In this document: positions 1 to 64,000 of the stretch, piece after piece | Layout: the number at the start of each line of letters is the position of its first letter | How positions within the stretch are numbered: the stretch's first letter is position 1 | Origin: an uncultured Ectothiorhodospiraceae bacterium | GTDB taxonomy: Bacteria > Pseudomonadota > Gammaproteobacteria > Nevskiales > Oceanococcaceae | Reading direction: 5' to 3' | NCBI GenBank assembly: GCA_937141935.1 | Contig: CAKZQS010000033.1 | Location: 1-64,000, forward strand | DNA length: 64,000 bases | Program-made: the position numbers and the translations under genes | Notes under the pieces: model-generated | Databases searched by the model: none | Seen by the model: the letters and a program-made list of their open reading frames with translations, nothing else | Told to the model about the DNA's origin: nothing

Positions 1-19
1 TCATGACAATCGCGTTCAT
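1..19 (-). CDS. Start of a downstream gene leaving the window, possibly bioD (partial)
   Basis: An ATG at 19-17 on the minus strand overlaps the TGA stop of the FHA gene (ATGA). It stays open for the six codons that remain, reading M-N-A-I-V-M. Six residues cannot identify a protein. The preceding codons look like the end of BioF, and many biotin operons continue from bioF into bioD, whose product often begins with a short hydrophobic strand before its P-loop. The opening residues fit that pattern, so bioD is a guess from context only. Confidence 0.35.
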
Positions 20-207
20 GCGGCGGCCTGCCGGTGGTGCGTCAAGGCCTCGAACAATGCGGTGATGTCGGCGTTGCTGACGTTTCCGGTGATCGAAATC
101 CGAAGCCGCGATGTCCCCTTGGGCACGGTTGGCGGACGGATGCCGCGTACGTCAAAGCCCTGTGCTTGAAGGCCCGTCGCAATATGCATGGTCGGGGCGT
201 CTTCGCC
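16..207 (-). pseudogene. BioF C-terminal fragment fused in frame to the FHA gene
   Basis: Codons 163-225 of the FHA reading frame do not look like FHA or linker sequence. They contain GIRPPTVPKGTSRLRIS followed by a helix ending ADITALFEAL. This is the hallmark C-terminal strand-turn-strand of 8-amino-7-oxononanoate synthase (BioF, a PLP enzyme of biotin synthesis). Only about 60 residues are present. The PLP lysine and the whole large domain are missing, so the piece cannot be catalytic. Base composition is similar on both sides of the junction near 207. The fragment is recognised from memory of the family, not from a search. Either a real recombination or an assembly join could explain it. 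Confidence 0.6.
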
Positions 208-693
208 GAATCCGAGCTCTGGCCCAACCTGCGGATCGGGGCGGGGCGGCGCGCTGGGGGTCGGGCCGCTCGGCGCCGCTTTGGGCGTGGCGCTCGGCCC
301 GGGCGCCTCGGCCGGCTTGTCGCCACCCATCGAGCCCAGGCCGGCCTTGGCCAAATCGGCCGGGCTCAGCACCATGGTCTTTTCGAATTCGTCGTCGCTG
401 GCCAGCACGGCCTCGTAGCGCAGCTCGTGATGGCCGATGCCGATCACGTCGCCGTTGCTCAGCGGGTACTTGGTCACGGCATTGCCGTTGACCAGGGTGC
501 CGTTGGTGCTGTTCTGGTCCTCCAGGAAGGCCTCGGTGCCGAACTTGAGCACCGCGGCGTGGCGGCCGCTGACGGCCGGATCCCCCTCCAGGATGATGTC
601 GTTGTCCGGGCGTCGCCCGATGCTGGTGCGCTCCTTGTCCAGCGCAACATCCGTGATGACCTTGCCGTTCCGACTGATGATGAGCTTAGCCAC
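16..693 (-). CDS. FHA-domain protein with a BioF-like tail
   Basis: FHA domains bind phosphothreonine peptides, and this gene lies directly downstream of a Ser/Thr kinase on the same strand, so it is probably a partner or substrate of that kinase. The 225-residue product starts with GTG, preceded by AAAGGAAAG at good spacing. Residues about 3-95 form the FHA fold, with the conserved SIGR (24-27), the SGRH phosphopeptide-binding motif (42-45) and STNGT (62-66). Residues about 125-160 are a Pro/Ala/Gly-rich linker, presumably disordered. From about residue 163 the sequence switches to a BioF-like C-terminus, listed separately. The FHA assignment is secure. Whether the natural protein really ends this way is not. 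Confidence 0.8.
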   Translation of the reverse strand: MAKLIISRNGKVITDVALDKERTSIGRRPDNDIILEGDPAVSGRHAAVLKFGTEAFLEDQNSTNGTLVNGNAVTKYPLSNGDVIGIGHHELRYEAVLASDDEFEKTMVLSPADLAKAGLGSMGGDKPAEAPGPSATPKAAPSGPTPSAPPRPDPQVGPELGFGEDAPTMHIATGLQAQGFDVRGIRPPTVPKGTSRLRISITGNVSNADITALFEALTHHRQAAA

Positions 694-754
694 TGCGACT
701 TTCCTTTGGTTTTGCGGTCCGCGCGGCTAGCGAGCCTCTCCCCCGCGGCGCGGC

Positions 755-774
755 ACCGGCGCCCCCGCGCCGGT
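755..774 (-). other. Hairpin between kinase and FHA genes
   Basis: A perfect 8-bp stem (ACCGGCGC / GCGCCGGT) encloses a four-base loop in the 128-bp spacer between the kinase stop and the FHA GTG. There is no T-tract, so it is not a standard intrinsic terminator. It could lower read-through or stabilise the mRNA. About 30 bp upstream in the reading direction the minus strand shows TATAAG (near 791), which might be a -10 element for the FHA gene, but no good -35 was seen. Confidence 0.4.
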
Positions 775-821
775 CATTGGACATCACCTTATACCGCCGC
801 GCGGCATCCTGCCAGCCTCGC

Positions 822-3353
822 TCAGGTGGCCTGCAGGCCACGCAGCGCGGCGGCCAATTCCTGGCCGCGCTGGTAGCGCTCGGCCGGGTCCTTGCGCAGC
901 ACCTGGGCGATGATGCCGTCGATGCCGGGCGGCAGGTCGGGGCGGCGCAGCGTGGGCGGCGCCGGGTCCTGCGAGGCGATCTGGAACATCAGCGCGGCCA
1001 TGCTGTCGCCCTTGAAGGGCAGCTGGCCGGTCAGCATCTGGTACAGCGTGACCCCGAGCGAGAACAGGTCCGAACGCCCGTCGATCTTCTTGCCCGACAC
1101 CTGCTCCGGCGACATGTAGGAGGGCGTACCCAGCACCATGCCCGTCTTGGTCTTGCTGGAATCGGTCAGGCGCGCGATGCCGAAGTCGGTCAGCTTGACC
1201 TGGCGGTTGGCGGCCAGGTACATCAGGTTGTGCGGCTTGATGTCGCGGTGTACCACGCCCTGCTGGTGCGCATAGTCCAGCGCATCGGCGGCGTCGGCGA
1301 TCAGGCGCAGCACCTCCGGCACCGGCAGCAGCTTGTCGGCGGCGCAATGCGCCGACAGGTCGCCGCCCTGGATCAGCTCCATCGCGATGTAGGCCAGGTC
1401 GTGCTCGTCGCCGGCGTCGTAGATGGCGACGATGTTGGGGTGGTTCAGGCGCCCGGCCGTCTCGGCCTCGCGGAAGAAGCGCTGCTTGACCTCCTCGAGC
1501 TCCTCGGCCTCGAATTCCTGCGCCAGCGCCATCGTCTTGATGGCCACGGTGCGCTGGATCTTGGGGTCCTTGCCCAGGTACACGGTGCCCATGGCGCCCT
1601 TGCCCAGCTCGCGTTCGATTTCGTAGCGGCCCAGCGTGGGCTTGTCCAGGCCGTCGCCGGAGAGCATCAGCGTGGCGGCGCCGACGGTGCCGCCCAGCAT
1701 CACCGTGTCGTTGAGCTTCTTGGCCCGCTCGATGCGCGCGTCGATGTCGCGCCAGCCGGGCATGTGCCGCGCGGCGTATTCATAGACGCTGATGGCCTTG
1801 CCGAACCGGCGCTTGCGCTCGTAGTCCTGCGCCAGGTTGTACAGCGCGTCCATCAGCGCCTCGTCCACCGTGCAGCGGCGGAACTTGTCAAAGGCCATGT
1901 CCAGCTGGCCCTGGCTTTGCAGCGCCAGGCCCAGCAGGCGGTTGCTCTCCGCCGATTCCATCTCCGAGCTGGCGCGCAGACGCTCGGTCAGCCCCAGGCT
2001 GCGTACGGTGACGGCCAGATAACCCAGGCCGAGCATCACGGCGGGCAGGCCCAGCGGCAGCCACAGCCCGGCCTGGCTCAGCAGCAGCGGCGTGGCCAGC
2101 AGCAGCAGCACAAAGACCGCGCCGCTGAGCAGCGCGCCGACGCCGGCGCCCAGCCGCGGCAGCCCCAGCGCCAGCCACAGCGCAATCAGCAGCACCACGC
2201 CCGCCACCACCGCGCCGCTCCAGGCCGGCTGCAGGTAGTAATGCTCCTGCAGCAGGCTGGACACGGTGTGCGCCAGCACCTCGGCCGGCGGCATCGCGCT
2301 GGCCACGGGGGTGGCGAAGCGGTCGCCCACGCCGGTGGCCGAGGCGCCGATCAGCACGATCTTGCCGGCGTACTTGCTGGCCGGGATGTTGTCGACCAGC
2401 ACATCGAAGAAGGAGTCCACCGCGAAGGGGGGCTGACCACCGGCGCCGGGGCCGTAGTAGTGCGTCAGCATGCGCCCGTCGCCGGCGGTGCCGATGCTCA
2501 GGTCGGCCAGCGACAGCACGCCATCGGCCGCGTAGGCGATGTCCGCCGGCGTCAGGTTCAGCGCCTGCGCCGCCAGCATCAGCGACAGCGAGGGCAGGGC
2601 GGTGTCGTAGTGGCGCAGCAGCAGCGGCTCGCTGCGCTGGGCGCCATCCACGTCGAGCAAGGTGGTCAGGTGGCCCAGCGACACCGCCCGTTCGGCCAGG
2701 GCCGGGATCGGCGGCGTCAGCTCGATGGTCGGGATCAGCCCCTCCAGCGCCGCGGTCTCAACGCTCGTGGCGGCCAGCGGCCCGGCCAGCGGCGCGTCCG
2801 GGCGGCCCCGCGGCCAGCCGAGTTTGGCCGTGTAGGCCTGCACCACGCGCTGGCTGCGGGCATAGCTCTGGGCGAGCCGGCCGTCGGTATCCAGGGCGCT
2901 GCGGGCCTGGGCCAGCAGGCCGTCGATGTCGCTCAGCGCGCGGCGCAGCTCGGGCGCCAGGCGCGCGGGCGGCTGGTTCAGGCCGGCCCCATCGAAGCGC
3001 TCGTCGATGCGCCGCAGCCAGCCCTGGCCCGGGTCGACCTGCGCTTCGGAATACAGGATGGTGTTGCCGATCACGCGCGCCCCACTGCTGGCCAGGCGAT
3101 CGATCAGCTGCGCATGCAGCTCGCGCGGCCAGGGCCAGCGGCCGAGGTTGTCGATGCTCTGGTCGTCGATGGCGATCACCGCGACATCGGGGTGCGGGCT
3201 GCGGTCCGTCATGCCGACGCCGGCATCGTAAAGCTGGCGTTCCAATGTTTGCCCGGCGGCGCCAAACAGGCCCCAGGCGCAAATGACGAAAAGCAGGCTG
3301 AAGACGAGACCGAAGAACCAGTCACTCCCCCAGAAACCGGTTTTGTTGTTCAT
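822..3353 (-). CDS. CHASE2-domain transmembrane serine/threonine protein kinase
   Basis: An 843-residue membrane receptor kinase. A first membrane helix (about residues 12-33) leads into an extracytoplasmic CHASE2 sensor domain (about 40-375) with the typical AVIAIDDQSI and IVLIGASATGVGD strings. Two or three hydrophobic helices follow (about 385-470). After a helical stretch with TPR-like character, the Ser/Thr kinase domain occupies the last ~265 residues. It carries the GKGAMG glycine loop, AIK lysine, HRDIKPHN catalytic loop, DFG and a SPEQ segment in place of APE. I chose the ATG at 3353 over an in-frame start 31 codons upstream because AGGGGG lies about 11 nt before it and hydrophobicity begins there. 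It is divergent from radA and followed by the FHA gene. The ligand is unknown. Confidence 0.93.
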   Translation of the reverse strand: MNNKTGFWGSDWFFGLVFSLLFVICAWGLFGAAGQTLERQLYDAGVGMTDRSPHPDVAVIAIDDQSIDNLGRWPWPRELHAQLIDRLASSGARVIGNTILYSEAQVDPGQGWLRRIDERFDGAGLNQPPARLAPELRRALSDIDGLLAQARSALDTDGRLAQSYARSQRVVQAYTAKLGWPRGRPDAPLAGPLAATSVETAALEGLIPTIELTPPIPALAERAVSLGHLTTLLDVDGAQRSEPLLLRHYDTALPSLSLMLAAQALNLTPADIAYAADGVLSLADLSIGTAGDGRMLTHYYGPGAGGQPPFAVDSFFDVLVDNIPASKYAGKIVLIGASATGVGDRFATPVASAMPPAEVLAHTVSSLLQEHYYLQPAWSGAVVAGVVLLIALWLALGLPRLGAGVGALLSGAVFVLLLLATPLLLSQAGLWLPLGLPAVMLGLGYLAVTVRSLGLTERLRASSEMESAESNRLLGLALQSQGQLDMAFDKFRRCTVDEALMDALYNLAQDYERKRRFGKAISVYEYAARHMPGWRDIDARIERAKKLNDTVMLGGTVGAATLMLSGDGLDKPTLGRYEIERELGKGAMGTVYLGKDPKIQRTVAIKTMALAQEFEAEELEEVKQRFFREAETAGRLNHPNIVAIYDAGDEHDLAYIAMELIQGGDLSAHCAADKLLPVPEVLRLIADAADALDYAHQQGVVHRDIKPHNLMYLAANRQVKLTDFGIARLTDSSKTKTGMVLGTPSYMSPEQVSGKKIDGRSDLFSLGVTLYQMLTGQLPFKGDSMAALMFQIASQDPAPPTLRRPDLPPGIDGIIAQVLRKDPAERYQRGQELAAALRGLQAT

Positions 3354-3432
3354 GCTGGCGAGGCCCCCTGCGCCGCGATCTCGTGCCGGGCATGGTAAGA
3401 AAGCGCTCGCATCGAAGGCAAACCGGGACGAC

Positions 3433-4800
3433 GTGGCCAAGGACAAGCGCGCTTACGAATGCAATGACTGCGGGGCGCAGAGCCCGCGCTGGGCCGGGCA
3501 ATGCCCGCAATGCGGGGCCTGGAACAGCCTGGTCGAGGTGCGTGCGGCCGCGCCCGCCAAGGCCGCCGCCGGGGGGCGCGGCGGGCGCAGCTGGGCGGGT
3601 GAGAGCCGCATCGAAACGCTGCGCGGGCCGCAGGCCGAGCCGGCCCAGCGCTGGCCGACCGGTTTCGCCGAACTCGACCGCGTGCTGGGCGGCGGGCTGG
3701 TACCGGGCGCGGTGATATTGCTCGGCGGCGACCCCGGCATCGGCAAGTCGACGCTGCTGCTGCAGCTGCTGCTGCGCCTGGGCGAGCAGCGCGCCGTGTA
3801 TGTGACGGGCGAGGAATCGGTGGCCCAGGTGCGCTCACGCGCGCAGCGCCTGCGCGAGCCGGAGGCGGATCTGGAGCTGCTGGCCGAGACCGAGGTCGAG
3901 GCCATCCTGGGCCAGATCGAGGCCGACCCGCCGGCGGTGCTGGCCATCGACTCGGTGCAGACCCTGTACGCCCGCGAGCTGCCCTCGGCGCCGGGCAGCG
4001 TGGCCCAGCTGCGCGAGTGCGCGGCGCAGCTGGTGCGCTTTGCCAAGCAGCGCGGGGTCGCCGTGCTGCTGGTGGGCCATGTGACCAAGGAGGGCGTCAT
4101 CGCCGGCCCGCGCGTGCTCGAGCACATGGTCGACACGGTGCTGTATTTCGAATCCGACCCGGCCGGCCGGCTGCGCATGATCCGCGCGGCCAAGAACCGC
4201 TTCGGCGCGGTCAACGAGCTGGGTTTTTTCGCCATGCGCGATATCGGCCTGCAGGAGGTGCGCAACCCCTCCGCCATCTTCCTCGCCCGGCGCCCGGAGC
4301 CGGTGCCCGGCAGCGTGGTGGTCGTGGCCCGCGAGGGCACGCGGCCGCTGCTGATCGAGGTGCAGGCGCTGACCGACGGCCGTGGCGGCCGCCGCGTGGC
4401 GGTGGGCGTGGATGGCAACCGGCTGATGATGTTGCTGGCGGTCATGCACCGGCACGGCAACATCGACGCCCAGGATCAGGACGTCTTCGTCAACGTCGTC
4501 GGCGGCGTGCAGGTGCGCGAAACGGCGCTGGACCTGGCGGTGGCGCTGGCCATCCACAGCTCGCTGCGCGACCGGCCTTTGCCGCTGGAACTGGCCGTGT
4601 TCGGCGAGATCGGCCTGGCCGGCGAGATGCGCCCGGTAGCGGGCGGTGAGGAGCGCATCGCCGAGGCGCGCAAGCAGGGCTTCAGCAAGCTGATCATCCC
4701 CCAGGCCAACGCCCCCCGCGGCCGCGTGGCCGGCGCGCAGGTGGTGGCGGTGCCTTCGCTGGCCGCCGCGCTGGAGGCCGTCCGCGACCTCAGCGACTAG
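3433..4800 (+). CDS. radA: DNA repair protein RadA (Sms)
   Basis: RadA is a RecA/Lon-like ATPase that drives branch migration and helps resolve recombination intermediates. The 455-residue length matches the family. The N-terminus carries the C4 zinc ribbon (Cys10, 13, 24, 27). Next comes a RecA-like ATPase with Walker A GGDPGIGKST, the RadA-specific KNRFG motif, and a C-terminal Lon-protease-like domain that usually lacks the catalytic Ser/Lys pair. The start is GTG at 3433, because homologues begin a few residues before the first CxxC. A longer in-frame ATG at 3283 would overlap the divergent kinase gene. The last eight or so codons and the trailer are duplicated immediately downstream (see the repeat at 4768-5034). 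Confidence 0.97.
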   Translation: MAKDKRAYECNDCGAQSPRWAGQCPQCGAWNSLVEVRAAAPAKAAAGGRGGRSWAGESRIETLRGPQAEPAQRWPTGFAELDRVLGGGLVPGAVILLGGDPGIGKSTLLLQLLLRLGEQRAVYVTGEESVAQVRSRAQRLREPEADLELLAETEVEAILGQIEADPPAVLAIDSVQTLYARELPSAPGSVAQLRECAAQLVRFAKQRGVAVLLVGHVTKEGVIAGPRVLEHMVDTVLYFESDPAGRLRMIRAAKNRFGAVNELGFFAMRDIGLQEVRNPSAIFLARRPEPVPGSVVVVAREGTRPLLIEVQALTDGRGGRRVAVGVDGNRLMMLLAVMHRHGNIDAQDQDVFVNVVGGVQVRETALDLAVALAIHSSLRDRPLPLELAVFGEIGLAGEMRPVAGGEERIAEARKQGFSKLIIPQANAPRGRVAGAQVVAVPSLAAALEAVRDLSD

Positions 4801-5034
4801 CCGAACCCTCCCGCGACACTCGAAAGCGACAGGGGGCGTTTGGACGGGCATGAGCAGAGGCCCGCTACACGACGGATCGGCCCGCGGGGGCGCTGGAGCC
4901 CGTGCGCGACGTCAGTGAGCAACTGCGACCTACCTAGACAGCGGGAAGCGACACCCGGAAGCGACGGGCGGGCAGTTTGGGCGGGCATGAGCGGAGGCCC
5001 GCTCGGCGACGGATCAGCCCGCAAGGGGGCGCGC
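4768..5034 (+). repeat. Imperfect tandem duplication of the radA 3' end and its trailer
   Basis: Copy 1 (4768-4889) holds the end of radA plus about 90 bp of trailer. Copy 2 (4890-5034) repeats it with small insertions. Both begin GCGCTGGAG. Copy 2 encodes a decayed version of the RadA tail, L-E-P-V-R-D-V-S-E-Q-L-R-P-T then TAG (4893-4937), against L-E-A-V-R-D-L-S-D in the gene. Later shared blocks are GGGCATGAGC (4846 and 4983), GAGGCCCGCT and CGACGGATC. The offset grows from 122 to 137 bp through indels, so this is an old duplication. It fills most of the 407-bp gap between radA and the convergent yfjD; no gene was seen in that gap. Confidence 0.75.
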
Positions 5035-5080
5035 AGGACGCGCGCCCTGGCCGTAGGGGCATGGAAGCCCCTTCGGCCAG
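5027..5080 (+). other. Two back-to-back strong hairpins after radA
   Basis: Hairpin A (5027-5047) has an 8-bp perfect stem GGGCGCGC / GCGCGCCC and loop AGGAC. Hairpin B (5047-5080) has a 14-bp stem with a single mismatch around loop ATGGAA, and contains GTAG followed by GGGGC / GCCCC. Neither has a T-tract. They lie between convergent genes and may end transcription of radA and yfjD. The GTAG head plus a short palindrome also resembles a REP element. On the plus strand both loops expose GGA. Confidence 0.6.
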
Positions 5081-5207
5081 CCCGTTGCCGGGCGGATCAG
5101 CCGGAGCGTAGCCCGTCCAAGCTGCACGCCCGGCGCCTGCGCCCGCGCTCTGCACGCGCCTCCTGCGTCGGCTTGAGGCTGTGATCTGGGGTGGGGCCGC
5201 CCGCGGC

Positions 5208-6470
5208 TCAGGCCTTGATGGGCGTGGTGACCCGGACCGATTCGATCAGGTGCGCGGCCACGGCCACGATTTCCACCTGGTAATCGCCCAGGCGCAGTTT
5301 GGCGCCGGGCTTGGGGATCGTTTCCAGCTGGTTCAGGATCAGGCCGTTCAGCGTGCGCGCCGAGGAGGAGGGCAGGTTCCAGCCCATGCTGCGGTTCAGG
5401 TAGCGCACGCTGGCCTTGGCGTCGACCAGGTAGCTGCCGTCGGCATCGACCTTGACCCGGCGGTTGCGGGTGGCCGGGTCGGTGGTGAACTCGCCGACGA
5501 TCTCTTCGAGGATGTCCTCCAGCGTCACCAGGCCCTGGATGTCGCCGTATTCATCAACGACAAAGCCGATGCGCCGGCGCTGCGCCTGGAAGTTCAGCAG
5601 TTGCTGATTGAGCGCGGTGCCCTCGGGGATGAAATAGGGCTCGCGCGCCTGCGCCAGCAGCGTTTCCCGGTCCAGTTCACCGGCAGCCAGCAGCGGGAAC
5701 AGGCGGCGGATGTGGATGATGCCGCGCAAATCGTCGATCGAGCCCTCGTAAATGGGCAAGCGCGTGTGCTGGCTGCCCTGGATCGCGCGCAGGCAGTCCT
5801 CCCAGTCTTCGGTGATGTCCACGCCCTTGATCTCGTTGCGCGGAATCATGATGTCCTCGACCGTGGCCTTTTCCAGGTCCAGCAGCGACAGCAGCATGGC
5901 CTGGTGGCGGCGCGGCAGCATCGCGCGGGTCTCGGCCACGACCGTGCGCAGCTCCTCGGTGGACAGGTTGTGCTGCTCGGCATCCTCGGGCCGCACGCCC
6001 AGCAGGCGCAGCAGCAGCCGGGCGATGCCGGTGACTGCCAGCACCACCGGATACAGCACCAGTTGCAGCGGGCCGTAGACGGCGCTGGCCGGGTAGGCCA
6101 GCCGCTCCGGGTTCAGCGCGCCCAGCGTTTTCGGCGTGACCTCGGCGAAGATCAGGATCACGACCGTCAGCAGGCCGGTGGCGATGGCCAGGCCGGGCTC
6201 GCCAAACAGCCGCAGGCCCAGGATCGTGCTGATCGCCGAGGCCAGGATGTTGACGAAGTTGTTGCCCAGCAGAATCACGCCGATCAGGCGGTCCTGGCGC
6301 TCCAGCAGGCGCAGCGCGCGCTGGGCGCCGCGGTGGCCGCGCTGGGCCAGGTGCTGCGACTTGTAGCGGTTGAGCGCGGTCAGCGCCGTCTCTGAACCCG
6401 AGAAGAAGGCGGAGAGGCAGAGCAGCACTCCCAGCAACAGGAACAGAGTGCCGGTAGAAACGTCGTCCAA
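5208..6470 (-). CDS. yfjD: CorB/YfjD-type CNNM membrane protein with CBS domains
   Basis: A 420-residue member of the HlyC/CorC (CNNM) family, implicated in magnesium or cobalt efflux and resistance. The N-terminal DUF21 membrane domain (about 1-180) has three to four helices and the typical FFSGSETAL and FAEVTPKTL motifs. A CBS pair follows (about 200-325, with EEYGD-like DEYGDIQGLVTLEDILEEI). The C-terminal CorC_HlyC domain (about 340-415) completes it. The reading frame opens with TTG at 6470 and no clear Shine-Dalgarno sequence. No ATG or GTG gives a complete first helix, so the start is uncertain. The order yfjD, ypjD, ffh matches the E. coli neighbourhood. Confidence 0.93.
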   Translation of the reverse strand: MDDVSTGTLFLLLGVLLCLSAFFSGSETALTALNRYKSQHLAQRGHRGAQRALRLLERQDRLIGVILLGNNFVNILASAISTILGLRLFGEPGLAIATGLLTVVILIFAEVTPKTLGALNPERLAYPASAVYGPLQLVLYPVVLAVTGIARLLLRLLGVRPEDAEQHNLSTEELRTVVAETRAMLPRRHQAMLLSLLDLEKATVEDIMIPRNEIKGVDITEDWEDCLRAIQGSQHTRLPIYEGSIDDLRGIIHIRRLFPLLAAGELDRETLLAQAREPYFIPEGTALNQQLLNFQAQRRRIGFVVDEYGDIQGLVTLEDILEEIVGEFTTDPATRNRRVKVDADGSYLVDAKASVRYLNRSMGWNLPSSSARTLNGLILNQLETIPKPGAKLRLGDYQVEIVAVAAHLIESVRVTTPIKA

Positions 6471-6653
6471 GCGAGTGTCGCGAATGGGGGATAGCCGCAG
6501 TTTCTAGGCGGCACCCCCCTGGATGTCAAGCCAGACGCGCTGCAGCGCACCAAAAACAGGCCCCAGCGATGCGCCCTTTGCGATGCTCAGCGCCCAGCGC
6601 TGGTGCGATGAAGAGGTCAACAGCGCACCCCACAGTCGGCCGCAGCCCCCCCA

Positions 6654-6767
6654 GGACAGGAGTCCCGACATCCGGCCCCCGCGGCCGGATGGAGCCCTTC
6701 GCGGACATGCGCCGCGAGGGGCGTGCCGGAGCGGGCCAAGGATGGCCCGTCCCGGCCTCAACTCTTT
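6654..6767 (+). repeat. REP/REPIN-like palindromic unit, copy 1
   Basis: The unit starts with a 43-nt block (6654-6696) identical to 6864-6906. Consecutive hairpins follow: GGAC-AGGA-GTCC; an 8-bp stem ATCCGGCC / GGCCGGAT with loop CCCGC; a GGAG-headed 10-bp stem CCCTTCGCGG (6695-6704) / CCGCGAGGGG (6712-6721) with one T-G wobble and loop ACATGCG; and GGGCCA-AGGA-TGGCCC. A GGAG tetranucleotide at the foot of a palindrome is the known architecture of REP elements mobilised by RAYT transposases. Confidence 0.65.
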
Positions 6768-6820
6768 GCCGCGAAGGGCGTTGCGGAGTCGGCCAAGACG
6801 GCCAGCCCACGCATCAGCAG
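6768..6820 (+). repeat. Truncated second copy of the right half of the REP-like unit
   Basis: This stretch repeats only the right arm and tail of the unit. It begins GCCGCGAAGGGCG and continues GTTGCGGAGTCGGCCA, close to 6931-6949 in the clean copy. Its CCGCGAAGGG (6769-6778) is the exact complement of the left arm CCCTTCGCGG of copy 1 (6695-6704). It probably is the original partner arm, displaced by an internal duplication of about 57 bp. Confidence 0.55.
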
Positions 6821-6863
6821 GTTGCTTCTGACAATGGCGGAAACGCGGGCATTGGCGCCCCCG

Positions 6864-6970
6864 GGACAGGAGTCCCGACATCCGGCCCCCGCGGCCGGAT
6901 GGAGCCGATTGCGGACATGCGCCGCAATCGGCGTTGCGGAGTCGGCCAGGAAGGCCGATCTCCGCATCAA
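6864..6970 (+). repeat. REP/REPIN-like palindromic unit, copy 2 (intact)
   Basis: The cleanest unit. After the 43-nt block shared with copy 1 comes GGAG and a perfect 10-bp hairpin CCGATTGCGG (6905-6914) / CCGCAATCGG (6922-6931) with loop ACATGCG. Compared with copy 1 the stem sequence differs, but pairing is kept by paired changes, while the loop is unchanged. It ends with TCGGCC-AGGAA-GGCCGA followed by TCTCC. Read on the minus strand, this is a second GGAG-headed hairpin in inverted orientation, as in a REPIN. Confidence 0.65.
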
Positions 6971-6971
6971 T

Positions 6972-7757
6972 TCAAGTCCAGCTCCGCGCGAGGCCGTACT
7001 CGAGTATGAACTTGACCCCGGCGTAGCCGATAAACAGCACGACCCAGGCGCCGAGCACCCAGCGCAGCGCGCGGTCGCCGCGCCAGCCGCGCAGGGTCTG
7101 GCCCACCAGCAGGGTGCCAAAGAGCACCGCGGCCATGATGGTGAAGGCGGCCTTGTGCACCAGGTGCTGGGCCAGGAAGTCTTCGACGAACAAGAATCCG
7201 GTGGCGATGCCGCCCAGCAGCAGCACCCAGCCGGCGGCAATCAGGCGAAAGGCGCTGCGCTCCAGCGCAATCAGCGGCACGGTGATGCGCGGCTCGCGGT
7301 GCGCCCGCAGCCGATGCGCCAGCCAGGTGCCGGCGGCCGCCTGCGCCGTGGCCAGGGTCAGCACGGCCCAGGCCAGCAGGCTGAGCAGGATGTGCAGGCG
7401 CAGCGCGCCGGAGAGTTCGGTGACGCCGGTGGCCGCGGCCTGCGGCCACAGCAGGCCCAGGGCAATCAGCAGCGCCGCGGCGCCCCAGACAACGAGGTCC
7501 AGCGGGGCCAAATGCAGGCGCTGGCGCAGCGGCATTTGCACCGCCACGACCAGCCAGGCGTACAGGGCCAGCACCTCACCCAACCCCAGGCGCAGGCCGC
7601 CCGGCGCGCCGATGGCGCCGTCGATGGCCAGCGCGGCGGCCAGCATGCCGGCCAGCGCACACAGCAGGGCGGGCGGGCCGTCCCCGCGTCGCCAGCGCAG
7701 CAGGCAGGCGATCAGGAGCAGGGCGCAGGCGGCGAGGGCAGCGAAGCGGGTGTCCAC
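6972..7757 (-). CDS. ypjD: YpjD, CcsA/HemX-like inner-membrane protein
   Basis: A 261-residue integral membrane protein with about eight hydrophobic helices, related to the cytochrome c assembly proteins CcsA/CcmC and annotated YpjD in E. coli. His residues on helix edges (LRLHILLSLLAW and AQHLVHKAAF) sit where CcsA-like proteins can bind haem. The function of YpjD itself is not established. The start is GTG at 7757 and shows no clear Shine-Dalgarno sequence. The AT-rich TAATATTG just upstream may be part of a promoter shared with the divergent ffh. It ends directly beside the REP-like repeats. Confidence 0.88.
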   Translation of the reverse strand: MDTRFAALAACALLLIACLLRWRRGDGPPALLCALAGMLAAALAIDGAIGAPGGLRLGLGEVLALYAWLVVAVQMPLRQRLHLAPLDLVVWGAAALLIALGLLWPQAAATGVTELSGALRLHILLSLLAWAVLTLATAQAAAGTWLAHRLRAHREPRITVPLIALERSAFRLIAAGWVLLLGGIATGFLFVEDFLAQHLVHKAAFTIMAAVLFGTLLVGQTLRGWRGDRALRWVLGAWVVLFIGYAGVKFILEYGLARSWT

Positions 7758-7862
7758 TCGCTAATATTGTCACAGCCGGCGCGCGTGGCCCCAGTTTCGG
7801 TGGCCCCCCGGTCCAGTCCCATCTCCCAGACGCCCAGAGTCCTGCCCACCAGAGTCCCGCCC

Positions 7863-9248
7863 ATGTTTGAGTCGCTTTCCGAAAATCTGCAGTCCACGCT
7901 GAAGAATCTGCGTGGGCAGGGGCGGCTGACCGAAGAAAACATCGCCGACGCGCTGCGTGCCGTGCGTCGCTCGCTACTGGAGGCGGACGTGGCGCTGGAG
8001 GTCGTGCGCGACTTCATCGAGCGCGTGCGCACGCAGGCGCTGGGCGAGGCGGTACGCACCAGCCTGACGCCCGGGCAGGAGTTCATTCGCATCATCCAGC
8101 GCGAGCTGGTTGCCGCGCTGGGGGGCGAGAGTGCCGGGCTGGATCTGCGGGCGCAGCCCCCGGCCGTGATTCTGATGGCCGGCCTGCAGGGTGCGGGCAA
8201 GACCACCAGCGTGGGCAAGCTGGCCAAATACCTGGTCGCGCAGAAAAAGCGCGTGCTGCTGGTGTCCGCCGACGTTTACCGCCCGGCGGCCATCGAGCAG
8301 CTGGCGACACTGGGCGAGCAGCTCAGCGTGCCGGTGCAGCCCTCCTCGGCATTGCAGGCGCCGCTGGCCATCGCGCAGGACGCGCTGGACGCGGCTCGGC
8401 GCGAGTTCTACGACGTGCTGATCGTCGACACCGCGGGTCGCACCAGCATCGACGAGAAGATGATGCGCGAGATCGCGCAGCTGCATGGCGCGCTCAAGCC
8501 CGCCGAAACCCTGTTCGTGCTCGACGCGATGACCGGCCAGGACGCCGCGCGCACCGCCAAGGCCTTCGACGAGGCGGTGCCGCTGACCGGCGTGATCCTG
8601 ACCAAGGTCGACGGCGACGCCCGCGGTGGCGCCGCGCTGTCGGTGCGCCACATCACCGGCAAGCCGATCAAGTTCCTTGGCGTGGGCGAAAAGCTGGACG
8701 CGCTGGAGCCCTTCCACCCCGACCGCCTAGCCTCGCGCATCCTGGGCATGGGCGATGTGCTCAGCCTGATCGAGGAGGCCGAGCAGAAGATCGACCGCGG
8801 CAAGGCCGAGAAGCTGGCCAAGAAGCTGGCCAAGGGGCGCGGCTTCGACCTGGCCGACTACCGCGAGCAGCTGCAGCAGATGCAGAACATGGGCGGCCTG
8901 TCGGCCATGCTGGACAAGCTGCCGGGCGCCGGCCAGCTGCCGGCGCAGGTCAAGAATCAGGTCAACGACCGCGAGCTGCTGCGCAGCGTGGCCATCATCA
9001 ACTCGATGACCCCGCAGGAGCGCCAGTTTCCGGCGCTGATCAAGGCCTCGCGCAAGAAGCGCATCGCCGCCGGTTCGGGCACCCAGGTGCAGGACGTCAA
9101 CCGCCTGCTGAAGCAGTTCACGCAGATGCAGGGCATGATGAAAAAGATGCGTGGCGGCGGCATGAAAAAGATGATGCGCGCCATGGGCGGCCGGATGCCG
9201 CCGGGCATGATGGGTCCGGGGGGACCCGGCGGGCCGCAGGGCTTCTAG
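7863..9248 (+). CDS. ffh: Signal recognition particle protein Ffh
   Basis: Ffh binds 4.5S RNA and directs nascent inner-membrane proteins to FtsY. The 461 residues show the N-terminal helical bundle (1-85). The GTPase G domain follows, with P-loop GLQGAGKTT, DTAGR and TKVDGDARGG. The C-terminal Met-rich M domain contains QMQGMMKKMRGGG and ends in a Gly/Pro/Met tail. The ATG at 7863 is preceded by GAGTCCCGCCC, a weak ribosome site, but homologues begin with MFESL, so the start is firm. It is divergent from ypjD and followed at 81 bp by a DUF4442 gene. Confidence 0.98.
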   Translation: MFESLSENLQSTLKNLRGQGRLTEENIADALRAVRRSLLEADVALEVVRDFIERVRTQALGEAVRTSLTPGQEFIRIIQRELVAALGGESAGLDLRAQPPAVILMAGLQGAGKTTSVGKLAKYLVAQKKRVLLVSADVYRPAAIEQLATLGEQLSVPVQPSSALQAPLAIAQDALDAARREFYDVLIVDTAGRTSIDEKMMREIAQLHGALKPAETLFVLDAMTGQDAARTAKAFDEAVPLTGVILTKVDGDARGGAALSVRHITGKPIKFLGVGEKLDALEPFHPDRLASRILGMGDVLSLIEEAEQKIDRGKAEKLAKKLAKGRGFDLADYREQLQQMQNMGGLSAMLDKLPGAGQLPAQVKNQVNDRELLRSVAIINSMTPQERQFPALIKASRKKRIAAGSGTQVQDVNRLLKQFTQMQGMMKKMRGGGMKKMMRAMGGRMPPGMMGPGGPGGPQGF

Positions 9249-9329
9249 CCCCGACCGCCACCGCGATACCACCGCCGGCGCGGCCGGCCACGACCGGGCA
9301 CTGGCGTGCCCGCAGGGGAGTGCTGAGCA

Positions 9330-11883
<2,554 letters not shown>

Positions 11884-11884
11884 G

Positions 11885-12051
11885 CACGGCCGCCCGCCTG
11901 TGGGCGCGGCCGTGTCTCGGTGCGGCTGCCCCTCGGTGCGGTCGCCTTGCCGGGGAGTTGGCACGAAGCCTGCTTAGGTGGTGCTGTCTCCCTGGTACGT
12001 TGTGCGTGCCATGTGCGTGAAGGCCGCCTTTGCTGCAAGGGCGGCCTTTTT
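11885..12051 (+). terminator. fadH terminator region: GC hairpin, then intrinsic terminator
   Basis: A first hairpin (11885-11914, 9-bp stem CACGGCCGC / GCGGCCGTG) begins 2 nt after the fadH stop and has no T-tract. The canonical intrinsic terminator lies at 12020-12051: stem AAGGCCGCC / GGCGGCCTT, then TTTTT. The 105 bp between them hold no gene, only a short direct repeat CTCGGTGCGG. The lipase foldase gene converges from the other side. Confidence 0.75.
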
Positions 12052-12119
12052 ATTGCGCGCCATCCGCGCCCGGCCGCGGCGGGCCGGTGCTATTCGCGGC
12101 CCCCTAGCTCCTGGCCCCC

Positions 12120-13163
12120 TCATTCCCTGCCAATGCGCCGCTCCCCGGCGTAGCGGAAAAAGCCGGCCTCCTCCTCGCGGGCGATAACCGCCGCCTGCTC
12201 GCCGAAGATTTCCTGCCTGAGCCCGTCCAGCGCCTGTGGCCCCTCGGCCTGCAGCAGGGCCTCGCGTCGGGTCATGTAGTCCTGGCCCCTGGCCCAGCGC
12301 GCGTCGCGGCGGGCATCCAGCTCCGACCAGCGCTGCTGCGCGTCTTCGGGCATGCCCAGCTCCGCACGGATCGCGCGCAGGGTGTCGGCCCGCTGCGCCG
12401 GCGGCAGTGCGCGCAGGTCGCGCTGCACATCCGCGGTGGCGACAAAGCTGTTCAGCAGCTCGGTGCGCCGTTGCGCCAGCAGCCGCGGCGCCTGCTCTCC
12501 GTAAATTGACTCGATGGCCGCACGGTAGGCGGCCGCGCGTTGCGCCGGCGGCGCCTGCGCCGGCAGTTCGGTCAGGGCCTCGCCCAGCGCCTGGCTGCGC
12601 CGCTCGGCGGCCCAGATCTGCTCGGCGTCGGCGCCAAAGGCCTGATGGCGGGCGGCCCACAGCCGCTCGCGGCGTTCGCCCGCGGGCAGGGCACGCAGGC
12701 TGTCGCGTTCGGCACGCAGCCAGTCCTGGTAACCACGCAGCGCGTTGTAGCGGGCATACAGCGCCGCGGCCTGGTCCGGCCACAGCCGCTCCAGCATGGG
12801 CAGTACGCGGCTCTCCCAGTCGTCCGGGTATTGCTGCTGCAGGTAGGCGATGAGCTGCTCCAGGCTGCGCACCTGGGCGTGCGGCCGGTGCATATGCGGC
12901 CCGAAGCGCTCGCGCATCCCCTCGACAAAGCCGGCCTCGTTGAAGGCGGCCAGGCTGGGCATCTCCGCGCCGCTCGCAGGCGTCGAACCCGGCTCGCCGG
13001 TGCGCGCGGCCTCGCGGCGGGATGCGCTGGCGTCGGTGGCGGTGGTCGCGGGCAGGGCCTCGAGGTTGGCATCCGCCGCCCCGGGGCCGCCGGCCCACCA
13101 CCACCCGGCGCCGGCCACAAGGCCGACGCCGAGCAGCACCAGGGCGGTGCGTGCGGGCCTCAC
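12120..13163 (-). CDS. lifO: Lipase-specific foldase (lipase chaperone)
   Basis: Lif proteins are membrane-anchored periplasmic chaperones that fold one cognate secreted lipase. The 347-residue product has an N-terminal anchor (about 5-25) and an Ala/Thr-rich linker. A long all-helical domain follows, of the lipase-chaperone type. The family signature of RxxFDY type is replaced here by FVEGMRERFG-like text near residue 80; I did not find a strict copy. It follows the lipase gene by 37 bp, the standard lip-lif arrangement. The start is GTG at 13163, as no ATG exists between the lipase stop and the anchor. The identification rests on size, topology, helical repeats and neighbour. Confidence 0.85.
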   Translation of the reverse strand: MRPARTALVLLGVGLVAGAGWWWAGGPGAADANLEALPATTATDASASRREAARTGEPGSTPASGAEMPSLAAFNEAGFVEGMRERFGPHMHRPHAQVRSLEQLIAYLQQQYPDDWESRVLPMLERLWPDQAAALYARYNALRGYQDWLRAERDSLRALPAGERRERLWAARHQAFGADAEQIWAAERRSQALGEALTELPAQAPPAQRAAAYRAAIESIYGEQAPRLLAQRRTELLNSFVATADVQRDLRALPPAQRADTLRAIRAELGMPEDAQQRWSELDARRDARWARGQDYMTRREALLQAEGPQALDGLRQEIFGEQAAVIAREEEAGFFRYAGERRIGRE

Positions 13164-13200
13164 CGGGGCACCGCCATGGCGGCTGACTGGCGCTTGCGCA

Positions 13201-14322
<1,122 letters not shown>

Positions 14323-14482
14323 GGGTCTCTCTCTCCCCGGGAAAGTTGCCATGCTGCGCGCCACCACCCGGCGGGGCTATCGCGAGCGCCCGGGGCGGAT
14401 GTAGTATCTGCGACGGGGCCTTGTAGGATTCGTCTGATAGGCCCGGCCATGCAACCTGCCGCGTTGCCGCCAGGGGAGACAC

Positions 14483-15177
14483 ATGATTCGAGTGATGCTG
14501 GTGGACGACCACCAGATGGTGCGTTCGGCCATGCGGGCCGTTATCGAGCGCAGCGAGGACATCGTCATCGTCGGCGAGGCCGACTCGGGCGAGGCCGCGC
14601 TGGCGCGGGCGCTGGACTGTGCGCCGCACGTCATCCTGATGGACCTGAGCATGCCCGGCATGGGCGGGCTCGAGGCCACCCGGCGGCTGTCACGGCGCCT
14701 GCCCGGGGCACGGGTGATCGCCTTGTCCGGCTATGTCGAAGAGCCCTATCCCAGCCAGATGCTGGCGGCGGGGGCGGCCGGCTACATCGGCAAGGATTCG
14801 GACATCGGCGATGTGGTCAAGGGCATCCGCAAGGTGCACGCCGGGGGGCGCTACATCTCCGGCGAAGTGGCCGGCAACCTGGCCGTGTGCCGCGGCGCCG
14901 GGGCCCAGGCCTCGCCCTTCGAGGCGCTGTCCGAGCGCGAATCGCAGGTGATGATGCGCATCTTCAACGGGGACAGCCTGCCGGTCATCGCGCAGGCCCT
15001 GTCGCTGTCGCCCAAGACGGTCAGCACCTATCACCGGCGCATCCTCGACAAGCTCGGTGTGCACACCGATGTCGAGCTGACGCTGCTCGCCGTGCGCTTT
15101 GGCCTGCTGGCCGAGAAGCTCGGCGACGAGTGCGCGCGGCGGCGCGCGGCGCCGGACTCACCGCCGGCCGAACTGCT

Positions 15178-15184
<7 letters not shown>
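14483..15184 (+). CDS. gacA: GacA/UvrY-type two-component response regulator
   Basis: A 233-residue NarL/FixJ-family regulator. The receiver domain has Asp8/Asp9, phosphoacceptor Asp54, Ser82 and Lys104. The output is a LuxR-type helix-turn-helix ([20 protein letters not shown]). Sequence around [18 protein letters not shown] and [13 protein letters not shown] resembles GacA/UvrY more than other NarL members. In gammaproteobacteria those act through CsrB/RsmZ small RNAs. GGGGAGACAC precedes the ATG. uvrC, the usual neighbour of gacA/uvrY, is not here; instead the gene overlaps the convergent uvrA by 7 nt. It has a C-terminal extension of about 15 residues beyond typical GacA. No sensor kinase is encoded nearby. 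Confidence 0.85.
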
Positions 15185-18012
<2,828 letters not shown>

Positions 18013-18166
18013 GCCGCTCGTAGGGGGACCGGGGGGCGCAGGGAACTTGGTACTATACGGCTTCGCCTTCGCCCGACGCAGGCCGCCCCCTCGCCGCGCC
18101 GCGGGCGGGTGTTGCGCCACCGGGCCCGACCTGCACACGCCCTTGTCCCCAGACCCCGCGCCCCGA

Positions 18167-19318
18167 ATGCTGGCGGCCGAGCGCCGCGCGACCACGCTGT
18201 TGGCCTTGTTGCTGTTCCTGCGCATGCTGGGACTGTTTCTGGTGCTGCCCGTGCTGTCGCCCTGGGCGCTGCAGCTGGCCGGCGAGCCCGGGCTGGCCGT
18301 GGGCCTGGCGGTGGGCGTTTATGGGCTGACCCAGGCGCTGTTGCAGGTGCCTCTGGGCTGGCTGTCCGATGTGATCGGGCGCAAGCCGGTCATTGCCGCC
18401 GGCTTGCTGATCTTCGTCGCGGGCAGCCTGCTGGCCGCGGTGGCGCACAGCGTCGAGACGCTGGTGCTCGGCCGGCTGCTGCAGGGCTGCGGCGCCATCG
18501 CCGCAACCTCGACCGCGTTGCTCGCGGATTTGCTGCGCGAGTCCGTGCGGGCGATTGCGCTGGCGGTCAGCGGCATCGGCATCGGCATGGCCTTCTTGCT
18601 CTCGCTGCTGCTGGGGCCGCTGCTGTTGCCCTATGCCGGCGTGCCCGGCCTGTTCCTGCTTGCCGCGCTGCTGGGCGTGCTGGCGCTGGGCCTGCTGGCG
18701 GCGCTGCCGCGGCCGCCGGCGTCGGTCGCCGCCGGCGCCGCGGTGCCCGCCCGCGGCCTGCCGTCGGGCGTGGCCGCGCTGGTGCTGGCCGTCGGCGTGC
18801 TGCATGCCTTGCTGGCGGCGCTGTTCGTGGTGCTGCCGCTGGAGCTGCCGGCGCAGGCGCAGTGGCGGACCTGGCTGCCGGCGGTTCTGCTGTCCGCGGT
18901 GCTGGTCTTCCCGCTGCTGCGCTGGATCGAGACGCGTGGCTGGCAGTGGCGCGCACTGGCGCCGGCCTTCGCGGTCCTGCTGCTGGGCCTGGCCGGCCTG
19001 AGTGCGGTGCCTCACGCGGGCGTGTGGCCCACGCTGGCGCTGTTCTTCGTGGCCTTCAACCTGCTGGAGGCCAGCCTGCCTTCGTTGCTGACGCGGCTGG
19101 TAGGCCCGGCGCGGCGCGGGCGCGTGATGGGCGTATTCAGCAGTGCGCAATTCTTTGGCGTGTTTGCCGGCTCGGCGCTGGCGGGCTGGCTGTATGCCCA
19201 CTACGGCGCCACGGCCACGCTGCTGGGCGTCGCGCTGCTGGGCCTGGCGCCGCTGCTCTATTTGCAGCGCCTGCCGGCGCAGGCCAGGCGCGTGGCCGCC
19301 ACCAGCGCCGGCGCCTGA
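18167..19318 (+). CDS. YajR-like MFS transporter lacking the C-terminal domain
   Basis: A 383-residue major-facilitator transporter with 12 predicted helices. The A-motif [11 protein letters not shown] and the opening [20 protein letters not shown] closely resemble YajR of E. coli. YajR has an extra ferredoxin-like C-terminal domain, which is absent here because the protein ends just after helix 12. The substrate is unknown, probably a drug or small metabolite exported with protons. The uvrA-MFS-ssb arrangement is common in gammaproteobacteria. The start is the first ATG in the frame after the uvrA divergent gap. No clear Shine-Dalgarno sequence was found. Confidence 0.9.
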
Positions 19319-19391
19319 TCACGACCGCGCGCGTCCGGCGGCGCGGCCAAGTTGCGAATAGAATCCCGAACATTCGAACGGAGAGAGATCC

Positions 19392-19880
19392 ATGGCACGA
19401 GGCATCAACAAGGTCATTCTGGTCGGCAACCTGGGCGCCGACCCCGAGACCCGGTACACCCAGAGCGGCACCGCCGTGTGCAATGCCCGCATCGCCACCT
19501 CCGAGGCCTGGAAGGACCGCCAGACCGGTGAGCAGCAGGAGCGCACCGAATGGCATAACGTCGTGTTCTTCAGCCGCCTCGGCGAGATTGCGGCCGAGTA
19601 CCTGCGCAAGGGCTCGCAGGTCTATGTCGAAGGCAGCCTGCGCACGCGCAAGTGGCAGGGCAAGGACGGCCAGGACCGTTACACCACCGAAATCGTCGCC
19701 AACGAGATGCAGATGCTCGGCGGCCGCGGTGGCGGCGGTGGCGGTGGTGGTGGTGGCCAGAGCGGCGGCTACGGCGGCGGCCAGCAGGGCGGCGGTTATG
19801 GCGATGCGCCGCCCGCGCGCTCGCAGAACAAGCCGGCGCCGGTCGAAGACAACTTCAACGACGACGATCTGCCCTTCTAG
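19392..19880 (+). CDS. ssb: Single-stranded DNA-binding protein
   Basis: SSB coats single-stranded DNA and recruits repair and replication partners through its tail. The 162-residue protein has an OB fold (about 1-112), a Gly/Gln-rich flexible linker with a run of ten glycines, and the conserved acidic tail DDDLPF. GGAGAGAGA lies a few bases before the ATG. Upstream, CGAACATTCGAACG (around 19368-19381) looks symmetrical but does not match a gammaproteobacterial LexA box. Confidence 0.98.
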
Positions 19881-20089
19881 GCAGGCGCCGACGGAGCCAT
19901 GCGGGATTCGTCGGCGAAGGGGGAGGGCGGTGCGTCCGCACGCGCCTCTGCCGAATCCATGGCGCAGGCCATCGATTCGCGGCGGGTCGTCCGTGGCCCG
20001 CACGGGAACGCTGAAGAATTAACGAGTTCTTAGCCGCTCGGCGGAGGCCCGCCGTTCGGCCGCGCCCAATAGCGCCCAATAACGTGGTT

Positions 20090-20117
20090 CAACGCGCCGG
20101 CCACAGCCGGCGCGTTG
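20090..20117. terminator. Hairpin between convergent ssb and GST genes
   Basis: A perfect 12-bp stem CAACGCGCCGGC / GCCGGCGCGTTG with a four-base loop CACA. It lacks a T-tract on either strand but lies between convergent genes in the 271-bp gap, so it probably helps separate the two transcripts. The rest of the gap (19881-20089) shows no gene; a smaller hairpin CGGCGG-AGGC-CCGCCG lies near 20038-20054. Confidence 0.55.
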
Positions 20118-20134
20118 ACACGTGCCATAGCAAG

Positions 20135-20156
20135 GCTGAGCCAGGCCTGGCTCAGC
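20135..20156. other. 22-bp perfect palindrome over the GST stop codon
   Basis: A perfect inverted repeat without spacer, with half-site GCTGAGCCAGG. The last codons and stop of the GST gene lie inside it. It could act as a terminator hairpin for either strand or as a binding site for a dimeric protein; the sequence does not decide. Confidence 0.5.
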
Positions 20157-20916
20157 GGGCGTACTCGCGCTCGAGGTAGTCCAGGATGCGCGCGGACTCG
20201 AACAGGGCCACGCCGGTGTTCGGATCGATCAGGTAGGGAAACTGCACCCGGCCCGCGCGTGCCAGCAGCGCGCGGCGGTTGCGGCCGCGCACCGGCGTGT
20301 CGGCGAAGAGCGCGGCGCGCAGCTGCGGCGGGCCCATGTCCTGCCACTGCGCCTTGCCGGCATTGCGCAGGCGGTAGGGCAGTTCCAGCTCACACAGGCG
20401 CTCGCGCACCAGCCGGCTGAAGGGGCTGGATTCAAAGCTGTACAGCTCCAGGGCTTCCGCCGGTGCGCGCGAGGGGCGGGCGCGCAGCCCGCGCCGTGGG
20501 CGGGGCAGGCTGGCGGCCAGCGAGCGGGCGCGATCCAGTGGCGCCAGCAGCAGCGACGCCGGTGCTGCACGCCCCGCGTAGCGCTCGTACAGGTGGCGGA
20601 TGATGGCGGTGGACTCCAGCAGCACCATGTCGGCGTCGCCGTCGACCAGCAGCGGGAACTGGGCGCGGCCGGCAAGCTGCTGCGCCTCGGCGCGAAAACG
20701 GGTGCCGCCGCGGGGGCAGGGGCGGATGTCGGCGTCCAGCTCCAGCGCGGTCAGCGCCTCGCGCACGCGCCGGCAATGCGGGCAGGCCTCAAATTCGTAC
20801 AGGCGCAGCGGCGTGTGCGGCTGCCGCGCGGCGGGGGCGAAGGCCATGGTGCCGCGCCAGCCTGCGAGACTGCTGCTCAGCGTTGAGCTGGCGATGGCCG
20901 GGAGTTGTTTCCACAT
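20152..20916 (-). CDS. Double GST N-terminal (thioredoxin-fold) domain protein
   Basis: A 254-residue protein with two successive glutathione S-transferase N-terminal domains and no GST C-terminal helical domain. Domain 1 begins LRLYEFEACPHCRRVREAL, with a glutaredoxin-like CPHC (Cys45, Cys48). Domain 2 begins LELYSFESSPFSRLVRERL, where the cysteines are replaced by Ser and Pro-Phe-Ser. Both end with an ESxxIxxYL glutathione-binding helix (LLESTAIIRHLYERYA; LFESARILDYLEREYA). It is probably a redox or glutathione-binding protein; the substrate is unknown. It is the last gene of a minus-strand run, 51 bp after the TPR gene. Confidence 0.85.
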   Translation of the reverse strand: MWKQLPAIASSTLSSSLAGWRGTMAFAPAARQPHTPLRLYEFEACPHCRRVREALTALELDADIRPCPRGGTRFRAEAQQLAGRAQFPLLVDGDADMVLLESTAIIRHLYERYAGRAAPASLLLAPLDRARSLAASLPRPRRGLRARPSRAPAEALELYSFESSPFSRLVRERLCELELPYRLRNAGKAQWQDMGPPQLRAALFADTPVRGRNRRALLARAGRVQFPYLIDPNTGVALFESARILDYLEREYAR

Positions 20917-20967
20917 GGGCGGGATTATCGCAGCCTCGCCCGCAAGGTCCTCAAGCGTGGCTGCGAG

Positions 20968-22266
20968 CTAGCGGTCCGGCGGGGATTCGATCCAGGCGGC
21001 CAGCTCGGCCCAGTCGGCCGGATCGAGCTCGATGCGGCCCTCGGCGGCCGCCAGGCCAAGCCGCTCCGCCGCAGCCGCATCCCCCTCGGCCAGCGCCAGG
21101 CGCCAGGCCGCGAGCGCGAGCGGCGGGTGCAGCACGGTGTGCTGCTCTAAGCGCTCCAGGGCGGCGGCGGCGCGGTCCAGCGCCCCCAGCGCGCGCTCGA
21201 CGTCGAGCACGGCCGCCCAGTATTCGGCGCCCTGCCGGCGCTGCGCCTCGGCCGCGAGCAGTTCGCGGGCCGCGGCCGCCTCACCGGCGGCCGCAAGCTC
21301 CTGCGCGGCCTCCAGGCGGTACCAGTTGGGAAAGCGCTCACGCAGCGCGGCGGCGCGCGCCTGTGCGGCCGCCGCCGCCGCGGCATCGCCGGCGGCCTGC
21401 GCGTACTGCGCCTGCAACTGCGCGAATCCGTGGCTGTGCGGGTCCAGCGCCACCGCGCGACCGATCAGCGCGCGGGCCAGCTCGACCTCGCCACGATGCC
21501 AGGCCCAACGCGAGAGCCATTCCAGCGCCGTGACCTGGCCGGGGTGCAGCGCCAGCGCCTCGGTATAGCCAACGCAGGCCGCCGCGGGCTCGCCGGCGTG
21601 CAGCGCGAGCGTGGCGCGGTGGGCCAACAGGCCCGCCAGCGACAGCGGGTGCAGGCTGTTGTTGCGCGCGTATTGAATGGCGGCGTCGAAGTGGGTGGCC
21701 GCGGCCTCACCATCGCCGCGCGCATCGGCGGCGGCGGCGTGGCGCAACAGCGGCCCCAGGCCGCGGGCCGGCAGGGCGGCGAGGCGTTCCTGTGCGGCCT
21801 GGGCCTCGCCCAGCTCGTTCAGGGCGTCGTATTCCAGCGCCGCGGATTCGGCGGCGCGGGCGGCCGTGAGTGCGGCGCGAAAGTCATGCTGGGCCAGTGC
21901 CAGCGCGGCGCCGCGGGCGACGGCGGTGCGGTCGGCGGGCTGGGCCGCCAGCAGGGCGTCGTTGTGGACCTGTGCCGCCTCCAGGTCCGCCAGGTCGCGC
22001 AGGGCCTGGAAACGCTGCAGGCGGCGGTTGGCCGCCTCCTGGCGCAGCGAGGGCGCGCCCGCGAGGCGCTCTTCGAGCAGCGCGAGGTTGCGGTCGAACT
22101 CGGCCAGTGTCGGCGGCGGCGCTTCGCTGGCGGCCACCGTGGCGGGGCGCAACAGCTCGCAGTCCGGCGGCGGGGGCGGCAGCGGCGAGGCGAGGCCTCG
22201 CCAAGCAAAGTAGAGCAGGGGCGCGGCCAGCAGCAGGCCGCCGGCGAGCCGGGCGCGTCGGGACAT
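20968..22266 (-). CDS. Membrane-anchored TPR-repeat protein
   Basis: A 432-residue Ala-rich protein. An uncleaved signal anchor (about 5-25) is followed by a Pro run. The rest is tandem helical hairpins of TPR type (repeating A-L-A-x-x-x-x-A spacing, for example HPGQVTALEWLSRWAWHRGE), so it should be a periplasmic scaffold. It follows the two DUF4331 genes by 78 bp on the same strand, and similar TPR genes are known next to DUF4331 genes. No catalytic motif is visible. The start is the ATG at 22266; Shine-Dalgarno support is weak. Confidence 0.78.
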   Translation of the reverse strand: MSRRARLAGGLLLAAPLLYFAWRGLASPLPPPPPDCELLRPATVAASEAPPPTLAEFDRNLALLEERLAGAPSLRQEAANRRLQRFQALRDLADLEAAQVHNDALLAAQPADRTAVARGAALALAQHDFRAALTAARAAESAALEYDALNELGEAQAAQERLAALPARGLGPLLRHAAAADARGDGEAAATHFDAAIQYARNNSLHPLSLAGLLAHRATLALHAGEPAAACVGYTEALALHPGQVTALEWLSRWAWHRGEVELARALIGRAVALDPHSHGFAQLQAQYAQAAGDAAAAAAAQARAAALRERFPNWYRLEAAQELAAAGEAAAARELLAAEAQRRQGAEYWAAVLDVERALGALDRAAAALERLEQHTVLHPPLALAAWRLALAEGDAAAAERLGLAAAEGRIELDPADWAELAAWIESPPDR

Positions 22267-22344
22267 GGGCTTGCGAGGCGGGGTGGCCGGGCAGCGCCGC
22301 GGCGGGCTCGGGGCCCGCCGCGGGCTGTGGTGGCCGGGTGCGGC

Positions 22345-22938
22345 CTAGTTGGCCGGGGCGACGTAGGGGAAGTCGTCGCGGAAGGTGGCGTCGTTGGCGT
22401 CGGCGTAGTCGCTGGTGAAGGCCGGGCCGGCACCGGGGAAGACGATGGCGCCCAGCGCGGCGTCCACGACATCCTCGGCCAGCGTGCGGCCACCGAAGGC
22501 ATCCGGCGCCCCGAGCTCCACGCCGAGCAGGCCGGGCTGGCTGCCGGAGAGGTCCAGCGTCAGCACATCCGGGGCGACAACGGCGGTGGTGGTGGCCACC
22601 GAGACCCGCGGCAGGCTGGGGTCGGTGGTGTCCCCGGCGGCGCCGGCGTCGTTCGCCGGGTTGTCATCCAGGCTGCGCAGCGCGCTGAGCGTGGCGCGGA
22701 TGTCGTCGGCGAAGTCCGGGGCGTTCAGCGGTGCGCCGGCGTTGAACCGGTTCTTCGGGTCGGCCGCCGTCTCGCTGCGCGTGCCAAGCGGGTCCACGAA
22801 GAGCGTGGCCACGGCCGGGATTGCGGTGCGGTCCACCTGGTCGAACTTGAGCTGCGTGCGCGGGTCGATGCCGTCGATCTCGCTACAGGCGGCGAGGGCG
22901 AACAGCGCGCAGGCGGCGGTCAGGGTGCGTGCGGTCAT
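22345..22938 (-). CDS. DUF4331 C-terminal-half lipoprotein
   Basis: A 197-residue predicted lipoprotein (lipobox LAAC, acylated Cys near residue 18). The mature part matches the second half of DUF4331 proteins: KNRFNAGAPLN, then GRTLAEDVVDAALGAI and the closing DANDATFRDDFPYVAPAN. In most DUF4331 proteins this half is joined to the half encoded immediately upstream. The start at 22938 has AGGAG 7 nt before it, overlapping the stop codon of the upstream gene, so the two are translationally coupled. The biochemical function of DUF4331 is unknown. The lipobox suggests membrane tethering. Confidence 0.85.
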   Translation of the reverse strand: MTARTLTAACALFALAACSEIDGIDPRTQLKFDQVDRTAIPAVATLFVDPLGTRSETAADPKNRFNAGAPLNAPDFADDIRATLSALRSLDDNPANDAGAAGDTTDPSLPRVSVATTTAVVAPDVLTLDLSGSQPGLLGVELGAPDAFGGRTLAEDVVDAALGAIVFPGAGPAFTSDYADANDATFRDDFPYVAPAN

Positions 22939-22949
22939 GTGCGGGCTCC

Positions 22950-23660
22950 TCATTGCGGGTCGAGCAGGCTGGTCGTGGCCCAGACGCCGACGGTGCCGGT
23001 GCCCAATTCGGCCTGCGGCACTTCGACGACGATGCTGATGATGTTGGCGCCGGCCAGCGTGTCGTTCTGTGCGGCCGGGGCGAAGCCCACGATGGTGTCG
23101 GGGTCGCCGTCGTTGCCCGGCTCGCCCTTCACCTCGGCCACGAAGTTGCGAAACGCCGCCAGGTCAAAATAGAAGGGGTCGTCCGACAGGCCCACGAACA
23201 GCCGCGTGCCACCGGCAACGCCGGCGGTGCCGTTGAAGGGCACGCCCTCCAGCAAGTTGGGCAGCAGGCGGTTGTCCTCGGTGCCCAGCACGGTGGGCGT
23301 GGTCACGCCGGTGGTGGCCACGGTTTGTGCGCTGCCGGTGCCGCTGGCCGTGACCTGAATCACGCGGTCCTCGATGCGGTCGCCATCGGTGTCGACCTTG
23401 AACTGGTAGAGCACCTCCGGGTTGAGCCGCGAGGTGGAGTCGGCGAAGGGGAAGACCGTCATCACGAGGGCGACTGTCTGCCCGCCATTGGTGGGGAAGG
23501 CGAAGACATCGGCGATGTCGTAGGACTTCTCGACCAGATCCACCGCATCGCCGCCGGCAACGGTGCCATCGGTGAAGGGTGCGTCGATGTGGTCCGCCGC
23601 GTGGGCGGCGGCCGTGAACAGCAGGCCGGCGGCCAGCCAGCGGGGCGTGGGTCGAACCAT
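22950..23660 (-). CDS. DUF4331 N-terminal-half secreted protein
   Basis: A 236-residue secreted protein with a signal peptide (AAGLLFTAAAHA). The mature start ADHIDAP, DIADVFAFP and the later FVGLSDDPFYFDLAAF and TLAGANIISIVVEVP are DUF4331 hallmarks, and it ends at VGVWATTS. The remaining half of the fold is in the next gene. I chose the ATG at 23660, with GGGAGA 5 nt upstream, rather than one 11 codons earlier. Like the other genes in the run it is expressed from the minus strand, 36 bp after the voltage-sensor gene. Confidence 0.88.
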   Translation of the reverse strand: MVRPTPRWLAAGLLFTAAAHAADHIDAPFTDGTVAGGDAVDLVEKSYDIADVFAFPTNGGQTVALVMTVFPFADSTSRLNPEVLYQFKVDTDGDRIEDRVIQVTASGTGSAQTVATTGVTTPTVLGTEDNRLLPNLLEGVPFNGTAGVAGGTRLFVGLSDDPFYFDLAAFRNFVAEVKGEPGNDGDPDTIVGFAPAAQNDTLAGANIISIVVEVPQAELGTGTVGVWATTSLLDPQ

Positions 23661-23696
23661 CGCGTGTCTCCCTGCATTGTTATTGGTGCTCACAGC

Positions 23697-24542
23697 TTAC
23701 GCGCTGTGAACGGTGTTGCGCGAGGCCTGCTCGGTCTTCTGGCGCTCGGGCAGGTGCGCGTTGTAGCGCTGCGCATCCTGCTCCCAGACCGAACGGCGGA
23801 TCTGCACCAGGTTTTCGCGCAAGGCGTCGGCGATCAATTCATCGGTGCGCTCGTCCAGCAGCGCCTCGTGGGCCACGCGCAGGCTGGCGGCCACCGCCGC
23901 ATCGACCACCAGTCCGTAAAAGGGCAGCCGGGAAAAGCGCCGCAGTTGCTCGTCGTGCCGCAGTTTTTCGCCCAGCATCGCGGCCAGGTGCGGCCGGTTC
24001 TCCTCCAGCGCCCGGGCGATGTTCTGGGTGTAGTGGCCCTTTTGCAGCACGGCGCCGACCTCGTCCAGCACGGCCACCGTGATGGCGCCGCTGAGCGCGT
24101 TGACGATGCGCATGCGCACGGCCTGCAGCCAGCGGTGCGTGGTCTCTTCGCCCATCGCGCGGTCCGCGGCGGCGCCGACGCGGGCGAGGATGACCAGGAT
24201 GCGCAGGACCCGCAGCAGGCGCAGGCTGCGCAGCGCCGGGTGCGCGGCCGGGATCATGCCCAGGATCTCGTACCAGTTGCGCAGCACGAAGCCGCGGCGG
24301 TCCTCCTGCTGGCGCATCCGCCAGATGAACTCCACGGCAAAGATCGCGCAGATCACCGTATCGGCGATCAGGATGGCACGGCGGGTGGTCTCGTCCGGCG
24401 GCCACCACATCTCCCAGGACAGCAGGCCGATCGACAGGAGGGCCAGCGCCAGCATCACCCAGTTCACCCAGCCCACGGCGCGCAGCCGCTGCCCCCAGCT
24501 CGGTCGCTCGTCTGCCTCCGGGGGCGCCTTGGCCTGACTCAC
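23697..24542 (-). CDS. Voltage-sensor-domain protein without a pore
   Basis: A 281-residue protein. Its first half reads as S1-S4 of an ion-transport voltage sensor: S1 WVMLALALLSIGLLSW; S2 with acidic residues and FAVEFIWRM; S3 NWYEILGMIP; S4 RSLRLLRVLRILVILAR with regularly spaced arginines. There is no S5-pore-S6 afterwards. Instead, a cytoplasmic, helical, charged domain of about 150 residues follows. It might be a proton pathway, a voltage-dependent regulator or an adaptor; none can be chosen. The start is set to GTG at 24542, 10 nt after the acetyltransferase stop. An ATG at 24608 is the alternative. Confidence 0.78.
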   Translation of the reverse strand: MSQAKAPPEADERPSWGQRLRAVGWVNWVMLALALLSIGLLSWEMWWPPDETTRRAILIADTVICAIFAVEFIWRMRQQEDRRGFVLRNWYEILGMIPAAHPALRSLRLLRVLRILVILARVGAAADRAMGEETTHRWLQAVRMRIVNALSGAITVAVLDEVGAVLQKGHYTQNIARALEENRPHLAAMLGEKLRHDEQLRRFSRLPFYGLVVDAAVAASLRVAHEALLDERTDELIADALRENLVQIRRSVWEQDAQRYNAHLPERQKTEQASRNTVHSA

Positions 24543-24552
24543 GGGCTCAGGC

Positions 24553-25227
24553 TCAAATGGCCATGTCCTGATTGTCGATGGGCTCGCCGTCGGCCACCGG
24601 CCGCACATGCGCCAGGCGGCGGATGGCCTGGGCAAAGCGCCGCGCGTTGGCCTTGAGGTGGCTGACGCGGTAGGCCTGGCCGTAGACCGGGCACTTCAGC
24701 CGGGTCACATCGACCGCGCGGCCGATGTATTCCGCGCCCAGCGAACGCAGGTGGCGGATAAAGCGGGTGTTGTCGGCCGCCACGTCGTAATAGAGGTGCT
24801 TCAGCCCGTGGTGGTGTGCCTCCAGGTGCAGCACGGCATGCAGCAGCACGCCGGCGCCGCGGCGGGCATATTCGTCGAGGATGACGATCTTGACGTCGGC
24901 CGCGTCGGGCTCGTGCTCGCGGCGGATGTAGCGCGACACGCCGATGCCGGGCTGGTCCGGGTTGGCGATGTCGGCCGCGCCCCAGGCCACGACATGGGTG
25001 CCGTCGGCGTGGGTGACGCGCTCGATCAGCGTGTCGACGGGCTCGTCGCCGTCGAAGGGAAAGCGGCGGCGCGAGGCCAGATGCGACAGCTGGTCCAGAC
25101 CGCGCTTGAGGCGCTGGGTGTCCTCGGGGCGCAGCGGCCGGACATAGGCCGGGCTGCCGTCATCCAGCGTGTATTCAAAACCCTCGGGGGGCAGCGGGCG
25201 GCTGTGCAGGTAGTCCCAGATCAGCAT
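24553..25227 (-). CDS. GNAT-family acetyltransferase
   Basis: A 224-residue protein with the GNAT fold. Strand and loop VRPLRPEDTQRL begins the domain. The V/I-rich strand VKIVILDEYARRGAGVLLHA carries a degenerate acetyl-CoA pyrophosphate loop (R-R-G-A-G-V). HGLKHLYYDVAADNTRFIRH follows, with the typical late Asn. The acceptor substrate is unknown. GGAGGA lies 5 nt before the ATG at 25227, which decides the start over an upstream in-frame extension. It is in the same direction as the acyl-CoA ligase, 64 bp away. Confidence 0.85.
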   Translation of the reverse strand: MLIWDYLHSRPLPPEGFEYTLDDGSPAYVRPLRPEDTQRLKRGLDQLSHLASRRRFPFDGDEPVDTLIERVTHADGTHVVAWGAADIANPDQPGIGVSRYIRREHEPDAADVKIVILDEYARRGAGVLLHAVLHLEAHHHGLKHLYYDVAADNTRFIRHLRSLGAEYIGRAVDVTRLKCPVYGQAYRVSHLKANARRFAQAIRRLAHVRPVADGEPIDNQDMAI

Positions 25228-25291
25228 GGCGTCCTCCGTGGCGTACGGCCCTGCGAGCATAGCACCCGCAGGGCCGGTGTCCGCGACGACG

Positions 25292-26923
<1,632 letters not shown>

Positions 26924-26952
26924 TGTTGTCTCCTCGCGTGCGGGTCGGGGGC

Positions 26953-27276
26953 TTAGCGTTCCAGCAAATCCAGCTTGCCGGGCTTGCCATCCCACTCGGT
27001 GGCGTCGGGCGGTGGGTCCTTGCGCTCGTTGATCACCGGCCAGTCACGCGACAGCTCCGCGTTCAGCTCGATGAACTGCGCCTGGTCCTCCGGCAGATCA
27101 TCCTCGGCGTAAATCGCCTCGGCCGGGCATTCCGGCTCGCAGAGCGTGCAATCGATGCATTCCTCAGGGTCGATCACCAAGAAGTTGGGACCCTCGTGAA
27201 AGCAGTCCACCGGGCAGACTTCCACGCAGTCGGTGTACTTGCACTTGATGCAGTTCTCGGTAACGACAAAGGCCAT
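26953..27276 (-). CDS. fdxA: 7Fe ferredoxin FdxA
   Basis: A 107-residue ferredoxin nearly identical in layout to FdxI of Azotobacter. The [3Fe-4S] ligands are Cys9, Cys17 and Cys50; the [4Fe-4S] ligands are Cys21, Cys40, Cys43 and Cys46. Cys12 and Cys25 are extra conserved cysteines. The C-terminal extension ending GKLDLLER is also typical. It is a low-potential electron carrier. Its physiological partner here is not evident. Confidence 0.97.
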
Positions 27277-27330
27277 CGTGAGGATCCGTCGGAAGCGGGC
27301 GCAGATTGTAGCGAGGGCGCCGGTGCTCCG

Positions 27331-27936
27331 TCAGCGCGGCGCCTCGCCGGGCGCACCCGGGCGCTGCGGCGGCGGCCCGGCCGGCCTTGGCGGGAACTGC
27401 GTGAAGTCCTCGGTATGCAGGCCGTAGTCACCGCGCGCGCGGTCGGCGAAATAGTGCTGCAGGGTGTAGCGCACGGTGGCAAAGGCCAGTTCGTCCCAGG
27501 GCACATCGGCCTCGTCGACCAGCATCAGCTCGGTGCTTTCGGGCGTGGTTTCGAAGTGCGGGCTGGTCATCCGCGCCCGGTAAAACATGTGGATCTGGCC
27601 GATGTAGAGCACGTTGACGAAGGAGAACAGCGGCCCCATCTCGACCTCGGCGCGGGCCTCCTCCCAGGTCTCGCGGCGCGCGCCCTCGCTGCAGGACTCG
27701 CCCAGTTCCAGAAATCCCGCGGGCAGCGTCCAGTAGCCCAGGCGCGGCTCGATGCCACGGCGGCAGAGCAGGATGCGACCCTCCCATTCGCAGATCGCGC
27801 CGGTGACCACCCGCGGATTCACATAGTGGATATGGCCGCAGGGCCGGCACACGTGGCGCTTGAGGTTGTCGCCCTCGGGAACGACAAAGCGCAGGTGGCC
27901 GCCGCAGCGCTCGCAGTGGCTCAGCGGAGGATGCAT
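27331..27936 (-). CDS. Zinc-ribbon Nudix hydrolase
   Basis: A 201-residue protein with an N-terminal zinc ribbon (Cys8, 11, 30, 33). The Nudix domain that follows has its box starting GFLELGE and continuing RETWEEA, which binds Mg2+ and cleaves a nucleoside diphosphate linked to another moiety. The type with an N-terminal ribbon (Nudix_N_2) has no firm substrate. The C-terminus is a short Pro-rich tail. The start is ATG at 27936. A GTG 15 codons upstream (27981) also lacks a Shine-Dalgarno sequence, so the start is uncertain. Confidence 0.88.
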   Translation of the reverse strand: MHPPLSHCERCGGHLRFVVPEGDNLKRHVCRPCGHIHYVNPRVVTGAICEWEGRILLCRRGIEPRLGYWTLPAGFLELGESCSEGARRETWEEARAEVEMGPLFSFVNVLYIGQIHMFYRARMTSPHFETTPESTELMLVDEADVPWDELAFATVRYTLQHYFADRARGDYGLHTEDFTQFPPRPAGPPPQRPGAPGEAPR

Positions 27937-28049
27937 CGCGCGGCCAGTGGCGGGCGGGGAAGATTTTGCGTCATCATTCACGGTATATTCGCCACAGAAC
28001 GGCTGTGGTGACAACCACGGCACGCACACCGATTGAGGGGACCTAAGGG

Positions 28050-28694
28050 ATGACAACGACGATGATGCGCACCGCTTTGGCCGCAGCGGCCCTGGGCCTG
28101 AGCCCGGCCGTCAGCGCGCTGGACTTCTACGCCGGCGCCGATTACCTGCTGATGGAAACTTCGGTGACCCGCAGCTTTGAGCCAGCCGGTTCGCGCGATG
28201 ACGCGCCGGTGCCGATTCGTCGCGACGTGCGCACCGATGCCGAGGGCAGCGCCATCATGGCCCACGTCGGCCTGTGGCTGAACGAGAGCTTCTCGCTTGA
28301 GGTCCGCGGCTCCTTCTCGGGCGAAGACGCCGAAGTCGGTGCCACCGAGGACGACAACACCGCCGAGATCGAAGAGTTCTACGGCGTGTACATCCTGCCG
28401 CGGGCCGAGCCCTTCTCCTGGCTGGACATGATGTTCCCGATGGGGATGTCGCATGTGCGGGTCGTGCAGCCCGTGCGCCAGACGGAAGATGGCCAGGCCA
28501 CGCTGCAAGCCAACGAGGCCGACACGATCTCCTACGGCATCGACCTGCGCTTCCGCCTCGGCAAGTTGATTGCCGATGAAGACAGCTTCCTGGGCAGCTT
28601 CACGCTGAACACCGGCTTCATGGTCTACGCGGACGACGATGACGTCGAGGCGCGCGGCTACAACGGTGGTCTGCAGCTGGGCTTCAGCTTCTGA
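28050..28694 (+). CDS. Small outer-membrane beta-barrel protein
   Basis: A 214-residue protein with a cleavable signal peptide (AAAALGLSPAVSA, cleaved near residue 23). The rest alternates amphipathic strands such as FYAGADYLLMETSV and GGLQLGFSF, and it ends in Phe, the signal recognised by BamA. About eight strands fit its size. The ligand and function are unknown. AAGGG precedes the ATG. TATATT at 27984-27989 may be the -10 box of its promoter, but no clear -35 was found at normal spacing. Three acidic loops (for example DADEDD-like YADDDDVEARG) are notable. Confidence 0.8.
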   Translation: MTTTMMRTALAAAALGLSPAVSALDFYAGADYLLMETSVTRSFEPAGSRDDAPVPIRRDVRTDAEGSAIMAHVGLWLNESFSLEVRGSFSGEDAEVGATEDDNTAEIEEFYGVYILPRAEPFSWLDMMFPMGMSHVRVVQPVRQTEDGQATLQANEADTISYGIDLRFRLGKLIADEDSFLGSFTLNTGFMVYADDDDVEARGYNGGLQLGFSF

Positions 28695-28713
28695 GCCGCA
28701 GGTACTGATCCCG

Positions 28714-28742
28714 AAAAAACGCGGCTCCGGCCGCGTTTTTTT
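28714..28742. terminator. Bidirectional intrinsic terminator
   Basis: A 12-bp stem with loop TCCG: AAAAAACGCGGC pairs with GCCGCGTTTTTT. Because the A-run and T-run flank the GC stem, it works in both directions. It separates the outer-membrane protein gene (+) from the convergent SLC13 gene (-). Confidence 0.9.
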
Positions 28743-28814
28743 ATGCGCCTGCGGTGGCCGTTGGCCCCACGTTGGGCGTGCGCGCCGAGCGCCGGCGCGG
28801 GCGGCGCGCCGGCT

Positions 28815-30581
28815 TCAGAAAGACCAGATCAGCGGCGCGGTCAGCACCGCCGTGGCGGAGACCAGCAGGTTCATCGGCACGCCGATGCGCAGGAAGTCGG
28901 ACAGCCGGTAGCGGCCGGCGCCGTAGACCATCAGGTTGGTCTGGTAGCCCAGCGGCGTGGCAAAGCTGGCCGAGGCGGCAATCATCAGCACCATCACGAA
29001 GGGCCATTCGCTGACCCCGAGCTGGCCGGCCGTGGCCAGCGCAATGGGAAAGCCGATGACGGCGGCGGCATTGTTGGTGACGAACTCGGTCAGCACCGTC
29101 ACCACCAGCGCGATGGCCGCCAGCGCCAGCCAGGGGTGGTCGCCGACCAGCCCGATCAGCCCGCCGGCCAGCGCCGCCGCCGCGCCGGTGTCGGCCAGCG
29201 CCCGCCCCAGACCGAAGGCGGCGCCGATGGTCAGCAGCAGCGGAAAGTCGATCTGCGCCAGCGCGGCGCGCTGGCTGCAGCAGCGCGTCAGCACCATCAG
29301 GCCGCCGGCAATCAGGGCGGCCTCCAGCATGCTCAGCAGGCCGGTGCCGGCGCTGAGCACCATGCCCAGCAGGATGGCAATGGCCACGCCGGCGCGGTCG
29401 CGGTTGGGCGGCGCCGCACCCTCGACCTGGCTGACCAGAAAGAAATCGCGCGCATTGCGCATTTCGACCACGAAGGAGGGCAGGCACTCCACCAGCAGCG
29501 CATCGCCCGGCTGCAGCACGATGTCGCCAATGCGCCCACGCAGGCGCTCGCCATTGCGCGACACGGCGATGATCGCGGCGTTGTAGCGGGTGCGGAACTT
29601 GCCCTCGCGGATGGTCTTGCCGGCCACCGCGCATTCCGGCGCCACGACGGCCTCGGCCAGGATGCGGGCCGAGCGGTCGGATTCCAGCTTGAAGACCTGA
29701 TTGGTCGCCAGCTCCAGGCCCGGGATGCGCTGCAGGTCCACCACCGAGTCGACCACGCCGACGAAGACCAGCTGGTCGCCGGCCTCCAGCAGCTCCTCCG
29801 GCCCGACCATCGGGATCGGCTGGCCGCGGCGGATGATCTCCAGCAGATAGAGCTGCGACAGCCCGCGCAGGCCCGCATCCTCGATGCTGCGACCGGGCAG
29901 CGGCCCATCGGGCCGCACCACCATCTCGACGGCGTATTCGCGCGGGTTGGCCAGCCCGCCGGCGCCTTCCGCGCGGCGCGGCAGCAGACGCGGCCCCACG
30001 AGCAGCAGGAAGACACAGCCCACGGCGGCGCAGACCAGCCCCAGCGGCGTGATCGCGAACAGCCCAAAGCCCTCGCGGCCGGATTCGATCCACAGGCCGT
30101 TGACGACCAGGTTGGTGCTGGTGCCGATCATCGTGCACAGCCCGCCGAGGATCGCGAAGTAGGACAGCGGAATCAGCAGCTGCCCCAGCACCAGCCGTCC
30201 GGCGCGGGCCCAGTCGCTGACCACCGGAATCATCATCGCGACGACCGGGGTGTTGTTCAGAAAGGCGCTGCTGCCGAGCACCGGGGCCAGCAGCCGCAGG
30301 CGCGCGCGGCCCTCGTCGGCCGGGCGGCCCAGCACGCCCGAGGCCAGCCGGGCCAGCACGCCGGTCTGGCGCAGGCCGGCGACCACGACGAACAGCGCGC
30401 CGATGGTGACCACGCCGGGGTTGCCGAAGCCGGCGAAGGCGCGCCCGGCATCCAGCACGCCGGCCAGCAGCAGCGCGGTCAGCCCGGCCAGCAGCACCAG
30501 GTAGGGTTGCAAACGGCCCCAGGCCAGGCCCGCAAAACAGCCGAGCACGACGGCGACGGCCAGCCAAGCATTCAGTGTCAT
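28815..30581 (-). CDS. SLC13/DASS-family permease with central TrkA_C domains
   Basis: A 588-residue transporter. Hydrophobic blocks of about five and six helices (1-200 and 390-588) flank two cytoplasmic TrkA_C (RCK_C) domains (about 210-375), recognised by GPEELLEAGDQLVFVG and LQPGDALLVECLP. The repeated NNTPVV (first half) and NNAAAV (second half) motifs mark the sodium/substrate clamshell of divalent anion/sodium symporters. Members with TrkA_C domains carry sulfate, dicarboxylates or sulfonates, so the substrate is open. The gene starts 4 bp after the lysE stop and is probably co-transcribed with it. Confidence 0.92.
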   Translation of the reverse strand: MTLNAWLAVAVVLGCFAGLAWGRLQPYLVLLAGLTALLLAGVLDAGRAFAGFGNPGVVTIGALFVVVAGLRQTGVLARLASGVLGRPADEGRARLRLLAPVLGSSAFLNNTPVVAMMIPVVSDWARAGRLVLGQLLIPLSYFAILGGLCTMIGTSTNLVVNGLWIESGREGFGLFAITPLGLVCAAVGCVFLLLVGPRLLPRRAEGAGGLANPREYAVEMVVRPDGPLPGRSIEDAGLRGLSQLYLLEIIRRGQPIPMVGPEELLEAGDQLVFVGVVDSVVDLQRIPGLELATNQVFKLESDRSARILAEAVVAPECAVAGKTIREGKFRTRYNAAIIAVSRNGERLRGRIGDIVLQPGDALLVECLPSFVVEMRNARDFFLVSQVEGAAPPNRDRAGVAIAILLGMVLSAGTGLLSMLEAALIAGGLMVLTRCCSQRAALAQIDFPLLLTIGAAFGLGRALADTGAAAALAGGLIGLVGDHPWLALAAIALVVTVLTEFVTNNAAAVIGFPIALATAGQLGVSEWPFVMVLMIAASASFATPLGYQTNLMVYGAGRYRLSDFLRIGVPMNLLVSATAVLTAPLIWSF

Positions 30582-30585
30582 CGGT

Positions 30586-31224
30586 CTATTGTGCCCTTAG
30601 CGCTAGCCCCGGCAGCAGCGTCAGCAACAAAAAGCCGCCGAGCAGGCCCAGCACCACCGCCGTGGCCCGGCGCAGACCCGCCTGGGCTTCGGGCCGCCGC
30701 CAGGCGCGCAACAGCCGCGCCGCCAGCAGCAGGTAGGCGCCCTTGGCCAGACCAATGGCCAGTGCGGCGAGCAGCAGCACGAGCAGCACCTGGGCCAGCC
30801 CGCCGCTGTCGAGATTCAGGTAGGCCGGCAGCAGTCCGAAATAAAACAGCAGCGCGCGCGGGTCGGCCAGCGTCAGCGTGGCGCCCAGCAGCAGGCTGGA
30901 GCCGGCGGCCGTGCCGGCCGGCCCGGCCGGTTCAGCGCCTGCCGTGCCTGCCTTGCGCCAGGAGCTGAGCGCCTGCTGCAAGAGCCACAGCCCGCAGGCC
31001 GCCTGCAGCAGCGCACTGGCCGCCGGCCAGACGCCGAGCAGCGCTTTCAGCCCCAGCCAGGCCAGCGCAATCAGCAGCGCGTCGGCCAGCAGCACGCCGG
31101 CGATGAAGGCCAGCCCGGAGCGCGCGCCCAGGCTCAGCGTGCGCGCCAACAGCACGAACTCCACCGGGCCGGGCAGCGCCGACAGCGCCAACATCGTCAG
31201 AAACAGCCCGGCCAGGCCCGGCAT
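30586..31224 (-). CDS. LysE/RhtB-family amino-acid exporter
   Basis: A 212-residue protein with about six hydrophobic helices. The N-terminus FLTMLALSALPGPVEFVLLART contains the LysE-family LPGP motif in the first helices. Such proteins export amino acids or small metabolites. The ATG at 31224 has GGAGGT 5 nt upstream, which decides it over an ATG four codons earlier. The family's usual positive loop between helices 3 and 4 is replaced by an Ala/Gly/Pro stretch. Three 14-bp tandem repeats lie just upstream of the start. Confidence 0.9.
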   Translation of the reverse strand: MPGLAGLFLTMLALSALPGPVEFVLLARTLSLGARSGLAFIAGVLLADALLIALAWLGLKALLGVWPAASALLQAACGLWLLQQALSSWRKAGTAGAEPAGPAGTAAGSSLLLGATLTLADPRALLFYFGLLPAYLNLDSGGLAQVLLVLLLAALAIGLAKGAYLLLAARLLRAWRRPEAQAGLRRATAVVLGLLGGFLLLTLLPGLALRAQ

Positions 31225-31237
31225 GCCTACCTCCATT

Positions 31238-31279
31238 CGCCCTCGCTCCCTGGCCCTCGCTCAGTGGCCCTCGCTCAGT
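31238..31279. repeat. Three 14-bp tandem repeats upstream of lysE
   Basis: Units GGCCCTCGCTCAGT at 31252-31265 and 31266-31279 are identical. A third, CGCCCTCGCTCCCT (31238-31251), differs at four positions. A partial fourth begins at 31280. They lie within the 5' region of the LysE gene, 14 bp from its start. The rest of the 282-bp gap to the protease gene (31280-31506) shows no gene. Confidence 0.75.
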
Positions 31280-31506
31280 GGCCCACACCCACCCGCTGCT
31301 GCCAATCGGCCTAACCGACGCCGATACGGCTCCGCCCGCGCCCCTGTCGGCCGCGATGGGGCACGCGCCTGCATGCTAGCCGTCGGCGCCGCCCGCTGCC
31401 GGCTTACTGCAGATTTATGACTAGGGCCGCGCGGGCAGGGCGGCTAGACTGGGGCTGACCATAAAACAAGCGGCCGTCCCCCCGGCCGCAGACGCTGGAG
31501 AACCCC

Positions 31507-33162
31507 ATGATCGATTGGAACGGGCCCCGCAAGGCGGGGCTGGTGCTGTCCCTGGCTGTGCTCGCCGCTTGCAGCGGCGGCCGGGACGAGATGGCGGCGG
31601 GCGCGGTGAACGCGTCCACGCGTGCGGCCACCGCCGAGACGCAGGTCCGCAGCGCGGGCGTGGACGACGTGGTGGTGATTGCCGTCATCGACAGCGGCAT
31701 CAACCCCTACCACTTCGACTACCTGGCCTCGCAGATGCCGCAGCATCAGAACACCGATGCGGCCGATGACCTGCCGCTGGACCAGGACCCCGCCACCTGG
31801 CTGGCCGGCCACCCCGGCGCCGCGGCCTTTGCCAGCTACCAGCCGCTGAACCTCACGCTCAGCGATGACCCCAACTTCCGTTCGACCGACCTGCATGCGC
31901 TGGACCAGGCCGAGTGGAACAAGGTGCAGCTGTCCAGCGGCACCGAGAACGCCGACGTGCACATGGTGTGGATGCCCGGCACCAAGATCATTGGCCATGT
32001 CGCCTTCCCGGGCGCGCTGATTGGCGACCCGGTGACCTCGGCGCTGATCGGCCAGAGTGAAGGCCCCATCGACACCTGGGCCAGCGAAAGCCACGGCATC
32101 GGCAGCTCCTCGGTCAGCGTGGGCAACATCCACGGCAGCTGCCCGCAGTGCCTGCTGGTCTACGTGCACGGCACCTCGGAAGAGGCGAACGAGTGGGTCG
32201 CCAAGCAGGACTGGATTGACGCGCAAACCAACTCCTGGGGCGCCTCGACGGTCTTCCGCGAGCGCTATTACAACGGCAGCAACGTCGAGCTGCAGCGCGA
32301 GGCGGTGGACCGCGGCCAGCAGATCTTCTTCTCGGCCGGTAACGGCCAGGGCAATGCCTTTGTGGTGCCCAACACCACGCTGCTGTCCTCGCAGGAAGGC
32401 CCGGACTGGATCGTGACCGTCGGCGCCATCGACCCGGAAGACGGCAGCAGCTTCTCCGGCCACGGCAAGCCGGCGGATCTGGCCAGCGTGGGTCGCAGTT
32501 ACCCCTCGGCCACCGGCGGCGGCGATGGCGTGACGGCCTCCGGCAACTTCTCTGGCACCTCCAATGCCACGCCGGTGGTGGCGGGTGTGTACGGCCAGGC
32601 GCTGTATCAGCTGCGCCAGGCGCTGCCCGGCGCCAGCCGGCTGCAAGACTCGGGCATCGTCGCCTTCGGCCCCGCCGGCTGCGGCGCGGCGAATGCCGAC
32701 TGCGCGCTGGCCGACGGCGAGGTCACGATCCACGAGCTGCGCCAGGCCCTGTTCCGCGCGGCCCGTTACAGCGATGAGATCTGGAATGTCGGTGGCCAGG
32801 TCACGCTGCCCGCCGGCAGCCCCGTCGACCAGGAGCTGGAGTTTCTGGCCGAAGGCCACGGCAGCTTCTTTGGCCGCCTGCGCGGCGACGACGACCTGAG
32901 CGCGGATGTGACCCGCATCCTCGACTTCGTGCGCGGCGAGTGGTTCGAGGAGGAAAGCGCCGAGGCCGTGGCCTGGTTTACCGCCGACTCGATTTGCCGC
33001 CAGGCGATCTGGGGGGCATGGGATCACGGCTATGCGGCGCGCTTCCCGGCGCCCGCCCCGGACCCCAGCTGGCCGGTGCGCAGCTTCCTCGCGGAGGCCT
33101 GCCCGACGGTGCTGCCGCCGCTGGTCGACGTTATCGAGCCGATTTCGACGCTGGAGTTTTAA
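31507..33162 (+). CDS. Subtilisin-like (S8) serine protease lipoprotein
   Basis: A 551-residue S8 peptidase with a lipobox (LAVLAAC, Cys22), so it is probably anchored in a membrane. The catalytic triad is Asp62 (AVIDSGIN), His196 (SESHGIG) and Ser352 (GTSNATP). Asn279 in FFSAGNG is the oxyanion residue. The His motif lacks the usual GTH tail, and the spacing Asp-His is long, so this is a divergent subfamily. There is no recognisable I9 propeptide. GGAGAA precedes the ATG. A second, unrelated S8 protease lies convergent beyond a terminator. Confidence 0.9.
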   Translation: MIDWNGPRKAGLVLSLAVLAACSGGRDEMAAGAVNASTRAATAETQVRSAGVDDVVVIAVIDSGINPYHFDYLASQMPQHQNTDAADDLPLDQDPATWLAGHPGAAAFASYQPLNLTLSDDPNFRSTDLHALDQAEWNKVQLSSGTENADVHMVWMPGTKIIGHVAFPGALIGDPVTSALIGQSEGPIDTWASESHGIGSSSVSVGNIHGSCPQCLLVYVHGTSEEANEWVAKQDWIDAQTNSWGASTVFRERYYNGSNVELQREAVDRGQQIFFSAGNGQGNAFVVPNTTLLSSQEGPDWIVTVGAIDPEDGSSFSGHGKPADLASVGRSYPSATGGGDGVTASGNFSGTSNATPVVAGVYGQALYQLRQALPGASRLQDSGIVAFGPAGCGAANADCALADGEVTIHELRQALFRAARYSDEIWNVGGQVTLPAGSPVDQELEFLAEGHGSFFGRLRGDDDLSADVTRILDFVRGEWFEEESAEAVAWFTADSICRQAIWGAWDHGYAARFPAPAPDPSWPVRSFLAEACPTVLPPLVDVIEPISTLEF

Positions 33163-33205
33163 GCGCGTCGCGCTGACTCCGCAGCCCGCCGCAGCGGCGG
33201 GCCAG

Positions 33206-33246
33206 AAAAAACCCCGCCCTGGCATTCCAGGGCGGGTTTTTTTTTT
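33206..33246. terminator. Bidirectional intrinsic terminator between the two S8 proteases
   Basis: A perfect 10-bp stem CCCGCCCTGG / CCAGGGCGGG with loop CATT, followed by ten T on the plus strand and preceded by a run of A (33206-33211). It ends the + strand protease gene and probably also the convergent one. Confidence 0.92.
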
Positions 33247-33303
33247 ATGAGGGCTTTGCGGTGCGCGGGCGCTTGCGCTGAGGCGGCCGCCGCGCCGCCT
33301 GGG

Positions 33304-35907
33304 CTAAGGCGCTGCCCGGCCAGCCACGTCTCGGCCAGCCATGACCCGGCCCAGCACGACCCGGCGCCAAGCGAGCAGCAGGCCCAGCAACAGCAGGCCG
33401 GGCGCCAGCGCGCCGCCGGCCTGGCTGCCGCCGCTGGCGCGCGGGGCCGGGTTCGCCGGCGCGGCGCGGCCGGGCAGGGCCAGCACGCCGGTCTGCAGGC
33501 TCAGGCCCGCGTCGGCATAGTCGCCGGCCCACAGCAGGCGCATGGTCGAGGTATAGACGCCGGAGAACTGCATGTGCAGGCGCAGGCGGGCGCCGGCCGG
33601 CAGGGGGGTCGGCGGTACGGCCAGCTGGTAACTGCCGATCTGCGGGGTCGAGCCGATCTGCAGCGCGCTGCTGGGCACTTCGCCCGAGGCCACCGGTAGC
33701 AGCACCGCGCCCGAATCGTCGACCGCGTCGATGGCGTAGGTCAGCGCGCTGCCGAAGGCGGCGCCGTAGACCGGCTGCGGGTTGTCGACCAGCGCGATGC
33801 GCAGCGTGGCCAGGCCGCCCACCAGCGCATCCGTGCTCAGCGGCTCGGACACGAACGCGGCCGGCCCGGAGAGCTGGTAGTTGGCGGCGTAGCCCACCGT
33901 GCCCGAGCGGCAGCCGCCCTCCGGCGCGGCGTAGGTCAGCGTGCCGCTGGCGCCCTGCGGGTCGTAATCACAGCCCTCGGGCGAGCTGACGCCGGGGCCG
34001 CCGCCACCGTTCATGGCGAAGTCTATCTGGCCGGTGGCCTGGAAGACCGGCCGTTGCGGCCCGGCCACCTGCTGGCGCACGAGCTGCGTGGCCTGCAGCG
34101 TGACGCTGTGGCCCCAGAGCAGGGCCGGCTGCGCCAGATGCAGGTCGCCAACGGCCTGCACCGTCCAGGTGCCGGCGGTCTCGCTCAGGCCCAGCTCGTC
34201 GAAGTCGGCATGCAGGATGCCCACGCCCAAATCCGGCAGCAGGTCGCTGCTGGCCACGACGCTGCCATCCGGCGCGATCAGGTTCAGGCTCCACTCGAAG
34301 GCCAGGTTCAGGCCCAGGATGCCCAGGTCGCCCGGGAAGGCGATGCCGGCGCGGATGGCCTGGGTCTCCGGCGCCACCTCGAAGGGGAAGTCATGGGTTT
34401 CCAGCCCCTGCGCCGTGAACAGCATCTCGGTGAATTCCCACTGGTCCAGGGCCACGACGCGGTGGGCGCGGGCGGCTTTTACGGCGGCCCGGTCCTCGGC
34501 CTCCAGCCGGTCCAGCAGGGCCTGGGAGAAGTCCGCGCGCTGCACGAATTCGACCGCGCGCATGGCGTCCACGAAGCCAAAGCCCGACTGCCAGAAGGCG
34601 GCGCCATCCTTCATCGGGCCGGCGGTCACCTGCATCACCTGGCGGATCTGGTCCGGCGTCAGGTCGGGGCGCACCTGCAGCAGCACCGCGGCCAGGCCGG
34701 CCATGTGCGGGGCCGACATCGAGGTGCCCGAGGCGCTGGAGGAGCCGCCGGGCGGCGTGGCGCCGCAAACGATGGCGCCGGTCGGCGTGCAGGTCGAGAC
34801 GATGGCGCTGCCCGGCGCCGAAGCGTCCGGGTGCGACAGGCCCAGCCCGTCGCCCTCGTGGCGCAGGTGGCGATCCGCGCCCAGCGTCTGCACGACGCTG
34901 TTGTCGTACTTGAGGCCGGAAGAGGAGAAGTCGGACTTCTCCTGCGACACCGTCGCCGAGCCGGACATGATCACCCAGGGCGCCATCGAGTGAACGTTGG
35001 TGGTCATTTCCAGGCCGTCGTTGCCGGCCGAGAACACCACCGTAATGCCCGCGTCGTGCAGCGCGCGGGTGCCCACCGTGATCGGGTCGTCGGGGTTGAA
35101 GATGCGGTAGCTGCTGCCCCAGGAGTTGTTGACCACGCGGATGTTGTAGTCCTCGTGGGTGGCCAGGATGTCGTCGAAGGAGGCCAGCGCGGTGAAGATG
35201 AACAGGATCTCGCCGGTGGAATAGCCCACGATGTCCGCGCCCGGAGCCACGCCCACCAGGGCGCCGTCGCCCACGCCTTCGCCGGCGGCGATGCCGGCCA
35301 CGTGGGTGCCGTGGCCGATGGTGTCGGTGTTGTTGTAGGGCAGGTCATCGAAGGGCAGCACCAGCGCCGGCTCGCCCGGCCAGCTCAGGCCGGTGGGCTC
35401 GTTGATGCCCAGGATGTCCAGGTATTCGGGGCTGTAGACCCGCACATTGCGGATGACCCGGTTCTCCAGGTCGGGGTGCGAGGCATCGATCCCTGAGTCG
35501 ACCACCGCGATGGTGACGCCGCTGCCATCAAAGCCCAGCGCGCGGGTCTGGTCGGCCGACATCGCCGCGGTGGATTCGGCCGAATGCCAATGCAGCGCCT
35601 GATCGAGGTAGACATCCTTGACCAGCCCGCCGTCGACGGCGGCACGCAGCTGGGCCACCGGGCCCTTGGTCAGGGCCATGGGCAGGTGTTTCAGGCCCTG
35701 CGCCTGCAGGCCCAGGGCCTGCAGGGCCGTGACCTGTGCGGCGCTGGGGGGCGCATCGAACATCGCCACGGCGCGTACGGCCTCGCTCGCAGGGATTCGG
35801 GATTCGAGCATGGCCTGCAGGCCGGGGCCGGCCTGGGCGAGGCTGGCGCACAGCGCCAGAAGGATGGCAGCCAGCATGCGCAGGCCGCGGGGGCGGGGGG
35901 TTCTCAT
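33304..35907 (-). CDS. Secreted S8 protease with a GlyGly-CTERM-like C-terminus
   Basis: An 867-residue protease precursor. It has a signal peptide (about 1-26), an I9-like propeptide region (about 30-110), and an S8 domain with Asp137 (AVVDSGID), His199 (GHGTHVAG), Asn296 (SAGN) and Ser396 (GTSMSAP). An insertion around residues 160-195 follows. The C-terminal half (about 500-835) is beta-rich and may be a pre-peptidase C-terminal-like or jelly-roll region. The end is SGGSQAGGALAPG, a hydrophobic helix and an Arg pair, as in GlyGly-CTERM/rhombosortase substrates. GGAGA precedes the ATG. No rhombosortase gene is in the window. Confidence 0.9.
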   Translation of the reverse strand: MRTPRPRGLRMLAAILLALCASLAQAGPGLQAMLESRIPASEAVRAVAMFDAPPSAAQVTALQALGLQAQGLKHLPMALTKGPVAQLRAAVDGGLVKDVYLDQALHWHSAESTAAMSADQTRALGFDGSGVTIAVVDSGIDASHPDLENRVIRNVRVYSPEYLDILGINEPTGLSWPGEPALVLPFDDLPYNNTDTIGHGTHVAGIAAGEGVGDGALVGVAPGADIVGYSTGEILFIFTALASFDDILATHEDYNIRVVNNSWGSSYRIFNPDDPITVGTRALHDAGITVVFSAGNDGLEMTTNVHSMAPWVIMSGSATVSQEKSDFSSSGLKYDNSVVQTLGADRHLRHEGDGLGLSHPDASAPGSAIVSTCTPTGAIVCGATPPGGSSSASGTSMSAPHMAGLAAVLLQVRPDLTPDQIRQVMQVTAGPMKDGAAFWQSGFGFVDAMRAVEFVQRADFSQALLDRLEAEDRAAVKAARAHRVVALDQWEFTEMLFTAQGLETHDFPFEVAPETQAIRAGIAFPGDLGILGLNLAFEWSLNLIAPDGSVVASSDLLPDLGVGILHADFDELGLSETAGTWTVQAVGDLHLAQPALLWGHSVTLQATQLVRQQVAGPQRPVFQATGQIDFAMNGGGGPGVSSPEGCDYDPQGASGTLTYAAPEGGCRSGTVGYAANYQLSGPAAFVSEPLSTDALVGGLATLRIALVDNPQPVYGAAFGSALTYAIDAVDDSGAVLLPVASGEVPSSALQIGSTPQIGSYQLAVPPTPLPAGARLRLHMQFSGVYTSTMRLLWAGDYADAGLSLQTGVLALPGRAAPANPAPRASGGSQAGGALAPGLLLLGLLLAWRRVVLGRVMAGRDVAGRAAP

Positions 35908-36052
35908 TGTCGGTCTCCATTCCTAGGACGGCGCCGCGGTGGTGGCTGGAGCCACTTCTGTGCACGGCAGTCTGCGCGGCCATGGCAGCCACGCGAGGCT
36001 AAGAATGGAACAGCCCGGCCGGCCTCGCAAGCCGGCGCCGGGAATCCGCGCG

Positions 36053-36816
36053 CTACTGCTTGAGCCGGTAGCCGGTGCGGAAGATCCACCAGACCCAGGC
36101 CAGGCCAATGCCCAGCGCGGCCAGCGCGCAGCCCAGACTCAGCGCAAAGCCCACGTCGCCACTGCCGTAAAAGGTCCAGCGAAAGCCGGAGATCAGGTAG
36201 ACGATGGGATTGGCCAGCGTGGCCGTCTGCCAGGCCGGCGGCAGCATGTCGATGGAATAAAAGGCGCCGCCCAGGAAGGTCAGCGGCGTTACCACCAGCA
36301 TGGGCACGAACTGCAGTTGCTCGAAGTTGCGCGCCCAGATGCCGATGATGAAGCCAAACAGGCTGAAGGTCAGCGCCATCAGCAGCAGGTAGGCCGCCAT
36401 CCACACCGGGTGGGCAATGTTCAGCTCGACGAAGCAGGCGCCGGTGGCCAGGATCACCAGGCCCAGAATCACCGACTTCGTGGCCGCGGCGCCCACATAG
36501 CCCAGCACGATCTCCAGCGAGGACAACGGCGCCGACAGGATCTCGTAAATCGTGCCGGAGAACTGCGGGAAATAGATGCCGAAGGAGGCGTTGGACAGGC
36601 TCTGCGTGAACAGGGTCAGCATGATCAGGCCGGGCACGATGAAAGCGCCATAGGGCACGCCATCCACGCTGTCCATGCGCTCGCCGATGGCGGCGCCAAA
36701 GACCACGAAGTACAGCGTGGTGGTCAGCACCGGCGCCACCAGGCTCTGCCACAGCGTGCGCCGCCAGCGGGCCATTTCGAAGGTGTAGATGGCCCAGACG
36801 CCATGCCGGTTGAAAC

Positions 36817-36820
<4 letters not shown>
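36053..36820 (-). CDS. ABC-2-type transporter permease
   Basis: A 255-residue permease with six hydrophobic segments, similar to YadH of E. coli. [16 protein letters not shown] near the end is the ABC-2 signature region. Its ATG overlaps the stop of the ATPase gene (ATGA), so both are coupled. The substrate is unknown: YadGH-like pairs are orphan exporters. Confidence 0.92.
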
Positions 36821-37755
<935 letters not shown>

Positions 37756-37899
37756 CGGCTTTCCCGCATCCCAAAATCAGCGCGCAGCATAAGCCAAGGG
37801 CGCCGCCGCCGTAGCCCCGGCCAGCGGCGCCGCCCGGGGGCAGGCCGGGGCCGGCCGCTGTTGCTACTCTTGTGCCCCCTTGCCCTGCTGCTGCCCACG

Positions 37900-38931
37900 A
37901 TGGCCGACGCCCCGATGGACCCGCGCGCCCAGGCGCTGCTCGACGCCCATGTCGCCTTCTGGCGTGCCCAATGCCAGGGGCAGGCGCTGCGGCGGCAGAT
38001 TCGCGTCCAGATCGAGGGCCTGCTCGACGACGCCGGCGGCCTGCCGCTGGCCCGGCTGCTCGACGCGGACACCGTCAAGAGCTGGGCCGTTTATGTCGTG
38101 CGCAATCTCGACCTGGGCCCGGATCTGGCCACGCTGGTCGGGCGCATCGCCCGGCGCTTGTACGAGGACCCGATCCAGCAGGAGACCACGCTGGCCGACG
38201 TGTTGCCGGACGCCGCGCTGGAGGTCTTCGTCGACCAGTTGCTGGAACTGCACGACCTGCGCCGTGCACTGGTGACCGAGTTCGTCGGCAACCCGCTCTA
38301 TGCCTCGCTGATCAGCGAGGTGCTGCTGCATGCGCTGCGCGACTACCTGGCCAAGAACGAGGCGCTGAACAAGCTGCCGGGCGCCAAGTCGGCATTGAAG
38401 CTGGGCCGCGGCCTGATGGACCGCGCCAAGCCGGGCCTGGGTGATCAGCTGGACGCGCAGCTGCGTCAGTTCGCCCAGCGCGAGACCCAGGCCAGCCTGA
38501 AGACCAGCGAGCGTTTCCTGCACGAGCATCTCGACGACGACACCATTCGCGACGCCGTGCGCCAGGTCTGGGAGCGGCTGCGCGAAGAGCCGCTGGCCGG
38601 CTACCGCGCGTTGGTGACGGCCCAGCAGGTCGAGGACCTGGCGATGGTGGGCACGGCCTACTGGCGCGAGTTCCGCCAGACCGACTACCTGGCCGCGATG
38701 CTGGAGGCCGGGGTCGAGGCCTTTTACGAGCGCCATGCCGACACGCCGGTACAGGCCGTGCTGGCCGAACTGGGCGTGACCCGGGAGCTGTTGCGCACCG
38801 GCCTGTCGCAGCTCTTGCCCGAACTGCTGCGCAACCTGGAGCAGGCCGGGCTGCTGGACGCCATCATTCGCCGGCTGCTGGTGGAGTTTTACGCCAGCGA
38901 CGAAATGCGCGCGGTACTCGACGCGCTCTGA
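37900..38931 (+). CDS. Unrecognised helical protein of 343 residues
   Basis: I do not recognise this family. The protein is soluble, rich in Leu/Ala/Arg/Glu and predicted all-helical, with no signal peptide or membrane segment. It has blocks such as [21 protein letters not shown] and a charged central part (around [23 protein letters not shown]). Codon use and composition match its neighbours, so it is a real gene rather than a shadow. The ATG at 37900 is tentative; another in-frame ATG lies at 37915, and neither has a Shine-Dalgarno sequence. It is followed by a CorA-family gene 90 bp downstream and may be co-transcribed. No function is proposed. Confidence 0.7.
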
Positions 38932-39021
38932 GCGCGCCGGCTATCGTGGCGCTGGCGGCGCCGGCGCAGACACGCGGGCGCGACGAGGCCGGCAAGCCCC
39001 GGTTACGGGGCAGGAGGGGGC

Positions 39022-39975
39022 GTGCAGGCGATTGCATTCGACTTCGAGCACAAGCGCAGCTGGGCGCTGGCGCCGGGCGAGATCGCGCCGGCGATGGCCG
39101 CGGGCGCCTATGTCTGGCTGGACCTCGACGCGCCGCCCAGCGCGGCCGAGCTGGCGCAGTGGGGCGCGGCCCTGCCCACCGACCTGCGCCAGGACCTCGC
39201 CAACCCGGCCTTCGTCGGCCACTACGCCCGCCACCCCGAGGCGCTGCATCTGTGTTTGCCCTGCTGCGCCGTGAGCGGCGGGGAGCCGCGGCCGCAGCGG
39301 CTGGATGCGGTGCTGCGCGAGCAGATGCTGCTGACCGTGCACGGCGGCCCGCACCCGGTCATCGATGCCATGCGGGTGGATGTCGAAACGGATTTTGCCG
39401 AACACGCGCGCTCGCCGAGCTTTTTGCTCTATGAACTCTTCGACCACGCGCTGGAGCAGGCCGCCGCCGCCCAGGGCGCGCTGAGCGATGAGGTCGCCGC
39501 GTTGCAGCTGGAGCTGCGCGGCACACTGACCGAGGCGCTGTTTCGCCGCAGCGGCGCGCTGGGCGGCGCGCTGCTGGACTATCGCCGCCACCTGCTCGCC
39601 TTGCGCGCGATCCTGGCCGAGCTGGCCGGGCGGCGCAGCCGCTGGGTCTCCGAGCCCACGCAGCAGGCGCTGGGCTCGATGACCGGCCGCGCCGAGCGCC
39701 TGCTCGAAGAGGTGCTGGCCGACCGCGAGATCCTGGCCGAGACGCTGTCGCTGAACATGTCGATGATCGCCTTTCGCACCAACCAGACGATTCGCCGCCT
39801 GACGGTGGTCAGCATCGTGTTCCTGCCGCTGACCTTTCTGGTCGGCGTGTACGGCATGAACTTCGAGCACATGCCGGAGCTGGGCTGGCGCTGGGGCTAT
39901 GCCGCCTTCTGGCTGCTGGCGCTGGCCATTACCGGCGGGGTGGTGGCCTTGCTGCGCCGCCGCGACCTGCTGTAG
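39022..39975 (+). CDS. CorA-family metal-ion channel (CorA/ZntB type)
   Basis: A 317-residue protein with a large cytoplasmic N-terminal domain and two C-terminal helices. The first pore helix ends with the family signature GMN (residues 278-280, in YGMNFEHMPEL). The second helix is followed by a basic tail. CorA proteins move Mg2+ inward; ZntB relatives handle Zn2+. The sequence does not say which. The GTG start at 39022 is preceded by AGGAGGGG at good spacing. It converges on the alpha/beta hydrolase gene. Confidence 0.93.
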   Translation: MQAIAFDFEHKRSWALAPGEIAPAMAAGAYVWLDLDAPPSAAELAQWGAALPTDLRQDLANPAFVGHYARHPEALHLCLPCCAVSGGEPRPQRLDAVLREQMLLTVHGGPHPVIDAMRVDVETDFAEHARSPSFLLYELFDHALEQAAAAQGALSDEVAALQLELRGTLTEALFRRSGALGGALLDYRRHLLALRAILAELAGRRSRWVSEPTQQALGSMTGRAERLLEEVLADREILAETLSLNMSMIAFRTNQTIRRLTVVSIVFLPLTFLVGVYGMNFEHMPELGWRWGYAAFWLLALAITGGVVALLRRRDLL

Positions 39976-39991
39976 CCGGCCGCGATCCGCT

Positions 39992-41056
39992 TTAGCCGGC
40001 GGCGGTGGCCGCGTCGGACCGGTCGGCCGCCGCCTGGGCGGGAGCCCGTTGCGGGTGGCGCTGCGCCAGCTGCTGCAGCAGCCGCGGCTCCAGCCAGGAG
40101 CGCAGGCGCCAGTCCTGCACATAGCCGCAATGGCCGCCATGCGGCTGCAGCTCGATGCGCAGCTGCGGGCTGACCCCCTCCAGTGCGCGGATGTCCTCGA
40201 CCGGGATGATCGCGTCGTCCTCGCTGCTGATGATCGTCGTCGGCACGGCGAGCGGGGCGAAACGCTCTGGGCGCAGCGTGTAGTGCGCGTAATAGTCGTC
40301 CAGGCTGGCAAAGCCGCAATAGCGGGTGGCGAATTTCTCGCTGACGGTCAGCAGCGAGCGATCCTCCAGCAGGTCGGCATAGTTCGGTCCCTGCGGCCAG
40401 GCGGCGTGCTTGGCCGCCACGGTCTTGCGCCACTTGCCGATGAAATAGGGCAGGTACAGCCGCTGCGCATCCAGGGCCTGGGTGGTCTTGCGCGGGTCGA
40501 TGACCGGGTTCACGGCGATGGCCTGGCCGAGCTTGAGCCCCTGCTCGGGCGCCCCCAGCGCGACGCGCAGCGTGAAGTTGCCGCCCAGCGAGAAGCCGAT
40601 CAGGTCAAAGCCGCCGCCGAGCAGGGTTTGCGCCGAGCGCAGCCCGCCAAAGACCTCTTCCATGCGCGCCGAATGAAAGGGCTCCGGGTTCAGGTGGTGG
40701 GTGCCGCCGTGGTCGCGCAGGTTGAAGCGCAGCACGCTGTAACCGGCATCGAACAGCGTGCAGGCCAGGCCGTGCAGGTAGACCGAATCGTGACAGCCCT
40801 CCCAGCCGTGCAGCAGCACGACGTTGGCGCGGGCCTGCGGATGGCGACTGAAGTGCGCGCTGAGCCGCACGCCGTCGCCGGCATCGAGTTCGTGGGCCTC
40901 GCTGGCGCGACTTAAGGCCGGGCAGCGGCGCTCGTTGAGCTGCCGGCGCAGCTTGAAGCTGGCCAGAAAGCTTTGCGCGAAGCCGCTGCGCAGGCCGCGC
41001 GCGGGGCGGAAACGGGGGGACTCAGGCGCCGCCGAGACCGTCGAGGATTTGGCCAT
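39992..41056 (-). CDS. YheT-like alpha/beta hydrolase
   Basis: A 354-residue alpha/beta-fold hydrolase. LLHGWEGCHDS is the oxyanion region, and GFSLGGN carries the nucleophile Ser. DDAIIPVEDI contains the acid, and HGGHCGYVQ the catalytic His. These match the YheT/ABHD group of carboxylesterases, whose substrate is unknown. The start at 41056 lies inside the end of dapE (35-nt overlap). No other ATG exists in the first part of the frame, so the overlap seems real. The C-terminus has an Ala/Arg-rich tail beyond the fold. Confidence 0.9.
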   Translation of the reverse strand: MAKSSTVSAAPESPRFRPARGLRSGFAQSFLASFKLRRQLNERRCPALSRASEAHELDAGDGVRLSAHFSRHPQARANVVLLHGWEGCHDSVYLHGLACTLFDAGYSVLRFNLRDHGGTHHLNPEPFHSARMEEVFGGLRSAQTLLGGGFDLIGFSLGGNFTLRVALGAPEQGLKLGQAIAVNPVIDPRKTTQALDAQRLYLPYFIGKWRKTVAAKHAAWPQGPNYADLLEDRSLLTVSEKFATRYCGFASLDDYYAHYTLRPERFAPLAVPTTIISSEDDAIIPVEDIRALEGVSPQLRIELQPHGGHCGYVQDWRLRSWLEPRLLQQLAQRHPQRAPAQAAADRSDAATAAG

Positions 41057-42185
41057 AGAGATTCGTCAGGGTTTCGAGGTCGGCCAGCGCGACATGCTCG
41101 TCGACCTTGTGAATGCTGCGGGCCACCGGGCCCAGCTCGATCACCTCGCAACCCAGCGGCGCCAGGAAGCGCCCGTCGGAGGTGCCGCCGCCGGTGAATT
41201 CCTCGGCGGCGCGGCCCTTATTGTGCGCCGCCAGCACGCCGGCGACCACCTCGCGCAGCCGGCCCGGAGCGGTGTAATAGGGCTCGCCGGAATGGGCCCA
41301 GTCGGCCTGGTAGTCCAGCCCGGCGGCGTCCAGCGCGGCTTCCACGGCCTGGCGCAGGCCCCGCGCGCTTTGCGCCGGGCTGTAGCGGAAGTTGAAGACC
41401 AGCTCGGCACTGCCGGGGATCACGTTGCTGACCCCGGTGCCGCTGTGGAAGTTGCTGATCTGCAGGCTGGTCGGCGGGAACTCGGCGGTGCCTTCGTCCC
41501 AGCGCCGGGCCGTCAGCTCGGCGAAGACCGGCAGCGCGCGGTGGATGGGGTTGTCGGCCCGTTCCGGGTAGGCCACGTGGCCCTGCACGCCGCGAATCGT
41601 CAGCGTGCAGCCCAGCGAGCCGCGGCGGCCGATGATGAAGCGGTCGCCGACCTGGTCCACCGCGGTCGCCTCGCCGACGATGACCTGATCCGGGCGCACG
41701 CCGCGCTCGGCCAGCACGCGGGCCACGTGGCGGGTGCCGTGGCGGCAGGGGCCCTCCTCATCGGAGGTCAGCAGGAAGGCCAGCCGGGCGGGGTAGTCGG
41801 GTCGCCGCGCCAGCAGCGTCTCCACGGCGACCACCATCGCCGCGATCCCCGACTTCATGTCGGCGGCGCCGCGGCCGTACAGCGCGCCCGCACGCTCGGT
41901 GGGCACGAAGGGGTCGCTGCCCCAGGCCTCGCGCGGGCCGGGCGGCACCACGTCGGTATGCCCGGCGAACACGATGAGCGGCGCGCGGGATGCCTCACTG
42001 GCGCCCGCGGCGCCTTGCGGGTCGCGCACGGTCCACAGGTTGGTGACGCCCTCGTGGTCCATGCGCTCGCCCACAAAGCCCAGCGCGGCGAGGCGGTCGG
42101 CCAGCAGCTCGGTGCAGCCGGCGTCCTCCGGTGTCAGCGAGGGGCGCCGGATCAGCTCCTCAAGCAGGCCGCGGGTGGCGCTCAT
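41022..42185 (-). CDS. dapE: Succinyl-diaminopimelate desuccinylase DapE
   Basis: Removes succinate from N-succinyl-LL-2,6-diaminopimelate in lysine and peptidoglycan-precursor synthesis. The 387-residue M20-family metalloenzyme has the two-metal site on His76/Asp78 (AGHTDVVPP), bridging Asp109, Glu143/Glu144 (SDEEG) and a C-terminal His. The fold also includes the lid dimerisation domain (about 190-300). It follows dapD by 34 bp, in order with the pathway. Confidence 0.97.
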   Translation of the reverse strand: MSATRGLLEELIRRPSLTPEDAGCTELLADRLAALGFVGERMDHEGVTNLWTVRDPQGAAGASEASRAPLIVFAGHTDVVPPGPREAWGSDPFVPTERAGALYGRGAADMKSGIAAMVVAVETLLARRPDYPARLAFLLTSDEEGPCRHGTRHVARVLAERGVRPDQVIVGEATAVDQVGDRFIIGRRGSLGCTLTIRGVQGHVAYPERADNPIHRALPVFAELTARRWDEGTAEFPPTSLQISNFHSGTGVSNVIPGSAELVFNFRYSPAQSARGLRQAVEAALDAAGLDYQADWAHSGEPYYTAPGRLREVVAGVLAAHNKGRAAEEFTGGGTSDGRFLAPLGCEVIELGPVARSIHKVDEHVALADLETLTNLYGQILDGLGGA

Positions 42186-42219
42186 AGGCGCCGGCGCTGG
42201 TGGGGGTGGGCAGCCGCGC

Positions 42220-43065
42220 TCACTCGGCCACGGCCTCGCGCAGCAGGGCGTTGATGCCGACCTTGGCGCGGGTCTTGGCGTCGACGCGCTTGACGATCAC
42301 CGCGCAGTCCAGGTTGTAGCGGCCGCCGTGGCCGTCCTTCGGCAGCGAGCCCGGCACGACCACGCTGCCGGCCGGCACGCGACCGTAATGGATGTCGCCG
42401 CTTTCGCGGTCGAAGATCGGCGTGCTCTGGCCGATGAACACGCCCATCGAGATCACGGCGCCGCGCTCGACGATGACGCCCTCGACGATCTCCGAGCGCG
42501 CGCCGATGAAGCAGTCGTCCTCGATAATCGTGGGGTTGGCCTGCAGCGGCTCCAGCACGCCGCCGATGCCCACGCCGCCGGAGAGGTGCACGTTCTCGCC
42601 GATCTGCGCGCAGGAGCCCACGGTGGCCCAGGTGTCGACCATGCTGCCGGCGCCGACATAGGCGCCGATGTTGACGTAGCTGGGCATCAGCACGACGTTC
42701 GGGCCGATGTAGGCGCCGCGGCGCACCATGGCCGGCGGCACCACGCGCGCGCCCTGGCGGCGGAAGTCGGCATCGGTCCACCCGGCGAACTTGGCCGGCA
42801 CCTTGTCGAAATAGCGGCTTTCGCCGCCGTCGATGCAGACGTTGTCGGCGATGCGGAAGGACAGCAGCACGGCCTTCTTGGCCCACTGGTTGACCTGCCA
42901 GCCGTCGCTGCCGGGCTGCGCGACGCGCAGCGTGCCGGCGTCGATGGCGCTGATGGCCTGGGCCACGGCCTCGCGCACCTCGGCCGGGGCGTCATCGGCG
43001 CTGAGCTGCGCGGCGTTCTCGAAAGCCGCTTCGATCGTGGACTGGTAGGCGGTGACGTCGCTCAC
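42220..43065 (-). CDS. dapD: Tetrahydrodipicolinate N-succinyltransferase DapD
   Basis: Transfers succinyl from succinyl-CoA to tetrahydrodipicolinate, the step before the aminotransferase and DapE in the succinylase pathway. The 281-residue protein has an N-terminal helical domain and a left-handed beta-helix of hexapeptide repeats ([19 protein letters not shown] and following). Start GTG at 43065 has AGAGGA upstream. It lies 14 bp after glnD, so both may be read as one unit. Confidence 0.97.
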
Positions 43066-43079
43066 GGCGGGGTCCTCTG

Positions 43080-45722
43080 TCAGGGTTGGGCGAGTTCGGC
43101 GGCCAGGTCCTCACGCAGCGCGTGGAACAGCGCCGGGTCGGACAGCGGGCGGCCGCTCTGGTCGGTGAAATGGAACAGGTCCTCGGCGCGCTCACCGATG
43201 GTGCCGACCTTGGCCGAGCGCAGGTTCAGCTTGTGCGCGCGCAGCACCTGGCCCACGCGGGACAGCAGGCCGGGGCGGTCGTTGGCGACCAGCTCCATGA
43301 TCGAATAGCGCGCCTGCACATCATTGCGGAAAAAGATCTGCGTGGGCGTGTCGAAGTGGCGCAGCTGCGCGCTGACACGGCGGGTGACCCGCGTGTTGAC
43401 GCCGTCCGGCGCGGCCAGCGCCTCCTGCAGCGCGTTGCGAATCTCGCTGCGGCGCACGGCGTCGTCGACATCGCTGCCGTCGGTTTCGCTGATTGCATAG
43501 CTGTCGGCCGTCCAGCCATCGTCGGTGCTGGCAATGCGCGCATCGAGGATGTTCAGGCCCACCCGCGCCAGCGCGGCGGTGCACACGGCGAACAGGCCGG
43601 CCACGTCCGGGGCGTGGATGAAGACCACGGTGCCGCGCTCGGGGATTTCGCGCACGGCCACGGCGGTCTCGCCGCGGGCGTTGTTCATCACCGCACACTG
43701 CCAGGCCAGCTCCTGCGCGGTGTGGCGCAGCAGGTGTTCGGTGTCCAGCCGGGCCCAGCAGGCATCGACCTGCTCGGCCGACAGGCCCAGCTCCTCGCAG
43801 AGCACGCGCGCCTCGGCCCGCCGCTGGCCCAGCATGTCGGCCTCCTGCAGCGGGGCGCCTTCACGCAGGCTGCGCTCGGCCGCGACATACAGGCTGCGCA
43901 GCAGGCCGGCCTTGAAGCCGTTCCACAGCTTGGGATTGGTGGCGCGGATGTCGCAGATCGTCAGCAGGTACAGATAGTCCAGGTGGTCGCGGTCCGGCAG
44001 CTTGGCCACGAAGGCGTTGATGACATCGGGGTCGGTCACGTCCTCGCGCTGCGCGGTCAGGCTCATCAGCAGGTGCTGACGCACCAGCCAGGCCACCGTC
44101 TGCTGGTCCGCCGTGGACAGGCCGTGGTCGCGGCAGAAGGCGATGGCATCGTCGGCGCCCAGCTCGGAATGGTCGCCGCCACGGCCCTTGGCGATGTCGT
44201 GGAACAGCCCGGCCAGCGTCAGCAGCTCGGGCTTGGGCAGCTGCGCGTAGAGCTCGGACAGCTCGGGAAACTCGTGACGGAACTCGGGCACCGCCAGCCG
44301 GCGCAAATTGCGCACGACGAACAGCGTGTGCTCGTCCACCGTCAGCTGGTGGAAGAGGTCGTACTGCATGCGGCCGATGACCCGACCGAAGGCGGGCAGG
44401 TAACGGCCGAGGATGCCGTAGCGGTTCATGCGCCGCAGGCTGTGCAGCACCCCGCGCTCCAGGCGCAGCAGCTCCATGAACAGCGCGCGGGCGTCGCCGC
44501 GGGCGCGAAAGCCGGCGTCGATCAGGTTGCGGTCGCGGCGCAGCAGGCGCAGCGTCTGCGCCGACAGCCCGCGCAGCCCGCTGGGCTCATGCTCGGCCCA
44601 CAGGCGGAAGATGCGCAGCAGGTTCAGCGAGTTGTCGCGAAAGACGTCGTCGTGGCGGGCCACCAGGAAGGGCCCGGCGATGGCGAAGTCCACGTCGATG
44701 ACGGCGGGCTCGGCGCTGCTGCCCCGCACCTGTTCATCGAAGAGCTGCAGGAAGGTGTCATTGAGCACCGACAGCATCTTGATGGTGCGGTAGTACAGCT
44801 GCATGAACTGCTCGACGGCGAGGTTGGCCGCCTGGTCGGTATAGCCATACAGCTCGGCCACGCGCACCTGGTGGTCGAAGAGCAGCCGGTCCTCGCGGCG
44901 GCCGTTCAGCATGTGCAGCACGTAGCGCACCTTCCACAGCTGGTTGCGGCCGTTGCGCAGGTCGCTGACCTCGGTGGCCGTCAGCAGGCCCTCGGTGGCC
45001 AGGTCCTCCAGGCGGGTGGTGCCGTGCAGCCGCTGCGCCAGCCACAGGATCATCTGCAGGTCGCGCAGCCCGCCCGGGCCCTCCTTGACGTTGGGCTCAA
45101 GCTTGTAGGCCGTGTCGTCAAAACGCCGGTAGCGCTCGCGCTGCTCTTCGAGCTTGGCCTCGAAGAAGTCCGCGGCCGGCCAGCAGGTGCGCGGACCCAC
45201 GGCGGTGGCCAGCGCATCGGCCAGCGCCGGCTGCCCGGCGAGGTAGCGCGCCTCCATCAGGTTGGTGACGATGGTGATGTCGCCGGCGGCCTCGCTGGCG
45301 CATTCGTCCAGCGAGCGCACGCTGTGGCCCAGCTCGAGGCCGCTGTCCCAGCACAGGCCGATGAAGGACTCCAGGCCCTGGCGGGTGGGCTCATCCAGGC
45401 TGTCTGGGACCAGCAGCAGCACGTCGATGTCCGAATGCGGGAACAGCTCGCCGCGGCCATAGCCGCCGACGGCCAGCAGCGCGCAGTCCTCACCCGGCAC
45501 GCTGGCGGCCCAGGCGTAGCGCAGCACGGTGTCGACGACATCGGTGAATTCGGCGATCAGCTCGACCGCCTCCACATGCTCGCGAAAGGCCCGCGCATGC
45601 TGCTCGCGCACCCAGCTCAGGGTGTCGCGCCAGACCCGCGCCTGCGGCGGCCCGCCCAGCGGGCCAAGGCGCTCCTCAAGTTCGGCCTGGGTGACGATGC
45701 GGGCCGCGCTCAGCGCGTTCAA
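43080..45722 (-). CDS. glnD: Bifunctional PII uridylyltransferase/uridylyl-removing enzyme GlnD
   Basis: GlnD reads glutamine and adds or removes UMP on PII proteins, setting nitrogen regulation. Domains in order: nucleotidyltransferase with [12 protein letters not shown] and DIDVLLL; a helical linker; the HD hydrolase ([17 protein letters not shown]); and two C-terminal ACT domains, the last ending about residue 880. The TTG at 45722 overlaps the map stop codon by 3 nt (TTGA), giving 880 residues against 890 in E. coli. A strong GAGGAG lies only 2 nt upstream, which is too close, so a CTG a few codons later (45713) is an alternative. A longer frame into map is unlikely. Confidence 0.95.
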
Positions 45723-46486
45723 AGCTCCTCGCCTTCGCGCCGCGTCAGCACTTCGCAACCGTCTTCGGTCACCAGGATCGTGTGCTCCCACTGCGCCGAC
45801 AGCGAGCGGTCGCGGGTCACCACCGTCCAGTTGTCGCTGAGCAGCTTCACCTCGCGGCGGCCGGCGTTGATCATCGGCTCGATGGTGAAGCACATGCCGG
45901 CCTCGATGGGCATGCCTTCGCCGGCGCGGCCGTAATGCAGGATCTGCGGGTCCTCATGAAACTCGCGGCCGATGCCGTGGCCGCAGTATTCGCGCACCAC
46001 CGAAAAGCGCTCGGCCTCGGCGGCCTGCTGGATGATGGCGCCCAGATCGCCCAGGCGCAGGCCGGGGCGCACGGCGCGAATGCCAGCCAGCATGGACTCG
46101 CGCGCCACCTCGCACAGGCGCTGGGCGCGAATGGGCGGCTTGCCCACATAAAACATACGGCTGGTGTCGCCGTGGTAGCCGTCCTTGATGACGGTCACGT
46201 CGATATTGAGGATGTCGCCGTCGCGCAGCCGCTTGGGGCCGGGGATGCCGTGGCAGACAACATGGTTGACCGAGGTGCAGATCGATTTGGGAAAGCCGCG
46301 GTAGTTCAGCGGCGCCGGCACGGCGTGCAGCTCGTCCACGATGTATTCATGGCAGCGTCGGTCCAGGTCCTCGGTGGTCACGCCGGCCTGCACCTGCGGC
46401 GTGATCATTTCCAGGACCTGCGCGGCCAAGCGGCCCGCCTGGCGCATGGCCTGCTGCTCGGCGGGGGTCTTGATCGTTACGGGCAT
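45719..46486 (-). CDS. map: Methionine aminopeptidase type I
   Basis: Removes the N-terminal Met from nascent proteins. The 255-residue M24A enzyme shows metal ligands Asp96 and Asp107, a His in CGHGIG, a Glu in TIEPM, and a later Glu in WEHTILVT. The start is ATG at 46486 (MPVTIKTP) by family alignment; upstream codons would place a long Arg-rich extension. The gene is divergent from rpsB, as in E. coli. Ribosome-site support is weak. Confidence 0.96.
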
Positions 46487-46527
46487 GGGTGTGGCGCAGG
46501 CGGCGGGGGCGGAGCCGGCCGCAGCGC

Positions 46528-46557
46528 TTGGTTTGGGGCAGCCCGCTATGGTATAAA
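46528..46557 (+). promoter_or_regulatory. Likely rpsB-tsf promoter
   Basis: A -35 TTGGTT (46528-46533), an 18-bp spacer and a -10 TATAAA (46552-46557) lie in the 237-bp map/rpsB divergent gap. The -10 is a strong sigma-70-type hexamer and the first bases after it are GC-rich, as in ribosomal-protein promoters. It would start a leader of about 155-160 nt. Confidence 0.65.
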
Positions 46558-46723
46558 GCGCGCGCCTTCGCTGCAATTCGGGCCCTTCGGGACCGCGCCG
46601 CGGCGGGGCGAATCCACGTGTCGACCTTGCCCGCATTCGCGGGCGCTGTGCGTTCGCCGGGGTCTTTGCGCAAGCAAAGCGGTGGCGCCGGTCGGCACAA
46701 GACACAACCCCATGGAGTTCACA
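46558..46723 (+). promoter_or_regulatory. rpsB leader, possible S2 autoregulatory region
   Basis: About 165 nt precede the rpsB ATG. They contain short hairpins such as GCCCTTCGGG and GCCCGCATTCGCGGGC. In E. coli, S2 represses rpsB-tsf translation by binding the leader; a similar length here suggests the same. No consensus structure could be tested by eye. Confidence 0.35.
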
Positions 46724-47497
46724 ATGTCACAAGTTACGATGCGCCAGCTGCTGGAAGCCGGCGCGCACTTCGGTCACCGCACCCGTTATTGGAACCCGCA
46801 GATGCGGCCCTACATCTTCGGTGCCCGGAACAAGATCCACATCATCAACCTTGAGCACTCGCTGCCGATGCTGCGCGAGGCCTGCAATGCCGCGGGCCGG
46901 ATCGCCGCCGACGGCGGCAAGATCCTGTTCGTGGGCACCAAGCGTGCCGCGCAGGAGATCGTGTCCACCGAGGCCCAGCGTTGCGAGATGCCCTTTGTCG
47001 ACCGTCGCTGGCTCGGCGGCATGCTGACCAACTTCAAGACGGTCAAGGGTTCGATCAAGCGCATGCAGGACCTGCGCGAGCAGCTTGACGAGTCGCAGAC
47101 CAAGCATCGGCTGAACAAGAAAGAGCAGCTGACGATGTCGCGCGAGTACGACAAGCTGCATTCGAGCCTGGGCGGCATCGAGACGATGACCAGCCTGCCC
47201 GATGCGCTGTTCGTGATTGATGTGGGCTACGAGGCCATCGCGATCCGCGAGGCCAAGAAGCTGGGCATCCCGGTGATTGGTGTCGTTGATACCAATAACT
47301 CGCCCGAAGGCGTGGACGTGATCATCCCGGGCAACGACGACGCGATCCGCGCGATCGCCGTCTATGCGCAGGCGATCGCCGACGCCGTGGTCGATGCCAA
47401 GGGCATCAAGACCACCGCGCCGCGTGACGAGGACGCGTCGGCTGCCGCCGCCGCGCCGGCCGCCGACGACACGGCTGCCGAACAGCCCTCCGCCTAA
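46724..47497 (+). CDS. rpsB: 30S ribosomal protein S2
   Basis: Small-subunit protein of 257 residues (E. coli 241) with an Ala/Asp/Glu-rich C-terminal extension. [24 protein letters not shown] is typical S2. Two ATGs compete (46712 and 46724). The second has GGAG 6 nt upstream and gives MSQVTMRQ, so it is preferred. tsf follows by 32 bp. Confidence 0.97.
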
Positions 47498-47529
47498 ACC
47501 CACGAAGAGCAAGGACCGATACCGATCCC

Positions 47530-48414
47530 ATGGCGATCACAGCATCCCTAGTTAAGGAACTCCGCGAGCGCACCGGCGCCGCGATGATGGACTGCAAGCG
47601 AGCCCTCGAGGCCACCGACGGTGACATCGACGCCGCCATCGAAAAGATGCGCGCCGATGGCCAGGCCAAGGCCGACAAGAAGGCCAGCCGCGTGGCGGCC
47701 GAAGGCGTGGTGCGCACGGCGGTCAGCGCCGATGGCGCCAGCGCCGCGATGGTCGAGCTGAACTGCGAGACCGACTTCGTGGCCAAGAACGAGGACTTCC
47801 TCGCGCTGGCCGACGCCGCCGCGCAAGCCGCGCTGGAGCAGGGTACGAGTGACCCCGCCGAGGTGCTGCAGGCGCAAGCCAATGGCCAGAGCCTGGAAGA
47901 GACGCGCCGGGCGCTGATCGCCAAGCTGGGCGAGAACATGACGCTGCGCCGCGTGGTGCTGCTCAAGTCCTCCGGCCGTGTCGGCAGCTACATCCACGGC
48001 GGCCGCATCGGCGTGCTGGTGGCCTACGAGGGTGGCGACGAGCAGCTGGGTCTGGACCTGGCCCTGCACATTGCCGCCAGCAACCCGGCCTTCCTCGACG
48101 AGAGCGCGGTGCCGGCCGAGGTGCTGGAGCAGGAGAAGAAGATCCTGATGGCGCAGGCCGAGGGTTCGGGCAAGCCGGTCGAGATCATCGAGAAGATGGT
48201 GGGCGGCCGCATTCGCAAGTACCTGGCCGAGATCACGCTGGTGGGCCAGCCTTTCGTCAAGGACCCCGACCAGACCGTGTCCAAGCTGCTGGCCGCCAAC
48301 AACGCCAAGGTGCTCGGCTTCGAGCGCCTGGTGGTTGGCGAAGGCATCGAGAAGGAAGAGGCGAACTTTGCCGACGAGGTGGCCGCGCAGGCCGCCGCCG
48401 CCGCAAAGAGCTGA
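47530..48414 (+). CDS. tsf: Elongation factor Ts
   Basis: Nucleotide-exchange factor for EF-Tu, 294 residues. It has the N-terminal UBA-like domain ([15 protein letters not shown]), the [10 protein letters not shown] motif that contacts EF-Tu, and the later coiled-coil and core domains. It is co-transcribed with rpsB. The ribosome site (AAGGACC, far from the ATG) is weak. Confidence 0.98.
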
Positions 48415-48435
48415 TTTCCCAAGCGATACGAAGAA

Positions 48436-48461
48436 GGCCCCGGACTCCGGGGCCTTTTTTT
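48436..48461 (+). terminator. Intrinsic terminator after tsf
   Basis: An 8-bp GC stem GGCCCCGG / CCGGGGCC with a three-base loop ACT, followed by seven T. It lies between tsf and pyrH and separates rpsB-tsf from the downstream genes, possibly as partial read-through control, as in other proteobacteria. Confidence 0.9.
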
Positions 48462-48534
48462 GCCAGCCGCCCGGATCGCGCCCACGCGCGCGCCTCGGCA
48501 CAATAGCGCCACGCCCGCCCCAACCGCCGCCCGC

Positions 48535-49296
48535 ATGCCAGACTCCGCCACGCCGCCGGCCGCCGCCGGCACCGCCAAATACCGCCGCGTCCTGCTCAAG
48601 CTCTCCGGCGAGGCCCTGATGGGCCAGCAGGATTACGGCATCGACCCCGACATGATGAGCTTCATCGCCGGCGAGATCGGCCAGGTCGTCAGCGCGGGCG
48701 TGCAGGTCGCCATCGTCGTCGGTGGCGGCAACATCTTTCGCGGCGCGGGCCTGGCCGGCGCCGGCATGGACCGGGTCACCGGCGACCACATGGGCATGCT
48801 GGCCACGGTGATGAACGCGCTGGCCATGCAGGACGCGCTGGAGCGCTCCGGCCTGCACTGCCGCGTGCAATCGGCATTGCGCATCAACCAGGTCTGCGAG
48901 GACTACATCCGGCGCCGCGCGATGCGCCACCTGGAGAAGGGCCGCGTCGTCATCTTCGCCTCCGGCACCGGCAATCCCTTCTTTACCACCGACAGCGCCG
49001 CCGCATTGCGCGCCGTCGAGATCAGCGCCGACCTGATGCTCAAGGCCACCAAGGTCGATGGCGTGTATGACGCCGACCCGGTGCGCGACCCGCAGGCCCA
49101 GCGCTACGAGCGCATCGGCTACGATGAGGTGCTGCGCGACAACCTCGCCGTGATGGACCAGACGGCCATCGTGATGCTGCGCGACCACCGGCTGCCGCTG
49201 ATGGTTTACGACATGACGCGGCGCGGCGACCTGCTACGCATTCTTCAAGGGGACGACAGCGTGGCGACACGCGTCGATGCGGAAACCGAACAATGA
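48535..49296 (+). CDS. pyrH: UMP kinase PyrH
   Basis: Phosphorylates UMP to UDP with ATP, feeding RNA and sugar-nucleotide synthesis. The 253-residue protein has [19 protein letters not shown] and [16 protein letters not shown], hallmarks of the amino-acid-kinase-fold UMP kinase. It starts at ATG 48535 by family length. The stop overlaps frr (ATGA). Confidence 0.97.
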
Positions 49297-49849
49297 TCCA
49301 AGACATCAAGAAAGACGCGCGCGAGCGCATGCACAAGAGCGTGCAGAACCTGCAAACCGAGCTGTCCAAGCTGCGCACGGGCCGCGCCCATGTGTCCTTG
49401 CTGGACCATGTGCAGGTCGAGTACTACGGCTCCGATGTGCCGCTGTCGCAGTGCGCCAACATCGTCGCCGAGGACGCGCGCACGATCAGCATCACGCCCT
49501 GGGAACGGGACATGGTCGGCAAGATCGAGAAGGCCATCCTGTCCTCGGATCTGGGCCTGAACCCGAACACGGCCGGCACCAATATCCGCATCAACGTGCC
49601 GCCGCTGACCGAGGAGCGCCGCCGCGACCTGGTCAAGGTGATGCGCGCCGAGGGCGAGAACGCCAAGATCGCGATCCGCAACATCCGCCGTGACGCCAAC
49701 AACGAACTCAAGGAGATGGTCAAGGAAAAGATGATCTCCGAGGACGACGAGCGCCGGGGCAATGCCGAGATTCAGAAGGTCACCGATGACGCGGTGGCCG
49801 AGGTCGACAAGCTGCTCGATGCCAAGGAGCAGGAGATGATGTCGGTCTG

Positions 49850-49850
<1 letters not shown>
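49293..49850 (+). CDS. frr: Ribosome recycling factor
   Basis: Splits post-termination ribosomes together with EF-G. The 185-residue protein has the typical three-helix bundle with [12 protein letters not shown] and [11 protein letters not shown]. It overlaps pyrH and uppS by a few bases at each end. Confidence 0.98.
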
Positions 49851-50571
<721 letters not shown>

Positions 50572-50581
<10 letters not shown>

Positions 50582-51372
50582 CCCGCATTCTGACGGCCCT
50601 GGTGCTGATCCCGCTGGTCGTGTGGGCGCTGCTCAAGTTGCCGCCGGGCGGCCTGGCCGTGCTGCTGGGCGTGGTGGTGGCGCTGTCGGCCTGGGAATGG
50701 GCGCAGTTCGCCACCCGCTCGCAGCCGCTGCGCGCGGCCTACGCCGTCCTGCTGGGCGTGGCCGTGCTGGCCCTGCCGCTGGCCGGTGCGCCGCTGGCGG
50801 TGGCCGGTGTGCTGCTCTGGCTGGCCATGTTTGGCTGGTTGCTGGCCTACCCGCGCGGGCTGCGCCCCGGCATCACGCAGGCGCCGATGCGGCTGGCGCT
50901 GGGCGCGGCCATCCTGTGGCTGTTCGCGGCGGCGGCGCTGGCGCTGGCCGCCGTGGACAACGGCCGCGTGCTGGTGCTGCTGACGCTGGTGCTGGTCTGG
51001 GCGATGGACGTCGGCGGCTATTTCTTCGGCAAGCGCTTCGGTCGGCGCAAGCTGGCGCCGCAGGTCAGCCCGAACAAGTCCTGGGAAGGTTTTGCCGGCG
51101 GGGCGCTGCTGGCCGCCATCGTCAGCCTGGCCGGCATGCCGCTGCTGGGCCTGAGCGGTGCCGGCGCGCTGCAGTTTGCGCTGCTGGGCACGCTGGTGGC
51201 GATGGCCTCGGTGGTCGGGGACCTGACCGAGAGCATGTTCAAGCGCCAGTCCGGCATCAAGGATTCCGGGGCCCTGTTGCCCGGCCATGGCGGGCTGCTT
51301 GACCGACTGGATAGCACTTATGCCGCCCTGCCGCTGATGCTGGCGGGCTGGCTGCTGGTGCCCACGCCATGA
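50572..51372 (+). CDS. cdsA: Phosphatidate cytidylyltransferase CdsA
   Basis: Makes CDP-diacylglycerol for phospholipid synthesis. The 266-residue membrane protein has about eight helices. The signature S-x8-K-R-x4-K-D-x3-P-G-H-G-G-x2-D-R is seen at MFKRQSGIKDSGALLPGHGG. Start codon overlaps the end of uppS. It ends in dxr by ATGA. Confidence 0.96.
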
Positions 51373-52562
51373 GTGCGCAGCAGGCGACGCGCCGGCTCTG
51401 CGTGCTCGGCGCCACGGGCAGCGTTGGCCGCAGCACGCTGGAGGTGGCGGCCGCCGAGCCCGAGCGCGTGCAGGTGGTGGCCCTGGCGGCGCACCGCGAC
51501 GTCGAGGCGATGGTGGCCCTGATCGCGCAGCACCGCCCGGCGCGCGTGGCCATGGCCGACCCGGCCGCCGCGGCGCGCTTGCGCGAGCGTGTGGGTGCGG
51601 GCTGCGAGGTGCTCGAGGGCGCCGAAGGCCTGTGCACGCTGGCGGCGGATGCGGACAGCGACACGGTGATGGCGGCCATCGTCGGCGCCGCCGGCCTGCC
51701 GGCCACGCTGGCCGCCGCGGAGGCCGGCAAGCGCGTGCTGCTGGCGACCAAGGAGGCTCTGGTCACGGCCGGCCGCCTGCTGATGCAGGCGGTGGCCGAC
51801 AGCGGCGCCCAGATTCTGCCGGTGGACAGTGAACACAATGCCATCTTCCAGTGTCTACCCCGTGGCTATACCTGCGGCGCACGGCCGTCCGGGGTGCGTC
51901 GGCTGCTGCTGACGGCCTCCGGCGGGCCCTTCCGCTGCTGGTCCGCCGCACAGATGCACGAGGCCACGCCGGCGCAGGCGGTCGCCCACCCGAACTGGGA
52001 CATGGGCGCCAAGATCTCCGTCGATTCGGCCTCGATGATGAACAAAGGCCTGGAATTGATCGAAGCCGCCTATCTCTACGCGATGCCCGAGTCCGACATC
52101 GACGTGCTTGTGCACCCGCAAAGCATCATTCACAGCGCCGTCGAATTCGTCGATGGCAGCCTGCTGGCGCAGATGGGCACGGCGGACATGAAGATTCCCA
52201 TCGCGCATGCGCTGCTGCACCCGCAGCGCGGCTGTTCCGGCGCCCAGCGCCTGGACCTGCTGGCCTTGGGCCGGCTGGATTTCGAGCCTCCCGACCCCGA
52301 GCGTTTTCCCGCCCTGCGGCTGGCCCGCGAGGCACTGCGCAGCGGCGGGCTGCTGCCGGCCGTGCTGAACGCCGCCAACGAGGTGGCGGTCGCGCGCTTC
52401 CTGGCCGGCGCCATCGGCTTCACCGCCATCGCCGCGCTGGTCGAGGCGGTACTGGAGCAGGCGGCGGGCTGGGCCGAGAGCTGCGACAGCATTGCCGCCG
52501 TGCTCGACGTCGACGCGCGGGCACGGGCGCTGGCCCAGGGCTGGGAGGCGGCGCGTGGCTGA
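51369..52562 (+). CDS. dxr: 1-deoxy-D-xylulose 5-phosphate reductoisomerase
   Basis: Second step of the MEP isoprenoid pathway (NADPH-dependent). The 397-residue protein has the N-terminal GATGSVGRSTL Rossmann motif, PVDSEHNAIFQ and SVDSASMMNKGLE. A Cys/Arg-rich loop (around YTCGARPSGVRRL) sits where substrate-site variants occur. It overlaps cdsA by 4 nt and rseP by 8. Confidence 0.97.
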   Translation: MSAQQATRRLCVLGATGSVGRSTLEVAAAEPERVQVVALAAHRDVEAMVALIAQHRPARVAMADPAAAARLRERVGAGCEVLEGAEGLCTLAADADSDTVMAAIVGAAGLPATLAAAEAGKRVLLATKEALVTAGRLLMQAVADSGAQILPVDSEHNAIFQCLPRGYTCGARPSGVRRLLLTASGGPFRCWSAAQMHEATPAQAVAHPNWDMGAKISVDSASMMNKGLELIEAAYLYAMPESDIDVLVHPQSIIHSAVEFVDGSLLAQMGTADMKIPIAHALLHPQRGCSGAQRLDLLALGRLDFEPPDPERFPALRLAREALRSGGLLPAVLNAANEVAVARFLAGAIGFTAIAALVEAVLEQAAGWAESCDSIAAVLDVDARARALAQGWEAARG

Positions 52563-53907
52563 GTTCACGCAGTCGGCGCTCGGCTTCGTCGTCGCGATCG
52601 GGCTGCTGGTCACCTTCCACGAGTGGGGGCATTACTACGTGGCCCGGCGCCTGGGCGTGCGGGTGCTGGTCTTCTCGGTGGGTTTTGGCAAGCCGCTGTG
52701 GTCGCGCGTGGCGGCCGACGGCACGCGCTGGCAGCTCGCCGCGATCCCGCTGGGCGGCTACGTCAAGATGCTGGACGAGCGCGAGGGCCCGGTGCCGCCC
52801 GAGCAACAGGGCGAGGCCTTCAACCGCCAGCCGGTGGGGCGCCGCATCGCCATCGTGGCGGCGGGGCCGCTCGCCAACTTCCTGCTGGCCATCGTGCTCT
52901 ACGCCGCCGTATACATGATTGGCCAGCCGGCGCTGCGGCCGGTGCTCGGGCCCGTGGCCGCCGAATCGCCGGCGGCGCAGGCCGGCCTGCGCGAAGGGCA
53001 GCAGGTGCAGGCCGTGGCCGGCGAGCGGGTGCGCAGCTGGGACGAGCTGCGGCTGGCGCTGATCGACGCCTCGCTGGGCGCGCAGCGGCTGCCGCTGACG
53101 GTGGGCGATGGGCTGGATGCGCAGCGCTATGTGCTCGACATCAGTCGTCTCTCGCGCGAGCCGGTCGAGTTCTACGCCGGCCTGGGTCTGGTGCCGCCAC
53201 AGGTGCAACTGGCGCCGCGGCTGGGCCAGATCGTTGCCGACGCCCCGGCGGCCCGCGCCGGGCTGCAAAGCGGCGACACCGTGCGCCGCTTCGACGACCG
53301 CCCGGTGGCCAGCTGGCAGGCCCTGGTCGAAGAGATCCGTGGCGCCCCGGGTTCGACCGTGATTCTGACCGTGGAGCGCGCGGGGCAAAGCCTGAGCCTG
53401 CCGGTTGCGCTGGATAGCGTGCCGGGCGAGGGCGGCCCGGTTGGTCGCCTGGGCGCCGGCGTGGCCGCGCAGCCGGAACTGTGGCAGGATTTCGCGTTTG
53501 AGTACCGGCTCGGGCCGGTCGAGAGTCTTGTCGCCGGGGCGCAGCAGACGCTGCAGATGTCCTGGCTGACGCTGAAGATGCTCGGCCGGATGGTGGTCGG
53601 TGAGGTGTCGGTCAGCAACCTGTCCGGGCCGCTGTCGATCGCGCAGTTCGCCGGGGTCTCCGCCGCGGCGGGGCTGGTGACTTTCCTGGGCTTTCTGGCG
53701 CTGATCAGCGTCAGCCTGGGGGTGCTGAACCTGCTGCCGGTTCCGGTACTCGACGGGGGACATCTCCTGTATTACGGCATCGAGGCCCTGCGCGGCTCGC
53801 CACTCCCGGACAAGGTCCAGCACCTGGGCCAGAGTGTGGGCTTGGCGTTGTTGCTCGGCCTGATGAGTGTTGCGCTGTTCAATGATCTGAATCGACTGCT
53901 GGGCTAG
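52555..53907 (+). CDS. rseP: Site-2 protease RseP
   Basis: Intramembrane metalloprotease that cleaves anti-sigma-E factor RseA and signal peptide remnants. The 450-residue length equals E. coli RseP. HEWGH (residues 22-26) is the HExxH zinc motif in helix 1. Two periplasmic PDZ domains lie at about 110-300, and NLLPVPVLDGGH is the C-terminal metal motif. The start is GTG at 52555, after GGAGG with 6-nt spacing. The upstream in-frame extension is a shadow over dxr. Confidence 0.97.
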   Translation: MAEFTQSALGFVVAIGLLVTFHEWGHYYVARRLGVRVLVFSVGFGKPLWSRVAADGTRWQLAAIPLGGYVKMLDEREGPVPPEQQGEAFNRQPVGRRIAIVAAGPLANFLLAIVLYAAVYMIGQPALRPVLGPVAAESPAAQAGLREGQQVQAVAGERVRSWDELRLALIDASLGAQRLPLTVGDGLDAQRYVLDISRLSREPVEFYAGLGLVPPQVQLAPRLGQIVADAPAARAGLQSGDTVRRFDDRPVASWQALVEEIRGAPGSTVILTVERAGQSLSLPVALDSVPGEGGPVGRLGAGVAAQPELWQDFAFEYRLGPVESLVAGAQQTLQMSWLTLKMLGRMVVGEVSVSNLSGPLSIAQFAGVSAAAGLVTFLGFLALISVSLGVLNLLPVPVLDGGHLLYYGIEALRGSPLPDKVQHLGQSVGLALLLGLMSVALFNDLNRLLG

Positions 53908-53955
53908 TGCCGTGAGGCGCCCGGCAGTCCCAAACGCCAGGACGACAAACGAGTG

Positions 53956-56271
53956 ATGACATCGCACAAGGTGCGGCGGGGGAATGCGCTGCGGCTGGTC
54001 ACGTGGGCCTGTACGGCCCTGATGAGCACGGCGGTGCTGGCGCTGGACGCCTTCCGCATCGAGGACATCCGTGCCGAGGGCCTGGTGCGGCTGGACGAGT
54101 CGACGATTTATTCCTATCTGCCGCTGACGCCGGGCGATGAGCTGAATGCCGCCACCTCGCGCCAGGCGATCCGGGCGCTGTACCGCACCGGGCTCTTCGA
54201 CAACGTCGTGCTGCGCCGCGACGGCGGCACGCTGATTGTCGAGGTCGAGGAGCGGCCGCTGATCGCCAGCTTCGCGATCGAGGGCAACGAGAAGGTCAGC
54301 GGCGACGAATTCGACGAGGCGCTGCGCCAGGCTGGCCTGGTCGAGGGCGAGGTCTTCCGCCCGCTGCTGCTGGACCAGGTCGAGCAGGAAGTGCGCAACC
54401 AGTACTTCGCCAATGGCTATTACTCGGTGGCGGTCGAGTCTTCGGTGACCGTCGAGCCCAATAACCGGGTGACGCTGAAGATCGAGGTCGAGGAGGGGCG
54501 CCAGGCGCGCATCCGCGACATCAACATCGTCGGCAACGAGGCCTTCGACGACGCCACGCTGCTCGACGCCTTCGAAATGCAGGCTTCGAAGGCCTATCGC
54601 TTCTTCCAGTCCTCGGACAAGTATTCCAAGCAGAAGCTGCTGGGCGACCTGGAGGGGCTGAACTCCTATTACAAGGATCGCGGCTACCTGCGCGCCGACA
54701 TCGAATCGGTGCAGGTCGCGCTGACCCCCGACCGCCAGGACATCTACGTCACGATCAATGTCGACGAGGGTGAGGTCTACCGGGTGTCCGAAGTGCGCTT
54801 CGCCGGCGATCTGGTGGTCGAAGAGGCCTCGCTGCGACGCCTGGCGCCGATCAGCGAAGGCGAGGTCTTCTCGCTGAAAAAGGCCACCGAGGCCGCCGAG
54901 CGCATGACGGCGACCTACAGCAATATCGGCTATGCCTTTGCCGAGGTCGAGCCGCTGCCGGAGCCGGTCGAGGGCAGCGACGACGAGGTGATCCTGAACT
55001 TCATCGTCAACCCCGGCCCGCGCACCTATGTGCGCCGTATCACCTTCTCCGGCCACCTGCGCACCAACGACGAAACGCTGCGCCGCGAGATGCGCCAGTT
55101 CGAGGGTTCGGTCTATTCGCAGGCGCTGGTCGAGCGCTCGCGCACCCGCCTGGCGCGGCTGCCCTTCATCCAGCAGGCCGAGGTCTCGACCGAGCCGGTC
55201 CCGGGCAGCGATGACCTCGTGGACGTCAGCTTCAACGTCGAGGAGCGCGCGCCGGGCAGCGTGCAGTTCGGCGTGGGTTACTCGGGCTCGCAGGGCTTTT
55301 TGATCAACGGCAGCCTGACCCACACCAACTTCCTGGGCACCGGCAACCGCCTGGCCCTGCAGCTGGAGAACAATCAGATCTCCGACACGGTCAGCGTCAG
55401 CTGGACGGATCCCTACGCCACGCCGGACGGCATCAGCCGCACCATCGCCGCCTCCTACCGCAAGTCCGAGGGCGTGATCCGCTTCTCCTCGGGCTTTGAC
55501 TCGAACACGCTGGCCGGCTCGCTGACCTATGGCCTGCCGATCTCCGAGTACAGCAGCCTGCGGGCAGGCCTGGGCATCGAGGAGATCGCCATCACCACCT
55601 TCGCCACGACGACGGCGGACGAGGTGCTGGACTTCGTGGCCCAGAACGGCAGCCGCTTCACCACCGTCGAGGCGCGCACCGGCTTCTCGCGCGACACCCG
55701 CAACCGCACCTTCTTCGCCACCCGCGGCGCGCTGCACCGCTTGAACCTGGACTTCGTGGTGCCGGGCAGCGACATCGAGTACTACAAGGCCGCCTATACC
55801 TGGCAGCAGTACACGCCGATCTTCGGCCCGGTCTTCGCCGAGCTGAACACCTCGATCGGCCTGGTCGAGGGCTATGGCGACACCGATGTGGTGCCGCCCT
55901 ATGAGAACTTCTTTGTCGGCGGCACCGGTTCGGTGCGCGGCTTCCGCGCGGGGTCGCTGGGCCCGCGCGACTCCAACGGTTTCGCCTTCGGGGGCACGCT
56001 GCGCACGGCGCTGCAGGCCAACCTGATCCTGCCGACGCCGCTGGAGTCCGACAACAAGACGACCCGGCTGGCGTTGTTCTACGACGTTGGCCAGGTCTTC
56101 GCCCAGCCGCGCGACTTCGACACGGGCGAGCTGCGCTCCTCGGTCGGCGTCGCCTTCGAGTGGTTCACGCCCTTCCTGGGCCTGCTGGAGCTGTCCTATG
56201 CACAGCCTCTGGACAGCCAGCCCAATGATCGCGAGGACCGCTTCCAGATCAACTTCGGTACCGGATTTTAG
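53956..56271 (+). CDS. bamA: Outer-membrane protein assembly factor BamA
   Basis: Core of the BAM complex that inserts beta-barrels. The 771-residue protein has a signal peptide (ending near VLA), five POTRA domains (about 30-430) and a C-terminal barrel ending in Phe. The barrel carries GGTGSVRGFRAGSLGPR, the conserved VRGF motif of lid loop L6. The start is ATG at 53956; a GTG directly before it is also in frame. It follows rseP by 48 bp. The five POTRA repeats are consistent with the gammaproteobacterial form. Confidence 0.97.
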   Translation: MTSHKVRRGNALRLVTWACTALMSTAVLALDAFRIEDIRAEGLVRLDESTIYSYLPLTPGDELNAATSRQAIRALYRTGLFDNVVLRRDGGTLIVEVEERPLIASFAIEGNEKVSGDEFDEALRQAGLVEGEVFRPLLLDQVEQEVRNQYFANGYYSVAVESSVTVEPNNRVTLKIEVEEGRQARIRDINIVGNEAFDDATLLDAFEMQASKAYRFFQSSDKYSKQKLLGDLEGLNSYYKDRGYLRADIESVQVALTPDRQDIYVTINVDEGEVYRVSEVRFAGDLVVEEASLRRLAPISEGEVFSLKKATEAAERMTATYSNIGYAFAEVEPLPEPVEGSDDEVILNFIVNPGPRTYVRRITFSGHLRTNDETLRREMRQFEGSVYSQALVERSRTRLARLPFIQQAEVSTEPVPGSDDLVDVSFNVEERAPGSVQFGVGYSGSQGFLINGSLTHTNFLGTGNRLALQLENNQISDTVSVSWTDPYATPDGISRTIAASYRKSEGVIRFSSGFDSNTLAGSLTYGLPISEYSSLRAGLGIEEIAITTFATTTADEVLDFVAQNGSRFTTVEARTGFSRDTRNRTFFATRGALHRLNLDFVVPGSDIEYYKAAYTWQQYTPIFGPVFAELNTSIGLVEGYGDTDVVPPYENFFVGGTGSVRGFRAGSLGPRDSNGFAFGGTLRTALQANLILPTPLESDNKTTRLALFYDVGQVFAQPRDFDTGELRSSVGVAFEWFTPFLGLLELSYAQPLDSQPNDREDRFQINFGTGF

Positions 56272-56282
56272 AGACTGACCTG

Positions 56283-56786
56283 ATGAGCGAGACGATGCGC
56301 AAACTGATTCTGACCCTGATGCTGTCGCTGATGACGACGCTGGCCCTGGCGCAGTCCCGGGTGGCCGTGATCAGCTCGCAACGCCTGCTGACCGAGTCGC
56401 CGCAATACGCCGAGGCCGGCGAGGCGATGAAGAAGGAGTTCCAGTCGCGCGCCGACGCGCTGGAGAAGGAGGCCCGGGCGCTGGCCGAGGACATGGCCAA
56501 GTTCAAGAAGGACGCCGAGATCATGTCCGGCACCGAGCGTGCCGCGCGTGAGAAGGAGCTGAACACCCGCCGGATCGACATCTCCTACTCCGAGCGCAAG
56601 CTCAAGGAAGACGTCGCCATCCGCGAGCGCGAGCTGACCCAGCGGCTGATGCAGCAGTTCCAGGAGGTCATCGAGGCCGTGGCCCTCGAGGGCCAGTACG
56701 ACATGGTGCTGCAGGACCCGGTCTACGCCCGCGAGAAGGCCGACATCACCGACACGGTGCTCGAGCGCCTGCGCCGCAAGCGCTAA
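56283..56786 (+). CDS. skp: Periplasmic chaperone Skp (OmpH)
   Basis: Holds unfolded outer-membrane proteins in the periplasm. The 167-residue product has a signal peptide and a long helical arm region with charged coiled coil (EFQSRADALEKEARALAED), typical of Skp. A second ATG four codons later (56295), with GAGCGAG before it, could be the true start. It lies between bamA and lpxD, as usual. Confidence 0.95.
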   Translation: MSETMRKLILTLMLSLMTTLALAQSRVAVISSQRLLTESPQYAEAGEAMKKEFQSRADALEKEARALAEDMAKFKKDAEIMSGTERAAREKELNTRRIDISYSERKLKEDVAIRERELTQRLMQQFQEVIEAVALEGQYDMVLQDPVYAREKADITDTVLERLRRKR

Positions 56787-56792
56787 GCCACG

Positions 56793-57803
56793 ATGCAACT
56801 GGGCGCCTTGCTTGAGGCCGTCGGCGCCGCGCCGCAGGGCGCGGTGCCCGCGGTCGACATCGCGGGCGTCTGCGCGCTGGCGCCCGGCCAGCCCGGCGCG
56901 CTGGCCTGGTGCGGCAGTGCCGACTACCTGGAGCAGGCGCGGGCCAGCGCGGCCGGTGCGGTGCTGCTGGCGCCGGGGCTGGACCCGGCCGGCGTGCCCG
57001 GCGCCGTCGCCGTCGAGGCGCCGCAGGCGGTGTTTGCCGCCATCGCGGCACGCTTCGCGCCGGATGACCGCCCGCCACCGGGGGTACACCCCAGCGCCGT
57101 GATCGACCCCAGCGCCGAACTGGGCGCGGATGTGCGCATTGGGCCTGGCGTGGTGGTCGGCGCCGCCGCGCAGGTCGGCGAGGGCAGCAGCCTGGACGCC
57201 GGCTGCGTCATCGGCGCCGACGTGCGCCTGGGCGCGCAGGCCCGGGTCGGTGCGCGCGTCGTCATCGCGCCGCGCTGCCAGATCGGCGCCCGCGTGCTGA
57301 TCCTGCCCGGCGCCATCATCGGCAGCCGCGGCTTTGGCAATCATCACGACGGGCAGATGTGGCGCGAGATCCCGCAGCTGGGCAGCGTGCGCATCGGCGA
57401 CGACGTCGAGATCGGCGCCAATACCACCATCGATTGCGGCGCGCTGGGCGATACGGTGATCGGCGACAACGTGCGCATCGACAACCAGTGCCAGATCGCC
57501 CACAACGTGCACATCGGCGCGCAAACCGCGTTGGCGGCGCAGGTGGGCATCGCCGGGTCCACGCACATTGGCGCCGGCTGCATGGTCGGCGGCCAGGCCG
57601 GCATTTCCGGGCATTTGCGCATCGCCGACCGTGTCATACTCAACGGCGGTTCGGTGGTCTACCAGTCGATCGCCGAAGCGGGCCAGTACGGCAGCGGCAG
57701 CCCGCTGCTGCCCGCACCGGCTTTCCGTCGGCTCATCGTGCTGCTGCGGCGGCTGGAGCCCCGTCTGAAGACCCTGGAGAAAGCTCTGCGCCGTGGACAC
57801 TGA
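56793..57803 (+). CDS. lpxD: UDP-3-O-(3-hydroxyacyl)glucosamine N-acyltransferase LpxD
   Basis: Third step of lipid A synthesis. The 336-residue protein has an N-terminal uridine-binding domain and a left-handed beta-helix of hexapeptide repeats (for example [18 protein letters not shown]). The NHHDGQMW-type loop and His in [10 protein letters not shown] are the acyl-pocket and catalytic regions. Its stop overlaps fabZ by 11 nt. Confidence 0.97.
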
Positions 57804-58260
57804 GGTTGCCGTCGATCTGGATGCCATCGCGCGCCTGCTGCCGCACCGCTATCCCTTTTTGCTGATCGATCGTGTGCTCGAATGCCGCGTGGGTGAGCGC
57901 GTGGTGGCCCTGAAGAATGTCTCGGTCAACGAGCCCTTCTTCCCGGGCCACTTCCCGGGCCGGCCGGTCATGCCGGGCGTGCTGATCCTCGAAGCCATGG
58001 CGCAGGCGGCCGGCCTACTGGCCTCGGTCACCAACGAGACCGGCCCCGAGCAGGGCACGATCATGGTCTTTGCCGGCATCGACAACGCGCGCTTTCGCCG
58101 CCAGGTGGTCCCCGGCGACCAGCTGCGGCTGACTTCCACGCTGGTCAAGCGCAAGCGCGACATCTGGAAGTTTGACGCCACGGCCGAGGTCGAGGGCCAG
58201 CTGGTCTGCAATGCGCAGATGATGTGCGCCTCGCAGCAGATCGAGGCCATGCGCAAGTGA
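57793..58260 (+). CDS. fabZ: 3-hydroxyacyl-ACP dehydratase FabZ
   Basis: Dehydrates 3-hydroxyacyl-ACP in fatty-acid elongation. The 155-residue hotdog protein has [24 protein letters not shown] and catalytic His53 with Glu67. The GTG start lies inside lpxD, and its stop overlaps the lpxA GTG (GTGA). Confidence 0.97.
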
Positions 58261-59048
58261 GCGAGAACCGAATCCACCCGCAGGCCTATGTGGACCCGGC
58301 CGCCGAACTGGGCGGCGACGTCGAGGTCGGCCCCTTCTGCCATGTCGGCGCCGGCGTCGAGGTCGGCAGCGGCACGCGCCTGGTCAGCAATGTGGTGCTG
58401 CGCGGCCCCTGTCGTGTGGGCCGCAACAACACGATTCACCCCTTCGCCTCGCTCGGTGGGGACCCCCAGGACCTGACCTGGAAGGGCGAAGACGTGCGGC
58501 TGGAGATCGGTGATGACAACACCATCTTCGAGTTCGTCACCTTCAACCGCGGCACGCCCAAGGAGCACAGCCTGACCCGGGTCGGCAGCCGCAACTTCAT
58601 CATGGCCTACGTGCACATCGCGCATGACTGCGATGTGGGCAACGACACCGTGCTGGCCAACAACACCACGCTGGCCGGCCATGTGCGCATCGACGACCAT
58701 GCGATCTGCGGCGGCTTTACCGCCGTGCACCAGTTCTGCCGGATCGGCTCCTATGCCTACCTGGGCCACGGCGGCGCCGTGGTGCGCGATGTGCCGCCCT
58801 ATGTGATGGTCTCGGACTACCCGCAGCGGCCGCGCGGCATCAACAAGGTGGGCCTGGAGCGCAAGGGCTTCAGCAGCGAGCGCATCCGCCGCATCCGCGA
58901 GGCCTTCCGCGTGCTCTATCGCCAGGACCTGCCGCTGGAGGAGGCGCTGGAGCGCCTGCGGGTGATGCAGTCCGAGGGCGACGCCGAGCACGACATCGGC
59001 CGCCTGGTCGACTTTTTGGGCGACTCCAAACGCTCGATCCTGCGCTAG
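58257..59048 (+). CDS. lpxA: UDP-N-acetylglucosamine acyltransferase LpxA
   Basis: First step of lipid A synthesis. The 263-residue protein (E. coli 262) is a left-handed beta-helix of hexapeptide repeats, with catalytic His in YVHIAHDC and a C-terminal helical bundle. I set the start at GTG 58257, giving VSENRIHP, because it overlaps fabZ by GTGA and matches the family length; an ATG 11 codons earlier lies inside fabZ. Confidence 0.96.
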   Translation: MSENRIHPQAYVDPAAELGGDVEVGPFCHVGAGVEVGSGTRLVSNVVLRGPCRVGRNNTIHPFASLGGDPQDLTWKGEDVRLEIGDDNTIFEFVTFNRGTPKEHSLTRVGSRNFIMAYVHIAHDCDVGNDTVLANNTTLAGHVRIDDHAICGGFTAVHQFCRIGSYAYLGHGGAVVRDVPPYVMVSDYPQRPRGINKVGLERKGFSSERIRRIREAFRVLYRQDLPLEEALERLRVMQSEGDAEHDIGRLVDFLGDSKRSILR

Positions 59049-59052
59049 GCCG

Positions 59053-60261
59053 ATGGGCGGGGCAGGGCAGGCATCGACGGGCACCCACGGCGGCCCGGGG
59101 CGCGGGCCTACACGGCCGCGGCGGCTGGCCATCGTGGCCGGCGAGTCCTCTGGCGACCAGCTCGCCGCTGGCCTCGTCCGGGCGCTGCGCGCGCGGCTGC
59201 CGGGCCTGGAGGTCGAGGCCGTGGCCGGGCCGGCGCTGCAGGCCGAAGGTTGCGAGGTCCTGGCCGAATCCGAAGAACTGGCGGTGATGGGCCTGGCCGA
59301 AGTGCTGCCCGAGCTGCGCCGGCTGTGGCAGCTGCGCGGGCGCCTGCTGGCGCATTGGCGTGCGCGGCCGCCCGATGTCTTCATCGGCGTCGATGCGCCC
59401 GATTTCAACCTCGGGCTGGCCCGGCGCCTGCGCGCCGAGGGCGTGCCCACGGCGCACTATGTCAGCCCCACGGTCTGGGCCTGGCGGCCGGGCCGGGTGC
59501 ACAAGATCGCCCGCTGCGTCGACACGCTGCTCTGCCTGTACCCCTTCGAGCCCGAGTGCTACGCCGGCCTGCCGCTGCGGGCCGTGTACGTGGGCCACCC
59601 CTTCGCCGCGGCCATGGCGCAGCAGCCCACGCCGGCGCAGGCACGGGCCGCGCTCGGGCTGGACGGCACTGGGCCCTATGTGGCGCTTGTGCCCGGCAGC
59701 CGTGCCGGCGAGGTCGCCCGCGTCGCGCCGCTGCTGCTGGCCGCCGCGCAGCGCCTGCATGCCGCCGACCCGCGACGGCGGATTGTGCTGTCGGCCGCCG
59801 ACGCGCGCCGGCGCACGCAGCTCGAGGCGCTGCTGATGGCGCAAGCGCCGCAGCTGCCGGTGCAGATCGTCCAGGGGCAGATGCGCACCGTGCTGCGCGC
59901 CGCCGACGTCGCGCTGGTGACCTCGGGCACGGCGACGCTGGAAACGCTGCTCGCCGGCACGCCCATGGGGGTGACCTATCGCGCCGGTGCCTTCACCAAC
60001 TGGCTGCTGCGGGACGTCGGGATGCTGCATAGCCGGCATGTGTCGCTGCCCAACATCCTGGCCGGCCGGGCCCTGGTTCCGGAGTTTTTGCAGGAGCAGG
60101 CCGAGCCGGCCGCGCTGGCGCGGGCCGCCACCTTGCTGCTGGACAACCCCGGCGCGCGGGCAGCCCAGCGCGAGGCCTTCGCGAGGATCGCCGCGACGCT
60201 GCACCAGGACACCGACGCGCAGGCGGCGCAGGCGGTGCTGGACCTATGCGCGCCGGCGTAG
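59053..60261 (+). CDS. lpxB: Lipid-A-disaccharide synthase LpxB
   Basis: Glycosyltransferase that joins two lipid A precursors. The 402-residue GT-B protein has AGESSGDQL near the N-terminus, [11 protein letters not shown] and [10 protein letters not shown]. About 20 extra residues rich in Gly/Thr precede the first strand; no better start is present, so the N-terminus is uncertain. It overlaps rnhB by 16 nt. Confidence 0.95.
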
Positions 60262-60799
60262 ACGAGGCGGGTCGCGGCCCTCTGGCCGGCCCCGTCGTGG
60301 CCGCCGCGGTGGTGCTGGATGCGCCGATCCCCGGCCTGGATGACTCCAAGCGGCTCAGCCCGGCGCGGCGCGAGGCGCTGGCGGCGCAGATCCAGCAGCA
60401 GGCCCGCGCCTGCGCGCTGGGGCTGGCGGCGCCGGCCGAGATCGACGCCCTGAATATCCACCACGCCACGCTGCTGGCGATGTCCCGGGCGCTCGAAGGC
60501 CTGGGGCTGGAGCCCAGCGAGGTGCTGGTGGACGGCCGCTTCACGCCGACGCTGCGCGTGCCGGCGCGGGCCATCGTGGGCGGCGATGGCTGCATCGCCG
60601 AGATTTCTGCCGCCTCGATCCTGGCCAAGACGGCCCGCGACGCGATGTTGTGCGAGCTGGACGCACGTTACCCGGCCTATGGCTTTGCCCGGCACAAGGG
60701 CTATCCCACGCCGCAGCACCTGCAGGCCTTGGCCGAGCACGGGCCTTGCCCGGAGCACCGGCGCAGCTTCGCGCCGGTGGCGCAGCGGGTGCTGGCGCT

Positions 60800-60803
<4 letters not shown>
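60246..60803 (+). CDS. rnhB: Ribonuclease HII
   Basis: Removes ribonucleotides from DNA-RNA hybrids. The 185-residue enzyme begins [17 protein letters not shown] with the Asp-Glu catalytic motif. The later catalytic Asp residues lie in VDGR and in [11 protein letters not shown]. It overlaps lpxB and, by ATGA, dnaE. Confidence 0.96.

Positions 60804-64000
<3,197 letters not shown>

Follow-up and report, generated by a model that had tools for sequence, protein, structure and literature searches.

The apparent fusion of an FHA domain to the tail of BioF at the edge of the stretch of DNA analysed here (the window, 64,000 nucleotides, G000:C33:1-64000) is almost certainly an artefact of sequencing or assembly. 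The locus shows what defines a chimeric contig end: a near-identical foreign segment at the end of the contig, an abrupt junction, and a native continuation of the interrupted gene elsewhere in the genome. There is no biological novelty in the fusion. In our opinion, the value of the result is that of a data-quality note only, together with the recognition that two contigs, C33 and C47, probably adjoin each other in the genome.

It should be noted that window base 1 is base 1, that is, the end, of contig C33, and that genome G000 is a draft assembly in 52 contigs. This position alone makes an oddity of 209 bases suspect from the outset.

The open reading frame at the contig end

The open reading frame is present as described in the original prediction. 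It lies on the minus strand at window positions 16-693, encodes 225 amino acids and is open throughout, with an FHA domain followed by a Pro/Ala-rich linker and then by the C-terminus of BioF. Residues 23-87 match the FHA domain (Pfam PF00498, E 1.7e-18), and the score of 67.2 bits, against a gathering score of 20.7, identifies the product as an FHA-domain protein. Residues 162-217 match the C-terminus of BioF (TIGR00858 positions 309-364 of 365, E 2.8e-14), and the underlying DNA is identical to the 3′ end of bioF from Thalassococcus halodurans; profile and DNA both establish homology to the BioF C-terminus. The claim of an FHA gene that ends as BioF does was accordingly borne out, and the absence of any BioF match in the tail, named beforehand as an outcome that would overturn it, did not materialise. 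The product as a whole is not a BioF equivalog: it reaches 52.6 bits against a TIGR00858 cut-off of 426.45, and the short span of profile positions given above falls far short of a full-length BioF with its PLP-binding region.

An ATG overlapping the stop codon of this frame coincides with the bioD start of T. halodurans, in agreement with the earlier suggestion that a new frame at the stop codon marks a bioD start. The short bioD-like frame that it opens soon meets the end of the sequence.

Origin of the terminal segment

The origin of the BioF tail was sought by scanning genomes, one from each species, and the tail was found in T. halodurans DSM 26915 (NZ_FNUZ01000007.1), a marine alphaproteobacterium unrelated to the organism of the window. 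Window positions 3-209 (minus strand), which comprise the 3′ end of bioF and the first codons of bioD, are identical to the bioF/bioD junction of this strain at 207 of 207 positions; the two bases at the contig end (positions 1-2) lie outside the identical stretch. The matching sequence occurs once in the T. halodurans genome. The same region is 94.7% identical in a Thalassococcus MAG and about 75% identical in Ruegeria. T. halodurans has this tail as the last part of a full-length BioF encoded within bioB-bioF-bioD-bioA (genes recognised from their translations), and the completeness of BioF in this operon marks T. halodurans as the natural owner of the tail. In the window, by contrast, the tail stands alone, joined to an FHA frame.

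Identity to T. halodurans is lost sharply between positions 209 and 210, at the end of the Pro/Ala-rich linker of the FHA protein, and is at background level beyond; the junction had been placed near base 207, which is close. The accompanying claim, that base composition does not change visibly at the junction, failed on measurement. The G+C content is 62.2% in positions 1-209 and 68.6% in positions 210-693, compared with 69.9% in the whole window and 61.3% at the T. halodurans locus, so that the foreign piece fits T. halodurans better than it fits the window. A G+C content this low is seen in just 3.5% of stretches of 209 bases. A third foreign piece at positions 211-234 was considered and rejected: searches of G000 outside the site, of the T. 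halodurans genome and of viral contigs gave no match to these bases, which agrees with their being native linker sequence and is not proof of it.

A real in-frame fusion might in principle have arisen by recent horizontal transfer of a Thalassococcus bio fragment (the end of bioF, and bioD onwards) into the FHA gene, and we consider this very unlikely. In its favour, the assembled sequence is in frame without a stop, and the interruption of the FHA gene falls precisely at the junction. However, the identity of all 207 bases is to the genome of one strain, and the foreign stretch, only about 207 bases long, stops at the contig end. No other near-identical piece of the 10-kb T. halodurans bio locus was found in G000; the remaining matches of G000 to this locus are 67-81% identical, several of them on the organism's own bio operon on contig C43. 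Moreover, the second half of the FHA gene sits with its normal neighbours at another contig end (see below), and the rest of the inserted DNA would need to be on a flank or in an unassembled gap. It is because neither flank has the rest of bioD, and because the 207 bases are perfectly identical, that we regard a natural insertion as so improbable. The narrower proposition, namely that Thalassococcus DNA entered the FHA gene naturally and very recently, splitting it and giving rise to an expressed FHA-BioF-tail protein, is slightly less probable still.

The second half of the FHA gene

Beyond the junction, window positions 210-693 (minus strand) form the native 5′ part of the FHA gene, encoding the N-terminal FHA domain and the linker, as indicated by domain and homologue searches. 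This part is about 50% identical to homologues from related genomes, of which 28 were collected (L016-L042 among the labels), 27 complete and 1 running off a contig end within the linker. In these two-domain proteins, the N-terminal FHA domain is followed by a variable Pro/Ala linker, and all 27 complete members then run on into a conserved second FHA-like domain. This domain is missing from the window frame, which has the foreign sequence in its place.

A BioF tail is found in none of the 28 homologues. The sharing of this C-terminus by related FHA proteins, which the original prediction had named as a result that would speak against it, was therefore not seen, and a conserved FHA-BioF architecture is ruled out among the relatives searched. 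A natural family of FHA proteins with a BioF-like C-terminal domain, which nothing apart from the window frame supports, is extremely improbable given these proteins, the complete ones ending in a different conserved domain, and given that G000 itself possesses the second domain of its relatives.

That domain was located by building a profile of it from the relatives and searching G000, where it lies at C47:41425-41682 (E 9.9e-37). Contig C47 is 41739 bases long, and the match ends 57 bases short of its end; the frame, a 106-residue open end that begins PAAPGAPNTPPAGAKRLPVGKVTV, extends without a stop through a Pro/Ala linker and past the contig end. On C47, the second domain adjoins alr-like and dnaB-like genes (L164, G000:C47:38500-41739), and in the relative L016 the FHA gene and a dnaB-like gene converge. 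The location of the second half at the C47 end, with a dnaB neighbour as in L016, indicates that the FHA gene is broken in its linker, with one part at the end of C33 and the other at the end of C47. The two contigs are most likely chromosomal neighbours, a placement that follows from the split gene and the gene order of the relatives, not from overlapping sequence; a direct overlap between the two ends was looked for, and nothing beyond a trivial chance 10-mer is shared.

These observations indicate how the chimeric contig end almost certainly formed. The native protein, like those of the relatives, has an FHA domain joined by a G+C-rich Pro/Ala linker to a second FHA-like domain. The assembly broke in the linker, so that C33 ends with the N-terminal part and C47 with the C-terminal part, and a stray piece of T. 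halodurans DNA of about 207 bases, approximately one read or a short insert, was attached to the C33 end. The stray piece may, for example, have been a chimeric or cross-contaminating read, and it may have entered by way of a chimeric library molecule, through carry-over or through index misassignment. With a chance of about 1 in 3, it happened to stay in frame, producing the apparent FHA-BioF fusion and the bioD start.

In the relative L029 (G016:C395:12-416), a contig end likewise truncates the homologous FHA gene within the Pro/Ala-rich linker, and breakage in the same linker suggests that this region is hard to assemble. A strong hairpin at the linker was considered as the cause of the break and rejected, the sequence being no more stable than its shuffles (z 0.00).

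Native biotin genes, gene neighbourhood and data quality

The earlier proposal to look for an intact bioF elsewhere in the genome proved well founded. A full-length native BioF is encoded on contig C43 between bioB and bioD, with bioB-bioF-bioD intact, and its tail is only 40% identical to that of the window frame. A second large match to TIGR00858, on contig C40, is Kbl-like, and the gene after it resembles that of a threonine dehydrogenase (recognised from translations). The intact genes on C43, together with the Kbl-like character of the C40 match, mean that the organism has had none of its biotin operons cut. That its own biotin operon was rearranged into the kinase/FHA locus, although the BioF C-terminus is genuine by profile, is thus scarcely credible: the intact C43 genes and the 40% identity rule out a source within the genome, and the DNA of the fragment is that of an alphaproteobacterium. 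Of the two alternatives originally offered, the cut biotin operon falls with this result, the tail being foreign, and the misjoin is essentially right, with a foreign 207-base piece on the end of C33 and the true continuation on C47.

Cross-contamination and chimeric contigs are a known class of artefact in draft genomes. They are the subject of PMC8862208 and PMC10246020, for example. The present case resembles known contaminated draft assemblies in that foreign sequence lies inside an assembly; unlike them, it involves a native contig with only about 207 foreign bases at its end. Contig-level screens may miss an end piece of this size. These few bases suffice to yield a plausible in-frame fusion, and annotation could spread the FHA-BioF combination into databases.

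Upstream of the FHA gene, the window encodes a CHASE2-TPR-Ser/Thr protein kinase (positions 822-3446, minus strand; domain search), a native neighbour; in the relative L016, too, a kinase gene comes before that of the FHA protein. In the window, the FHA gene comes directly after the kinase gene, with about 130 bases between them (positions 694-821) and no phosphatase gene; in L016, the two are separated by a gene (L016 671-1504) that, judging by its translation, encodes a PP2C-like phosphatase.
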